Origin: an uncultured Burkholderiales bacterium
GTDB lineage: Bacteria > Pseudomonadota > Gammaproteobacteria > Burkholderiales > Burkholderiaceae_C
Assembly: GCA_903861115.1 (NCBI GenBank)
Contig: CAIOTD010000025.1
Location: 1-64,000, forward strand
Length of the DNA stretch: 64,000 bases
Direction: 5' to 3'
Part shown: positions 1 through 64,000 of the stretch, one piece after another
Position numbering within the stretch: the first letter of the stretch is position 1
How the letters are laid out: every line of letters starts with the position of its first letter
Notes under the pieces: model-generated
Databases searched by the model: none
The model's input: only the letters and a program-made list of their open reading frames with translations
What the model was told of the DNA's origin: nothing
Position numbers and translations under genes: made by a program

Positions 1-438
1 AAAGTCGTGGCACTCAAGCCCGAAGGCATGACCTTGGCGATGCACCTTTGCCGCGGCAACTTCAAAAGCACCCACGCAGCCGCAGGCAATTACGAGCCCG
101 TTGCAGAGGCCTTGCTCTCGGAGATGAATTTGGACGCTTATTTCCTTGAATACGATGACGACAGAAGCGGTGACTTCAAACCTTTGCGCTTCTTGCCCAA
201 GGGAAAGATTGTGGTCCTTGGCTTGGTCACCACGAAATTTGGCGAAATGGAGACCAAAGACAGCATCAAGCGACGCATTGAAGAGGCTGCAAAATATGCG
301 CCATTGGAACAATTGGCCTTGTCACCTCAGTGCGGCTTCTCAAGCACCGTTCACGGCAACAACATTGCCGTTGAAGCGCAACGAAACAAATTGCGTCTGG
401 TCATTGAAACCGCTCAAGAGGTTTGGGGCAATCATTGA
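1..438 (+). CDS. C-terminal part of cobalamin-independent methionine synthase-like (MetE/UROD-like) protein, 5' truncated by window edge
   Basis: Frame open at window start; C-terminal motif LALSPQCGFSS...NKLRLVIETAQEVWG typical of MetE C-terminal-like proteins. Confidence 0.75.
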   Translation, partial: KVVALKPEGMTLAMHLCRGNFKSTHAAAGNYEPVAEALLSEMNLDAYFLEYDDDRSGDFKPLRFLPKGKIVVLGLVTTKFGEMETKDSIKRRIEEAAKYAPLEQLALSPQCGFSSTVHGNNIAVEAQRNKLRLVIETAQEVWGNH

Positions 439-465
439 GCCGAAAGACCTCGCTTAAGCGAACCT

Positions 466-493
466 AAAAACCGACCGCAAGGTCGGTTTTTTT
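466..493. terminator. Rho-independent (possibly bidirectional) terminator
   Basis: aaaaaccgacc-gcaa-ggtcggttttttt perfect stem with T-tract. Confidence 0.9.
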
Positions 494-556
494 CTAAAGA
501 GACCCGCGTCGTCAGCTAAAAAGCTCAGTTTGACGAAAAAAACATCGCTTTCAGGC

Positions 557-584
557 CTTGAAAACGGTGTTTTTGCCCCCATTT
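557..584 (+). promoter_or_regulatory. Sigma-32 (RpoH)-type heat shock promoter upstream of grpE
   Basis: CTTGAAA (557-563) - 13 nt - CCCCATTT (577-584), full match to the CTTGAAA/CCCCATNT consensus. Confidence 0.85.
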
Positions 585-624
585 GACAGTCATATTCGAT
601 TTCACGTCTTATTTTTCCCGAACC

Positions 625-1212
625 ATGTCCGAACAGACTCCAACTCAAAACCCATCCATGACACCCCACGATTCCACCCCCGAGTCGAAAGCTCACGACG
701 CTCACGACCACGCCCACCCTGCTGCCGACACGTCGCTCGAGCCGAGCGAGGCTTTGGCAAAAGCATTGTTAGAAGTTGAAGCCCTTCAAGCCAAGGTCGG
801 TGAATTACAGGATCAGTATCTCAGAGGTCAAGCCGAGGTTCTCAACGCCAGAAAGAGAGCCGACGAAGAAGTGAGCAAAGCCAGAAAATTTGCCATCGAG
901 TCCTTTGCCGAAGGCTTGCTGCCCGTGCTTGACAGCTTGGAAGCGGGCTTGTTGATCAAGGAAGCAACGCCAGAACAAATCAAAGAAGGTGCTGAAGCCA
1001 CCCTCAGACAACTTAAAAGTGCGCTTGAGCGCAACAAGGTCATCGCCATTGAGCCGGCTGCAGGTACCAAATTTGACCCCCACCACCACCAAGCCATCAG
1101 CGTTGTGCCTGCAGAGCAAGAGCCCAACACAGTGGTCATGGTTTTGCAAAAGGGCTACTTGATTTCTGAGCGCATCTTGCGCCCTGCACTCGTGACCGTG
1201 ACAGCCTCTTGA
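625..1212 (+). CDS. grpE: Nucleotide exchange factor GrpE
   Basis: Translation MSEQTPTQN...YLRGQAEVLNARKRADEEVSKARKFA...FDPHHHQAISVVP; upstream of dnaK; start chosen at the ATG 625. Confidence 0.95.
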   Translation: MSEQTPTQNPSMTPHDSTPESKAHDAHDHAHPAADTSLEPSEALAKALLEVEALQAKVGELQDQYLRGQAEVLNARKRADEEVSKARKFAIESFAEGLLPVLDSLEAGLLIKEATPEQIKEGAEATLRQLKSALERNKVIAIEPAAGTKFDPHHHQAISVVPAEQEPNTVVMVLQKGYLISERILRPALVTVTAS

Positions 1213-1242
1213 GCCAATTGGCAAAAAAACTGAAATCCACAC

Positions 1243-1270
1243 CTTGATTTCGGCTGTTTCATCCACATAT
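1243..1270 (+). promoter_or_regulatory. Possible second sigma-32-like promoter upstream of dnaK
   Basis: CTTGATT - 13 nt - CCACATAT, near-match with the same spacing as the grpE promoter. Confidence 0.45.
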
Positions 1271-1334
1271 CTTTATCAACACTTTTCAAATCAAACGCTG
1301 CATCGATTCGATCGGCGGCAAACGGAGCTAAAAA

Positions 1335-3269
1335 ATGGGCAAAATCATCGGCATCGACTTAGGAACCACCAACTCATGCGTGGCCATCATGGAGGGCAAC
1401 ACCACCAAGGTGATTGAGAATTCCGAGGGCGCTAGAACCACACCATCCATCATTGCTTACCAAGAGGATGGTGAAATTTTGGTGGGCGCTTCCGCCAAAC
1501 GCCAAGCGGTGACCAACCCACGCAACACCTTGTATGCAGTCAAGCGCTTGATTGGCCGCAAATTTGAAGAAAAAGAAGTCCAAAAAGACATCAATTTGAT
1601 GCCCTACACCATTGCAAAAGCCGATAACGGCGACGCTTGGGTAGAGGTTCGCGGCAGCAAACTCGCGCCCCCCCAAGTCAGTGCAGAAGTGCTGCGCAAA
1701 ATGAAAAAGACCGCAGAGGACTATCTTGGCGAGACCGTCTCCGAGGCTGTGATCACCGTACCGGCTTACTTCAACGACGCGCAACGCCAAGCCACCAAAG
1801 ATGCGGGAAGAATCGCGGGCCTTGAGGTCAAAAGGATCATCAATGAGCCCACAGCGGCCGCGCTTGCCTTTGGTCTCGATAAAACCGAAAAGGGCGACCG
1901 CAAAATTGCGGTTTATGACTTGGGTGGCGGCACCTTTGACGTCTCGATCATTGAGATCGCCGATGTCGACGGCGAAAAGCAATTCGAAGTGCTCTCGACC
2001 AACGGCGACACGTTCCTAGGCGGCGAAGATTTCGACCAACGCATCATTGACTTCATCATTGGTGAATTCAAAAAGGAACAAGGCGTGGACTTGGGCAAAG
2101 ATGTCTTGGCCCTCCAACGCTTGAAGGAAGCCGCTGAAAAAGCCAAAATCGAGCTGTCCTCGTCTGCATCCACCGACGTCAATTTGCCCTACATCACGGC
2201 CGACGCCACAGGTCCCAAGCATTTGAACATCAAACTCAACCGTGCAAAACTTGAGTCCTTGGTGGACGAGTTGATTGAGCGCACCATTGCTCCTTGCCGC
2301 ATGGCCATCAAAGATGCGGGTGTCAGTGTGGACCAAATTGACGACGTCATTTTGGTCGGCGGCATGACCCGCATGCCCAAGGTTCAAGACAAAGTCAAAG
2401 AGTTCTTTGGCAAAGAACCCCGCAAAGATGTGAACCCTGATGAGGCCGTCGCCGTAGGCGCTGCCATTCAAGGCCAGGTGCTCTCAGGCGACAGAACCGA
2501 TGTGCTCCTTTTGGATGTCACCCCCTTGTCACTCGGCATTGAAACCTTGGGCGGTGTGATGACGAAGATGATCACCAAGAACACCACCATCCCAACCAAA
2601 TTTGCACAAACTTTCTCAACCGCTGAGGACAACCAACCTGCTGTGACCATCAAGGTCTTCCAAGGTGAGCGCGAGATTGCCAATGTCAACAAAATGCTTG
2701 GCGAGTTCAACCTCGAGGGCATCCCACCTTCGAGCAGAGGCACGCCTCAAATTGAGGTCTCCTTTGACATCGATGCCAACGGTATTTTGCACGTGGGCGC
2801 CAAAGACAAAGGCACAGGCAAGGAAAACAAAATCACCATCAAGGCCAACTCCGGTTTGTCCGAAGACGAGATCCAAAAGATGGTCAAAGATGCCGAGCTC
2901 AATGCCACAGAGGACAAAAAGAAACTCGAAATCGTGCAAGCCAAGAACCAAGGCGATGCTGCTTTGCACACCGTTCAAAAGAGCTTGGCCGAGCACGGCG
3001 ACAAGATCGATGCGAATGAAAAGTCGGCCATCGAAGCGGCATTGAAAGACTTGGAAGAGGCCTTGAAAACCGAGGACAAAACAAGCATCGATGAAAAAAC
3101 ACAGGCCCTGATGACGGTGAGTCAAAAACTTGGTGAGAAAGCTTACGCCGATCAACAAGCTGCAGCGGGTGCTCCCCACGCGCATGGTCCAGAGGCTGCA
3201 CAACAAGCAGCCAAACCGGCCGATGACAACGTGGTGGACGCTGAGGTCAAAGAAGTTAAAAAGGGTTAA
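1335..3269 (+). CDS. dnaK: Molecular chaperone DnaK (Hsp70)
   Basis: [21 protein letters not shown]... full-length Hsp70. Confidence 0.99.
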
Positions 3270-3298
3270 GCAGACAACTGCTCTTATCCCCTTCATTC

Positions 3299-3334
3299 GC
3301 CGCGCTTTTGACCTCTTTTTGAGGCCAGCGCGGC
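3299..3334 (+). other. dnaK-dnaJ intergenic hairpin
   Basis: gccgcgct...cctc-ttttt-gagg...agcgcggc inverted repeat, no strong T-tract. Confidence 0.6.
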
Positions 3335-3365
3335 TTTGTTGTTCAAAAAGGAATCGCTCCATATC

Positions 3366-4493
3366 ATGGCAAAAAGAGATTTTTACGAAGTCCTAGGCGT
3401 CTCCAAAAGCGCCACCGAAGACGAAATCAAAAAGGCTTATCGCAAATTGGCGATGAAGTTCCATCCCGATCGCAACGATGGGGACAAGGAGGCCGAGGTC
3501 AAGTTCAAGGAAGTCAAAGAGGCCTATGAGATGCTTTCTGACGGTGATAAACGCGCGGCCTACGACCAGTATGGTTTCGCTGGCGTTGATCCCAATATGC
3601 GCGGTGGTGCAGGAGGCGGCTTTGGCGGCGCGGGCTTTGCAGACACTTTTGGCGACATTTTTGGCGACATCTTTGGCCAAGCCAGAAGACAACAAGGGGG
3701 TCGACAGGTCTACCGTGGCAATGATTTGAATTACGCCATGGAAATCACCCTAGAGGAAGCTGCAGCGGGCAAGGAAACACAGATCCAAGTCCCCAGCTGG
3801 GAGAGTTGTGACACCTGCCACGGCTCAGGTGCCAAACCAGGGACCACGGCCAAAAATTGCGGCACATGCGGCGGCTCAGGTGCGGTGCAAATGCGCCAAG
3901 GCTTCTTCAGCGTTCAACAAACCTGCCCCCATTGCCGAGGAGCAGGCAAAGTCATCCCAGACCCATGCAGCCCTTGCCGAGGTCAAGGCAAAATTCAAAG
4001 TCAAAAAACGCTGGAGATCAAAATCCCATCGGGCATTGATTCAGGCATGCGAATTCGCTCCACGGGCAATGGTGAGCCAGGCGCGAACGGAGGACCTGCT
4101 GGCGACCTCTACATTGAGATCAGAATTCACAAACACGACATCTTTGAGCGCGACGGTGATGATTTGCACTGCGCAGTGCCGATTGGTTTCACAACGGCTG
4201 CTTTGGGTGGAGAAATACAGGTCCCCACCTTGCAGGGCGAGGCGGCCATTGATATCCCAGAGGGCACGCAAACGGGCAAACAGTTCAGACTCCGAGGCAA
4301 AGGCATCAAAGGCATTCGGTCAAGTTTTCAAGGCGACCTTTACTGCCACATCACGGTAGAGACCCCCGTTAAGTTGACCGAACATCAGCGCAAAATACTC
4401 AAAGAACTGGATGAGTCGCTCAAAAAGGGGGGCATGAAACACTCACCCAACGAAAAGGGTTGGACTGAAAAGCTCAAGACTTTTTTCAATTGA
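3366..4493 (+). CDS. dnaJ: Chaperone protein DnaJ
   Basis: [39 protein letters not shown] region, four CxxCxGxG-type zinc motifs. Confidence 0.99.
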
Positions 4494-4564
4494 TCGTGAC
4501 GCGGTTCGATGAGCACAAAGGCGTCGACCTTGCTTGAGTTGCACGTCGTGCACTTGGGGACGCC

Positions 4565-5200
4565 ATGAGCCTGGCTGCTGTCTTGATGGCGGCCGGCTCT
4601 GCCTCTCGGATGGGCTACAGGCCCAAGTGTCTTTTGCATTTGAATGGCACGCCTTTGATTGAGCGCACGATCCAGGCGCTCAAGGCCGTCGGGGTGCAGG
4701 AATTGATCGTCGTGCTGGGCCATTACCACGAAAGCATTCGCCCATTCATTGACCCACAAGAAGTGCATTGCGTGATCAACCCCCACCCTGATGAAGGTCA
4801 AATTTCATCCCAGCGTTTGGGGCTTCAAGCTCTCAAGAAAAAGCACGATGCCATCGTCATGGCGTTGGCCGATCAACCCCTCATCGAGGCCCAAGACATT
4901 GAGCTGCTCTTGACTGAGTTTCGCGTAAAAGCACCGTCCACTGAAATGCTTTTCCCTGTGTTAAGTTCTGGTCCAGGCAACCCAGTGATCATCTCAAACA
5001 CCGTGCGTGAAGACATCTTGAGCAAAGACAGCACCTATGGCTGCCGACAGTGGCGCGCAGACCATCGCCACCAAGTCCAAGGCTTCTTGAGCGACAATAC
5101 GCACTTCTCTTGCGATTTGGACACCCCAGAGGACATCCAAGCGCTTCAACAATCCAGTGGCCTGACTTTGACCTGGGACCCCAACCCACCAAGGTCTTGA
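4565..5200 (+). CDS. MobA-like NTP transferase (MocA/molybdenum cofactor cytidylyltransferase-like)
   Basis: MSLAAVLMAAGSASRMGYRPKCLLHLNGTPLIERT nucleotidyltransferase motif. Confidence 0.8.
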   Translation: MSLAAVLMAAGSASRMGYRPKCLLHLNGTPLIERTIQALKAVGVQELIVVLGHYHESIRPFIDPQEVHCVINPHPDEGQISSQRLGLQALKKKHDAIVMALADQPLIEAQDIELLLTEFRVKAPSTEMLFPVLSSGPGNPVIISNTVREDILSKDSTYGCRQWRADHRHQVQGFLSDNTHFSCDLDTPEDIQALQQSSGLTLTWDPNPPRS

Positions 5201-5228
5201 GCCTTTAGGTGACACGACCCCCAAGTAC

Positions 5229-7295
5229 ATGCGCAAACACGCCCTTCTCCAACTCTTGCTTGTTTTTTTCACCCTCAATGCATGGGCGGGCGAAAAAATA
5301 AAGTACATCATCTTGATGGAAAACGGCATTCAAGCTGGGTTTCAGACGATTGAAAAAAAAGCGCCCAACCGTGTTCACACTTCCTTTGACTTCAAAGAAA
5401 ATGGCCGTGGCCCGACCTACCAAGAAGACTATCAACTCGACGCCTTGGGTGGATTCAAATCCTTTCATATCCAAGGCACCTCCGAGATGGGCTCCAAGGT
5501 ACAAGAGCGCTTTCAAATCAAAAACGGTGTGGCAAGTTGGCACTCCAACGCTGAGAACGGCTCGAGCCCTTTTATTGCGGGCCAAGTCTACATCCCCATG
5601 GACTCTTCCTGGGGCTTGAATGCCCTGATCATTGAGGCCCTCAAAAAGAGGAACACGAACACATTGTCTTTGCTGCCCTCAGGAAAACTCCGCATGGAAA
5701 GCATTGCACGGGCCACGTTAAAAAAAGGCAAGCAACTCAGGCGAGTTGAGTTATTGATGCAAACAGGACTGGGTTTGAGCCCTCAGTTTTTCTGGGCAAC
5801 ATCGGGCGAACGCGCTAGACTCTTTGCCGTCATCTTGCCAGGTTACTCCTTGATGATCGAAGAGGGTTGGCAAGACTACTTGACCGAACTCAATCAAAAA
5901 CAAAACGATGCTGAAAAGAAGATCCTCAAGCTCAGAGCCCAAACACTGCAAAGAAACATCGAAGGCATTGTGCTCATCAAAAACGCCAAGATATTCCAAA
6001 GTGACACAGCCACAGTGAGCGAACCGTCCAACATCTACTTCAACAAAGATTACATCCTGGGGATTTATCCCAAAGGTGTACAACCCTTGCAAGCGGGCTT
6101 TGAAATCGATGCAAAAGAGCGCATGGTGCTCCCGGGTCTGTTTGACATGCACACACACATCAACCGCTGGTCAGCACTCTACAGCATGACCTCAGGGGTT
6201 ACGAGCATCCGAGACCTGGGCAACTCAAATCGAGAATTACAAGAGATGATCACAGAGGTCAGTGCCGGCGAGATCATCTCTCCACGCATCATTCCTGCCG
6301 GCTTCATTGAAGGCAAGAGCGAATACTCCTCCTACGATGGCATTTTGATCGAAACCTTGGATCAAGCCAAAAAGGCCATCGACTGGTACAAGGCCAATGG
6401 CTACAGGCACATCAAAATTTACAACTCTTTTCCAAAGGAGATTGTGAAAGAAACCACGGCTTACGCCCATGATCTGGGTTTGACCGTGGGCGGGCATGTG
6501 CCCGCCTTCATGACAGCAAGAGAAGCGGTGGAGTCGGGCTTTAATGAGATCAATCACATCAATCAGTTGCTTTTAACGTTCTTGGTCACACCACAAACTG
6601 ACACACGAACATTGGACAGGTTTTACCTGCCTGCGCAAAAGATCGCTGACATGGATTTTGAGTCAAAAGAGGTGACCGATTTCATTGATTTGCTGCTCAA
6701 ACACAAAGTGGTCGTGGACCCCACGCTCACCGCCTTTGAATTCATTCAACAACAAGACGGCGAGATGTCAAAAGCCTATGAAAGCATTGCCCCGCACATG
6801 CCGCCCGATGTGGAGAGAAGTTTTAAGGTAGGCTCCATGCTCATCCCCGATGCCGAGACCGCCCAAATTTACCGAGCGTCATACCTCAAGATGATTGAAT
6901 TCACGGGTCTGCTCTACCGCAGTGGCGTGCCCATCGTGGCCGGCACCGATGCACTCCCAGGGTTCTCTTTGCACAGCGAATTGGCCCTTTACGTCCAAGC
7001 AGGTCTCTCGCCAGCGCAGGCCTTGAAAGTGGCCAGTTTTGATGCCGCAAAAATTGCTGGTGTCGATCGCGAGCTCGGCACCATCAAAAGTGGCAAGCTT
7101 GCAGACATGATCATTGTGGATGGCGACCCCACACTCAACATTGAAGACATCCGCAAGGTCGATTTGGTGATCACCAAGGGTAAATATATTTTTCCCAATG
7201 AACTCAACGAACACATTGGCGTCAAAGCCTTCGTAAGTCAACCGTCCTACATCAAAAAGCTGCCTGCACCGAGCTTGAACACGTTCCTTAACTGA
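5229..7295 (+). CDS. Predicted secreted amidohydrolase-family protein with extra N-terminal domain
   Basis: Signal peptide MRKHALLQLLLVFFTLNAWA; C-terminal amidohydrolase motifs HTHIN, GHVPA, GTDALPGFSLHSELALYVQAGLSPAQAL, GKLADMIIVDGDP. Confidence 0.85.
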   Translation: MRKHALLQLLLVFFTLNAWAGEKIKYIILMENGIQAGFQTIEKKAPNRVHTSFDFKENGRGPTYQEDYQLDALGGFKSFHIQGTSEMGSKVQERFQIKNGVASWHSNAENGSSPFIAGQVYIPMDSSWGLNALIIEALKKRNTNTLSLLPSGKLRMESIARATLKKGKQLRRVELLMQTGLGLSPQFFWATSGERARLFAVILPGYSLMIEEGWQDYLTELNQKQNDAEKKILKLRAQTLQRNIEGIVLIKNAKIFQSDTATVSEPSNIYFNKDYILGIYPKGVQPLQAGFEIDAKERMVLPGLFDMHTHINRWSALYSMTSGVTSIRDLGNSNRELQEMITEVSAGEIISPRIIPAGFIEGKSEYSSYDGILIETLDQAKKAIDWYKANGYRHIKIYNSFPKEIVKETTAYAHDLGLTVGGHVPAFMTAREAVESGFNEINHINQLLLTFLVTPQTDTRTLDRFYLPAQKIADMDFESKEVTDFIDLLLKHKVVVDPTLTAFEFIQQQDGEMSKAYESIAPHMPPDVERSFKVGSMLIPDAETAQIYRASYLKMIEFTGLLYRSGVPIVAGTDALPGFSLHSELALYVQAGLSPAQALKVASFDAAKIAGVDRELGTIKSGKLADMIIVDGDPTLNIEDIRKVDLVITKGKYIFPNELNEHIGVKAFVSQPSYIKKLPAPSLNTFLN

Positions 7296-7353
7296 TCCGT
7301 GCCTGATCGACCTGGTGGCTGAGCAGAAAGAACACAGAACGCGCGCCAAAACT

Positions 7354-7866
7354 TTATAAGAAACGGTCCATGAGTTTGCGACTGTGACGATCAAGGGCTG
7401 AGAGATCTTTGATCAAGAACTGAACGCCATAGGCATCTGAGATGATCAATGTATTGGCATTGAGTCGCTTGATATCCTCCTCGCCTTTTAAAAGCAACTC
7501 GGTGGCGCCTCGCGTGGTTTGTACCGACCATCGACTTGGCGTCACAAAAGAGTTGACGCCATCGAGCTTGGTGATCTCTGGCATGAACTCTCTGTTTTGC
7601 AAACACTGCTCAATGCTTTGCCTGTGCGCAGAAGGTAATTCTGTGAGCTGATCCAGCCACAAAAGCTCTCGTCCATCACGGCTCAATATCGACACGCCCT
7701 CATTGGGTGCGACAATGGGAAAAGCCCTAACAGCAATCACATGCTCATGGGTTTGATCAGCGAGGGTCAAATGCCAGATTCCAAAGGGGTCAGACCACAA
7801 CTTGAAGTCGATGAAAGCCTCCTGTGTGATGGAGGCATTTCTTGTCAATGTATGTGACTCGCTCAT
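7354..7866 (-). CDS. DUF1854-family protein, cyanophycin-locus associated
   Basis: 170 aa protein directly after the ABC transporter (0-nt gap), resembles the DUF1854 partner protein of cyanophycin loci. Confidence 0.75.
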   Translation of the reverse strand: MSESHTLTRNASITQEAFIDFKLWSDPFGIWHLTLADQTHEHVIAVRAFPIVAPNEGVSILSRDGRELLWLDQLTELPSAHRQSIEQCLQNREFMPEITKLDGVNSFVTPSRWSVQTTRGATELLLKGEEDIKRLNANTLIISDAYGVQFLIKDLSALDRHSRKLMDRFL

Positions 7867-10236
7867 TTAAATCATCCCTTGATCATAGGCACTTTGTGGC
7901 GCAGACAGAGGCAGACCCAACTCGGCTTGATGCGCCTGGGCTTGGTAAAGCCGCCAATAAGCCCCTTGACGGGCCATCAATTCATCGTGACTGCCCTCTT
8001 CGACTTTCTCCCCTTGCTCCATCACCACCAAACGATCAGCCCGTTTGAGCGTTGAGAGCCTGTGTGCAATGGCGATGGTGGTGCGGCCTTTGACCAAATT
8101 GTCCAAGGCCTTTTGGATCTCTTGCTCCGTCTCCGTGTCCACCGAAGAGGTGGCTTCGTCCATGATCAATATTTTAGGATTGATCAGTAAAGCTCGCGCA
8201 ATGGAGATGCGCTGCCTCTCGCCGCCCGAAAGACCTTGTCCACGTTCACCCACGAGCGAGTCATACCCCTGGGGGAGTCGAAGGATGAACTCGTGCGCAT
8301 GCGCGGCCCGCGCAGCCGAGATGATCTCACTGCGAGTGGCATCGCTGCGACCGTAAGAAATATTGTCTGCAATGGTGCCAAAAAACAAAAAGGGCTCTTG
8401 CAACACCAAACCAATGTGTGCTCTGTAATCGGCCAACATAAAGCGTCGAATATCGACACCATCGAGCTCGACACTGCCCTCGCTCAAATCGTAAAAGCGA
8501 CAAATGAGATTGACCAAGGTGCTTTTACCAGATCCACTTTGCCCAACCAAACCGATCATCTCACCGGGTTTGATGGTCAGACTCAAGTTCTTGATGACCA
8601 AACGGTTCCCGTACCTAAAAGCGGCATTCGTGAGTTTGATCTCCCCTTGGATGTTTTGGACCTTCACGGGCTCCGTGGGTTCAGGCACGCTTGAGACGTG
8701 GTCTAAAATTTCAAAAATTCTCTTGGTCCCCGCCGCCGCCTTTTGCGTATGAGAGACGATGCGGCTCATGGAATCTAGGCGCGTATAAAACCGACCAATG
8801 TAGGCCAAAAAGGCGGTCAGCACACCAACCGTCACTTGGTGCTGGGCGACTTGCCAAATGCCAAAGGCCCAAACAATCAACAAACCCACTTCGGTCATCA
8901 ATGTGACGGTTGGCGAGAACAAGGACCACAGAAAATTGATGCGATCGTTCACCGCCAAATTGTGCTTGTTGGCCTCACGAAAACGAGCACTTTCCCGTCC
9001 CTCCTGGGCGAACGCTTTGACCACTCGAATGCCCGGGATGGTGTCGGCCAAGACGTTGGTGAGCTCAGACCACACGCGATCAATTTTCTCAAAGCCCAGT
9101 CTCAAACGATCCCGTACCACATGAATGAGCCAATAAATAAACGGCAAAGGCAACAAGGTCACCATGGCCAAATAAGGGTCGATGGTAAAAAGAATGATGG
9201 CGGTCATCACGATCATCAAAAAATCGGTCGCGAAATCCAAAAGATGAAGAGACAAGAAGACACATATGCGATCCGTCTCCCCGCCAATGCGGGTCATCAA
9301 GTCACCCGTGCGTCGACCACCAAAATACTCAAGCGAGAGCTTCATCAAATGGTCGTAGGCACTGGTGCGCAAATCGGCCCCAATGCGCTCCGACACCAAC
9401 GCCAAAATGTAAGTTTTGAGCCAGCCCAAGGACCAAGCCAAAAGAGCCGCTGCCAGCAAGCCCAACAAATAGGTTGACACTTGCTCAAAATCAATGGGTT
9501 TGCCATTTTGAAAGGGAATCAGGACCTTGTCCATCAAGGGCATGGTCAGGTAAGGTGGCACCAAGGTCGCCGCCGTCGAGGCAAGGGTCAGCAAGAAGCC
9601 GGCCAACAAGCGCATTTGATAGGGTTTTGCAAAACGCCACAAGCGAAAGAGCCCCCATGTCGATGCGGGCGCCTCATCAACTTCGCTCAAGGCCGCAGTA
9701 GGCGCGTGGTGGCCTTCAGCCGCTTCAAGCAAGGGAGAGAACTGTTCGTCGTGCTCCGTCAAAGGATTGATTTTTCCCAACCCAAGCGAGCCTTGCACTG
9801 CCGACAACGAACTCTCTCGCATTGGCGAGAGGTGATGCTCAAGCGCACGACTCCAAGCCAACTGAAGGGCCACCGCTCGGACGTTGTTGGCGAGCGTAAA
9901 GCGCCACTTGGCCAGACATCTCTCCTCGTTGACCAACTCCAAGGTCCCAACGCCCGCAAAGTCGATGTGTTTTAAGCGGGCCTGGCCTTCAATCGAAAAG
10001 GTTTCCAAATGAAACGCGCTGGCCTTCAAATCATCCACATCTTCAGGACGGGCTCCTTGCGGCAAGGACCAGCTCAAAAGTCTCTCTTGGGTCGCCACCA
10101 ACAAGCCACTCGTGAAACAAAGTCGGCTGTCCAAGTCAACCTCTAAGGCGGCTAAAACGTTTTCATTGGAAGACAGGCTGGCAAACACCAGCGCCTGCCA
10201 GCCTTGGGGAAGCTCATCTTGAGAAGCACTTGGCAT
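7867..10236 (-). CDS. ABC transporter, fused TMD-NBD, with N-terminal PH-like extension; cyanophycin-locus associated
   Basis: TMD plus Walker A GQSGSGKST, signature LSGGERQ, Walker B ILIMDEATSS; about 180 aa N-terminal extension before the TMD. Confidence 0.9.
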   Translation of the reverse strand: MPSASQDELPQGWQALVFASLSSNENVLAALEVDLDSRLCFTSGLLVATQERLLSWSLPQGARPEDVDDLKASAFHLETFSIEGQARLKHIDFAGVGTLELVNEERCLAKWRFTLANNVRAVALQLAWSRALEHHLSPMRESSLSAVQGSLGLGKINPLTEHDEQFSPLLEAAEGHHAPTAALSEVDEAPASTWGLFRLWRFAKPYQMRLLAGFLLTLASTAATLVPPYLTMPLMDKVLIPFQNGKPIDFEQVSTYLLGLLAAALLAWSLGWLKTYILALVSERIGADLRTSAYDHLMKLSLEYFGGRRTGDLMTRIGGETDRICVFLSLHLLDFATDFLMIVMTAIILFTIDPYLAMVTLLPLPFIYWLIHVVRDRLRLGFEKIDRVWSELTNVLADTIPGIRVVKAFAQEGRESARFREANKHNLAVNDRINFLWSLFSPTVTLMTEVGLLIVWAFGIWQVAQHQVTVGVLTAFLAYIGRFYTRLDSMSRIVSHTQKAAAGTKRIFEILDHVSSVPEPTEPVKVQNIQGEIKLTNAAFRYGNRLVIKNLSLTIKPGEMIGLVGQSGSGKSTLVNLICRFYDLSEGSVELDGVDIRRFMLADYRAHIGLVLQEPFLFFGTIADNISYGRSDATRSEIISAARAAHAHEFILRLPQGYDSLVGERGQGLSGGERQRISIARALLINPKILIMDEATSSVDTETEQEIQKALDNLVKGRTTIAIAHRLSTLKRADRLVVMEQGEKVEEGSHDELMARQGAYWRLYQAQAHQAELGLPLSAPQSAYDQGMI

Positions 10237-10586
10237 GTCAGTTAGGGGTGGGTTTTAGATTAATCGAGATCAAGAGACCACTTTTTGAAAAGATTGGGCT
10301 CTCGGGACGCAACAAAAGGAAAGCAAAAAATATGAAGTCAAAGCAACTTTTCTTACAATGGAGCCCAAGCTTGCTCAGCAATTGTAACTTCGCAGCACAG
10401 TCTGGACTTCCAATATTGATCGACTTTGGAACAAAAGCCCCAAACCGAGTCTGAAATAACGTCATAATATTCATGTTTTGTATAACGTTTGAAGACCACC
10501 ACTGGACGACTCGTTTTTCTGTTTAGTTTCAAAAAAAACACCCTTTTTGTCCTTCCCACACCTTTAGCCCAATTAAAACCAACACC

Positions 10587-12797
10587 ATGTCACATCCAGA
10601 CATTCAAATTCTTCGCATGCGTTATCTCAGGGGCCCTAACATCTGGACCTACCGTTCGGTCATTGAAGCATGGGTGGACATTGGCGTTTTGGAGGATTTT
10701 CCCTCCAATTTGATCCCCGGTTTTTATGAAAGATTGACCACCTGGCTCCCTGGGCTCATTGAGCACAGATGCGGAATTGGCGAGCGCGGGGGCTTTTTGA
10801 TGCGCTTAAAAGATGGGACATGGGCCGGCCATGTGATGGAACACGTCGCGCTTGAGCTCCAAACCCTGTCGGGCTTAGAAACAGGTTTTGGCAAAGCGCG
10901 TGAAACCACCACGAGAGGCGTGTACAAAGTGATCATCTACGCCGTTCAAGAAAAGGTGGGCGAGCAAAGTCTTTTGTTGGCCCAAAAATTGGTGATGGCC
11001 GCCATCAATGACACCCCGTTTGATCTTCAAGCGCACTTGGATGATTTAAAAGACACGGTGGATGAATATTGTCTTGGCCCAAGCACGGGCTGCATTGTTG
11101 AAGCCGCCAATGAGCGAAGGATCCCTTCCATCCGATTGACGGAGGGCAATTTGGTGCAATTGGGCTACGGTGCCAAACAGCGCCGCATCTGGACGGCTGA
11201 GACGGACCGCACGTCCGCGATCGCTGAGAGCATCTCAAGCGACAAAGATCTCACCAAACAACTGCTCAAACACTGCGGGATTCCTGTCCCCCAAGGCACC
11301 TTGGTCAACAATGCCGACGACGCTTGGACCTCTTCGCAAGAGATTGGCCTGCCTGTGGTGGTCAAACCAAGCGACGCCAACCGAGGACGAGGTGTTTCTT
11401 TGGGGCTTAAAAACGAAGCCAATATCAGAGCGGCCTTTGACATTGCCAGCCGTTACGGCACAGAGGTCTTGGTCGAACGTTACGTCCAAGGCGATGAGCA
11501 CCGACTGCTCGTGGTGGGCGACAAAGTGGTTGCTGCAGCCAAAGGAGAAACCGCCTACATCACGGGAGATGGCAAGCACACGGTTGAGGAGTTGATTGAA
11601 CTACAAATCAACTCCGACCCCCGAAGAGGCCCCACCGAAGATTATCCACTGAACTCCGTTCGACTCAAAGATCACCCACAAGCGGTGCTTCAAATTGAGA
11701 GCCAAGGCTACAACGCCAAAAGCGTGCTGGAAGTGGGCACCGCCATCATCGTTCAGCGCAACGGCAACATGAACAACGACGTCACCGATTTGATCCATCC
11801 AGAGGTGGCCGCAACGGTTTGCTTGGCAGCTCGGGTCGTGGGTTTGGACATTGCTGGGATTGACTTGGTGGCGCAAGATATCTCTAAGCCCCTCAATGAG
11901 CAAGACGCGGCCATTGTTGAAGTCAACGCGGGCCCTGGGCTCTTGATGCATCTAAAGCCTTTGAACGGTCAAGCCAGGCCCGTTGGGCGCTCAATTGTTG
12001 ACCATCTTTTTGCCAACAACGAAAACGGCCGCATTCCCATTGTGGGTGTGCTGGGATCGATTCAAACCAACTTGCTCTCGCATTTGATTGCCTGGTTCTT
12101 GCACTTGTCAGGCAAAAGAGTGGGTTTGGCCTGCGATGAAGGCTTGTACATGGACCAACGCAAAGTCGAGTCCACCGATGCAAGAGACTACGCCATTGGG
12201 GAGCGTTTGCTGATCAACCGCACTTTGGAGGCGGCCGTGTTTCAAACATCCCCTTGGCACATTTGCCAAGATGGGCTGCCTTATGACCGCTGCTTGGTCG
12301 GTGTTGTGACCGATATGAAGCGCGAGGTCTGGGATTTGAGTGACCATGACATCTCCTCGGATGAAAAATTCAAAAGTGTGATGAGAACCCAAATCGATTT
12401 GGTGCTCACCAATGGGGTCAGCGTCTTGAACGCAGAAGACCCCGCCGTGGTCGACTTGGCGCAGTACAGCGACGGGGATGTGATTTTTTACTCTACCGAC
12501 CCAGACAACGAGGTGATGAAAGCACACCGTGCAGAGGGCCGAAGAAATGTCTACTACAGAGATGGACACGTGGTCTTGGCCAGAGGCGACCAAGAGACGT
12601 TGCTGTTTCACTTGGACTTTCCTCCCATTGCCATGCGCATCAAGCAAGACGGCTTCAATCTCTCCACCTTGCTTGCAGGGGTTGCTTGCGGCTGGGCCTT
12701 GGACATCGCGCCGCTCTTGATCCGAGCGGGCTTGAAAAATTTTGGACAAAAGAACTCCATCTCTCCTCCCCTTGACATCAGGACCCTTGCCTCATGA
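10587..12797 (+). CDS. Cyanophycin synthetase-like protein CphA' (ATP-grasp intact, Mur-ligase domain degenerate and shortened)
   Basis: Homologous along its length to the downstream CphA; ATP-grasp VVKPSDANRGRGVSLGL; P-loop replaced by GSIQTNL. Confidence 0.85.
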   Translation: MSHPDIQILRMRYLRGPNIWTYRSVIEAWVDIGVLEDFPSNLIPGFYERLTTWLPGLIEHRCGIGERGGFLMRLKDGTWAGHVMEHVALELQTLSGLETGFGKARETTTRGVYKVIIYAVQEKVGEQSLLLAQKLVMAAINDTPFDLQAHLDDLKDTVDEYCLGPSTGCIVEAANERRIPSIRLTEGNLVQLGYGAKQRRIWTAETDRTSAIAESISSDKDLTKQLLKHCGIPVPQGTLVNNADDAWTSSQEIGLPVVVKPSDANRGRGVSLGLKNEANIRAAFDIASRYGTEVLVERYVQGDEHRLLVVGDKVVAAAKGETAYITGDGKHTVEELIELQINSDPRRGPTEDYPLNSVRLKDHPQAVLQIESQGYNAKSVLEVGTAIIVQRNGNMNNDVTDLIHPEVAATVCLAARVVGLDIAGIDLVAQDISKPLNEQDAAIVEVNAGPGLLMHLKPLNGQARPVGRSIVDHLFANNENGRIPIVGVLGSIQTNLLSHLIAWFLHLSGKRVGLACDEGLYMDQRKVESTDARDYAIGERLLINRTLEAAVFQTSPWHICQDGLPYDRCLVGVVTDMKREVWDLSDHDISSDEKFKSVMRTQIDLVLTNGVSVLNAEDPAVVDLAQYSDGDVIFYSTDPDNEVMKAHRAEGRRNVYYRDGHVVLARGDQETLLFHLDFPPIAMRIKQDGFNLSTLLAGVACGWALDIAPLLIRAGLKNFGQKNSISPPLDIRTLAS

Positions 12798-15370
12798 ACG
12801 TTTCACGAATTAGAGCTCTAAGAGGGCCCAATCTTTGGACCCGTCACACCGCCATTGAGGCCTTGGTGAAGTGCGACGAGCATCAAGATGATTTGAATTT
12901 GATGCCCCATTTCGAGCAGCGCCTGCGCAATCTTTTCCCTGGCATGGGCGCCTTAAGGCCCACCGAACGAGGCGCAAAAATGGGCATCGCTCACGCGCTT
13001 GAAATCGCCACCCTCCACCTTCAAACCGAAGCCGGTTGCCCCGTCACTTTCTCCAGAACCACCCCCACCTCTGAAGCACAACTCTATCAAGTGGTGGTCG
13101 AGTACACCGAAGAGGAAGTGGGCGTGATGGCTTTGGAGTTTGCTCAAAAATTGTGTGCCTGTGCGCTGAGCGACCAAGCCTTTGATTTGGACACAGCGAT
13201 CAAGAATTTAAGGGACTTGGATGAAGACATTCGCCTTGGCCCCTCAACCGGCTCAATCGTGGACGCCGCACTGACGCGTGGCATCCCCTATCGACGCTTG
13301 ACACAAGGCAGTTTGGTGCAATTTGGTTGGGGCTCCAAGCAAAGAAGAATACAAGCGGCAGAAATCGATGCCACCTCTGCCATTGCGGAGTCCATTGCAC
13401 AAGACAAAGAACTGACCAAGAAACTTCTGTTTGCAGCAGGCGTGCCTGTCCCACATGGCCGCCCCGTCGAGGACGAAGAGGACGCATGGATTGCAGCACA
13501 ATCCATTGGTTTTCCAGTGGTGATCAAACCCCAAGACGGCAACCAAGGCAAAGGGGTGACGGTCAATATCAACACCAAAGAGGAAGTGTTCGCAGCCTTT
13601 GAAAACGCCAAGCGCTTCAAAGACGACATCATGGTTGAGCGGTATTTGCCTGGCAACGATTACCGCCTTTTGGTGGTGGGTGACAAATTGGTCGCCGCCG
13701 CCAGAAGAGAGCCGCCCTTTGTCACGGGAGATGGTGTTCACACCGTCAAGGACTTGGTCAACCAAGTCAACGCCGACCCCAAAAGAGGCGATGGGCATGC
13801 CACCTCCCTGACCAAAATTCGATTCGACGAAGTGGCCATTGGCCGACTGAGGGAGCAAGGGCTAGAGGCGGACAGCATTCCTGCCAAGGGCGTGCGCGTC
13901 ATTTTGAGAAACAACGCCAACTTGTCAACGGGTGGAAGTGCCACCGATGTGACCGACGACGTTCACCCAGAGGTCGCCTCCAGAGCCATTGAAGCGGCCC
14001 AAATGGTCGGACTTGATGTCTGCGGTGTGGACGTGGTGTGCGAGAGCGTATTGCGCCCTCTTGAGGAGCAACAAGGCGGCGTGGTGGAGGTCAACGCTGC
14101 GCCTGGACTCAGAATGCACTTGAATCCCTCTTACGGCAAAGGGCGAGATGTGGGAGAAGCCATCATCTCTCAACTCTACCCCTCGGGTGAAGATGGACGC
14201 GTACCGGTGATTGCCGTCACGGGCACGAATGGTAAAACCACGACGGTTCGCTTGTGCGCTCACTTGCTAAGAGCGCAAGGGCTCAGAGTGGGCATGACCA
14301 ACACGGACGGCGTGTATGTCAATGGGCGGCAAATTGATGACGGCGACTGCTCTGGACCGCGTTCGGCCAGAAACGTATTGATGCACCCCGATGTCGATGC
14401 AGCCGTTTTTGAAACAGCCAGAGGCGGCATGCTCAGAGAAGGTTTGGCCTTTGATCGATGCCAGGTGGCGGTCGTCACCAACATTGGGATGGGGGACCAT
14501 TTGGGACTCAATTACATCACCACGGTTGAAGATTTGGCAGTCTTAAAGCGCGTCATTGTGCAAAACGTATCGCCCTCTGGCATGGCGGTCTTGAACGCCG
14601 CCGATCCAATTGTGGCGGCCATGGCCTCCACTTGCCCAGGCCAAGTCACCTATTTTGCGCTCGATGCGCATCACCCCGTGATTGCCACACACCGTGCACA
14701 AGGCAAGCGCGTGGTGTTTGTTGAGGACGATCAAATCGTTGCCATGCAAGGCAGCATGCAAGTCAGAATCCCCATGGTTGACATCCCGCTCACGCGCCGA
14801 GGGGTGGTGAACTTTCAGATTGAAAACGCCATGGCCTCCATTGCTGCCGCTTGGGCTGTGGGCATCCCATGGGGCGTGATTTGCAAAGGACTCTCGACCT
14901 TTGTGAGCGATCCAACGGCCGTTCCTGGGCGCTTTAATGTCTTTGATTACAAAGGCTCGACGGTCATTGCCGACTATGGCCACAACCCGGACGCCATCAA
15001 AGCCTTGGTCCAAGCGGTCACCAACTTACCTGCCAAGCGCAGAAGTGTTGTGATCAGTGGCGCAGGCGACAGACGCGATGAAGACATCAAGGAGCAAACG
15101 CGCATCATTGGCAACGTCTTTGATGAGGTGATTTTGTACCAAGATGCGTGTCAACGCGGACGCATCGATGGCGAGGTTCTGGCACTTTTAAGAGAAGGCC
15201 TCAAAGGCGCCAGCAAGACTGAAAAAGTCGAGGAAATTTATGGCGAATTTTTGGCCATCGATCACGCCATGAACAACTTAAAACCGGGTGAATTGTGTTT
15301 GATATTGATCGATCAAGTGGAGGAAGCGCTCAACCACATCATGAAAAAGGTCAACGAGATCACACCCTGA
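12794..15370 (+). CDS. cphA: Cyanophycin synthetase
   Basis: ATP-grasp VVIKPQDGNQGKGVTVNI, Mur ligase P-loop VTGTNGKTTTVRL, ARGGMLREGL, GRFNVFDYKG; ATGA overlap with upstream gene. Confidence 0.95.
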   Translation: MNVSRIRALRGPNLWTRHTAIEALVKCDEHQDDLNLMPHFEQRLRNLFPGMGALRPTERGAKMGIAHALEIATLHLQTEAGCPVTFSRTTPTSEAQLYQVVVEYTEEEVGVMALEFAQKLCACALSDQAFDLDTAIKNLRDLDEDIRLGPSTGSIVDAALTRGIPYRRLTQGSLVQFGWGSKQRRIQAAEIDATSAIAESIAQDKELTKKLLFAAGVPVPHGRPVEDEEDAWIAAQSIGFPVVIKPQDGNQGKGVTVNINTKEEVFAAFENAKRFKDDIMVERYLPGNDYRLLVVGDKLVAAARREPPFVTGDGVHTVKDLVNQVNADPKRGDGHATSLTKIRFDEVAIGRLREQGLEADSIPAKGVRVILRNNANLSTGGSATDVTDDVHPEVASRAIEAAQMVGLDVCGVDVVCESVLRPLEEQQGGVVEVNAAPGLRMHLNPSYGKGRDVGEAIISQLYPSGEDGRVPVIAVTGTNGKTTTVRLCAHLLRAQGLRVGMTNTDGVYVNGRQIDDGDCSGPRSARNVLMHPDVDAAVFETARGGMLREGLAFDRCQVAVVTNIGMGDHLGLNYITTVEDLAVLKRVIVQNVSPSGMAVLNAADPIVAAMASTCPGQVTYFALDAHHPVIATHRAQGKRVVFVEDDQIVAMQGSMQVRIPMVDIPLTRRGVVNFQIENAMASIAAAWAVGIPWGVICKGLSTFVSDPTAVPGRFNVFDYKGSTVIADYGHNPDAIKALVQAVTNLPAKRRSVVISGAGDRRDEDIKEQTRIIGNVFDEVILYQDACQRGRIDGEVLALLREGLKGASKTEKVEEIYGEFLAIDHAMNNLKPGELCLILIDQVEEALNHIMKKVNEITP

Positions 15371-15386
15371 GTGAAGGCCCGCCGAT

Positions 15387-15878
15387 TCAAGACTCGGCTT
15401 GACAGACTTGTTTTTTCAAAGCGGCCAAATAGGTGTTGGGGCGGATGGGAAACTCTTTGGTTTTCCATTCCTGCTCATCCAATGACATCACTTCTTTGCC
15501 TTTGCCCAAGGGCTTGTCAAAATAGCTGGACGACAACCTCACAAAGGTGTCGTTCTTGCAATACAAACGCCAACGCACCATCTCGGACTGAAAGGTGTCG
15601 CCTTTGAAGGTTTTACCCGCCTTTGCATAGTCGCTGAGTGTCCAAACATAGCGACTCACATGAACCGCCTTGACCGCCTCTTTGTCCCACAAATGGGTGA
15701 CGTCCTCATCTTTGTCAATTTCGGCCCACTCCGCGTTTGAAGCACCGACAAAGCCGATCAAGCACACGCACACCACGGCCGACAGCCAAGCCTGGCCAAG
15801 CGGCTTCAAAGAGTTCATTCGCAGTGAAAACAAGAGTTTCATCAAACTTAAGCAAGTGTTATACGTCATGCGGCGCAA
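15387..15878 (-). CDS. Surface-adhesin E-like protein
   Basis: Signal-like N-terminus then AEWAEIDKDEDVTHLWD..., surface-adhesin E-type small exported protein; true start may be internal (about 15818). Confidence 0.55.
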   Translation of the reverse strand: MRRMTYNTCLSLMKLLFSLRMNSLKPLGQAWLSAVVCVCLIGFVGASNAEWAEIDKDEDVTHLWDKEAVKAVHVSRYVWTLSDYAKAGKTFKGDTFQSEMVRWRLYCKNDTFVRLSSSYFDKPLGKGKEVMSLDEQEWKTKEFPIRPNTYLAALKKQVCQAES

Positions 15879-16073
15879 AAGGCACCAAGGCTTGGGTGTT
15901 TAAAACTGCATAGACCAAGGGAGTCAGATCGCTTTAAACACCGCTATCACGTCCTTATCTTCGACACGAAAGCATCAAAACTTTAATCCTTTTTGACCTC
16001 TATCGGCTCACCGAGGCCGTTTAAAATGACTGAACACTCTTTGCATGCCTGCATTTAACTAAAAAAGTCCACC

Positions 16074-16547
16074 ATGAGCACCATTTACGCAACCCTTGAG
16101 CGACTAAAGATCAGCTTGCCCCCAGCGGCCACGCCTGCAGCGTCCTACCAGCCCTTTTGCATCAGTGGCCCAATGGTCTACTTGAGTGGTCACATTGCCA
16201 AGAAGGACGGTGCGGCTTGGGTGGGTCAACTCGGCCTCACCATGAACACGGCCGAGGGCCAAGAGGCGGCCGCTTCAGTGGCCATCGATCTCATGGGCAC
16301 CTTGCAAGCGGCGTGTCAAAGCATCGGCAAAGATTTGGAAGCGGTCAAGCAGATCGTTAAAGTCACGAGTTTGGTCAATTCAACGCCAGAATACACGCAG
16401 CAGCACCTCGTGACCAATGGCTGCAGCAACTTGCTCGCAGAGGTCTTCCAAACCCGAGGCCTGCATGCCAGATCCGCTTTTGGTGTCGCGCAACTGCCCC
16501 TAGGCGCGTGCGTAGAAATTGAAATGGTTGTTGAGCTCAACGCCTAA
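16074..16547 (+). CDS. RidA family protein
   Basis: YLSGHIAKKDGAAWVGQLG...VVKVTSLVNSTPEY...HARSAFGVAQLPLGACVEIEMV. Confidence 0.9.
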   Translation: MSTIYATLERLKISLPPAATPAASYQPFCISGPMVYLSGHIAKKDGAAWVGQLGLTMNTAEGQEAAASVAIDLMGTLQAACQSIGKDLEAVKQIVKVTSLVNSTPEYTQQHLVTNGCSNLLAEVFQTRGLHARSAFGVAQLPLGACVEIEMVVELNA

Positions 16548-16563
16548 AAAAACGTCAAACAAC

Positions 16564-16599
16564 AAGATGCACCTCACCACTTAAAAAGAGGTGCATCTT
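16564..16599. other. 12-bp perfect inverted repeat between convergent ridA-like gene and parC
   Basis: AAGATGCACCTC-12 nt-GAGGTGCATCTT, no U-tract. Confidence 0.8.
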
Positions 16600-16612
16600 C
16601 AATTCACAGCGC

Positions 16613-18964
16613 TCATTCAACTCGACGCACCTCATTGGGCTTAAAGCCAAGCTCGGTGGTTTTGCCTTTTTTGGCACGTGTGGCCTTGGCATTGTTCAAG
16701 GAGCGGATTTCAAGCGTTTCTTCTCGCTCCTTGCCACCTCGACCGATGCCTTTGATCAAAATACTACGAACGTAAGCAGCAGCCCCTGCCAACTCGTCCT
16801 TCTTATCCAAGTCGATCAGCAACAGGCCGCGACCGCCTTTCTCCATGATCTTCATCTCTGAAATATCAAAGCTCAAAATTCGCCCACCTTGCGTGACACA
16901 AGCCACGGATTTCGCCACGGCCAGGCTGTTGTTTTGAGAGGCGGCGTCCACGATTGAAGGCCTTAAAACGCGCTCTTGCTCGTTGATGCTCAAGAAGGAC
17001 TTACCGCTTCTGTTTCTTGAAATCATGGACTCAATGGTGGCCATGAAGCCGTAACCCGCGGAGTTGCTCAACAAATACATCGCTGTTGTAGGGCCCACAA
17101 CGTAATGCACCAACTGCGTTGCACTTTCCAGCTCGACCAAAGTCGTCAAGGGTTGACCATCGCCTCTGGCCCCTGGCAGTTGAGTCACCGGCACCGAGTA
17201 CACCCGTCCATTGCTTCCAAAGCACAGGACAGTGTCCACCGTTCGACATTCAAAGGTGTCGTACAAAGCGTCACCAGCTTTAAAGGAGAAGGCCGCACGG
17301 TCGTGTCCATGTCCTGAGCGTGCTCGCACCCAGCCCTTTTCAGAGATGACGACCGTGACGGGTTCATCAACGACTTTGACCTCAACATTGGATCTCTTGT
17401 CTGCTTGGATCAATGTGCGACGCGCATCCCCAAAGATTTTGGCATCCGCCTCAATTTCTTTGATCATCAACCGTCTTTGGGCGGCAGGACTGGCCAAAAT
17501 TTCTTCAAGCTTCGTTCGCTCTTCACCCAAGTTCTTTAACTCTTGCTCAATTTTGATGGCTTCGAGTCGCGCCAATTGCCTCAAGCGAATTTCCAAAATG
17601 TCTTCAGCCTGGCGCTCACTCAAACGGAAACGCTCAATCAGTGCTTGTTTGGGTTCATCGCTTTGACGAATGATGGCAATGACTTCATCGATGTTCAACA
17701 AGACGAGTTGTCGACCCTCCAAAATATGGATGCGGTCCAAGACCTTTTGAAGCCTGAAGTTTGATCTGCGTTGAACGGTGATTTGCCTGAATTCAATCCA
17801 CTCGTTGAACATCTGTCGTAAAGACTTTTGCACGGGCTTGCCATCAATGCCAATCGCCGTCAAGTTGATCGACGAGGAGCTCTCAAGGCTGGTGTGCGCC
17901 AAGAGAACTTGTATCAACTCTTGCTGCTCAATGGTTCGGGTCTTGGGCTCAAACACCAAACGCACAGCCGCGTCCTTTGAAGACTCGTCTCGCACACCAT
18001 CTAAAACACTCAACACCGACGCTTTCAGAGCGTTTTGCTCTGGCGTCAGGGTCTTTTTACCGGCCTTGACTTTTGGATTGGTGAGCTCTTCAATTTCTTC
18101 AAGCACCTTTTGCGAGCTCACACCAGGGGGCAAGGTGTTGACCACAATTTGCCATTGGCCTCTGGCCAAGTCCTCAATCACCCAGCGCGCTCTTACTTTA
18201 AGAGATCCACGGCCTGTGCGATAGGCATCTGAAATTTCTTGGGGACTGCTGATGATTTGACCACCACCTGGGTAATCCGGTCCAGGCAAGATGGCCGCCA
18301 ACTCAAGATCACTCAGTTTTGGGTTCTTGATCAGTGCAACGCAGGCATCGGCCACCTCGCTCAAGTTGTGTGACGGAATTTCAGTCGCCAGTCCAACGGC
18401 AATCCCACTCGCCCCATTCAAAATGGCAAAGGGAAGTCGAGCAGGAAGTTGTTGGGGCTCTTGCGTAGAGCCATCGTAGTTGGCCTGAAAATCAATGGTG
18501 CCCTCGTCCAGCTCATCGAGCAAGAGGCTGGTGATTCTTGATAAACGCGCTTCTGTGTAACGCATGGCCGCAGCACCATCGCCATCGCGAGAACCAAAAT
18601 TGCCTTGGCCATCAATCAAGGGGTAGCGCTGTGAGAAATCTTGCGCCATGCGCACCAACGCATCGTAGGCCGCTTGGTCGCCATGGGGGTGAAAGCGTCC
18701 GAGCACATCGCCCACCACCCGCGCACTTTTGACCGGTCTCGCGCCAACGGCACCATTGGCGCCGCCAAACCCAAGCCCCATGCGAGACATGGAGTAAAGA
18801 ATGCGGCGTTGAACGGGTTTTTGGCCATCACAAATATCGGGCAATGCGCGGCCCTTGACCACGGACAAGGCGTACTCAAGGTAGGCTTGCCTAGCGTATG
18901 CGCCAAGTCCTAGTTCCTCATCCTTGGCAGGCAACAAATTGGTATCCACGTTGTTTTCACTCAT
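16613..18964 (-). CDS. parC: DNA topoisomerase IV subunit A
   Basis: [30 protein letters not shown]..., adjacent to parE. Confidence 0.97.
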
Positions 18965-18966
18965 GA

Positions 18967-20937
18967 TTAAATATCCACCTCAATGGCGTCTCCATGCAAC
19001 TCCATCAATTCTCGTCTGGCCTGGGCTTCTCCCTTGCCCATCAATTGGGTCATCAAGGACTGCGTTTGCAAAAAGTCCAAATCACCCAATTGAACAGGCA
19101 AGAGTCGTCGCGTGTCAGGATTCAAAGTGGTCTCCCACAACTGCTCGGCATTCATCTCCCCCAAGCCTTTGAAGCGGCTGATGGACCACGCGCCCTCTTT
19201 GACGCCGTCTTTTCTGAGTTTGTCCAAAACGGCGGTCAATTCCCCCTCATCAAGGGTATAAATTTTGGTGGCCGGTTTCTTTCCCCTGGCCGGTGCATCG
19301 ACCCGAAAGAGTGGGGGACGCGCGATAAACACATTGCCGCTTTCGATGAGCCTTGGGAAATGTCTAAAAAACAAAGTCAACAGCAAAACCTGGATGTGTG
19401 AGCCGTCCACGTCCGCGTCGCTCAAGATGCAAATCTTGCCATACCTGAGCCCGCTCAAATCGACCTCATCCTCAGGTCCGTGGGGGTCAACGCCAATGGC
19501 CACCGCAATGTCGTGAATCTCATTGTTGGCAAACAGTCGATCTCTCTCCACCTCCCAAGTGTTCAAGACCTTGCCCCTTAGAGGCAAAATGGCTTGAGAC
19601 TCCTTGTCACGCCCCATCTTGGCGCTCCCACCCGCACTGTCGCCCTCCACCAAGAAGACCTCGTTGTGCGCCAAATCTTTGCTTTCACAGTCGGTCAATT
19701 TACCCGGTAAAACGGCAACGCCAGAGCCTTTTCGCTTCTCAACTTTTTGACCCGCACGTTGGCGAAATTGCGCGGCCTTGATGGCCAATTCGGCCAACTT
19801 GCGGCCATATTCAACGTGCTCGTTGAGCCACAATTCAAGGGCGGGTTTGACAAATCCAGAGACCAATCGCACGGCATCCCTGGAGTTCAATCGTTCTTTG
19901 ATTTGACCCTGAAACTGGGGATCCAAGACCTTGGCGCTCAAGACGTAATTGGCCCGCGCAAAGACATCTTCAGGAAGCAATTTCACCCCCTTGGGCAAAA
20001 GCGCATGCAGGTCAATGAAACTCTTGACCGCTTGAAACAAGCCTTCCCTCAGACCACTTTCATGGGTGCCCCCAGCACTGGTGGGGATCAAATTCACATA
20101 GCTCTCGCGCAGGGCTTGTCCATCCTCTGTAAAGGCCACGCACCAAGCCGCGCCCTCCCCTTCTGCAAAGCTTTCATGGGCACTGTCAGCAAAACCTTCC
20201 CCCTCAAACATGGGGATCACAGGGTCGGCATGCAAGGACTGACCGAGATAATCCTTCAAGCCTCCTTTGTAGACCCAGGTTTGTTCGTCTTTGCTTTTTT
20301 CGCTGAGCAAAGTGACCATGACGCCCGGCATCAACACCGCTTTGCTCCTGAGCAAGTGCGTCAATTCATTCAAAGGAAGCACGGCACTCTCAAAGTACTT
20401 TTGATCGGGCCAGACCCGCACCAAAGTACCTGACTTGCGATCTTCTTTGGTGGCCGCTCTCACCTTTAACGACTCGATGACGTCTCCGCCTTGGAAGACG
20501 AGTCTGGCGACCTTGCCCTCTCTAAAAGACGTGACCTCCATTCTTTTAGACAAGGCATTGGTGACACTCACACCGACGCCGTGCAATCCACCGGAGAAAC
20601 TGTAAGCACCGCCTGTGCCTTTATCAAACTTGCCGCCCGCATGGAGTCTGGTAAAAACCAACTCAATCACAGGCGCTTTTTCCTCTGGGTGCATGCCAAA
20701 CGGAATGCCCCGTCCATCGTCCTCTATGCTGATGCTCGCATCGGTGTGCAAGGTGACCTTGATTTTTTTCCCGTGACCAGCCAAGGCCTCATCGGCCGAG
20801 TTATCAAGCACCTCTTGCACGATGTGCAAAGGGTTGTCGGTGCGGGTGTACATTCCAGGGCGTTGTTTAACGGGCTCCAGGCCCTTCAAAACGCGGATGG
20901 AACTTTCAGAATATTCGGGAGTTTGCTTTGTAGCCAT
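18967..20937 (-). CDS. parE: DNA topoisomerase IV subunit B
   Basis: [32 protein letters not shown]..., [27 protein letters not shown]. Confidence 0.97.
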
Positions 20938-20967
20938 GGATAGATTGTAGACAGGTTCTCAAGTGAT

Positions 20968-20983
20968 CTGTATGAAAAAACAG
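20968..20983. promoter_or_regulatory. LexA-box-like sequence upstream of parE
   Basis: CTGT-ATGAAAAA-ACAG (then TA). Confidence 0.3.
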
Positions 20984-21106
20984 TATTTTAGCAAAGACAA
21001 GCCTCCAAGCACCTTGTTGGCGTATTTGCATCAAAACCCATTATCCCAGAGCAGCCCTGGGGGATAATGTGATTTTAATCAATGAAATTATCATACTTTA
21101 GTACCC

Positions 21107-21688
21107 ATGCCTATTTTGCACGATCCAAGCCGTCCACCCCTGCAAGCCTCTGATTGGCTCAAAAAGTGGTCGCACGTCCTTGCACCGCGAAGCCGGATTT
21201 TGGACTTGGCCTGTGGGTCTGGCAGACACGCCTTGTGGCTCTCAAGCTTAAAAATGGACGTTTTGGCGGTGGACAAAGACTTGGCGGCGCTTGAGCAGAT
21301 TCAAAAAATGGGCATCCAGACCCTATGTGCAGATCTAGAAAACGCCCCCTGGCCACTGGTGGGCGAGCAATTTGATGCGGTGCTGGTCACCAATTACCTG
21401 TGGCGCGCACTTTGGCCCGAACTCCTGGACTGTGTCAAAGACGGCGGATTTGTCATCTATGAGACCTTTTCTGAAGGGCACCAGATGTATGGCAGGCCCA
21501 CAAGGGCGGATTTTTTGCTTCAAAGTGGTGAACTCTTGCGTGTGTTCAATGCATTTAAAGTTTTGGGCTACGAAGAAGGTTTGCTCAGCGAACCGACGCG
21601 TTACGTGCAAAGAATCATTGCTCAAAAGCCCACTCTTTCTGGCACACTTACACATCTGGCGATTGGCTCGTTAGAATGCAGTTATTAA
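21107..21688 (+). CDS. Class I SAM-dependent methyltransferase
   Basis: [28 protein letters not shown] motif I. Confidence 0.85.
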
Positions 21689-21711
21689 CATCTGAACATT
21701 TGAACACTTCT

Positions 21712-22593
21712 ATGGCACCCATCACTGGCAGCATTGTGGCTTTGGCCACCCCTTTGAACCCCGACATGAGCGTTGATTATCCAACGCTTAGAAAACTCAT
21801 TGACTGGCACATTCATGAAGGCACGGACTGCATTGGCGTCGTAGGCACCACGGGCGAATCCCCCACCGTGAGCGTGGAAGAGCACAGAGAGATCATTCGC
21901 GTGAGCGTTGAGCAAGCCAACAAACGCGTGCCCATCATGGCCGGTTGTGGCGCCAACTCCACCCAAGAGGCCATTGCTTTGGCCAAATTTGCCAAACAAG
22001 TGGGCGCAGACTGTCAGCTCCAAGTGGTTCCGTACTACAACAAACCCACGCAAGAAGGTCAGTTTCAACATTTCAAAGCCATTGCCGAGGCAGAAGATTT
22101 GCCCATGGTGCTGTACAACGTCCCTGGGCGAACCGTCGCCGATATGCAGCACGACACCGTGCTCAGACTCACGCAAGTGCCTGGCATCGTGGGCATCAAG
22201 GAAGCCACGGGCAACATTGAGCGGGCTCAATGGCTCATTCGTGAGACGCCCTCCTCTTTTGCGGTTTACTCAGGCGATGATCCGACAGCTGTGGCCTTGA
22301 TGCTTTGCGGTGGGCAAGGCAATGTGAGCGTGACCGCCAACGTCGCCCCCAAGCTCATGCATGAGTTGTGCATGGCGGCGATCAAAGGGGATGTTCAAGC
22401 GGCCATGAAAATTCAATTCCAATTGATGCCCGTGCACAAACACCTCTTTGTCGAGGCCAACCCCATTCCCGTGAAGTGGGCCATGGCAAGAATGGGTTTA
22501 TGCGGGCCCACACTCAGATTGCCATTGACGCCTTTGGCCAGTCAATTCGAAACCACCGTTGAAACTGCACTGCGTGCAAGCGGCCTCCTTTGA
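21712..22593 (+). CDS. dapA: 4-hydroxy-tetrahydrodipicolinate synthase
   Basis: [34 protein letters not shown]...GTTGESPT...YYNKPTQEG...GIKEATGN. Confidence 0.97.
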
Positions 22594-23744
22594 GACATAA
22601 CAGGATTAACTCAGTGATACATTCATTCTTTCGAACGCCACAAAAACACACGTCTTCACTGCTTTTGGTGGCTTGCACGGTGGCTCTTTTGTCCTCATGC
22701 TCAAGTGTTTTTAACAGCGACAAAATCAATTACAAATCCCAAGCAAGTGCGCAGCCGGTCACCTTGGACATTCCACCCGATTTGACCCAACTCAGCAAAG
22801 ACACCCGCTACCGCATTCCAGGCGAACAAGTCAGCGCCAACGCGATGGGCCTGAACACCCCCGTCAATTCAACACCCACCGTTGGGGCCACAAAAATCAG
22901 TGACATCTCCATTTCTCGCTTGGGCACCCAGCGTTGGCTGCTAGTTCAACGCGCGCCCGACGATGTCTGGCCCGCCGTCAAACAGTTTTGGCTTGACAGT
23001 GGTTTTGTATTCGTGAAAGAGGATGACAAAATGGGCCTGCTCGAGACCGACTGGGCCGAGAACAAGGCCATCACACCCCAAGACCTCTTTGGTAAAACCC
23101 TCAAGAGCTTTTTAGGCAGTGTCATGTCCACGGGCATCAAAGACAAATTCATCACACGCCTAGAGGCCGTGGACAACAAACAAGTGGAGATTTTTATCTC
23201 TCACCGCTCCGTGGAAGATGTGGGTCCCACCAGCACCAATCCCATGAGCAGCTTTAAAACCCGGGCCCCTGATCCCGAGCTTGAAAACGAGTTCTTAAAA
23301 CGCTTGATGCTTCGACTAGGCGCCCCTGAAAAACAAGCCGCCGAAGTGACAAAACCTCTGGATGCGCCCGTGGTCGCCAAGGCGAGCCTGGACAAGCAAG
23401 ACAAAATCTCCAAAATCACCTATCAAGAAGGATTCGACACCGCTTGGCGCCGTGTGGGCTTGGCCTTGGACCGCTCGGGCTTTACGGTAGAGGACCGCGA
23501 CCGCAAAGCGGGGCTTTATTTCGTGCGCTTTGTGGACCGACCCAACGATGGCAAGGAGCCAGGATTCTTCTCCCGTTTGTTCTCGAGCTCCACAAAGGAC
23601 GAAGGTCCCCAACGTTATCGCTTAAAGCTTGAAGCCCAAAGCGAGACAAAGACCGTGATCGTGATTCAAAACAGCTCTGGAGACACAGATGCGTCCAACG
23701 CCGGCGCCAAGATTGCTCAATTGCTGCTTGAGGAATTGAAGTAA
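22590..23744 (+). CDS. bamC: Outer membrane assembly lipoprotein BamC (NlpB-like)
   Basis: Lipobox LLSSCSS, downstream of dapA, BamC-like repeated domains; start may be TTG 22590 or GTG 22614. Confidence 0.85.
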
Positions 23745-23803
23745 GCCGTTTGCTGCGACGTGAAAACACACCCACCACTCTCCTTGAACGCTTGTAAACG
23801 GTT

Positions 23804-24592
23804 GTGTTGAGATTTAAAAGTTTAGGCAGCGGCAGCGCTGGCAACGCGACCTTGATTGAGGCCACCCACGGGGAGCACACCTCACGTGTGATGATTGATT
23901 GCGGCCTGTCCATGACAGAGCTTAGGAGTCAATTGATCCCCATGGGCTTGGATCTAGAGGACATCCATGCTTTGTTTGTCACCCACGAACACTCCGATCA
24001 CGTGGGACAGGCCAAACAGTTTGGACTCAAAACCGGGCGTCCCATCTTTGCCAGTCAAGGCACACAATTGGCCATCCAAGTCCATGGCTGGGGTTTGAGA
24101 GAAGAGCAAATTCAAAGTGCCTCAGACAGTGAAGTCATTCAAATCGGCGCACTCAGCCTGTGCCCTTTCACCGTGCCACACGATGCAAGAGAGCCTTTGC
24201 AACTGAGTTTGAGTGATGGTCAGACGAAGCTCGGACTGGTGACCGATTTGGGACATGTGAGTTCGCATGTGGTGAACGCACTGCAAAACTGTCATGCCCT
24301 GATTTTGGAGTGCAACCACGATGAGCACATGTTACGGCTCTCCAAATATCCGTCCTTTTTAAAGGCGCGCATCTCGGGGCCACTGGGGCATTTATCCAAC
24401 AAGGACTCGGCCAAATTGCTCAAAGCGGTGTTGAGTGAGAACTTAAAAACCGTGGTTGCAGCTCATCTGAGCGAGAAAAACAATACCCCAGAACTGGCCA
24501 CGAGCGCCCTGCTTGAGGTGATTGACGCCAAGGGGCCCCAACTGATCGTGGCTCACCCCGATACCGGCACCGACTGGATCCTTGTCCACTGA
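23804..24592 (+). CDS. MBL-fold metallohydrolase
   Basis: LFVTHEHSDHVGQAKQF HxHxDH motif; GTG start. Confidence 0.9.
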   Translation: MLRFKSLGSGSAGNATLIEATHGEHTSRVMIDCGLSMTELRSQLIPMGLDLEDIHALFVTHEHSDHVGQAKQFGLKTGRPIFASQGTQLAIQVHGWGLREEQIQSASDSEVIQIGALSLCPFTVPHDAREPLQLSLSDGQTKLGLVTDLGHVSSHVVNALQNCHALILECNHDEHMLRLSKYPSFLKARISGPLGHLSNKDSAKLLKAVLSENLKTVVAAHLSEKNNTPELATSALLEVIDAKGPQLIVAHPDTGTDWILVH

Positions 24593-24657
24593 TCGCCAAG
24601 CAAATCTGCAGACCCCCCGAGCACGACATGCTCGAAACGACTCTAAAGACCCCCCCC

Positions 24658-24684
24658 AAAAAAAAGCCACCCGAGGGTGGCTTT
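24658..24684 (-). terminator. Rho-independent terminator of the Ala-rich lipoprotein gene
   Basis: Minus strand: aaaagccaccc-tcg-ggtggcttttttttgg with T-tract. Confidence 0.8.
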
Positions 24685-24701
24685 TGCCTCAACCAGAAGG
24701 A

Positions 24702-24899
24702 TTACTTCTTGTCGGCAGCAGCAGGTGCAGCAGGTGCAGCGTCAGCAGCAGGAGCGGCTGGAGCAGCAGGTGCAGCGTCAGCAGCAGGTGCAGCAGCGGG
24801 AGCAGCAGGTGCTTCTGCAGGAGCAGCAGGAGCTTCTTTTTTGCCACAAGCAACTAAAGCAGCGGCTAACAAAGTTGCCAATAGAAGTGATTTTTTCAT
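24702..24899 (-). CDS. Small Ala/Pro-rich lipoprotein
   Basis: MKKSLLLATLLAAALVACGKKEAPAAPAEAPAAP...: lipobox LVAC plus low-complexity AAPAAD repeats. Confidence 0.75.
   Translation of the reverse strand: MKKSLLLATLLAAALVACGKKEAPAAPAEAPAAPAAAPAADAAPAAPAAPAADAAPAAPAAADKK
24718..24835. repeat. Imperfect GCAGCAGGTGCAGC-type low-complexity repeat inside lipoprotein gene
   Basis: Reiterated gcagcaggtgcagc units encoding (AAPAAD)n. Confidence 0.8.
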
Positions 24900-24927
24900 G
24901 TCAGATGTCCTTTGAGGGGTAAAGTTA

Positions 24928-24945
24928 ACAATTTCCGGAAATTGT
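24928..24945. promoter_or_regulatory. 18-nt perfect palindrome upstream of lipoprotein gene
   Basis: ACAATTTCCGGAAATTGT. Confidence 0.6.
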
Positions 24946-25091
24946 CACAATAAACTGTGACCGAGTCACCAATACTAAACTGCACCAATGAACTCAGAGC
25001 CGGATTATAAAGGATTATTCAGGCGTCTTTGTAATTTATCACATTGAAGGGTTTTGTAGGACTTGGTCTTCATATTTAAACCTTGTTGTGC

Positions 25092-26327
25092 TCAGTCTGT
25101 TTGCAGCATGATCCAGCCACAGTCAAGCCATTCACTCAACAAGTCCATCAGCGCATTCAAACGGGCCTCGGATTTTTTAGCCAATTTCTCCAAATCCGTT
25201 GGCACTATAAAGCGCTGATTGGCCAACTTTCTCAAGATGTCCCCTTCTAAACCCGTGGCCCCGATGCTCTCCGCGTTGATGAAAATGGTCGATTGATCAT
25301 AAAGAAGCTCCGTCTTGCTCGACACGCACAAGGCTTGGTGAGAAGCACCTTGCATCCAACCGAACAAACGCTTCGCACCATCTTGCTCCAAGCTTGATTC
25401 AAACCACACATGGTCCTTGGGTTCACTCAAATACTCCCCCAGGCTTCGCATGAACTCATCCCGGTTGGACAACATTTTTTCCATGTGCTTGAGCGCAAAG
25501 TTTTGTAAAGTCACCGGAATCAGGCCCGGTTCTTGGGTGGCTTTTTGTTGGGGGTCGCTGTAGAGCACAGGGCTCAAGGACTCGTCCTCAGACAATCGAT
25601 CCAAATAACGCACCAAGACCTCTTTGACCAAGGTCTTGGACTCGGGCGCTTTGAAACCAATGGAGTACGTCATGCATTCGCCAAGGGCAACACCGTCATG
25701 GGCGTATTGCGGGGGCAAATAAAGCATGTCCCCGGGCTCCAAAACATATTCTTGATCATAAGAAAAATTTGACAAAATCTTAAGCGGTGCCTCTTTGACC
25801 AAGCGCAAATCCGTGCCAGCGCCAATTCGCCATCGCCTGCGGCCACTGGCTTGCAAAAGAAAGACATCGTAACTGTCAAAATGAGGACCCACGCCACCGC
25901 CATCGGTGGCAAAACTGATCATCAAATCATCCAGTCGGGCCTTGGGCAAGAAGTGCCACAGGGACAACAAATGCGCCGCCAATGGGTGATGCAAATTCAC
26001 ACCTTGCACCAGCAAGGTCCAGTCTTTTTGCGACAAAGTGGGCAGTTGTCCTCGCTTGAAAGGCCCTTTTTGCATGCGCCAAGAGGCTTTGGCACCCTTG
26101 TTTTTGACGCGCTGGACAAGCCTTGACTCAACCTCAGGGGCTTTGGCCAAAGAAAATAGTTCGGTGCGCGAAATCGGTGCCTTAAAATGCGGGATGGCTT
26201 GTCGAATCAGCAATGGCTTTTTTTGCCAATACCTTGACATGAATTGCTGCGCTGTGATCCCACCTAGGAGTGTTTGCGCTTCATTGATGGGCATCATTTT
26301 GGGGTCCTTGTCCTTTTGTGTGATCAT
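25092..26327 (-). CDS. JmjC/cupin-domain ribosomal oxygenase-like protein (YcfD/RoxA family)
   Basis: FMSRYWQKKPLLIRQAIPHFK..., GVGPHFDSYDVFLLQASGRRRWRIG, LYLPPQYAHDGVALGECMTYSIGFKAP. Confidence 0.9.
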   Translation of the reverse strand: MITQKDKDPKMMPINEAQTLLGGITAQQFMSRYWQKKPLLIRQAIPHFKAPISRTELFSLAKAPEVESRLVQRVKNKGAKASWRMQKGPFKRGQLPTLSQKDWTLLVQGVNLHHPLAAHLLSLWHFLPKARLDDLMISFATDGGGVGPHFDSYDVFLLQASGRRRWRIGAGTDLRLVKEAPLKILSNFSYDQEYVLEPGDMLYLPPQYAHDGVALGECMTYSIGFKAPESKTLVKEVLVRYLDRLSEDESLSPVLYSDPQQKATQEPGLIPVTLQNFALKHMEKMLSNRDEFMRSLGEYLSEPKDHVWFESSLEQDGAKRLFGWMQGASHQALCVSSKTELLYDQSTIFINAESIGATGLEGDILRKLANQRFIVPTDLEKLAKKSEARLNALMDLLSEWLDCGWIMLQTD

Positions 26328-26377
26328 TTTTACATCGAATTGATCAGCAAGGCTGCTTTTAACGTTTTTTTATTTTT

Positions 26378-26977
26378 ATGCTTATGAACATCTCCCCCCC
26401 CTGCGTCGTTGAATTGACTTGGACGCTCTCGGACACCCTCAATGAGGAATTGGACGTCTTGTCTGAACCCGTTGAGTTCTTTGTGGGCGGGCACGACTTG
26501 TTGGCCAAAATTGAAGAGGCCTTGATGGGTCACGAAGTGGGAGACGAGTTGGCCCTTCACCTCGAGCCCGAGGAGGCCTTTGGCGACTATGATGAAAACA
26601 AAGTCTTTTTAGAAGCCAGAGACTTGTTCCCCAAAGAGACAGAGGAAGGCATGAGCTTTGATGGAAGCACGCTGCCTAAAAAACTGAGCTCTGACGCGCC
26701 CGCAGACCTCATCTACACCGTGACCGACGTGTACCCGGATCATGTGGTGCTGGATGGCAACCATCCGCTGGCAGGCATTGCGCTCAGACTGCGACTTAAA
26801 ATTCATGCCATTCGAGAGGCCACAGAGAGCGAAATCGCTCAAGGCTCCTTGGGGATTGGATTTTTTCAACCCATCGCCTACGACGATGACGCATTCGAAG
26901 ACCTTGATGAAGAGATGGAGGGTGAGACAGACTCGCCATCGCATGCAGCCCCTGGCAAACCTCCGCTTCTGCACTGA
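26378..26977 (+). CDS. FKBP-type peptidyl-prolyl isomerase, SlyD-like
   Basis: VEFFVGGHDLLAKIEEALMGHEVGDELALHLEPEEAFGDYDE...LDGNHPLAGIALRL. Confidence 0.88.
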   Translation: MLMNISPPCVVELTWTLSDTLNEELDVLSEPVEFFVGGHDLLAKIEEALMGHEVGDELALHLEPEEAFGDYDENKVFLEARDLFPKETEEGMSFDGSTLPKKLSSDAPADLIYTVTDVYPDHVVLDGNHPLAGIALRLRLKIHAIREATESEIAQGSLGIGFFQPIAYDDDAFEDLDEEMEGETDSPSHAAPGKPPLLH

Positions 26978-26981
26978 ACCC

Positions 26982-27031
26982 AGGTCTCGGTTTGGCCCGC
27001 CAGGCACTGGGCAAGGCCAAATTTGAGACCT
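26982..27031. other. Long hairpin between convergent slyD-like and dut genes
   Basis: AGGTCTCGGTTTGGCC ... GGCCAAATTTGAGACCT, no T-tract. Confidence 0.75.
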
Positions 27032-27037
27032 CAGACG

Positions 27038-27490
27038 TTAAGCCGTCCCCGTCGAGCCGTAACCGCCAGTCCCTCTTTGACTCACCGCATCAAAGTCTTC
27101 CACCACATTGAACTGCGCTTGCACCACGGGCACAATCACCAATTGAGCCAATCGCTCCATCGGGTTAAGGACAAAGGGCACCGTGCTTCTGTTCCAAGCG
27201 CTCACCATCAACGGACCTTGGTAGTCACTGTCTATCAACCCCACCAAATTGCCCAAAACAATGCCGTGTTTGTGACCCAAACCAGACCTTGGCAAAATCA
27301 GTGCAGCAAAACTCGGGTCGTTCAAATGAATGGCCATGCCAGTGGTGACCAGTTGCCAAGCGTTTGGGGCAATTGTGATGGGCGCATCCAGGCAGGCCCT
27401 CAAATCCAGGCCTGCGCTGCCAGGCGTGGCATATTGGGGCATTTGCTCACGAAGTCTTTCGTCCAAAATTTTTAAATCAACCTTCATCAC
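27038..27490 (-). CDS. dut: dUTP diphosphatase
   Basis: [52 protein letters not shown]. Confidence 0.97.
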
Positions 27491-27494
27491 TGCT

Positions 27495-28721
27495 TCATTC
27501 CTTCAAAAAACCATTGAGTCGATCGGCCAAATCGGCGATCAACAAATGCGCCAATTTTTCCTTTGAGCTTCTCTCCAAGGTCTTGACGGCTTGGTCATCG
27601 ATCAGCAGCAACTCGTTGTCATCGCGACCAAAAGTCAAGGGCCCCACATTGCCCACCATCAACGGCACACCTTTTCGAACACGCTTTTCACTTGCATGCT
27701 TGAGCAAATCGTGACTTTCAGCAGAAAAGCCGACGCAAAAGAGTTGGTGCTTGCGGGCTCGATCGCTGTGAGCGACCGCGCTCAAAATATCAGGATTCTC
27801 TTCAAACTCAAGCTCTGGGGCTTGTCTGGCGGGTGACTTTTTGATTTTAGCGTCCGAGTAGCTTTTCACACGCCAGTCGGCTACGGCGGCCGTGGCAATG
27901 AAGACGTCGGCTTGATCGACTTCTTGCATGACTTGGTCATGCATTTCTTTGGCCGTTTGTACATTGATGCGGCGCACGCCTTGCGGGGTGCCCAGATGAA
28001 CCGGGCCACTGATGAGCGTTACCGTCGCGCCTGAAGCTTTTGCAGCAATGGCCAAGGCAAAACCCATCTTGCCGCTTGAGAGATTGGTCAAACCTCGAAC
28101 GGGATCGATCGGCTCAAAAGTGGGCCCTGCATTGATCAACACCCGCCGCCCCGAGAGTCGCTTGGGGACAAAAAAATCGCACAATTCTTCAAAAATTTCC
28201 ATGGGCTCGAGCATTCGCCCATCCCCCGTTTCACCGCAGGCTTGCTCTCCTTGTGCAACACCCAAGACCACCGCGCCATCTTGCCTCAGTTGGTTCACGT
28301 TTCTTTGTGTCGCCGGGTGAGACCACATTTCTTTGTTCATGGCGGGGGCCAAAATCAATGGGGTGCTCTCTAGAGGGCGCGCCAAGCACATCAGACTCAA
28401 CAAATCATCGGCACGACCGTGAATCAATTTGGCCATAAAGTCCGCACTTGCCGGCGCCACAAGGATGGCGCTGGCCTGCCTGGACAAATTGATGTGGGCC
28501 ATGTTGTTGGACTGCCTGTCGTCCCACTGGGAAACAAACACTTCTCGGCCCGAGAGCGCTTGCATGGTGACGGGCGTGATGAATTGCGTGGCCGCCTCGG
28601 TCATCACCACCTGGACGCTGGCACCGGATTTAATGAGCAGGCGACACAATTCAGCCGCCTTATAACAGGCAATGCCACCACTTAAACCCAGAACAATGTG
28701 TTTTTGGGATAAATCTTTCAT
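27495..28721 (-). CDS. coaBC: Bifunctional phosphopantothenoylcysteine decarboxylase/phosphopantothenate-cysteine ligase
   Basis: [22 protein letters not shown]..., [27 protein letters not shown]. Confidence 0.96.
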
Positions 28722-28723
28722 AA

Positions 28724-30439
<1,716 letters not shown>

Positions 30440-30480
30440 GCACCCCACTCAACTGGCACTTTTTAAAGAGAACCCTTCCA

Positions 30481-31341
30481 ATGATGAAACTTTGTGGCTT
30501 TGATGTTGGACTCGATCAGCCCTTCTTCTTGATCGCTGGCCCCTGTGTGGTGGAGTCTGAACAGTTGCAAATGGACACGGCCGGCACCTTGAAAGAGATC
30601 TGCCAAAGCCTTGGTGTTCCCTTCATCTTCAAGTCGAGTTACGACAAAGCCAACCGCTCGTCTGGGGTGAGCTTTAGAGGGCCGGGCATGGAGCGGGGTC
30701 TTGAGATCTTGGGCAAGGTCAAAAAGACCCTTGGTGTGCCCATTTTGACGGACGTTCACAACGAACAAGACATTGCCGCGGTGGCCCAAGTGGTGGATGT
30801 GCTCCAAACCCCCGCTTTTCTTTGTCGCCAAACCGACTTTATTCATGCCGTGGCCCAATCGGGCAAGCCAGTGAACATCAAGAAGGGGCAGTTTTTAGCC
30901 CCCCATGACATGAAGAATGTGATCGACAAAGCACGCCATGCGGCTGAGTTGGCGGGTCTTTCAACCGACCGATTCATGGCCTGCGAGAGGGGGGCTTCTT
31001 TTGGATACAACAATTTGGTGAGCGACATGCGCTCTTTGGCCATCATGCGAGAGTGCAATGTGCCCATTGTTTTTGATGCCACGCATTCGGTCCAATTACC
31101 AGGCGGTCAAGGCACCAGTTCTGGCGGGCAGCGCGAGATGGTGCCGGTCTTGGCAAGAGCGGCCGTGGCGGTTGGCATTGGCGGCCTCTTTATGGAAACA
31201 CACCCCAACCCCAAGGAGGCTTTGAGCGACGGCCCCAATGCCGTGCCCTTAAAGCACATGAAAGCTCTTTTAGAGACCTTGGTGGCCCTGGATCACGTGA
31301 CCAAGCGGCAAGCTTTTTTAGAAAATGACTTTTCTGCCTGA
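30481..31341 (+). CDS. kdsA: 3-deoxy-8-phosphooctulonate synthase
   Basis: [18 protein letters not shown]...[25 protein letters not shown]. Confidence 0.98.
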
Positions 31342-31417
31342 GCACACCACCCAGACCCAGAGGGGTCATGCAATTTTGAGTTTGAATTTTTTATTTTTTT
31401 ATTTTGACTTTTTGTGA

Positions 31418-32719
<1,302 letters not shown>

Positions 32720-32771
32720 ACTGCATATAAGATTGCAAACTATTTAGCTCACCCCGACCCTCGGCACTTCC

Positions 32772-33047
32772 ATGACACAACGCTCCATCACTTGGATTTT
32801 GTTGTTCTTGCTCGTCATCTTGCAAGGACAGTTGTGGATTGGCCGCGGGAGCGTGCCTGAGGTCATGCAGCTCCAGCAGCAGCTCAACCAGCAACTCGAT
32901 CTCAACCGTCAAGCCCAAATCACCAACCAGCGCTTTAGCGCTGAGTTGTTGGATTTGAAGGAAGGCTTGGAGATGGTTGAAGAGCGCGCACGCCGAGAAA
33001 TCGGTATGGTCAAGGCCAACGAGATCTTTGTGCAACTCGGTCGCTGA
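32772..33047 (+). CDS. ftsB: Cell division protein FtsB
   Basis: Short TM plus coiled coil, LKEGLEMVEERARREIGMVKANEIFVQL; downstream of eno. Confidence 0.93.
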   Translation: MTQRSITWILLFLLVILQGQLWIGRGSVPEVMQLQQQLNQQLDLNRQAQITNQRFSAELLDLKEGLEMVEERARREIGMVKANEIFVQLGR

Positions 33048-33131
33048 GGCGACCCAGTCCTTTGCGACGGCTGTTCCCACCGAGCGGCATCCTTAGGCCC
33101 AGTGCTTGAATTTTTTCCTCCTCACCGCCCC

Positions 33132-33674
33132 ATGACGAACCAAGACGCCTGTCAGTTGATCCTGCTCGGAGTGGACCACCCCTTTGCGTTTGATTTGAGC
33201 CTGGCAAAAGGCGATCTCAACACCCAAGCGTGCGTGCTGCTTTTTGAAGACTGTGAGCTCAAGGTGCTGGACGTGTTCGATCGCGATGGCGCCACCGAGG
33301 TCCATGTTTATGCATACCACACCCCAAAAGACATGGGCCAACACAGGGTGCACACAAACACCTTGGCCCTGTTGCTTTGCAACCCCTCAAACCCCCAGTC
33401 CACCTTGCGCAGCATGGCGTGGCGCAAGCACCTTCAGCTCGAGCCGGCTCTTTCATTTGAAGTGATCTACGGACAGGGCACTGAAATGATCGAGAGAATT
33501 CGCTTTGCGTGGCAAGCGGCGTTACAAAAATGGGGCCGGCCCGTCAATGCTGAACGCGCTAGACCCCTAGAGCCTTTGCGCTACAGCGCTTTTTGTGAAA
33601 AATGCAGCGACCCCCTGTGTGAGAGCCGCTTGTTTGGCATGCGCCACGTGGTCAAGTCAGTGGACTTGACCTGA
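33132..33674 (+). CDS. Uncharacterised protein with C-terminal CxxC motif
   Basis: Intact ORF; C-terminal SAFCEKCSDPLCESRLFGMRHV; convergent 18-nt overlap with hslO. Confidence 0.65.
   Translation: MTNQDACQLILLGVDHPFAFDLSLAKGDLNTQACVLLFEDCELKVLDVFDRDGATEVHVYAYHTPKDMGQHRVHTNTLALLLCNPSNPQSTLRSMAWRKHLQLEPALSFEVIYGQGTEMIERIRFAWQAALQKWGRPVNAERARPLEPLRYSAFCEKCSDPLCESRLFGMRHVVKSVDLT
33650..33671. other. Hairpin encoded within the overlap of two convergent coding sequences
   Basis: GGTCAAGTC-agtg-GACTTGACC. Confidence 0.8.
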
Positions 33675-34649
33675 GTCGGGCAGCTTGGGGGTCGCGATGA
33701 CGGGCGTGAAAATTTGAGCCGCATCCACCGCATCAAAGCGGTACTGACGCCCACAGAAGTCACACCCCACCTCAATGTCCTCTCGCTCTTGAAGGATGCT
33801 GTCGGCCTCCTCTTGACCCAAGCCTTGGATCATTTTAGAGACCCGCTCCCTGGAGCAACTGCAGACAAAGCGAGGTGCGGTAGAGCCTTTCAATGGCTCA
33901 AACCGCATCAAAGGCTCCTCCCAAAAGAGGCGGTGAAGGATGTCTTGGGGCTCAAGCGTGAGCAACTCTTGCGCACTCAAGGTGGCGGCCAACATCGAAA
34001 TGCGCTTGTAGTCCTCGTTGCGGCCAATCTCGTCCTCATCTTCTTGAGTGGCTTTGGCCGACAAATTGCCCGCACCTTGAATGGGTAAGCGTTGAATCAA
34101 CAAGCCCGCAGCCACCTCTGCGTTGGAGGCCAAAATCAACTTGGTGTCAAGTTGCTCGCTTTGGAGCATGTAGTGCTCAAGCACCTCGTTCAAAGACTCA
34201 ATCGGGCGCCTTTGATCATCGAACAAGGGGACCACCCCTTGGTAAGGTTGCTGGCCCGGGAAACGGTCCTTGGGGTCAAGCGTGATCGCGCACTTGCCCT
34301 GGTTGTTGACGTTCACCATCTCAGACAAATGCGCCTCTTTGGGCACCTCTCCGATCGTTTTGGCAGTCGATCTGAAACTCAAATCCGCTTGCACCTCCAC
34401 GACCGCCAACTTCACGGGTCCTGAGCCAAAAATTTGCAACACCAAAGCGCCATTGAATTTGATGTTGGAATGCATCAATACCCCTGCCGCGGTCATTTGT
34501 CCCAATAGACTGGCCACCTCCTCTGGGTACCCACCCGTTTCGGAATTGGCTTGTCTTCGGTGCAAAATTTCTTGCCACGAATCGGTGAGTCTAACGAGTG
34601 AGCCCCTGACGGGCAGGCCTTCAAAGATAAATTTATGCAGTTCTGACAT
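33657..34649 (-). CDS. hslO: Redox-regulated chaperone Hsp33
   Basis: FEGLPVRGSLVRLTDSWQEIL...; C-terminal CSCSRERV...CDFCGRQYRFD zinc Cys. Confidence 0.97.
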   Translation of the reverse strand: MSELHKFIFEGLPVRGSLVRLTDSWQEILHRRQANSETGGYPEEVASLLGQMTAAGVLMHSNIKFNGALVLQIFGSGPVKLAVVEVQADLSFRSTAKTIGEVPKEAHLSEMVNVNNQGKCAITLDPKDRFPGQQPYQGVVPLFDDQRRPIESLNEVLEHYMLQSEQLDTKLILASNAEVAAGLLIQRLPIQGAGNLSAKATQEDEDEIGRNEDYKRISMLAATLSAQELLTLEPQDILHRLFWEEPLMRFEPLKGSTAPRFVCSCSRERVSKMIQGLGQEEADSILQEREDIEVGCDFCGRQYRFDAVDAAQIFTPVIATPKLPDSGQVH

Positions 34650-34690
34650 CTTAAAAATGGGTAGGTGGGAGCGCTGAGCGACCTCTGTTT

Positions 34691-35221
34691 TTACAGGTCT
34701 TCACAGGGTTTGAGAAGGGTTGAGAATCTCTTGGCATTATCGATGTAATTCAATGCACTTTGTTTCAATCCCGCAATTTGTTCTGCCGTGAGCGTTTTAA
34801 CCACCTTGGCCGGTGAGCCCAAAATCATTGAGCCCTCTGGGAACTCCTTGCCTTCGGTCACCAAAGCACCCGCACCAATGAGGCAATTGGGGCCTATTTT
34901 GGCGCCATTGAGCACAATGGCGCCCATGCCAATCAAGCTGCCACTGCCAATGGTGCAGCCATGCAAGATGACCCGGTGGCCAACCGTCACATATTGCCCA
35001 ATGTGCAAAGGAAAGCCCTTGTCACTGTGCAACACACTTCCGTCTTGAATGTTCGTGCCTCGCCCAATGACCACCGTCTCGTTGTCGCCCCGGATCACAC
35101 AAGAAAACCACACACTCACATCCTCGTGCAACTCAACGCTTCCCAGCACATCGGCGCTCTTGGCCACCCAAGCGCCTTGGGACAAGACGGGCGCGAGCTC
35201 GCCCAATTTAAAACAAGTCAT
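34691..35221 (-). CDS. Gamma-carbonic anhydrase family protein (YrdA-like)
   Basis: Left-handed beta-helix hexapeptides; SVWFSCVIRGDNETVVIGRGTNIQDGSVLHSDKGFPLHIG. Confidence 0.92.
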   Translation of the reverse strand: MTCFKLGELAPVLSQGAWVAKSADVLGSVELHEDVSVWFSCVIRGDNETVVIGRGTNIQDGSVLHSDKGFPLHIGQYVTVGHRVILHGCTIGSGSLIGMGAIVLNGAKIGPNCLIGAGALVTEGKEFPEGSMILGSPAKVVKTLTAEQIAGLKQSALNYIDNAKRFSTLLKPCEDL

Positions 35222-35239
35222 GCCTTACTCCTGTGGTGA

Positions 35240-36085
35240 ATGACAAGCTCAGATCTTACAATGTCTTTCATGATGGACCTCAGAACAGAACTCGCCCAAG
35301 TCTTTGAACTCACCGCACCTGAACAAAAGGTTGCAGCCCTCAAAACCCTTTGGGCCAAGAAAGACACCTGGCAGGTTGTTGAAGACCTGCCATTGCATGG
35401 CTTTGCCATGGGGCGACCCGAGCGACCCACCCTCAAGCCCGCCAAGCAAGTGCCCTCTAGAAAACCGTCCACCCTTGAAGGACTGGGCGCCTTGATTCAC
35501 TCGGTTTGTCACATCGAGTTCAATGCGATCAATTTGGCACTGGATGCAGCGTGGCGTTACGACAAGATGCCCCAGCGCTTTTACCTCGACTGGGCCCGCG
35601 TGGCCTATGAAGAGGCCACTCACTTTGAACTTTTGTCGGGACTTTTGCAGCAAATGGGCTACCGCTATGGCGACTTTGATGCTCACGAGGGCCTGTGGCT
35701 GATGTGTGAGAAAACACAAGAGGACCTCTTGGCTCGCATGGCCTTGGTGCCCAGAACGCTAGAAGCCCGAGGGCTTGACGCAACCCCAGTCATCCAAGAG
35801 AAATTGCGCAACTTGCGGGGCCCCCTTGAGGGCTTTGCGGCCCGAGCGAACGACATCTTGGCCGTCATCCTCAGAGATGAAATCACCCACGTCCAAGTGG
35901 GCAACCATTGGTATTTGTGGCTGTGCGCGAAACAAAAATTAAACCCCCAAGCGTGCTACCAAGCACTCACTCGCCAATACCGCGCACCTAAAATCAAACC
36001 CCCCTTCAATGAAGCCGCCAGACGTTTGGCGGGTTTTAGCGAAGAAGACCTCCAAGCCTTGAACGAGCAAGCCGTCTTGCCCTGA
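35240..36085 (+). CDS. Ferritin-like domain protein (DUF455 family)
   Basis: HSVCHIEFNAINLALDAAWRYDKMPQRFYLDWARVAYEEATHFELL, RDEITHVQVGNHWY. Confidence 0.9.
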   Translation: MTSSDLTMSFMMDLRTELAQVFELTAPEQKVAALKTLWAKKDTWQVVEDLPLHGFAMGRPERPTLKPAKQVPSRKPSTLEGLGALIHSVCHIEFNAINLALDAAWRYDKMPQRFYLDWARVAYEEATHFELLSGLLQQMGYRYGDFDAHEGLWLMCEKTQEDLLARMALVPRTLEARGLDATPVIQEKLRNLRGPLEGFAARANDILAVILRDEITHVQVGNHWYLWLCAKQKLNPQACYQALTRQYRAPKIKPPFNEAARRLAGFSEEDLQALNEQAVLP

Positions 36086-36092
36086 AACGTTC

Positions 36093-36998
36093 TCAGGCCC
36101 TGGGGTGATGCTGCGCGTGAAGGGCCATCAATCGCTCTCGGGCCACATGGGTGTAGATGGTGGTGGTTGAGATGTCGGCGTGCCCAAGCAGCATCTGCAC
36201 CGCCCTCAAATCGGCGCCATGGTTGAGCAAATGCGTCGCAAAGGCGTGCCTGAGCGTGTGCGGAGAGATGGGCTGGTGAATGCCCGCCAAAAGGGCATAC
36301 TTTTTAATCAAGGACCAAAACATCACGCGACTCATGGCTGAGCCTGAGCGGCTGCCCCGTTGTGTCACAAACAGTGCATCTTGCATGCGCCCAGCCAACA
36401 AGAGGGCTCGCTCACCTTGGATGTAGCGCTCCAGCCAATCGAGCGCGACTTGGCCAAAAGGGATCAAACGCTCTTTGTTGCCCTTGCCCGTGACTTTGAG
36501 GACCCCCTCGTTCAAGCTGACTTGGTAGACGTGCAAGCCCACCAATTCACTCACCCTCAGGCCACAGGCATACAGCAACTCAAACATGGTGCGATCCCGA
36601 ACGCCGAGTGGGGTGCTCACATCGGGCGCATTGAGCAAGGCCTCCACCTGGGCCTCACTGAGCGTTTTGGGCACCCGCATGGGTTGCTTGGCCGAGAGCA
36701 GCTTCAAAGTCGGATCCAGTGACACGTGGCGCTCACGCACCGCCCATCGGTAAAAACGCCTGAGCACACTCAGTCGGCGATTGGCCGTGGTGGCTTTGGT
36801 CTTGGCGTGCTCATGCGCGAAATAAGCATTGAGATGCCCCTCATTGGCCGCCAAGACCTGTTCGCCGATCGAGTCGATGAAGACCGCCCACCCTTGAAGG
36901 TCTTGACGATACGCTTGGAGGGTTTGCGTGGACAAGCCATCCTCCAGCCACAGGGCGGTTAAAAACAACTCAATGGTGGGATGGCTCTCAAAAGGCAT
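36093..36998 (-). CDS. xerD: Tyrosine recombinase XerD
   Basis: R-H-x-x-R-H-Y residues: LLYACGLRVSELVGL, SPHTLRHAFATHLLNHGADLRAVQMLLGHADISTTTIYTHV. Confidence 0.95.
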   Translation of the reverse strand: MPFESHPTIELFLTALWLEDGLSTQTLQAYRQDLQGWAVFIDSIGEQVLAANEGHLNAYFAHEHAKTKATTANRRLSVLRRFYRWAVRERHVSLDPTLKLLSAKQPMRVPKTLSEAQVEALLNAPDVSTPLGVRDRTMFELLYACGLRVSELVGLHVYQVSLNEGVLKVTGKGNKERLIPFGQVALDWLERYIQGERALLLAGRMQDALFVTQRGSRSGSAMSRVMFWSLIKKYALLAGIHQPISPHTLRHAFATHLLNHGADLRAVQMLLGHADISTTTIYTHVARERLMALHAQHHPRA

Positions 36999-37052
36999 GC
37001 AAACCTTTACGCATGGATGGGTTCACGCCTCCCAAGCGAGAGGCCCCTTCGC

Positions 37053-38084
37053 TCAGTCAAGGCTCAGCTTTTGGGAGTCCACCACTTTTTTATAAATATC
37101 AAACTCCGCCTTGATTTGCGCTTGAAACTGCTCAGGCGTGTTGGCCACAATCAAGGAGCCCGTGTCCTCGATGCGCTTTCTGACCTGAGGGTCTTCCAAG
37201 GCCTTTTTAACGCCGTTGGAGATCCGCTCGACCACTTCCTTTGGCAGTCCCTTGGGGCCATAAATACCGTAGTACGCCATTCGGTTCACAGGCTCCAAGC
37301 CCACCTCCTTGAAGGTGGGTACATTGGGCAAAACCGCCAAACGCTGAGGCGCAGCGACGACGATGGCCACCAGTCGGTTTTCTTTGATGAAGGGCAAGGC
37401 TGAGGGCAAGTTGTCAAAAATCATCGGCACTTGACCCGCCACCGTATCGTTCAACGCCGGTCCTGCCCCTCTGTAGGGAATGTGGGTGATGAAGGTGCTG
37501 GAGAGGTTTTTAAAGAGCTCGGTTTGCAAGTGCCCAATGCCACCCGTCCCAGACGAGGAGTAAGAGTACTTTCCAGGATGCTTTTTAAGCTCAGCAATGA
37601 AGCCGGCGTAATCGGTGGCTGGGAAACTGGGGTGCACCGCAATCACATTGGGTGTCGCCGCAATGTTGATGATGGGCGTGAAGTCCGTCATGGGGTTGTA
37701 GGGAATCTTGGGATTGATCGCCGGATTGGCCGCCGTGGTGGAGACGGTGGCCACCCCTAGGTTGTATCCATCTGGCACCGCTTTGGCCGTTTCATTGGCA
37801 CCGACCACCCCCCCTCCGCCGGGTTTGTTTTCAACCACGACGCTTTGTCCCAGCACGCGTCCCAAAGGCTCGGCAATCACGCGGGCCACAATGTCTGTGG
37901 TTCCTCCTGGCGCAAAAGGCACTTGAAGTCGAATGGGCTTGTTCGGGTAGGCTTGAGAGAAAACGTCAAAGCTCGCTGACAGGCTCAAGCCTGCAAGCAA
38001 ACTCACGAACAAAAGACTCGAACGCTTGACGCGAAGTGATGAAGATGATTTGATGGTTTGCATTATTTCAAACGTCCCTTGCAT
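37053..38084 (-). CDS. Bug-family tripartite tricarboxylate transporter substrate-binding protein
   Basis: [51 protein letters not shown]. Confidence 0.95.
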
Positions 38085-38165
38085 TGAATGATGGTCTATA
38101 TTACACCGCTTCGCACGCCCCAGCGCAAGTGGGGCTTGTGCCCACGATGAGGGGGCCCCAAAAGA

Positions 38166-39323
38166 TCAAAGGACCGTGGGCTCTGGCTCTAAAAGAATGC
38201 CAAACCGCTCATACACGCTCGTTTGAATGGCCCGCGCCAAGGTCATCACCTCCCCGCCTGTGCAAGGGTTCTCAAACCCACCTTTGTTGATCAAGACCAG
38301 GGCTTGCTTGGGGTAGACCCCTGCCATGCCAATGCTCTTGCCTCGCCACCCACAGGCATCGATCAACCATCCAGCGGCCAATTTAAAACGCCCATCGAGC
38401 AAGGGGTAATGCACGAGACTGGGCTCGCGCGCGATGATGTCTTTGCATTGTTCACTGCTGACCGTTGGATTTTTAAAGAAGCTGCCAACGTTGCCAATGA
38501 CTTTGGGATCGGGGAGTTTTTCTCGCCGAATGGCACACACCCAGTCGTAGATCTGTTTCGCACTTGGACTGGGGTTGGCATGCTCAAGGCATTTTTTTTG
38601 CAAGTCTTGATAGTCCAAAACGGCCTGCCACTTTTTGGGCAAAAAGAACCGTACATGCGTGATCAAGGCACGGTTGGCCAAACCCAGACCCAAATCGATG
38701 GGTGGACCGTCCACTTGTGTCTCCAGCGTCAAGGCTTGAAGTGGTTTTTGCGCAGGAGGCCTCTCCAAGGCCGAATCTCTGAGAGGGGGGATGAGTTGCT
38801 GCTGCAAGGCGCCGTGTTTAAAAATCGAATCGCGGTATCCAAATGCACACTGCGCAGCGTTGAGTCGAAAGCGTTGCCCGGTGGACAAATCGACCGCATC
38901 CAAATCAAAGAAGCGATCCTGAAGCTCAACCCCATAGGCGCCAATGTTTTGCACAGGAGAGGCGCCCACCGAGCCAGGGATCAGGGCCAAATTTTCCAAA
39001 CCGGGCCAACCCTGATCAAGGGTCCAGGTCACAAAATCATGCCAATTCTCTCCAGCCATGGCCTCCACCAAGTAGCCCTTTTCGTCCTCCCTCACGAGCC
39101 GTTTGCCCTTGAGCTCCACCTTGAGCACCATGGCTTTCACGTCACCCGTTAACACCAAGTTGGATCCGCCGCCTAGAACCAATCGAGGGCGGTCCTTGAA
39201 GGCGGGAGAGCGAATGAGGGTTTGCAACTCCTCAATATGAGTGACCCGCAGCATCTCTTGCGCTCTGGCCAAAATACCAAAGCTGTTATAGGATTGAAGG
39301 GATTGGTTGAATTCAATGGCCAT
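38166..39323 (-). CDS. murB: UDP-N-acetylmuramate dehydrogenase
   Basis: [13 protein letters not shown]...[14 protein letters not shown]...[15 protein letters not shown]...[10 protein letters not shown]. Confidence 0.96.
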
Positions 39324-39378
39324 GGGTACAATTGTCTCATTGCTTGAATCTAATTTTCACAAGAAAGAATTAAATAAC

Positions 39379-39864
39379 ATGCCTTCATTTGACACCGTTT
39401 GCGAAGCCAATTTGGTTGAAGTTAAAAATGCCGTTGACAACACGGCCAAGGAAATTGGCACGCGCTTTGACTTCAAGGGCACAGCAGCGGCCATCGAACT
39501 CAAGGACAAAGAGATCACCTTGATTGGCGACGCAGATTTCCAATTGAGTCAAATTGAGGACATCTTGCGCGGCAAACTCACCAAGCGCGAGGTGGATGTG
39601 CGATTCATCGACAAAGGTGACACACAAAAGATGGGCGGCGACAAAGTCAAAGTGGTGCTGAGTGTGAAAGATGGCATCAAAGCCGAAGACGCGAAAAAAC
39701 TTCAACGTTTCATCAAAGACAGCAAACTCAAAGTTCAAGCCTCGATCCAAGGCGAGTCGGTCCGCGTCACAGGCGCCAAAAGAGACGATTTGCAAAGTGC
39801 AATGGCCATCATCAAAAAGGAGATGACCGACTTGCCCTTGACGTTCAACAACTTCAGGGACTGA
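39379..39864 (+). CDS. YajQ family nucleotide-binding protein
   Basis: [48 protein letters not shown]. Confidence 0.96.
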
Positions 39865-39908
39865 GTTGCGGTTTTTGAGGGCTCAGCGCTGAGGCGCCCA
39901 TAGACCGC

Positions 39909-40616
39909 TCAGTGACCGATTTTGCTCTCTTGGCCTTGCACCAATCGGCGCAGGTTTTCTTTGTGCCGATAAATCAACAAACACGTCATGCCAATGGAAC
40001 ACACCAAGACATCCACGCGAGTTTGCCAAAGCCAGTTGTTCATGAGTGCATAAAAGATCGGCGCAAACAAGGCCCCGATCAAAGCCGCCAAGGAAGAGTA
40101 GCGCCACACCTTGGCGACCCCCACCCAGCACAGCATGGTCGCCAAACCCAACAAAGGCTCAAAGCCGGCCAAAACGCCAGCCGCAGTGGCCACCCCTTTG
40201 CCGCCCTTGAAGCCAAAAAAGACCGGCCACAAATGACCGAAAAAGGCAAACAAGCCAATAAAACCTGCGCCCCACAACACCGTGGGTTCGAGCACCACGC
40301 TTGAGGGCACGTCGGACGCATAAAAAAACCAAGAAGGAATCCCGTAAGAGCCCACCAAGAACCACTTGAACACCACCACAGGCAACCACCCCTTGAAGGC
40401 ATCCATGAAAAGCGTCCACGCGGCTGCCCTTTTGTTGCCCGTTCTGAGCACATTGGTTGCGCCTGGATTTTTGCTGCCAAATGTTCTTGGGTCCTCAAGA
40501 CCCATGACTCGAGAGATCAGTACGGCAAAAGACAAGGAGCCGATCAAGTAGGCCACCAGCAGCATGATCACCCAAGTCAAGAAAAAACCACCGGTACTAG
40601 ATAAAAATTCACCCAT
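39909..40616 (-). CDS. plsY: Glycerol-3-phosphate acyltransferase PlsY
   Basis: YLIGSLSFAVLISRVMGLEDPRTFGSKNPGATNVLRTGNK, FKGGKGVATAAG; start set at internal Met. Confidence 0.95.
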   Translation of the reverse strand: MGEFLSSTGGFFLTWVIMLLVAYLIGSLSFAVLISRVMGLEDPRTFGSKNPGATNVLRTGNKRAAAWTLFMDAFKGWLPVVVFKWFLVGSYGIPSWFFYASDVPSSVVLEPTVLWGAGFIGLFAFFGHLWPVFFGFKGGKGVATAAGVLAGFEPLLGLATMLCWVGVAKVWRYSSLAALIGALFAPIFYALMNNWLWQTRVDVLVCSIGMTCLLIYRHKENLRRLVQGQESKIGH

Positions 40617-40820
40617 CGATTCAAACCACCCTTTTGTAAGATTGCCCAAGCAAGTATAGGTGCAAATAGGTCCCTTGGCCCTTGGGCGCAAAACCAATTT
40701 TTCTCGGCCGATGTGACTCGTTTTGTGAAGTCTTTTAGCCCGAGCGCACTGTCCCCATGCACTCACCTCAAAAATGCCTTGCAGACACAAACTACAATGC
40801 GCTAGCGCCCACCCAGCCCC

Positions 40821-41759
40821 ATGCACAACAACGAATCCTCTTTCATGTACCGCCCCCAACGCGTCGCCAAGTCTTTAAAGCTCGAGATCCGAGGTCACCA
40901 GTACCACGTGCTGACCTGGGGACAGCAGCAAACGCAAGAACCTCCATTGGTCCTGCTTCACGGCTGGATGGATTTGGCCGCATCTTTTCAATTTTTGGTC
41001 GACGCCTTGAATCCAGACCGGTTCATCATTGCACCGGACTGGCGTGGATTTGGAGACACCCAAGGACCCGACGTGGATCACTATGTGTTTGCTGACTATC
41101 TGGGGGACCTGGACTTTTTACTGGACCACTTCGAAGCAACACTGGGCTGCAAGACATTCAATGTGCTCGGTCACAGCATGGGGGGCAATGTGGCCATGAT
41201 GTACGCAGGTATTCAAGAGGCGCGAATCCACAAATTGATCAATCTTGAGGGATTTGGCATGCCCGCGACCCGAGCCTCGATGGCCAAAGGTCGCTACCGA
41301 CGCTGGCTAGATGAATTGAAAGCCCTGGACCAACAAAGTTTGGCCCTCAAACCTTATGCCAACTTGAACGATGTGGCCAAACGTTTGATGAAGAACAACC
41401 CAAGACTCAAAGAAGACTTTGCCCATTGGCTAGCAAGCCAGTGGGCTTGTCCGCTAGAAAACGGTGAGTGGCGCCTCAAAGCGCGGGCGGCCCACAAAGT
41501 GGTCAGTGCACAGTTGTACCGTTTGGACGAAATGCAAGAAATCTTCAAAGGCATCACGGCCCCCACCCTTTGCGTTCATTCAAGCGACTTACAATTGGAT
41601 CGCTGGTGGAAGGGGACGTATACCTTTGATCAGTACCAAGAAAGACTTCAAGCGGTGGCTCATTTGAGCCAAACCCAAGTCAAGGAAAGCGGTCACATGC
41701 TGCACCACGACCAACCCCAAGCATTGGCCCAAGTCGTTGAGGCCTTTCTTGCCCAATGA
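40821..41759 (+). CDS. Alpha/beta hydrolase
   Basis: LVLLHGWMDLAASFQFLVDAL..., nucleophile elbow GHSMGG. Confidence 0.92.
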   Translation: MHNNESSFMYRPQRVAKSLKLEIRGHQYHVLTWGQQQTQEPPLVLLHGWMDLAASFQFLVDALNPDRFIIAPDWRGFGDTQGPDVDHYVFADYLGDLDFLLDHFEATLGCKTFNVLGHSMGGNVAMMYAGIQEARIHKLINLEGFGMPATRASMAKGRYRRWLDELKALDQQSLALKPYANLNDVAKRLMKNNPRLKEDFAHWLASQWACPLENGEWRLKARAAHKVVSAQLYRLDEMQEIFKGITAPTLCVHSSDLQLDRWWKGTYTFDQYQERLQAVAHLSQTQVKESGHMLHHDQPQALAQVVEAFLAQ

Positions 41760-41783
41760 CCCTGACCTGAAGGTTGATTCACC

Positions 41784-43025
41784 ATGTTTAAAACCGATGT
41801 CTTGATCATTGGCGCCGGCGCGGCGGGCCTCTTTTGTGCCGGCATTGCCAAACAAAAGGGGCTGAACGTGATCGTCATTGACCACGCCAGCAAATTGGCT
41901 GAAAAAGTGCGCATCTCAGGGGGCGGGCGCAGCAACTTCACCAATATCGATATCGACCCACAGCAACCGAGCAAGCATTTCATCTCAGAAAACCCACGCT
42001 TTTGCACCAGCGCCCTGTCCAGATACAGCGCCCAGGATTTCGTCCAGTGGATGCGCGCCAAGCATGTGCCCTTTCATGAAAAACACAAAGGTCAACTCTT
42101 TTGCGACCGCTCATCTGAGGATTTGATACAAGCACTGCTTCTAGAATGCGATGCAGGTGCCAGTGGCGCGCATGTGCAAATCATGCCGTCGTGCAAACTT
42201 GAACACCTGAATCACCACGACCAAGCCACGCCTTATTACGAAGCACTCACCGATCAAGGCCGCATACAAAGTCAAGCCGTGGTCGTCGCCACTGGAGGCT
42301 TGTCCATACCTCAAATTGGCGCCTCCGATTTGGGCTATCGTTTGGCCAAGCAATTTGGTATTCGCGTGACCCCCACTCGCCCGGCATTGGTGCCCCTGGT
42401 CTTTGAACCTCAAGCATGGTCCTCCTTTGCAAGTCTCTCGGGCGTGTCCTTGCCCGTTTTGATTGAAATTGGGCAAGGCAAGAAAAAAACCAGCTTTGAA
42501 GAAGACTTGCTCTTCACGCACAGAGGACTCTCAGGGCCCGCAGCCCTTCAAATCTCCTCCTATTGGCATGAGGAGCAAGCGCTGAACATCAATTTGCTGC
42601 CCCATTTGGATCTTGGGGCGTTCTTGTTGGCGTTAAAACAACAATCAAAAAAACTTCTCCTCAATGAATTGAGCACTCAATTGCCCAACCGACTTGCGCA
42701 GACTTGGAGCCACCTCAACCCCGAGTGGCTCAAATCCATGCCCGATCTATCAAACAAAAGTATTCAACATATCACTCAATCCCTACAAAACTGGGAGCTG
42801 CGCCCTCAAACCACTGAGGGGTATAAAAAAGCGGAGGTCACCGCGGGTGGCGTCGACACCAGAGACTTGTCCCAGCAAACCATGCAATCCAAACAAGCAG
42901 GCCTGTATTTCATTGGAGAAGTCGTGGACATCACGGGCTGGCTTGGGGGTTACAACTTCCAATGGGCTTGGTCCAGCGCATTTGCATGTGCAAATGGCTT
43001 GGCAAGTCAATTAAATAAGCTATAA
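41784..43025 (+). CDS. HI0933/YhiN-family FAD-dependent oxidoreductase
   Basis: DVLIIGAGAAGLFCAGIA, ISGGGRSNFTNIDI, AEVTAGGVDTRDLSQQTMQSK. Confidence 0.93.
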   Translation: MFKTDVLIIGAGAAGLFCAGIAKQKGLNVIVIDHASKLAEKVRISGGGRSNFTNIDIDPQQPSKHFISENPRFCTSALSRYSAQDFVQWMRAKHVPFHEKHKGQLFCDRSSEDLIQALLLECDAGASGAHVQIMPSCKLEHLNHHDQATPYYEALTDQGRIQSQAVVVATGGLSIPQIGASDLGYRLAKQFGIRVTPTRPALVPLVFEPQAWSSFASLSGVSLPVLIEIGQGKKKTSFEEDLLFTHRGLSGPAALQISSYWHEEQALNINLLPHLDLGAFLLALKQQSKKLLLNELSTQLPNRLAQTWSHLNPEWLKSMPDLSNKSIQHITQSLQNWELRPQTTEGYKKAEVTAGGVDTRDLSQQTMQSKQAGLYFIGEVVDITGWLGGYNFQWAWSSAFACANGLASQLNKL

Positions 43026-43026
43026 T
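42999..43026 (+). promoter_or_regulatory. Sigma-70 promoter for rpsU
   Basis: TTGGCA (42999-43004) - 16 nt - TATAAT (43021-43026). Confidence 0.65.
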
Positions 43027-43147
43027 CGATCTCTTTACTGGCTAAACCCAACGGCCGCAAATGTTAGAGTTGGGATAACCGCTGGCATGGCTTTGGAGCC
43101 TGATCTTCTCCGAAACCCTCTGTAAGCACAATTAAATTTCACCGTCA

Positions 43148-43360
43148 ATGACAACCATTCGCGTTAAAGAAAACGAGCCCTTTGATGTGGCACTGCGCAG
43201 ATTCAAGCGCACTATTGAAAAATTAGGCCTTTTGACCGACCTTCGTGCACGTGAGTTTTATGAAAAACCCACTGCTGAGCGCAAGAGGAAAAAAGCGGCC
43301 GCTGTTAAACGCCACTACAAACGTGTGCGCAGCATGCAGTTGCCCAAGAAGCTTTATTGA
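43148..43360 (+). CDS. rpsU: 30S ribosomal protein S21
   Basis: [59 protein letters not shown]. Confidence 0.98.
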
Positions 43361-43448
43361 TTTAACCCTCAATTCAGCCTTCCCCTTCAAAGCTCGTCTG
43401 GGTCCATCACCTTGACGAGCTTTTTGCATTGAGCCCTGGAGAAACACA

Positions 43449-43901
43449 ATGACCCTCAAAGAAACCATCACCGAAGACATGAAAACGGCCATGAAGGCCA
43501 AAGACAGCGCACGCTTGGGCACCATTCGCTTGCTGCAAGCGGCCATGAAACAAAAAGAAGTCGATGAGCGCATCACCTTGGATGACATCCAAATTGTTGC
43601 CATCATCGACAAGCTGATCAAGCAAAGGAAAGACTCCATCAGCGCTTACGAGCAAGCCAAACGCGAAGATTTGGCCCAAATCGAGCGCGATGAAATGGCC
43701 GTGCTTGAGGTGTATTTGCCTAAAAGAATGAGCCAAGAGGAAGTGAACGCGGCCGTTAAAGCGTTGGTGACTCAATTGGGGGCCAACGGGCCCGCCGACA
43801 TGGGGCGCGTCATGGCCGCGGCCAAGACCGAGTTCACGGGCAAAGCGGAAATGTCACACGTCTCCTTGGCCGTCAAAGCCGCGCTCAACCCATCCGTCTG
43901 A
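43449..43901 (+). CDS. yqeY: GatB/YqeY domain protein
   Basis: MTLKETITEDMKTAMKAKDSARLGTIRLLQAAMKQKEVDER. Confidence 0.96.
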   Translation: MTLKETITEDMKTAMKAKDSARLGTIRLLQAAMKQKEVDERITLDDIQIVAIIDKLIKQRKDSISAYEQAKREDLAQIERDEMAVLEVYLPKRMSQEEVNAAVKALVTQLGANGPADMGRVMAAAKTEFTGKAEMSHVSLAVKAALNPSV

Positions 43902-43914
43902 GCGCAAGAACGAC

Positions 43915-43951
43915 AAAAGGGGTGCAGTGCGTTCACTGCGCCCCTTTTTTT
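43915..43951. terminator. Bidirectional Rho-independent terminator (yqeY/pmbA convergent)
   Basis: aaaaggggtgcagtgcgttcactgcgccccttttttta. Confidence 0.9.
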
Positions 43952-43970
43952 ATATCAGCGTTGGCGTGCC

Positions 43971-45362
43971 TTAGCTGCCCGCAACGGTCATCTTGTCAAT
44001 CAAGATGGAGCCCACGGTCTTGGCACCATAGTTGTAGCGATCTGCGCCCACCGCCTTGATGCCCTTGAACATTTTGGCCAAATTGCCTGCAATGGTGATC
44101 TCTTGAACGGGAAAGGCGATCTCGCCCTTCTCCACCCAAAATCCACTCGCGCCCCTTGAGTAGTCCCCGGTCACGTAGTTCACGCCTTGGCCCATCAACT
44201 CGATGACAAACAGGCCCGTGCCCAACTTTTCAATCATGCGTTTCAAGTCATCGTGCTCTCGCGTGAGCTTGGAGCTCAAAACCAAATTGTGGGACCCTCC
44301 AGCATTGCCTGTGGTTCTCATGCCGAGCTTTCGAGCTGAATAAGTGCCTAAAAAATACCCCTGCACACGCCCTGCATCCACAACCCGTCTGGCATGGGTC
44401 TTGACCCCCTCGTCATCAAAGGGCGCGCTCCCTTTGCCGCCCAACACGAAAGGATCCTCCTCCAAATAGATGTCCTTGGGAAAGACTTGCTTGCCCAACG
44501 AGTCCAACAAGAAGGTACTTTTCCTGTACAAAGCCCCACCACTGATCGCTTGAACAAAATGCCCGAGCAAACCAGCGGCCAAGGTGGATTCAAAAAGCAC
44601 AGGACATTCGAGGGTGGAGATTTTGCGAGATTTCAAACGACTGAGCGCACGCTCAGCCGCGTAACGACCCACCGACTGGGGCGAAGCCAATAAAAGCGGA
44701 TCCCTCATGGAACTGTACCAGGCATCCCTTTGCATTTGGTCGCCCTTGCCTGCGATGGGGGCCACGGACAGGCTGTGCCTGGAGCTCGCATACCCACCTC
44801 TGAATCCCCTGGTGTGGCTGCTAAAGAAGTGGCTTTGTTGCGCAGAAACAGCCGCCCCCTCGCTGTTGGTGATCTTTTTGTCGGTCTTGAATGCAGCGTC
44901 TTCGCACTCGATGGCCAAAGCACACGCCTCTTGTGCTGTGATTTGCCAAGGGTGAAATAGACCCAAATCTTTGTAACTTTTGCAGACGTCTCGCGCATCT
45001 GGCAATCCAGCAGCCGGGTCTTGGGCCGTGAAGCGGGCAATGTCATAAGCCGCTTGCACGGTTCTCTCGATGGCGGCAAAGGAGAAGTCAGAGGTGCTCG
45101 CGTTGCCGCGTCTTGCACCCAAATAGACCGTGACACCCAATGCTTTGTCTCGGTTTCGCTCCACCGTCTCAAGCGCGCCCTTTCTGACCGAAACGCTCAA
45201 GCCGCACCCCTCTGAGGCTTCCGCTCCAGCGTCACTTGCACCGAGCTTGCGTGCATGGGCCAAGGCGTGATCGACCAGTGACTCAAAGTGCGCTCTGGTG
45301 TAAGAAAACCCCGTCAAAGTGTCTTTGGGGGAGGAAAGTTGGGATGTTTTTAATTTTTTCAT
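43971..45362 (-). CDS. pmbA: Metalloprotease PmbA/TldE
   Basis: VSVRKGALETVERNRDKALGVTVYLGARRGNASTSDFS..., VNYVTGDYSRGASGFWVEKGEIAFPVQEITIAGNL. Confidence 0.96.
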   Translation of the reverse strand: MKKLKTSQLSSPKDTLTGFSYTRAHFESLVDHALAHARKLGASDAGAEASEGCGLSVSVRKGALETVERNRDKALGVTVYLGARRGNASTSDFSFAAIERTVQAAYDIARFTAQDPAAGLPDARDVCKSYKDLGLFHPWQITAQEACALAIECEDAAFKTDKKITNSEGAAVSAQQSHFFSSHTRGFRGGYASSRHSLSVAPIAGKGDQMQRDAWYSSMRDPLLLASPQSVGRYAAERALSRLKSRKISTLECPVLFESTLAAGLLGHFVQAISGGALYRKSTFLLDSLGKQVFPKDIYLEEDPFVLGGKGSAPFDDEGVKTHARRVVDAGRVQGYFLGTYSARKLGMRTTGNAGGSHNLVLSSKLTREHDDLKRMIEKLGTGLFVIELMGQGVNYVTGDYSRGASGFWVEKGEIAFPVQEITIAGNLAKMFKGIKAVGADRYNYGAKTVGSILIDKMTVAGS

Positions 45363-45423
45363 GAACGTATATGATACTGTCGCCTTTGACCTTCTCGCAA
45401 TGCAGGCGATAATTCACCCCAAG

Positions 45424-46101
45424 ATGTCAAGAAAACCCAAAAAAGGCTACTACGTTCGAGGAGAGTTTGTTGCTGAAGGCAGCGAACTTGATTTGGCCTA
45501 TAAACGTGAACTCAAAGGCAGCGACAGCGCGAGCAAAACCGATCTCAAACGCGAAAGCACTGAGCGGCAAAAACTCGGCGTTGAGTTGCTCGACCTCAGG
45601 ACCGATCTGAAACAAAAATTGCTCGACCTGGGACACCTCTCAAGCACCCTTGTGGATGCCTTGGCGCAAGCCAAGAAAATCACCGACTTTGAGGGCAAAC
45701 GTCGTCAAATGCAGTACGTTGGCAAACTCATGCGCAAACTCTCCGAAGAGGACATTGAACGCATCAAAGAAAGCCTCCTGGTTCAACACGGCGGCTCCGC
45801 CGCAGAGACCAAAGCCCTGCATGAAGCGGAAATGTGGCGGGACCGCTTGATCAACGATCAAGACGCGTTTGCGCAGTGGATGGTGCTCTTTGCTGACACC
45901 GATGCACAACAACTTCGCGCCTTGATTCGTCAAGCCAGAAAGGATGCCGTGCCCCTTGGCGAGAAAGAAACCTCCATGGGACTGGCCCCAAGGCAGTCGC
46001 GCGCTTATAGAGAAATTTTTCAGTGGATCAGAGCCGCCATGGGCCTCAAGCACCAAGAAAGCCTTGCCGAACAACAAGATGAAGAACCCCTAGCGCCTTG
46101 A
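45424..46101 (+). CDS. darP: Ribosome biogenesis factor YjgA/DarP (DUF615)
   Basis: MSRKPKKGYYVRGEFV...ALIRQARKD, divergent from pmbA as in other proteobacteria. Confidence 0.92.
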   Translation: MSRKPKKGYYVRGEFVAEGSELDLAYKRELKGSDSASKTDLKRESTERQKLGVELLDLRTDLKQKLLDLGHLSSTLVDALAQAKKITDFEGKRRQMQYVGKLMRKLSEEDIERIKESLLVQHGGSAAETKALHEAEMWRDRLINDQDAFAQWMVLFADTDAQQLRALIRQARKDAVPLGEKETSMGLAPRQSRAYREIFQWIRAAMGLKHQESLAEQQDEEPLAP

Positions 46102-46162
46102 ACCGCTTTAAAGCCTCTGAACTTTTCTCCAAGCCCACGCCACAAAGAACCCCGACCCTTTC

Positions 46163-46786
46163 TTGATCAACATGAACGCTTCCCCCCCCGTCGACCCCAG
46201 ATGTGACCCCGTAAAGATTGGTTTGCTCTCCATCAGCGACCGCGCTTCTAGCGGCGTTTACGAAGACAAGGGGCTGCCCGCTTTAAAAAATTGGCTTTCA
46301 AGCGCTCTTTGGAACCCCATTGAGTGGCAAGCCCGCATCATCCCCGATGAGCAAGCCTTGATCACCGCATGTTTGCTGGACTGGGTCAAAGAAGGTTGCC
46401 ATTTGATTTTGACCACTGGGGGCACAGGCCCGTCGCCTAGGGACGTGACGCCTGAGGCCACCTTGGCGGTTCAAGGCAAAGAAATGCCAGGATTTGGTGA
46501 ACAGATGCGTCAAATCAGCCTGCATTTTGTCCCGACCGCCATCTTGTCCAGACAAGTTGCAGTGATCAAAGACGCCAGTTTGATCATCAATTTACCCGGT
46601 CAACCCAAATCGATTGAAGAGACCTTGGGCGGCCTAAAGGATGAGAAGGGTCACACCGTGGTCCAAGGCATCTTTGCCGCCGTGCCTTACGGCATCGACT
46701 TGATTGGGGGACCTTATTTGGAGTGCAAAGAAGAGTTTTGCAAAGCATTCCGACCCAAAACAGCACTTCACTCAAGAAGAATCTAG
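46163..46786 (+). CDS. mog: Molybdopterin adenylyltransferase (MogA/MoaB family)
   Basis: IGLLSISDRASSGVYEDKGLPAL..., LILTTGGTGPSPRDVTPEAT, INLPGQPKSIEETL. Confidence 0.92.
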   Translation: MINMNASPPVDPRCDPVKIGLLSISDRASSGVYEDKGLPALKNWLSSALWNPIEWQARIIPDEQALITACLLDWVKEGCHLILTTGGTGPSPRDVTPEATLAVQGKEMPGFGEQMRQISLHFVPTAILSRQVAVIKDASLIINLPGQPKSIEETLGGLKDEKGHTVVQGIFAAVPYGIDLIGGPYLECKEEFCKAFRPKTALHSRRI

Positions 46787-46802
46787 ACTCAACTCAAAGC
46801 GC

Positions 46803-47594
46803 TCAACGCTTGGCGTCTCGCTGCAGGGTTGCCAGCTGAGTTTGCAGCGCCAAGATGAGACGCTCTTGCTCCATCGCGCGATCGCTCAACTCCTTGATGG
46901 ACTGGGCCACGGGGTCATCGGCTTGGGTGATGCCATAGGCTGAAAAAGCCGAAGGGTCTTGTGCATTTTGAACACTGGACTTGTCGGTGAGGTCCAAGGA
47001 GACAGGCTGACTTGCCGGTGCCAAGGCACTGTCCGAGCTTGTGGTGTGAGCGCTTTCATGCGGAGCAACACTTTTGGACTGAGGCTCAATGATGCGCGCT
47101 GGGTTGCCAATGGCCGTGGCGCCCTTGGGAACGGGCTTGGTCACCACCGCATTGCTCCCAATGCGAGCGCCGTCGCCCACCTCGAACCCTCCGAGCACTT
47201 TGGCGCCTGCACCCACCACCACATCTCGACCCAGTGTGGGGTGGCGTTTTGCACCTTTGTACAAACTCGTGCCCCCAAGCGTCACCCCTTGGTAAATTGT
47301 GCAACCATCTCCTATTTCTGCCGTCTCTCCCACCACCACGCCCATCGCGTGGTCAAAGAAAACGCGGTGACCTATTTTGGCCGCCGGGTGGATCTCAATG
47401 CCCGTCAAAAAACGACTCACATGGGCAATAAAGCGACCCAACCACCACAGGCCCATGCCCCAAAGGGCGTGTGCAGCGCGGTGCAGGATCAAAGCATGCA
47501 AGCCTGGATAGCAAGTGAGCACCTCAAAGCGGCTCTTGGCCGCAGGATCGCGCTCAAAAATGCATTCAATATCATCTCTTATCGTTTTAAACAT
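46803..47594 (-). CDS. cysE: Serine O-acetyltransferase
   Basis: [55 protein letters not shown]. Confidence 0.95.
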
Positions 47595-47601
47595 AACGCG
47601 C

Positions 47602-48369
47602 CTAGTCTATTCTTTTTAGCGGTTCTTTGGGGACCATTTGTTTAGCAACACCTCTGAGAATGTGGACTTCCTCGGTGGAGAGATTCGCACGGTTAAATAT
47701 TTGCTGCAAGCGTGGCATGAGTTTTTTAGGTGCCAAGGGATCAAGAAAACCAATTTTCACAAGCGAGTCTTGCCAATGTGCCATGAGGCCTGCGATCTCC
47801 TTGGCATCGGCCAAGGAACGAGACCCTGCCTCAGGCTCAAAAGAGGCATACGGGTCTGGCGTGCCTGACGAAAACCCGCCAAGCGCCAGGCGCCACTCAT
47901 AGGCCAGAACCTGCGCCGCACTGGCCAAATTCAAGGACCCAAAATGAGGGTTGGTGGGAATGCTCAAAGCCACGTCACAGCGGTACACATCGTCGTTCAG
48001 CATGCCAAAGCGCTCTGAACCAAAAAGAAAGGCAACGCCACTGGGTGTTTCTCGCTCGGGGGCCAACACGTCTTGGAAGTGCTCTCTGGGAAAACGCGTA
48101 GGGGGACCAAAATCTCTGGGGGTCATGGCCGTGGCGCACAAATGCGTCATCCCGTCAAGCGCCTCCTCAAGGCTTGAGACCACGCGCGCGCGCTCGAGCA
48201 CATCGTGTGCGCCACTTGCGCGTTGTTTGGTCTCCTCGCGCCTGAGCACATTGTCAAAACGTGGGTTGACCAAGACCAAATCATCAAAACCCATGACTTT
48301 CATGGCTCTTGCGACGCCGCCCACATTGCCAGCGTGGCTGGTCTGAATTAATATAAAACGCGTTTTCAT
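47602..48369 (-). CDS. trmJ: tRNA (cytidine/uridine-2'-O-)-methyltransferase TrmJ-like
   Basis: [52 protein letters not shown]...[14 protein letters not shown]. Confidence 0.93.
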
Positions 48370-48664
48370 GAAGGCTTATGTTGATCTAAGGACAGGCAAA
48401 GCCTTGAAGAGGCGTTAAAAAAGGAGAAGTTCCCCCAATGATGACTTAAAATACGGTCAGTGAACTTTAAATAGCAAAAAACCGCTCACAAGCCCAAGCG
48501 CCAATGGCAGACATTTGCACCCAAGCTTTGAACCCAGTGCTATTTTAAAGATTTATCAAGGCTCTTTTCCTGATCCAGGGTGACTTTCTTTTACAAGCAC
48601 ACCGGATTTGCATTGAACCCCCCACTCGCAATATCGCCCCTTTGAAACTCACGATTGTTCTTTT

Positions 48665-49609
48665 ATGATGCCCTCCAACTCCCTACACCCCATGCTCAAT
48701 GTGGCCATCAAAGCAGCACGAGCCGCAGGGTCTGTGATCAATCGAGCCGCTTTGGATGTCGAGTCTGTTCGCATCTCCGAGAAAAAAATCAATGACTTTG
48801 TGACAGAAGTTGACCACGAAAGCGAGCAACTCATCATTGAGACGCTCCTTGGGGCGTATCCCGATCATGGCATCTTGGCAGAAGAATCTGGCACGACCCA
48901 TGGGTCAGCCAACGCCGACCACATCTGGATCATTGACCCCTTGGATGGCACCACCAATTTCATTCACGGCTTTCCTGTTTATTGTGTGAGCATTGCCCTT
49001 CAAGTCAAGGGCAAAATCGAACAAGCCGTCATTTATGACCCCACCCGCAACGACTTGTTCACGGCCACAAAGGGACGCGGCGCATTTGTCAACGACCGAC
49101 GCATGAGAGTCAGCAAACGCACGCAACTCAAGGATTGCATGCTGAGCACAGGCTTTCCATTTCGCGCTGAGGATGACTTGAGCGCCTACTTGAGCATCTT
49201 AAAAGACATCATCCCCAAAACCGCTGCGCTCAGACGCCCAGGTTCTGCCGCACTTGATTTGGCGTATCTTGCTGCCGGTTACACCGATGGATTTTTTGAA
49301 ACCGGTTTGGCGCCTTGGGACATCGCTGCGGGCTCATTGTTGGTCACCGAAGCTGGCGGCCTCATTGGCAACTACAGCGGCGAAGCCCCTTATTTAGATG
49401 CGCAAGAAGTCATGGCCGCAAGTCCCAAGATTTACGCACAAATGGTGCCTATTTTGAAGCCTTACTCCAAATTCCACACGAGCGCGTCCAGCACCGAGGA
49501 CGTCAACAGCGAAGAAAAAGCTGCTCCAAGCGGCACCTTCACGCTCAAGGCACCAACCTCGCCCACCTCCTTGGCTCTCAAAAGATTGCGCTCCTCCCAA
49601 GGCAACTGA
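48665..49609 (+). CDS. suhB: Inositol monophosphatase family protein
   Basis: [43 protein letters not shown]. Confidence 0.93.
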
Positions 49610-49688
49610 GCGAACCAAAGCGGCGTCACCTCGCTTTGTGTTGACCCATTAACCTTCGCGCATCCTGCACCCCACACCCAACAGCCGT

Positions 49689-52325
49689 ATGAAAGAGGAC
49701 AGCAGCAAAACAAGCAAAGACGTCGCGCAAAAGGGCGAGACGGATACGCCCATGATGCAGCAATACAAAGCGATCAAGGCGCAATACCCACAGACCTTGG
49801 TGTTCTATCGGATGGGGGACTTTTATGAGCTCTTTCATGAAGATGCACACAAAGCCAGCGACATGCTGGGCATCACCTTAACGCACCGCGGACAAAGTGC
49901 TGGGCAACCCATCGCCATGGCGGGCGTGCCTTTTCACTCAGCAGAAGGTTACCTGGCCAAACTTCTCAAGCGCGGTGAATCGGTCGCCATTTGCGAACAA
50001 GTTGGAGAGATCACAGGCAAAGGGCCCGTTGAACGCAAAGTCGTTCGTGTTCTGACGCCCGGCACCTTAACGGACACGGAACTCTTGTCCGACAAAACCG
50101 AGTCCTACTTGCTGAGCGTCTTTGCAAGTGAGCGAGCCGCCTCTGAGCAAGGCTGCGGCCTGGCTTGGATGAGTCTCACGCAAAACGAAATTTATCTCAC
50201 TCAGTGCCCCAGCGCAGACCTGAGAGAATGTATCAACCGCATCGCCCCAAGCGAGGTGATTAGCTCGCAAAGTTTGCCTGTCGCATTGAGAGCCAAACTC
50301 GTGGGGCCCCATGTTCTGACGCAGCGAACGGAGTGGCAATTTGAGGCCGATCTGGGGGTGAGGAAACTCCAAGAACAACTCCAAACCCAATCTCTAGAAG
50401 CCTGGCATGCACAGCACCTCAGTGCCGCACATGCCGCGGCCAGCGCACTGCTCAGCTATGCCGAGCACACCCAAGGTCAAAGCCTGCCTCACATCAAATC
50501 CCTTCAAGTGATCTTGAAAGACGATTTGATTGATTTACCCCCCAGCACGCGCAGAAATTTGGAGCTCACCCAGACGCTCAAAGGCGAAGATGCGCCCACC
50601 TTGTTCTCATTGCTTGACACGTGTCAAAGCTCGATGGGTTCTAGAGAACTCAAGCGTTGGATGTTGGAGCTCAACAGATCCAGGGACACGCCTCGTCAAC
50701 GCCTTGACGCCATCGAGATCTTGATGCAAGGCAGCAGTCAAGCCCATTACATCCAACTGCGCGATCACTTCAAAGGCATGGCCGATGTGCAGCGCATCAG
50801 CGCACGCATTGCACTCAGACAAGTCAAACCACGCGAGCTCATCGCCTTGACCCGCTCACTTCAAAAAGCGCAAGTGCTTCGCGAGCAACTGTTGACACTC
50901 TCACCCACTGCCTTGTTGTCGCATCTTGGCGCAGAGCTCGTGATCGATCCAGCCTGGCCGGCTTTGATCGCTCGCGCGATTGCCCCGGAGCCATCGGCCA
51001 TGGTGCGCGATGGCGGCGTGATCGCTGATGGCTTTGATGCGTCTCTTGATGAATTAAGGGGCATACAAAACAATTGCGATGCGTTTCTTTTGGACCTAGA
51101 GACCCAGGAACGAGCACGCACTGGCATCCCCAACTTGAGAGTCCAATTCAATAAAGTGCACGGCTTCTTTATTGAAGTCACACAAGGCCAACTCGATCGC
51201 ATTCCCGAGAACTACCGCAGGCGACAAACGCTCAAAAATGCGGAGCGTTTTATCACCCCTGAGCTCAAGGAATTTGAAGACAAGGCTTTGTCGGCTCAAG
51301 AAAGAGGCTTGGCCCGTGAAAAATGGCTCTACGAGCAACTTTTAGACACCCTTCAAGAAACGGTTCCCCTGCTTGCCGCGATGGCCAAAGCCCTTGCACA
51401 ACTGGACTGCTTGTTGACACTTTGTGAGCGCTCCCAGACCTTGGGCTGGTGTGCACCGTCTTTTGTCAACCACCCCTGCATTGAAATCGCCAAAGGCCGC
51501 CATCCCGTGGTTGAAGCACGTCTGCAAGAAGTCTCCAACAAGGCCTTCATTGCCAACAACACGGCCATGAGCCGCAAGCAGCGCCTGCACATCATCACCG
51601 GACCCAATATGGGGGGAAAGTCCACCTATATGCGACAAGTCGCGTTGATCGTCCTCTTGGCCTGTATGGGCAGTCATGTGCCCGCCCAGTCTTGTACCCT
51701 TGGCCCCATTGATGCCATTTACACCCGAATTGGCGCCGCCGATGATTTGGCCAATGCACAGTCGACTTTTATGATGGAGATGACCGAGGCGGCGTTTATA
51801 TTGCACAACGCCAGTGCTCACAGTTTGGTCTTGATGGATGAAATAGGACGAGGCACCTCCACCTTTGATGGTCTGTCGCTCGCCTCCGCCATTGCCACCC
51901 AACTGCACAACAAATGCCAATCGTTCACTTTGTTCGCAACCCATTATTTTGAGTTGACGGAATTTCCCAACCATCACCTGCAATCGATCAACATCCATTT
52001 GGGGGCCAGCGAGACGGGCTCGAACATTGTTTTTCTGCACGAAATTGAACCGGGTCCAGCCAGTCAAAGTTATGGCATTCAAGTGGCCAAATTGGCCGGC
52101 ATCCCCCAAGCGGTTTTGAACCACGCAAGGCAAGTCTTGGGTGCGCTTGAAGCACAAGCGCATTTGCAAGAGGCGCAGATTGATTTGTTCAATGTCCAGG
52201 AAGTCGATGCCTCTCTTAGCACCACAGCCCTTGAGAGCCGGCTCAAAGAGATTGACCCCGATCAACTCTCGCCCAAAGAGGCCCTTGACGCCTTGTATGC
52301 TTTAAAGAAATTGCTACAAACCTAG
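49689..52325 (+). CDS. mutS: DNA mismatch repair protein MutS
   Basis: [15 protein letters not shown]...[23 protein letters not shown]...[18 protein letters not shown]. Confidence 0.99.
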
Positions 52326-52360
52326 CGCCGCCATAGACACCTGGCGCGAAAGAGGAGCGC

Positions 52361-53212
52361 TCAATGACTCCATTGAACCCACTCGTAATGGGCGGTGATC
52401 AAAATCAAGAGGCCAAAGGCAATGCGGTAATACGCAAACACCATAAAGTTGTGTGTTGAGATGAATTTGAGCAGCCACCGCACACACACCCACGCACTCA
52501 AAAAGGAGACGATCAAGCCCACCAAAAAGAGCGGCGCATCATGCCAACTTAACAACGCCCGCTCTTTGTACAGGCTGTAGGCCCCAGCCCCGAGAAGCGT
52601 GGGGATGGCCAAGAAGAAAGAAAATTCCGTGGCCACTTGTCGACTCAAACCCAACAGCATCCCGCCAATGATCGTGGCGCCCGATCGCGACGTTCCCGGC
52701 AACATGGCCAAACACTGAACGAGGCCGACCTTCAATGCATCTTGACCTGACATGGATTCCACATTCAGCACGCGAACGCGGTCATTGGGGTGCTCATCCA
52801 AAGCCTTGGGGCGGCCAAAGCCTTCGGCCCACAAAATGACAAAGCCCCCAACGATGAAGGTGCTGGCAACGACCCAGGGGGTGAACAAGTGTGCTTTGAT
52901 CCAATGACCAAAAAGCAGCCCCATGATGACCGCAGGCAAAAAGGCGATGCACACATTGATGGTCAAGCGCTGAGCAGTTCTTGATCTGGGGAGCGCCATC
53001 ACCGTTGTTTTAATCTTTGTCCAAAAAACAAGCACCACGGCAAAAATTGCGCCCGATTGAATGGCAATGTCAAAGACCTTGGCTCGCTCATCATCGAATT
53101 CAATCAAGGAACCCACAAGCACCAAATGTCCCGTTGAGGAGATGGGTAAAAACTCGGTCAGTCCCTCAACGACCCCCATCAGCACCGCTTTTAACATCAG
53201 CATCACGTCCAT
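52361..53212 (-). CDS. uppP: Undecaprenyl-diphosphatase
   Basis: [20 protein letters not shown]..., [22 protein letters not shown]. Confidence 0.97.
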
Positions 53213-53384
53213 GTCCACGCTCAATCCTTGGTTCAAAAGTCAATCTGTTGCTTGGATCTTTTCGCACCCAAAGCGTGCCAATTATCCTTTGCAAGTGCAA
53301 GCTTTGATGCACGAATACAAAAAAATATCGTTTTGCGCCGCATTGAACGCACTTATGCACCAAGACGCGCCTAAAATCAGCGCC

Positions 53385-55229
53385 ATGAGCGCCAAAGATC
53401 CATCTCCACACAATGCCCCAACGCCCGCGCACCCTGCTGCGCCTTCCTTGACGCAAGACAAGCCCAGCAATTTTTTACGCCAGATCATCGAACAAGATTT
53501 GGCCAAAGGCGAATACAGCACTCGCCAGTGGGCGGGCTCTCCAGGACCTAAATCTCACCAAGCGCAGGGCCCTTTGGACACGGCGGCAATTCGAACTCGT
53601 TTTCCGCCTGAACCCAACGGCTACTTGCATGTCGGTCATGCAAAAAGCATTTGCATCAATTTTGGCTTGGCGCAAGATTATGAGGGTGTGTGTCACATGC
53701 GCTTTGATGACACCAACCCAGAGAAAGAAGACACCGAATATGTCAACTCCATCTTGGATGCGGTCAAGTGGCTTGGCTTTGATTGGGACAAAGAGATCAA
53801 TGGCCAAAAGGTCTCTCATTTGTATGAGGCCAGCGCCTATTTCGAATTCATGCACGAGGCTGCACTTGCCTTGATTGCATCAGGAGATGCCTACGTTGAT
53901 GAGCAAAGTGCTGATCAAATGAGGTCCACCCGCGGGGATTTCTCTACACCAGGGACCAACAGCCCCTTTCGCGATCGAAGCCCACAAGAGAACTTGGCTC
54001 GCTTTGGCGCCATGAAGAACGGTGAGTTGGCAGATGGCACGGCCGTGCTGCGCGCAAAAATTGACATGGCCTCTCCCAACTTGAACATGCGTGACCCGGC
54101 CATTTACCGCATTCGTCGAGCGCACCATCATCGAACGGGAGACCGTTGGTGCATCTATCCGATGTACACCTTTGCACACCCGATAGAGGACGCACTTGAA
54201 CACATCACACACAGCTTTTGCACACTAGAGTTTGAAGATCAACGCCCCTTTTACGATTGGCTTTTGGACAAACTCATTGGACTTGGGCTCTTGAGCGCCC
54301 CAGCCCCCAAGCAGTATGAGTTTGCACGTTTGAATTTGACCTATGTGATCACGAGCAAGAGAAAATTGGCACAACTCGTGAACGAGGGCCATGTGGGCGG
54401 TTGGGATGACCCGAGGATGCCCACCCTTGTGGGGCTTCGCAGAAGAGGCTTTACGCCCGAGAGCATCCGCGCCTTTGTTGAACGCATTGGTGTCACAAAA
54501 AGTGACAGCTGGATTGATTACAGCACCCTTGAGGGTTGTCTCAGAGAGGACCTGGAGGGCAAGGCGCCAAGAGCCATGGCCGTCTTGGAGCCCCTGCAAC
54601 TGACCTTGACCAACTGGCAAGAGGTGATGGGAGAGGTGGCCAGCCTCCCTGTCTCAGCCCCCATGCATCCAAGTCACCCTGAGTGGGGTCAGCGTGATTT
54701 TTTATTCTCTCAACATTTGTGGATCGAAAAATCCGATTTCGCACAAACACCACCGAAAGGCTTTTTTAGGCTTTTCCCCGGCAACAAGGTTCGTCTGAAG
54801 TACGGCTACGTGATTGAGTGCGAGGGGTGTGTCACCAACGAAAAAGGTGAGGTGACTGAAGTCTTGGCAAAAATCATTGCAGACACCAAAAGCGGCACAC
54901 CTGGGGCCAATGCCATCAAGGTCAAGGGCGTGATCACTTGGGTGAGCCAGATGGACGCCTTGAGCGCTGAAGTGCGCATCTATGACCGACTCTTCACCGA
55001 TCCCCAACCCGATGCGGGCGGCAAAGACTTCCTTTTGGCCATCAACCCAGACAGCCTCAAAACCGTTCAAGCCAAAGTGGAGCCCAGTTTGAGCGCTGTT
55101 GCTGGCAATCAACATTTGCAGTTTGAGCGTCACGGCTACTTTGTGAGCGACCGCATCGACCACACGAGCACGTCGCCCGTCTTTAATCGCATCACGGGCT
55201 TGAAGGATTCTTGGGCACCAGGGAGTTGA
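53385..55229 (+). CDS. glnS: Glutamine-tRNA ligase
   Basis: TRFPPEPNGYLHVGHAKSICINFGLA, VITSKRKL; start set at ATG 53385. Confidence 0.97.
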   Translation: MSAKDPSPHNAPTPAHPAAPSLTQDKPSNFLRQIIEQDLAKGEYSTRQWAGSPGPKSHQAQGPLDTAAIRTRFPPEPNGYLHVGHAKSICINFGLAQDYEGVCHMRFDDTNPEKEDTEYVNSILDAVKWLGFDWDKEINGQKVSHLYEASAYFEFMHEAALALIASGDAYVDEQSADQMRSTRGDFSTPGTNSPFRDRSPQENLARFGAMKNGELADGTAVLRAKIDMASPNLNMRDPAIYRIRRAHHHRTGDRWCIYPMYTFAHPIEDALEHITHSFCTLEFEDQRPFYDWLLDKLIGLGLLSAPAPKQYEFARLNLTYVITSKRKLAQLVNEGHVGGWDDPRMPTLVGLRRRGFTPESIRAFVERIGVTKSDSWIDYSTLEGCLREDLEGKAPRAMAVLEPLQLTLTNWQEVMGEVASLPVSAPMHPSHPEWGQRDFLFSQHLWIEKSDFAQTPPKGFFRLFPGNKVRLKYGYVIECEGCVTNEKGEVTEVLAKIIADTKSGTPGANAIKVKGVITWVSQMDALSAEVRIYDRLFTDPQPDAGGKDFLLAINPDSLKTVQAKVEPSLSAVAGNQHLQFERHGYFVSDRIDHTSTSPVFNRITGLKDSWAPGS

Positions 55230-55291
55230 AACGCGTTGAGTCTTGAAAGACGCTTGCACTTGCTAGTGCCTTGATCGTTTGTACGAGTTGC

Positions 55292-55305
55292 TTGATATTG
55301 ATCAA
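55292..55305. promoter_or_regulatory. FNR/ANR-type box
   Basis: TTGAT-ATTG-ATCAA, perfect consensus dyad, intergenic. Confidence 0.75.
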
Positions 55306-55363
55306 AGACCAGAAAGCTTGTTCACAGTAAATTGAACCTGCAAGACCGCTTTGAAAGTTCAAG

Positions 55364-55564
55364 ATGCAAAAAAAACAAACCCTTCCCTATTGCCCCAATG
55401 CGCAAGTCCACGTGCAGACCAAAGACGGCTTTGACGCGTGCATCACCGAACATCAATGCTTCAGCGATGACCCCTGCCCCTTGATGCAACAGTTCACAAC
55501 ACAAACCGTCATCAAATCCAATCGCAAAGACGCTAGCCTTGCACAGCCCAATCCAAGGCCTTGA
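55364..55564 (+). CDS. Small 4-Cys protein of unknown function
   Basis: 66 aa with C10, C26, C32, C38; codon usage looks coding; FNR-type box and -10-like TAAATT upstream at class II spacing. Confidence 0.5.
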   Translation: MQKKQTLPYCPNAQVHVQTKDGFDACITEHQCFSDDPCPLMQQFTTQTVIKSNRKDASLAQPNPRP

Positions 55565-55663
55565 GCGCACCGAGGCAGGGCACACCTTCGAGCACGAAAC
55601 TTGTAAATAAAATATACTGAGCAGCTGTTTTGACCTTTTTGGCCCTGAAAAGCCCAAAGCCCC

Positions 55664-56719
55664 ATGTTTCGGTTTATTTTTTGCGTGTTGTTCATGATGA
55701 ATGTGCTGGGTGCGAAAGCACAAAATTACCCCCAAGCCATTGAGCGGACTTGGGTTGCCAAAAACTTTAAATTTCACACCGGCGAGGTGTTCAAAGAGTT
55801 GACCGTTGGTTTCACGACGGTGGGAGACCCCAAAGGTTTGCCTGTATTGATGTTGCACGGCACAGCAGGCAGCGCCAAATCTCTATTGAACACGCAATTT
55901 GCGGGGGAACTTTTTGGCCCGGGACAAGCACTCGATGCGAACAAATACTTCATTGTGTTGCCAGACAGCATTGGTGTTGGGCGAAGCAGCAAACCCTCAG
56001 ACGGTCTCAAACGACAGTTTCCAAGATACAACTACGAAGACATGGTCAAGGCCCAATACAGGCTCATCACGGAGGGGCTGGGCATTGAGCATTTGAGACT
56101 TGTGAGTGGCAACTCCATGGGCGGCATGCAAACTTGGTTGTGGGGCGTCTTGTACCCCGATTTCATGGATCTCTTGGTCCCCTTGGCCTCAACGCCCAGT
56201 GCCATGTCAGGCAGGAATTGGATGACCAGAAGACTCATCATCGACTCGATCAAAAACGACCCCACTTGGAACAACGGCAACTACACAGAGCAGCCCAAAA
56301 GTTTAAAATTTGCATCCGCTTTTTTCTCAATCGCCACGAGTGGCGGCACGAAAGCCTTGCAAAGAATAGGGGCCACTCGAGAAAAAGCCGATGCTTTTGT
56401 GAATTCAAAATTGAGCGATGCGACGCCCGCTGATGCCAATGACAATTTGTACCAATGGGAGTCATCGGCCGATTACGACCCTGAGCCTTTCCTAGAAAAC
56501 ATCTCAGCGCGTGTCTTGATCATCAATGCCGAAGACGATGAGAGAAATCCACCCGAGCTCGCCCGCATTGAGCGCGCACTCCAAAGAATCAAAAATGCGC
56601 GATTTCATCTGATCGCATCCAGCGACCAAACATCCGGTCATGGCACCACAGGACAAGCCAAATGGTGGCATCAAGAGTTGAGCAAAGAGCTCCTTGCGAC
56701 CCCCATGCGCAAGCCTTGA
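55664..56719 (+). CDS. Alpha/beta hydrolase, homoserine O-acetyltransferase-like fold
   Basis: Signal peptide-like N-terminus; VLMLHGTAGSAKSLL, SGNSMGGMQTWLWG, ISARVLIINAEDDERNPPE. Confidence 0.9.
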   Translation: MFRFIFCVLFMMNVLGAKAQNYPQAIERTWVAKNFKFHTGEVFKELTVGFTTVGDPKGLPVLMLHGTAGSAKSLLNTQFAGELFGPGQALDANKYFIVLPDSIGVGRSSKPSDGLKRQFPRYNYEDMVKAQYRLITEGLGIEHLRLVSGNSMGGMQTWLWGVLYPDFMDLLVPLASTPSAMSGRNWMTRRLIIDSIKNDPTWNNGNYTEQPKSLKFASAFFSIATSGGTKALQRIGATREKADAFVNSKLSDATPADANDNLYQWESSADYDPEPFLENISARVLIINAEDDERNPPELARIERALQRIKNARFHLIASSDQTSGHGTTGQAKWWHQELSKELLATPMRKP

Positions 56720-56749
56720 GTTGCTCCCTCTTTTTTTTAAACTTGTCGC

Positions 56750-57805
56750 GTGCAACCTCTTTTGAGCCCAAGCGCCTTGCCCCTCTTTAAGGAATCCCTT
56801 GTGTCTCCAACCCTGAACAGTTTCATTCGCCAAGCAGGATGCGCCCTGGCAGTGAGTTGCCTGCAATTTGCCTGTCTGAGCAGCACAAGCTTTGCCCAAG
56901 ACGCCTCTGAATGGCCCAGCAAGCCCATCAAGATGATTGTGCCTTTTCCGGCCGCAGGGGGAACCGATGCCGTTGCAAGAGCATTGGCCAACAAATTGAG
57001 CCAGCAACTCGGTAAAGCGGTGATCGTGGAGAACAAATCTGGCGCCAATGGTGTGATTGGCGCCGATTATGTGGCCCATTCAAGTCCTGACGGCTTGACC
57101 CTTTTATTGACCATTGCCTCGCACGCCATTGCACCCGCGATTTACAAAAGCCTGCCCTACAGCACCGATCAAGATTTTGCCCCCGTCAGCCTCGTGGCCC
57201 TATACCCCTACCTCTTCACCGTTCCTCCAAACTTGCCCATCCACTCCTTCAAAGAATTCATTGAGTATGCCAAGCAAAACCCTGGGAAAGTCAGTTACGC
57301 CTCTTCCGGCACGGGCAGCGGGCCACACTTGGGCATGGAATTGCTCCAAGACATTGCAGGCATTGAGCTCATCCACGTGCCCTACAAAGGCGCAGCCCCG
57401 GCCAACAACGATTTGATCAGCGGACAAGTTCAAGCCATGCTCAACAATCTCTTGGCTGGCGGCGCCTTGATTCGAGCACAGAAATTAAAAGTATTGGCCG
57501 TCACCAGTGAACACCGCTCCAAGGTCTTGCCCGATGTGCCCACCATCAAGGAATTGGGTTACCCCAAATACCAAGTCGATGGCTGGTACGGTGTCTTTGT
57601 CCCCAACAAAACACCAGCAACGATTGTGAACAAACTGTCTCAAGAGATCGCCAAGGCGTTGAAGGACCCTGAGGTCTTGAACCGTCTGAGCAAAGATGGC
57701 GCAACGCCCATTGGCAGCTCGCCAAAAGAATTTTCCGACTTTTTTAACCGCGACAAAAAACAGTGGTTAGAACTCACACAAAAAATTAAAATCACATTGG
57801 ATTGA
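56750..57805 (+). CDS. Bug-family tripartite tricarboxylate transporter substrate-binding protein
   Basis: WPSKPIKMIVPFPAAGGTDAVARALANKLSQQLGKAVIVENKSGANGVIGADYVA. Confidence 0.95.
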   Translation: MQPLLSPSALPLFKESLVSPTLNSFIRQAGCALAVSCLQFACLSSTSFAQDASEWPSKPIKMIVPFPAAGGTDAVARALANKLSQQLGKAVIVENKSGANGVIGADYVAHSSPDGLTLLLTIASHAIAPAIYKSLPYSTDQDFAPVSLVALYPYLFTVPPNLPIHSFKEFIEYAKQNPGKVSYASSGTGSGPHLGMELLQDIAGIELIHVPYKGAAPANNDLISGQVQAMLNNLLAGGALIRAQKLKVLAVTSEHRSKVLPDVPTIKELGYPKYQVDGWYGVFVPNKTPATIVNKLSQEIAKALKDPEVLNRLSKDGATPIGSSPKEFSDFFNRDKKQWLELTQKIKITLD

Positions 57806-57809
57806 CCCC

Positions 57810-58637
57810 ATGCCAAGCCTTCAAGTTGCCAAAAACATTGAAATTTTTTACCGCGAGGATGACTTCACCGATCCTTGGCAGAACCGACCCACCCTCCTAT
57901 TGCAGCACGGCAACGGTCGCAGTGGAGCGTTTTGGTACAGATGGATCCCTGAGCTCAGCAGACATTTCAAAATCATTCGTGCCGACATGCGTGGCGTGGG
58001 CCAGTCGTCTCGCATTGAAGACCCGGCCAAAGACATCTCGATCCAGGACTGCGTCAATGACTTGGTGCAATTGATCCATCACCTTGGTTCAGCGCCAGTC
58101 TATTACTGCGGCGAGTCCATGGGCGGAATTTTGGGCATGGCACTGGCCAGTCTGCACCCAGAGCTGGTCAAAGCGCTGATTTTGGTGGCCACGCCTGTCT
58201 TCATCAGTGACACCATGAAATCACGTTACGCCATGGGACACGGCTCGAGGTTGGATGCCATGAAAAAAATGGGCATTAAAAACTGGGTGCGTGAGACCAG
58301 TGTGATGACTCGCTTTGCCCCAGACACAGACCCCAAGTTGATTGATTGGTATGTCGACGAGTTTGCAAAAGGTCAACCTGAAGTGCTGGTGCGTTACTCT
58401 GAACTTGTCAACAGTGCCAATGCAAAGGATTTTTTGCCCCTCATCCAGTGTCCCACCCTAGCCATCATGCCCAGCAACGGTCAAATCACCGATGCGGATC
58501 AAGAAGCCTTGATTCAATCGCTCATCAAGAACATTCGCATCGAACACATCCCCTCTGAGTACCACATGATTCACCTGACCCATGTTCAAGCATGCACCGA
58601 ACAAGTCCTTGACTTCCTTCTTGCACCCTCCCACTAA
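57810..58637 (+). CDS. Alpha/beta hydrolase (enol-lactonase-like)
   Basis: LLLQHGNGRSGAFWYRWIPEL..., CGESMGGILGMALA. Confidence 0.9.
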   Translation: MPSLQVAKNIEIFYREDDFTDPWQNRPTLLLQHGNGRSGAFWYRWIPELSRHFKIIRADMRGVGQSSRIEDPAKDISIQDCVNDLVQLIHHLGSAPVYYCGESMGGILGMALASLHPELVKALILVATPVFISDTMKSRYAMGHGSRLDAMKKMGIKNWVRETSVMTRFAPDTDPKLIDWYVDEFAKGQPEVLVRYSELVNSANAKDFLPLIQCPTLAIMPSNGQITDADQEALIQSLIKNIRIEHIPSEYHMIHLTHVQACTEQVLDFLLAPSH

Positions 58638-58657
58638 GAACACGTTGACCCAGAAGA

Positions 58658-59683
58658 CTACACCGTTGCAACAGGGGTCACGGGCGAGCCCGCTGCGCCA
58701 GGCAATCTCAAGGGCGGCGCGGTCAATAAAAACCGGTGGCGTTGGTTTTGATGCAACCAATTGGAGAGCTCGCTCAAATACCAAAGTTCACCCAAGTGCA
58801 CGCCGAGTTTGAACAAACAGTGCTCATGAAGTGGCAATACTGCACCTCGCTCGCCCAGTCCATGTCGAACCCCTAAGGTCGATGAGGCCTCGATCGCCAA
58901 ATTGTCAGAGGCAATGGCACTCAAACCCGTTTGCGTGATCCAATTGAGAATGCCCTCGTCCTCTCCATCCAAAACGGCACAAGCCGTTTTGATGGTTTCG
59001 TTGGGGCCACTGACGGGGCTTTGCATGATCAAGTCATCCAGGCCTGTGTGAAAGCACACCATATCACCCTCTTGAACCTCAATGCGCTCTTGATCCAGAA
59101 TGGACAAAAGCATCTCCAAATTCACATGCACCCGTTGTTGTCCAAAATGACGAAAGAGATCGATCATCACGCCACGGCCTTGAACGCCCTTTTGTGCCAT
59201 GTTGGCAATGGACAAGGCCTTGGCACCGAGTTCACCTTGCAGACCTTGCCCTTGCGCATCGACAATGTCCCAACCGTTGTAAAAAACTTTTTTCGGCTGG
59301 CCATGGCCGTCCACATCGAACCAAGACCCTTTGTGCGAAAAACTGTCCCACTGCGTTGAGTACTGGCTGTACAAGAGCACCGCCTCATCACTTGAAACAT
59401 CGGTGAGCCGTTGATCCAACGCATTCAACGCAAAATTAAAAATTTTGTGTCCTTGCGCATTGGTCACGGGCTTGAAAACCGGTGCACAGCGGTGACCATT
59501 GAGAACTTGGCCACCAGGCTTGTCCAAGGGCAAGCTGAGACAGAAAACCTCTCCCGTGCGCACTTCTTGCATGGCTTGTAGCCTTCTTTGGGGCGTGATC
59601 AGGTTCATGCGACCGAATTGATCATCATCGCCAAAGTCGCCCCAATTCGACCCCTCGGGCCTCACCGTCCATCTCTTGCTCAT
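58658..59683 (-). CDS. Cyclase family protein (kynurenine formamidase-like)
   Basis: QWDSFSHKGSWFDVDGHGQPKKVFYNGW..., GVMIDL, LEIQ/VQEGDMVCFHTGLDD region. Confidence 0.85.
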   Translation of the reverse strand: MSKRWTVRPEGSNWGDFGDDDQFGRMNLITPQRRLQAMQEVRTGEVFCLSLPLDKPGGQVLNGHRCAPVFKPVTNAQGHKIFNFALNALDQRLTDVSSDEAVLLYSQYSTQWDSFSHKGSWFDVDGHGQPKKVFYNGWDIVDAQGQGLQGELGAKALSIANMAQKGVQGRGVMIDLFRHFGQQRVHVNLEMLLSILDQERIEVQEGDMVCFHTGLDDLIMQSPVSGPNETIKTACAVLDGEDEGILNWITQTGLSAIASDNLAIEASSTLGVRHGLGERGAVLPLHEHCLFKLGVHLGELWYLSELSNWLHQNQRHRFLLTAPPLRLPGAAGSPVTPVATV

Positions 59684-59867
59684 AAGCTTAGCTCTCCTTT
59701 GCTATGATTTTCCCTAGGCCACTTTACTGATCGCCCTCACTTTGGCGTAAGTATTCATTTCTACAATGGTGCCTGAAATATATCCCCAAATGCAGCCGTC
59801 ATTCAAAGACGCCAGATAAAATTTCCAAGCGTTTGCCCCTCCCAACACCGACCTTGACCCAAGAGCC

Positions 59868-60848
59868 ATGACCGATCGATTCAAATCCATTCAACACTTC
59901 AGCCTCGCAGTGCTTTGCACACTTTCATGCGCCTTCAGTCTTGCAGGCGCCTACCCCGATCATCCCGTTCACGTCATCACCCCTTTCCCAGCAGGTGGCG
60001 CAGCGGATGTGGTGCTCAGACTGGTCACGCAAAAATTATCCGAATCCCTTGGCTCACCCTTTGTCGTTGAAAACAAAGCAGGTGCGGGCGGCGGCATTGG
60101 GAGCCTGTTTGTTGCAAAAGCCGAACCGGACGGATACACATTGCTGTTGACCTCCAGCAGCGCCATGTCGATCAACCCCCTTTTGGCAGAAAAGTCCCTC
60201 TACAACCCATTCACTGACTTTACGCCGATTGTTTTGATTGGCTCATCTCCCAATGTGTTGGTTGTCAACCCCAAAGAGTCCATCAACACCATTGGCGACT
60301 TGATTGCTCAAGCCAAGGCGAAACCCTCACAATTCAGTTTTGCCTCCAACGGCGCGGGCACTTTGAGCCACCTCACCGGAGAGCTCTTTAACCAATATGC
60401 CAGCGTGTCACTGCTTCATGTCCCCTACAAAGGGGCTGCGCCCGCTGTTGCAGACACCATTGGAGGACAAGTGACCGCCTTGTTTGCGGCTTATGCAAGT
60501 GTCAACCCCATGGTCAAAGCCGGCAAGCTCAAAATGATCGGCGTCACCAGTCTCAATCGCCTTGAAATCACCCCTGACGTTCCTACCCTTTCAGAAAGTG
60601 GGCTCAAAGGATTTGAGTCCAATCAGTGGTGGGGCTTGTATGGGCCGCCCGCCATGAGTGGATCCGTTGTGGCTAGACTCAACAGCGAGATGAATAAAAT
60701 CTTAAGCAACAAAGAAACCAAAAAACGATTTGCTGAAGAGTCCATTGAATTGATGGGTGGCACCCCCAGTCAACTCACACAGTACTTAAGAGCCGATTAC
60801 TCCAAATGGGAAAAAGTCATTAAAAATGCAAACATCAAAAATCAATGA
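59868..60848 (+). CDS. Bug-family tripartite tricarboxylate transporter substrate-binding protein
   Basis: YPDHPVHVITPFPAGGAADVVLRLVTQKLSESLGSPFVVENKAGAGGGIGS. Confidence 0.95.
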   Translation: MTDRFKSIQHFSLAVLCTLSCAFSLAGAYPDHPVHVITPFPAGGAADVVLRLVTQKLSESLGSPFVVENKAGAGGGIGSLFVAKAEPDGYTLLLTSSSAMSINPLLAEKSLYNPFTDFTPIVLIGSSPNVLVVNPKESINTIGDLIAQAKAKPSQFSFASNGAGTLSHLTGELFNQYASVSLLHVPYKGAAPAVADTIGGQVTALFAAYASVNPMVKAGKLKMIGVTSLNRLEITPDVPTLSESGLKGFESNQWWGLYGPPAMSGSVVARLNSEMNKILSNKETKKRFAEESIELMGGTPSQLTQYLRADYSKWEKVIKNANIKNQ

Positions 60849-62250
60849 TCCAACTCAGAGCTTGACTCACGTTGGCGCCACGCACGCACTGGCGCAATTT
60901 GGCCACGATCTGAAATGGGACGCAGTTCCCGCTCGCGTCAAGGACATTTTGCAGGTCTTGATGATCGACATTTTTCGAGCCACTGTTGGCGGCATTGATC
61001 GCAAATGGACGCAAGACATTTTGTCGCTTTATCGGCACCACCAATCGGATCGCAATGCACAAGTCATGCTCCATGATCTGCAAGTCGACGTTGCCAAAGC
61101 GGCCTTCATCAACGGCACAGCTTGTGGCAGCTTGGACTGGGATGACTCGCATGTGGCAGCCATCATTCACCCTGGAGTTTGTGTGTGGCCTGCGGCACTT
61201 GCCATGGCACAAGTGACCCAAGCGAGCGGTCAAGCGCTCTTAGAGGCCTGCTTGGTGGGGTATGAGACTGCCATTCGCATTGGCATGTCCATTCAGCCTG
61301 AACATTCTTTGCGGGGCTTTCAAGGCACCCCCACATGCGGTGCATTTGGAGCCGCCGCTGCCTGTGCCAAATTGCTCAAATTGAATGTCGAACAACACCG
61401 CAATGCCCTTGGAATCGCGGCTACATTTGCATGTGGCATTTCTCAGTTTTTTGTGTCTGGCTCAGACATCAAACGCTTTCACGCGGGCAAAGCTGCCATG
61501 AATGGCGTAGAAGCCGCCCTGTTGGCGCACCAAGGCCTCAGTGGACCCATCGATGCCATTGAGGGTGTCCAAGGATTTGGAAAGGCTTTTTCTAACCGCT
61601 TCGATGAAAGCACAGTGACCCATCAATTGGGGACGTATTTTGAGATTGAAAAAATATCTCTCAAACCGCATGCTGGCAGTGTCCGAATGCAAAGTGCCAT
61701 TGAGTGCGCCTTGCACATCGCCAGCCAAAAGAACCTCCCGATTGAGCAAATTCAATCGATTGAAATTGGTGTGCATCCAGCCATGGTGGGCAAACTCACC
61801 GCCAACCAACCCGTTGATCACCAGCAGGCCCAATTGAGCACACCATTTGCAGTCGCCATGGCTTTTTACTTGAGCCTCACCCGAACGGGCCCCATTTCCC
61901 TGTCCATTGATGACTTCGCTCAGGCGTTTGAGAACCCTCTGGTGATGAAACTGTCCTCAAAAGTCTCTTGCTATGTGGACCCAGAGGTTGAGGAAAAAAC
62001 CTCCCAAGCCTCTGTGGCTGCAAGAGTGCGCTGTCACTTGCTTGATGGCTCAACATTGGAACACTTCATTGAGCATCCACTGGGCTGCCCGGCCAACCCC
62101 ATGAAACTTGCGGACATCTCCAGCCGATTTATCAACCTATCGCAAGAAAAGGTGGGCACCTCACACTGCCTGCAGTGGATTGAATCGACCCGAGATGTTG
62201 CCGGCCTGGCCAACACGAACGCCTTGATGGCCCTGAGGTTGAAATCATGA
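60826..62250 (+). CDS. MmgE/PrpD family protein (first paralog)
   Basis: NGTACGSLDWDDSHVAAIIHPGVCVWPAALAMAQ..., FHAGKAAMNGVEAALLA. Confidence 0.92.
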   Translation: MQTSKINDPTQSLTHVGATHALAQFGHDLKWDAVPARVKDILQVLMIDIFRATVGGIDRKWTQDILSLYRHHQSDRNAQVMLHDLQVDVAKAAFINGTACGSLDWDDSHVAAIIHPGVCVWPAALAMAQVTQASGQALLEACLVGYETAIRIGMSIQPEHSLRGFQGTPTCGAFGAAAACAKLLKLNVEQHRNALGIAATFACGISQFFVSGSDIKRFHAGKAAMNGVEAALLAHQGLSGPIDAIEGVQGFGKAFSNRFDESTVTHQLGTYFEIEKISLKPHAGSVRMQSAIECALHIASQKNLPIEQIQSIEIGVHPAMVGKLTANQPVDHQQAQLSTPFAVAMAFYLSLTRTGPISLSIDDFAQAFENPLVMKLSSKVSCYVDPEVEEKTSQASVAARVRCHLLDGSTLEHFIEHPLGCPANPMKLADISSRFINLSQEKVGTSHCLQWIESTRDVAGLANTNALMALRLKS

Positions 62251-63611
62251 AAGCCCCCACGCTTGAGTTGTCTGAATTTGTCGCAAGTGCGAAATACTCG
62301 CTCGCACCCCAAGCCATTCAAGATCAATTGATCGCGTGCTTGCTTGACTATTTTCGTGTCGCCTCCATTGGTCAGCGCATGCCTTGGAGTCGCTGGAGTG
62401 AAGCCTTCACGGCAAAGACCAGCCACTCGGGGAACAGTCGAGTTCTCTTTAGTGAGCTTGAACTCGATGCGCTCAGTTGCACCTTTTTAAATACGATCTA
62501 CGCCGGAAGTGTGGACGCGGATGATGTCCACGTGGGCGCCATGCTGCACCCAGGTTGCGTCGTCATCTCTAGCGCTTTGGCGATCGCGCAAGAGCGTCAA
62601 AGCACAGGCCTTGAAACACTTGATGCCATCTTGGCGGGCTATGAATGCATGATTCGACTGGGGCTCGCCATTCAACCGGGCCACTTTAAGCGGGGCTTTC
62701 AAAGCACGTCCACCTGTGGGGTCTTGGGCGCTGCAGTCACAGCAGCCAAATTGATTTTCAAGGGCCCTGATTGCGCTGTCAAAGTGGCCCAAACCTTGGG
62801 CGTGGCGGCCTCGTTTTGTGGCGGATTGACACAATTTTTTCATTCTGGCTCAACCGTCAAAAGATTGCATGCCGCTCAGGCGGCAAGCTCAGGCGTGAAG
62901 GCCGCACTCTTGGTGGAGGCGGGCTTTGATGGACCTATCGACATCTTAGAGGGCGAAGATGGTTTCTTTAAAGCCTACTCAGACAGCTTGGACTTGGGGC
63001 AGCTGCTCAATGGCTTGGGGCTGCATTATGAGACAGCAGGTGTGGCCATCAAACCGCATGCGAGCTCAGCGCGGGTGCTCTCGGCCATAGAAGCAGCCTC
63101 GACTTTTGTGGAGTCAAAGAATTTTGACCCACAAAAAATTGAACGCATCGACCTGGGTGTGCCCAAGGTCATCTTTGGCCGTTTAACGTCATCCAACCCA
63201 AAGGATGTGCAAGCGGCCCAGATGTCTGCTCCCTTTTGCGTAGCACTTGCGCTTCATTTGAGAAAAAACACCACACAGTCGATCAACATGGATGACTTTG
63301 ATCGCTTCATCCAAGACCCAGGCGTGAGAGCCTTGTGCGCAAAAATTCATTGCCATTTGGATGACCAAGTTGAAGCCACAAGCACTCAAGAATCGGTGAG
63401 TGCAAAGCTCACGATCACTTGGAGCGACAAAACGACGTCAAGTCATTTTATTCAAGCCCCCAAAGGCAGCGCCTCAAGACCTTATGAATTGAGCGACCAC
63501 TTGAGCAAATTAAGGGATGAACTGCACAAAAGATTGAGCCAAGAAAAAACCGCTCAACTCATTGAACGCGTGTTGAATTTCGCGCGCTTGGACACGGTGC
63601 ACGTCGACTAA
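62247..63611 (+). CDS. MmgE/PrpD family protein (second paralog)
   Basis: AGSVDADDVHVGAMLHPGCVVISSALAIAQ..., LHAAQAASSGVKAALL; ATGA overlap with first paralog. Confidence 0.92.
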   Translation: MKAPTLELSEFVASAKYSLAPQAIQDQLIACLLDYFRVASIGQRMPWSRWSEAFTAKTSHSGNSRVLFSELELDALSCTFLNTIYAGSVDADDVHVGAMLHPGCVVISSALAIAQERQSTGLETLDAILAGYECMIRLGLAIQPGHFKRGFQSTSTCGVLGAAVTAAKLIFKGPDCAVKVAQTLGVAASFCGGLTQFFHSGSTVKRLHAAQAASSGVKAALLVEAGFDGPIDILEGEDGFFKAYSDSLDLGQLLNGLGLHYETAGVAIKPHASSARVLSAIEAASTFVESKNFDPQKIERIDLGVPKVIFGRLTSSNPKDVQAAQMSAPFCVALALHLRKNTTQSINMDDFDRFIQDPGVRALCAKIHCHLDDQVEATSTQESVSAKLTITWSDKTTSSHFIQAPKGSASRPYELSDHLSKLRDELHKRLSQEKTAQLIERVLNFARLDTVHVD

Positions 63612-63640
63612 GAGAGCGCGCTTTTTAAACGCACTCTCTT
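63610..63640. other. Hairpin between convergent mmgE/prpD-like and DUF6152-like genes
   Basis: aagagagcgcg ... cgcactctctt, 10 of 11 positions complementary, no T-tract. Confidence 0.6.
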
Positions 63641-63684
63641 GGATGGAGCGGACCCATGACACGAGGTCCAGCGCCCATCGCGTT

Positions 63685-64000
63685 TTATTTGGCGCCTTGA
63701 GCCTCATCCAAATTGGCGGCCTCTTGCGCACGAATATCGGTGGTGAGCACACGACCGCTCTCAAGCGTCAACTTCTTCAAGGCACCACCCTTTTTGCCAT
63801 TGCGAAGAGGACTGAAGGCGACCACAACTTTGTCGCCCACTTTGGCTGAATTTCGCGTCCAGTTGCTCACCCTTGTCAAATTACCGGGACTGGTCATCTC
63901 CATCAACCAAACAGTGGGCTCCTCGTCTTTGATGGCGCCAGAAATAAAAATAGCCACATGGGGATTGGTCCACTGGACCTCCTTGATCACACCGGTGATG
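63685..64000 (-). CDS. DUF6152-like exported protein, 5' end outside window
   Basis: TGVIKEVQWTNPHVAIFISG...WLMEMTSPGNLTRVSNW; frame open to window end. Confidence 0.7.
   Translation of the reverse strand, partial: ITGVIKEVQWTNPHVAIFISGAIKDEEPTVWLMEMTSPGNLTRVSNWTRNSAKVGDKVVVAFSPLRNGKKGGALKKLTLESGRVLTTDIRAQEAANLDEAQGAK

Follow-up and report, generated by a model that had tools for sequence, protein, structure and literature searches.

A predicted class II FNR promoter in front of a small four-cysteine protein from an apparently undescribed family in Burkholderiales

Escherichia coli YdfZ is a small protein. Its gene is activated by FNR, has no known function and is listed with a site at -41.5 (PMC3688515), the position on which the box is centred in class II FNR promoters (PMC3688515, PMC7349173). 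Such promoters are represented by E. coli narG and dmsA and by cld of Ideonella dechloratans, a species from which a class II FNR promoter was tested (PMC7349173), and they combine a box at -41.5 and a -10 element with no consensus -35. In the betaproteobacterium Accumulibacter, usp and hemerythrin genes, as well as cco and hemN, are reported members of the FNR regulon in the part of the source consulted (PMC6446978), in which no small four-Cys protein is named. A search of the open-access literature found no described FNR-regulated, Cys-rich small protein of the kind presented below.

The gene considered here belongs to a freshwater Burkholderiales bacterium and lies in a stretch of DNA of 64,000 nucleotides that was analysed as a whole (hereafter the window). 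The first-pass annotation had pointed to an exact TTGAT-N4-ATCAA site at 55292-55305 and, on re-reading, this plus-strand box, TTGATATTGATCAA, agreed with the FNR consensus at 10/10 positions, its centre falling at 55298.5. A class II layout had also been proposed, every coordinate of which proved correct: the -10-like hexamer TAAATT (55328-55333, plus strand) fits positions -12 to -7 of a class II FNR promoter, the transcription start predicted from this geometry is at 55340 on the same strand, 41.5 bp downstream of the box centre, and a leader of 24 nt extends from there to the ATG. A weak Shine-Dalgarno-like GAAAG (55353-55357, plus strand) can be read from the sequence 6 nt before the start codon, and a consensus scan found no sigma-70 -35/-10 pair. 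This arrangement is shared with narG, dmsA and cld, and the host likewise encodes FNR proteins with the cluster cysteines and an ETxSR helix; in contrast to these promoters, the start and the oxygen response are here predictions from the sequence, and the gene product is a new protein. The likeness to ydfZ is restricted to regulation, both being genes without known function behind a class II FNR site. Among FNR-activated small proteins, a known class, the gene would be a new member.

The ORF (55364-55564, plus strand) is unannotated and has one possible start, the ATG at 55364. As the initial description of a tiny four-Cys ORF implied, its 66 amino acids include exactly four cysteines (C10, C26, C32 and C38), spaced as C-x15-C-x5-C-x5-C-P, with a core of the form CFSDDPCPL-x3-F and a variable C-terminal tail. 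That its family had not been recognised was right for the libraries searched: Pfam and NCBIfam gave nothing above cut-off for the ORF and six of its relatives, and a PDB profile search returned noise only (E 0.6-0.7). The protein family thus appears to be undescribed in these libraries. Two familiar kinds of four-Cys protein were considered and rejected, namely zinc ribbons or rubredoxin-like proteins, since the two CxxC knuckles are absent, single Cys follow at intervals of 15, 5 and 5, and there is no Pfam or PDB match, and ferredoxins (4Fe-4S, CxxCxxCxxxCP), since the Cys spacing differs and there is no Pfam match.

Homologues with conserved cysteines, the first check suggested for this ORF, were found and carry the same four cysteines. 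Strong matches occurred in 18 of 84 genomes of the same genus, a patchy distribution (19/84 at E 1e-3 if the doubtful weak match L071 is counted), with some genomes carrying two copies of the small gene; L047, together with the weak matches L016, L049, L050 and L071, was set aside as spurious or doubtful. Matches in named records came from genomes of Burkholderiales and Comamonadaceae; most of these are MAGs, among them one of Polaromonas. All four cysteines are invariant across all aligned members, the last one in C-P; in the closer group, which keeps the C-x15-C-x5-C-x5-C spacing, the residues C-F-S-D-D-P-C-P are invariant too. The family is under purifying selection, with pairwise dN/dS values of 0.12-0.27 over aligned codons and 0.07-0.18 over the core, where computable.

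Small proteins beginning with MFDSP in other Burkholderiales families display the same four Cys and a CP(L)xxxF end, and profile-profile comparison links this distant group to the closer one with a probability of 96% (E 3.7e-9). Of 398 genomes searched in the order, 14 contained members of the distant group, as did 2 of 276 searched in the class, and the three of its proteins that were scanned had no Pfam or NCBIfam match. Unlike the window ORF, several of these proteins start with CPxC, and only L036 and L037 among those checked have a box close upstream; FNR control therefore does not extend to every member of the family. One genome outside the order has two copies of the distant family next to each other (L135 and L136; G561:C279:20413-20839).

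The upstream box is conserved with the homologues, and so is the class II position of the -10, both in line with the layout first proposed. Taken together, the 220-bp stretches upstream of 34 non-redundant relatives contained 6 perfect boxes, where dinucleotide shuffles predict 0.01; boxes with at most one mismatch numbered 15 (0.5 predicted by the shuffles) and TTGAY-N4-RTCAA sites 13 (0.06 predicted). These counts treat the relatives as independent, which is not fully true, and the boxes recur in several unrelated neighbourhoods. An equal length (220 bp) downstream of the same ORFs held no perfect box, one with at most one mismatch and two TTGAY-N4-RTCAA sites. The stretch 580-800 bp upstream was also boxed (9 with at most one mismatch) and is not a clean null, because a usp or hemerythrin gene that has a box itself precedes several relatives by about 500 bp or more. 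At -65 from the ATG, as in the window, the orthologue boxes are TTGATATTTATCAA (L086), TTGACAAGGATCAA (L082), TTGACCAGGATCAA (L083) and TTGACTTCTGTCAA (L069), and the same or a similar GAAAG-like motif is found at these four loci. Of the 18 boxed loci, 15 have a -10-like hexamer (at least 4/6 to TATAAT) downstream of the box, with a gap of exactly 22 nt between the two. This spacing centres the box on -41.5, as in class II promoters, and puts the -10 at -12 to -7 by sequence geometry, as in the window; the bases between box and hexamer are unrelated across clades. At the 22-nt gap, the mean match to TATAAT was 3.67, compared with 1.63 (sd 0.32) at other gaps, a score reached by none of 5000 permutations and holding with one sequence per clade. 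Two relatives with no near box, L080 and L081, follow a usp gene that carries TTGATATAAGTCAA; a hemerythrin gene that carries TTGACTTAGATCAA precedes two hemerythrin-linked copies.

The genes surrounding the relatives are diverse. In the window, the upstream neighbour is a glutamine-tRNA ligase-like (glnS) ORF (53061-55229, plus strand), named by sequence appearance and probably starting further inside these coordinates, and the same order of glnS-like gene and small ORF occurs in L002 and L003. Overall, the relatives occupy at least six settings, including positions after glnS, after a tex-like gene, next to fnr and behind hemerythrin; some seem to share an operon with boxed hemerythrin or usp genes, and the L095 relative is between two usp genes adjoining ccoI-ccoNO-fnr-hemN. 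Several relatives, some with boxes, are surrounded by the same kinds of genes as those reported for the Accumulibacter FNR regulon (PMC6446978). One relative is fused to a nitronate-monooxygenase-like (NMO-like) flavoprotein as a C-terminal four-Cys domain (L100:4204-5550), beside ytfE/RIC and an Rrf2 regulator; the fusion was found in one genome only, and the C-terminal tail was absent from the other NMO orthologues checked. Perfect boxes accompany the NMO orthologues of the host and of G021, the host gene being L122 (G000:C23:366-1529) with its perfect FNR box at C23:224-237. In the same genome, a hemerythrin-domain gene (L103:1156-1813, G000:C33) has a perfect FNR box, TTGATTTAAATCAA, just upstream.

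The gene, its class II layout, the host FNR and the conservation are well supported at the sequence level, and together they very probably represent a real, undescribed low-oxygen protein family with an FNR switch. We consider it probable that a class II FNR promoter drives an undescribed 66-aa cytosolic protein that likely has one metal site and serves as a redox or metal-handling accessory. At low oxygen, [4Fe-4S]-FNR would bind TTGATATTGATCAA at -41.5 and recruit RNA polymerase to the weak -10 (TAAATT) without a -35, and the small protein would be made from a transcript with a 24-nt leader; the expected oxygen response of the gene follows from this promoter model. The four invariant cysteines would most likely form a single metal site, with Zn, Fe or an Fe-S cluster, although they could instead reflect disulfides or a purely structural role. 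AlphaFold models were unusable (pLDDT 55 for 14 full-length sequences and 49 for 13 core sequences), which leaves the presumed metal or Fe-S site without fold support. The protein would probably serve the microaerobic and nitrosative response as an accessory for redox or metal handling, together with hemerythrin, Usp proteins, cbb3 oxidase and Fe-S repair. We infer a small accessory function in handling redox, iron or NO; the precise biochemical role stays a guess, as neither a fold nor a profile or PDB relative was found.

A plausible if less probable account takes the protein to be a structural-Zn adaptor or anti-regulator that is merely expressed at low oxygen from the same promoter, with no redox chemistry and no Fe-S contact. 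Four cysteines would suit such a role, some distant relatives start with CPxC like a zinc knuckle, and one relative has a weak, sub-threshold zinc-ribbon match. However, the window ORF is without the second Cys of a knuckle, and the contexts are those of iron and redox genes (hemerythrin, ytfE/RIC, the flavoprotein fusion and cbb3). The neighbourhoods also bear on the idea that the protein, sitting near ccoI, helps to assemble cbb3 oxidase by handling copper or another metal, which we regard as unlikely: L095 in the same genus and L043 in the distant group do place a relative beside a ccoI-like ATPase, but most copies, the window copy included, are far from cco genes, and these are general FNR-cluster genes, whose proximity may only mean co-regulation. 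Both the zinc and the copper accounts share the promoter part of the favoured explanation, and the confidence placed in them is not exclusive of it.

The identity of the regulator was considered in the same way. Dnr- and FixK-like regulators bind the same kind of site as FNR, and the box could accordingly serve another member of the CRP/FNR family with the same site preference, responding to NO or another signal. One relative does reside in an Rrf2/RIC neighbourhood, yet the two host FNR proteins, which align over their length with a solved FNR, both have the ETxSR helix and all four cluster cysteines (CxxCx5C plus a fourth Cys), and the third Crp-family protein found in the host is without the cluster cysteines and has a different helix (RETVTR). 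Control by such a regulator is thus improbable, in a genome that is about 92% complete and from which a regulator may have been missed. The second FNR paralogue (L052; G000:C32:6470-7162), on another contig of the same genome, is about 45% identical to the first. It was found in 12 of 18 carriers of the small gene and in 3 of 66 non-carriers in the genus (Fisher p 6e-8, shared ancestry uncorrected), an association counted by hand among genomes that include many incomplete MAGs. Elsewhere on the contig that bears this second FNR gene (L096:2503-3685, G000:C32), a perfect box occurs upstream of an OsmC-like ORF and an unannotated ORF for which Pfam gave no match.

Downstream of the small ORF is an alpha/beta hydrolase gene (PRK06489-type, MetX-like by Pfam/NCBIfam; 55664-56719, plus strand). 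As the gap is 99 nt and no terminator was found on the plus strand, co-transcription of the two genes is possible, and the box might be real but mainly serve the hydrolase, the small ORF being no more than a passive leader. This is very unlikely, since boxes precede other relatives at quite separate loci, where the genes that follow are different, and since the small protein is under purifying selection.

FNR-type sites with at most one mismatch number 15 in the window against 2.9 expected from shuffles, and the only other perfect FNR-type box there (32432-32445) is within a coding region, enolase-like by eye, and probably due to chance. The host genome holds 35 perfect boxes per 2.79 Mb, several of them inside genes, and none of the reversed control pattern; at this density, a given ORF would have a perfect box in the 100 bp before it by chance with a probability of about 0.001. 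A chance box before a spurious ORF is hardly credible: small ORFs and near-consensus boxes are common, and some of the 35 genomic sites are clearly in genes, but the ORF, the cysteines, the box and the -10 spacing are conserved across several separate loci.

Beyond the FNR-driven accessory protein favoured above, a more specific scheme may be put forward, albeit tentatively. In it, this unrecognised Burkholderiales family would use a new C-x15-C-x5-C-x5-C-P pattern for an Fe-S (or iron) site that is sensitive to oxygen or NO, would be expressed at many loci, each time from a class II FNR promoter of its own, and would act as a redox, iron or Fe-S-repair partner of hemerythrin, YtfE/RIC and flavoenzymes.

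Small proteins are mostly missed by annotation, and the regulatory signature of the present family is unusually clear. With common cysteines, a common box and a common -10 spacing at separate loci, the question of which tiny proteins bacteria produce at low oxygen, and for what reason, becomes directly testable. Several of the named relatives are MAGs with isolate names that resemble sites in a dataset from oxygen-stratified lakes and ponds (PMC8121793), a link inferred by name. In oxygen-stratified waters, low-oxygen adaptation matters for the turnover of carbon and greenhouse gases.
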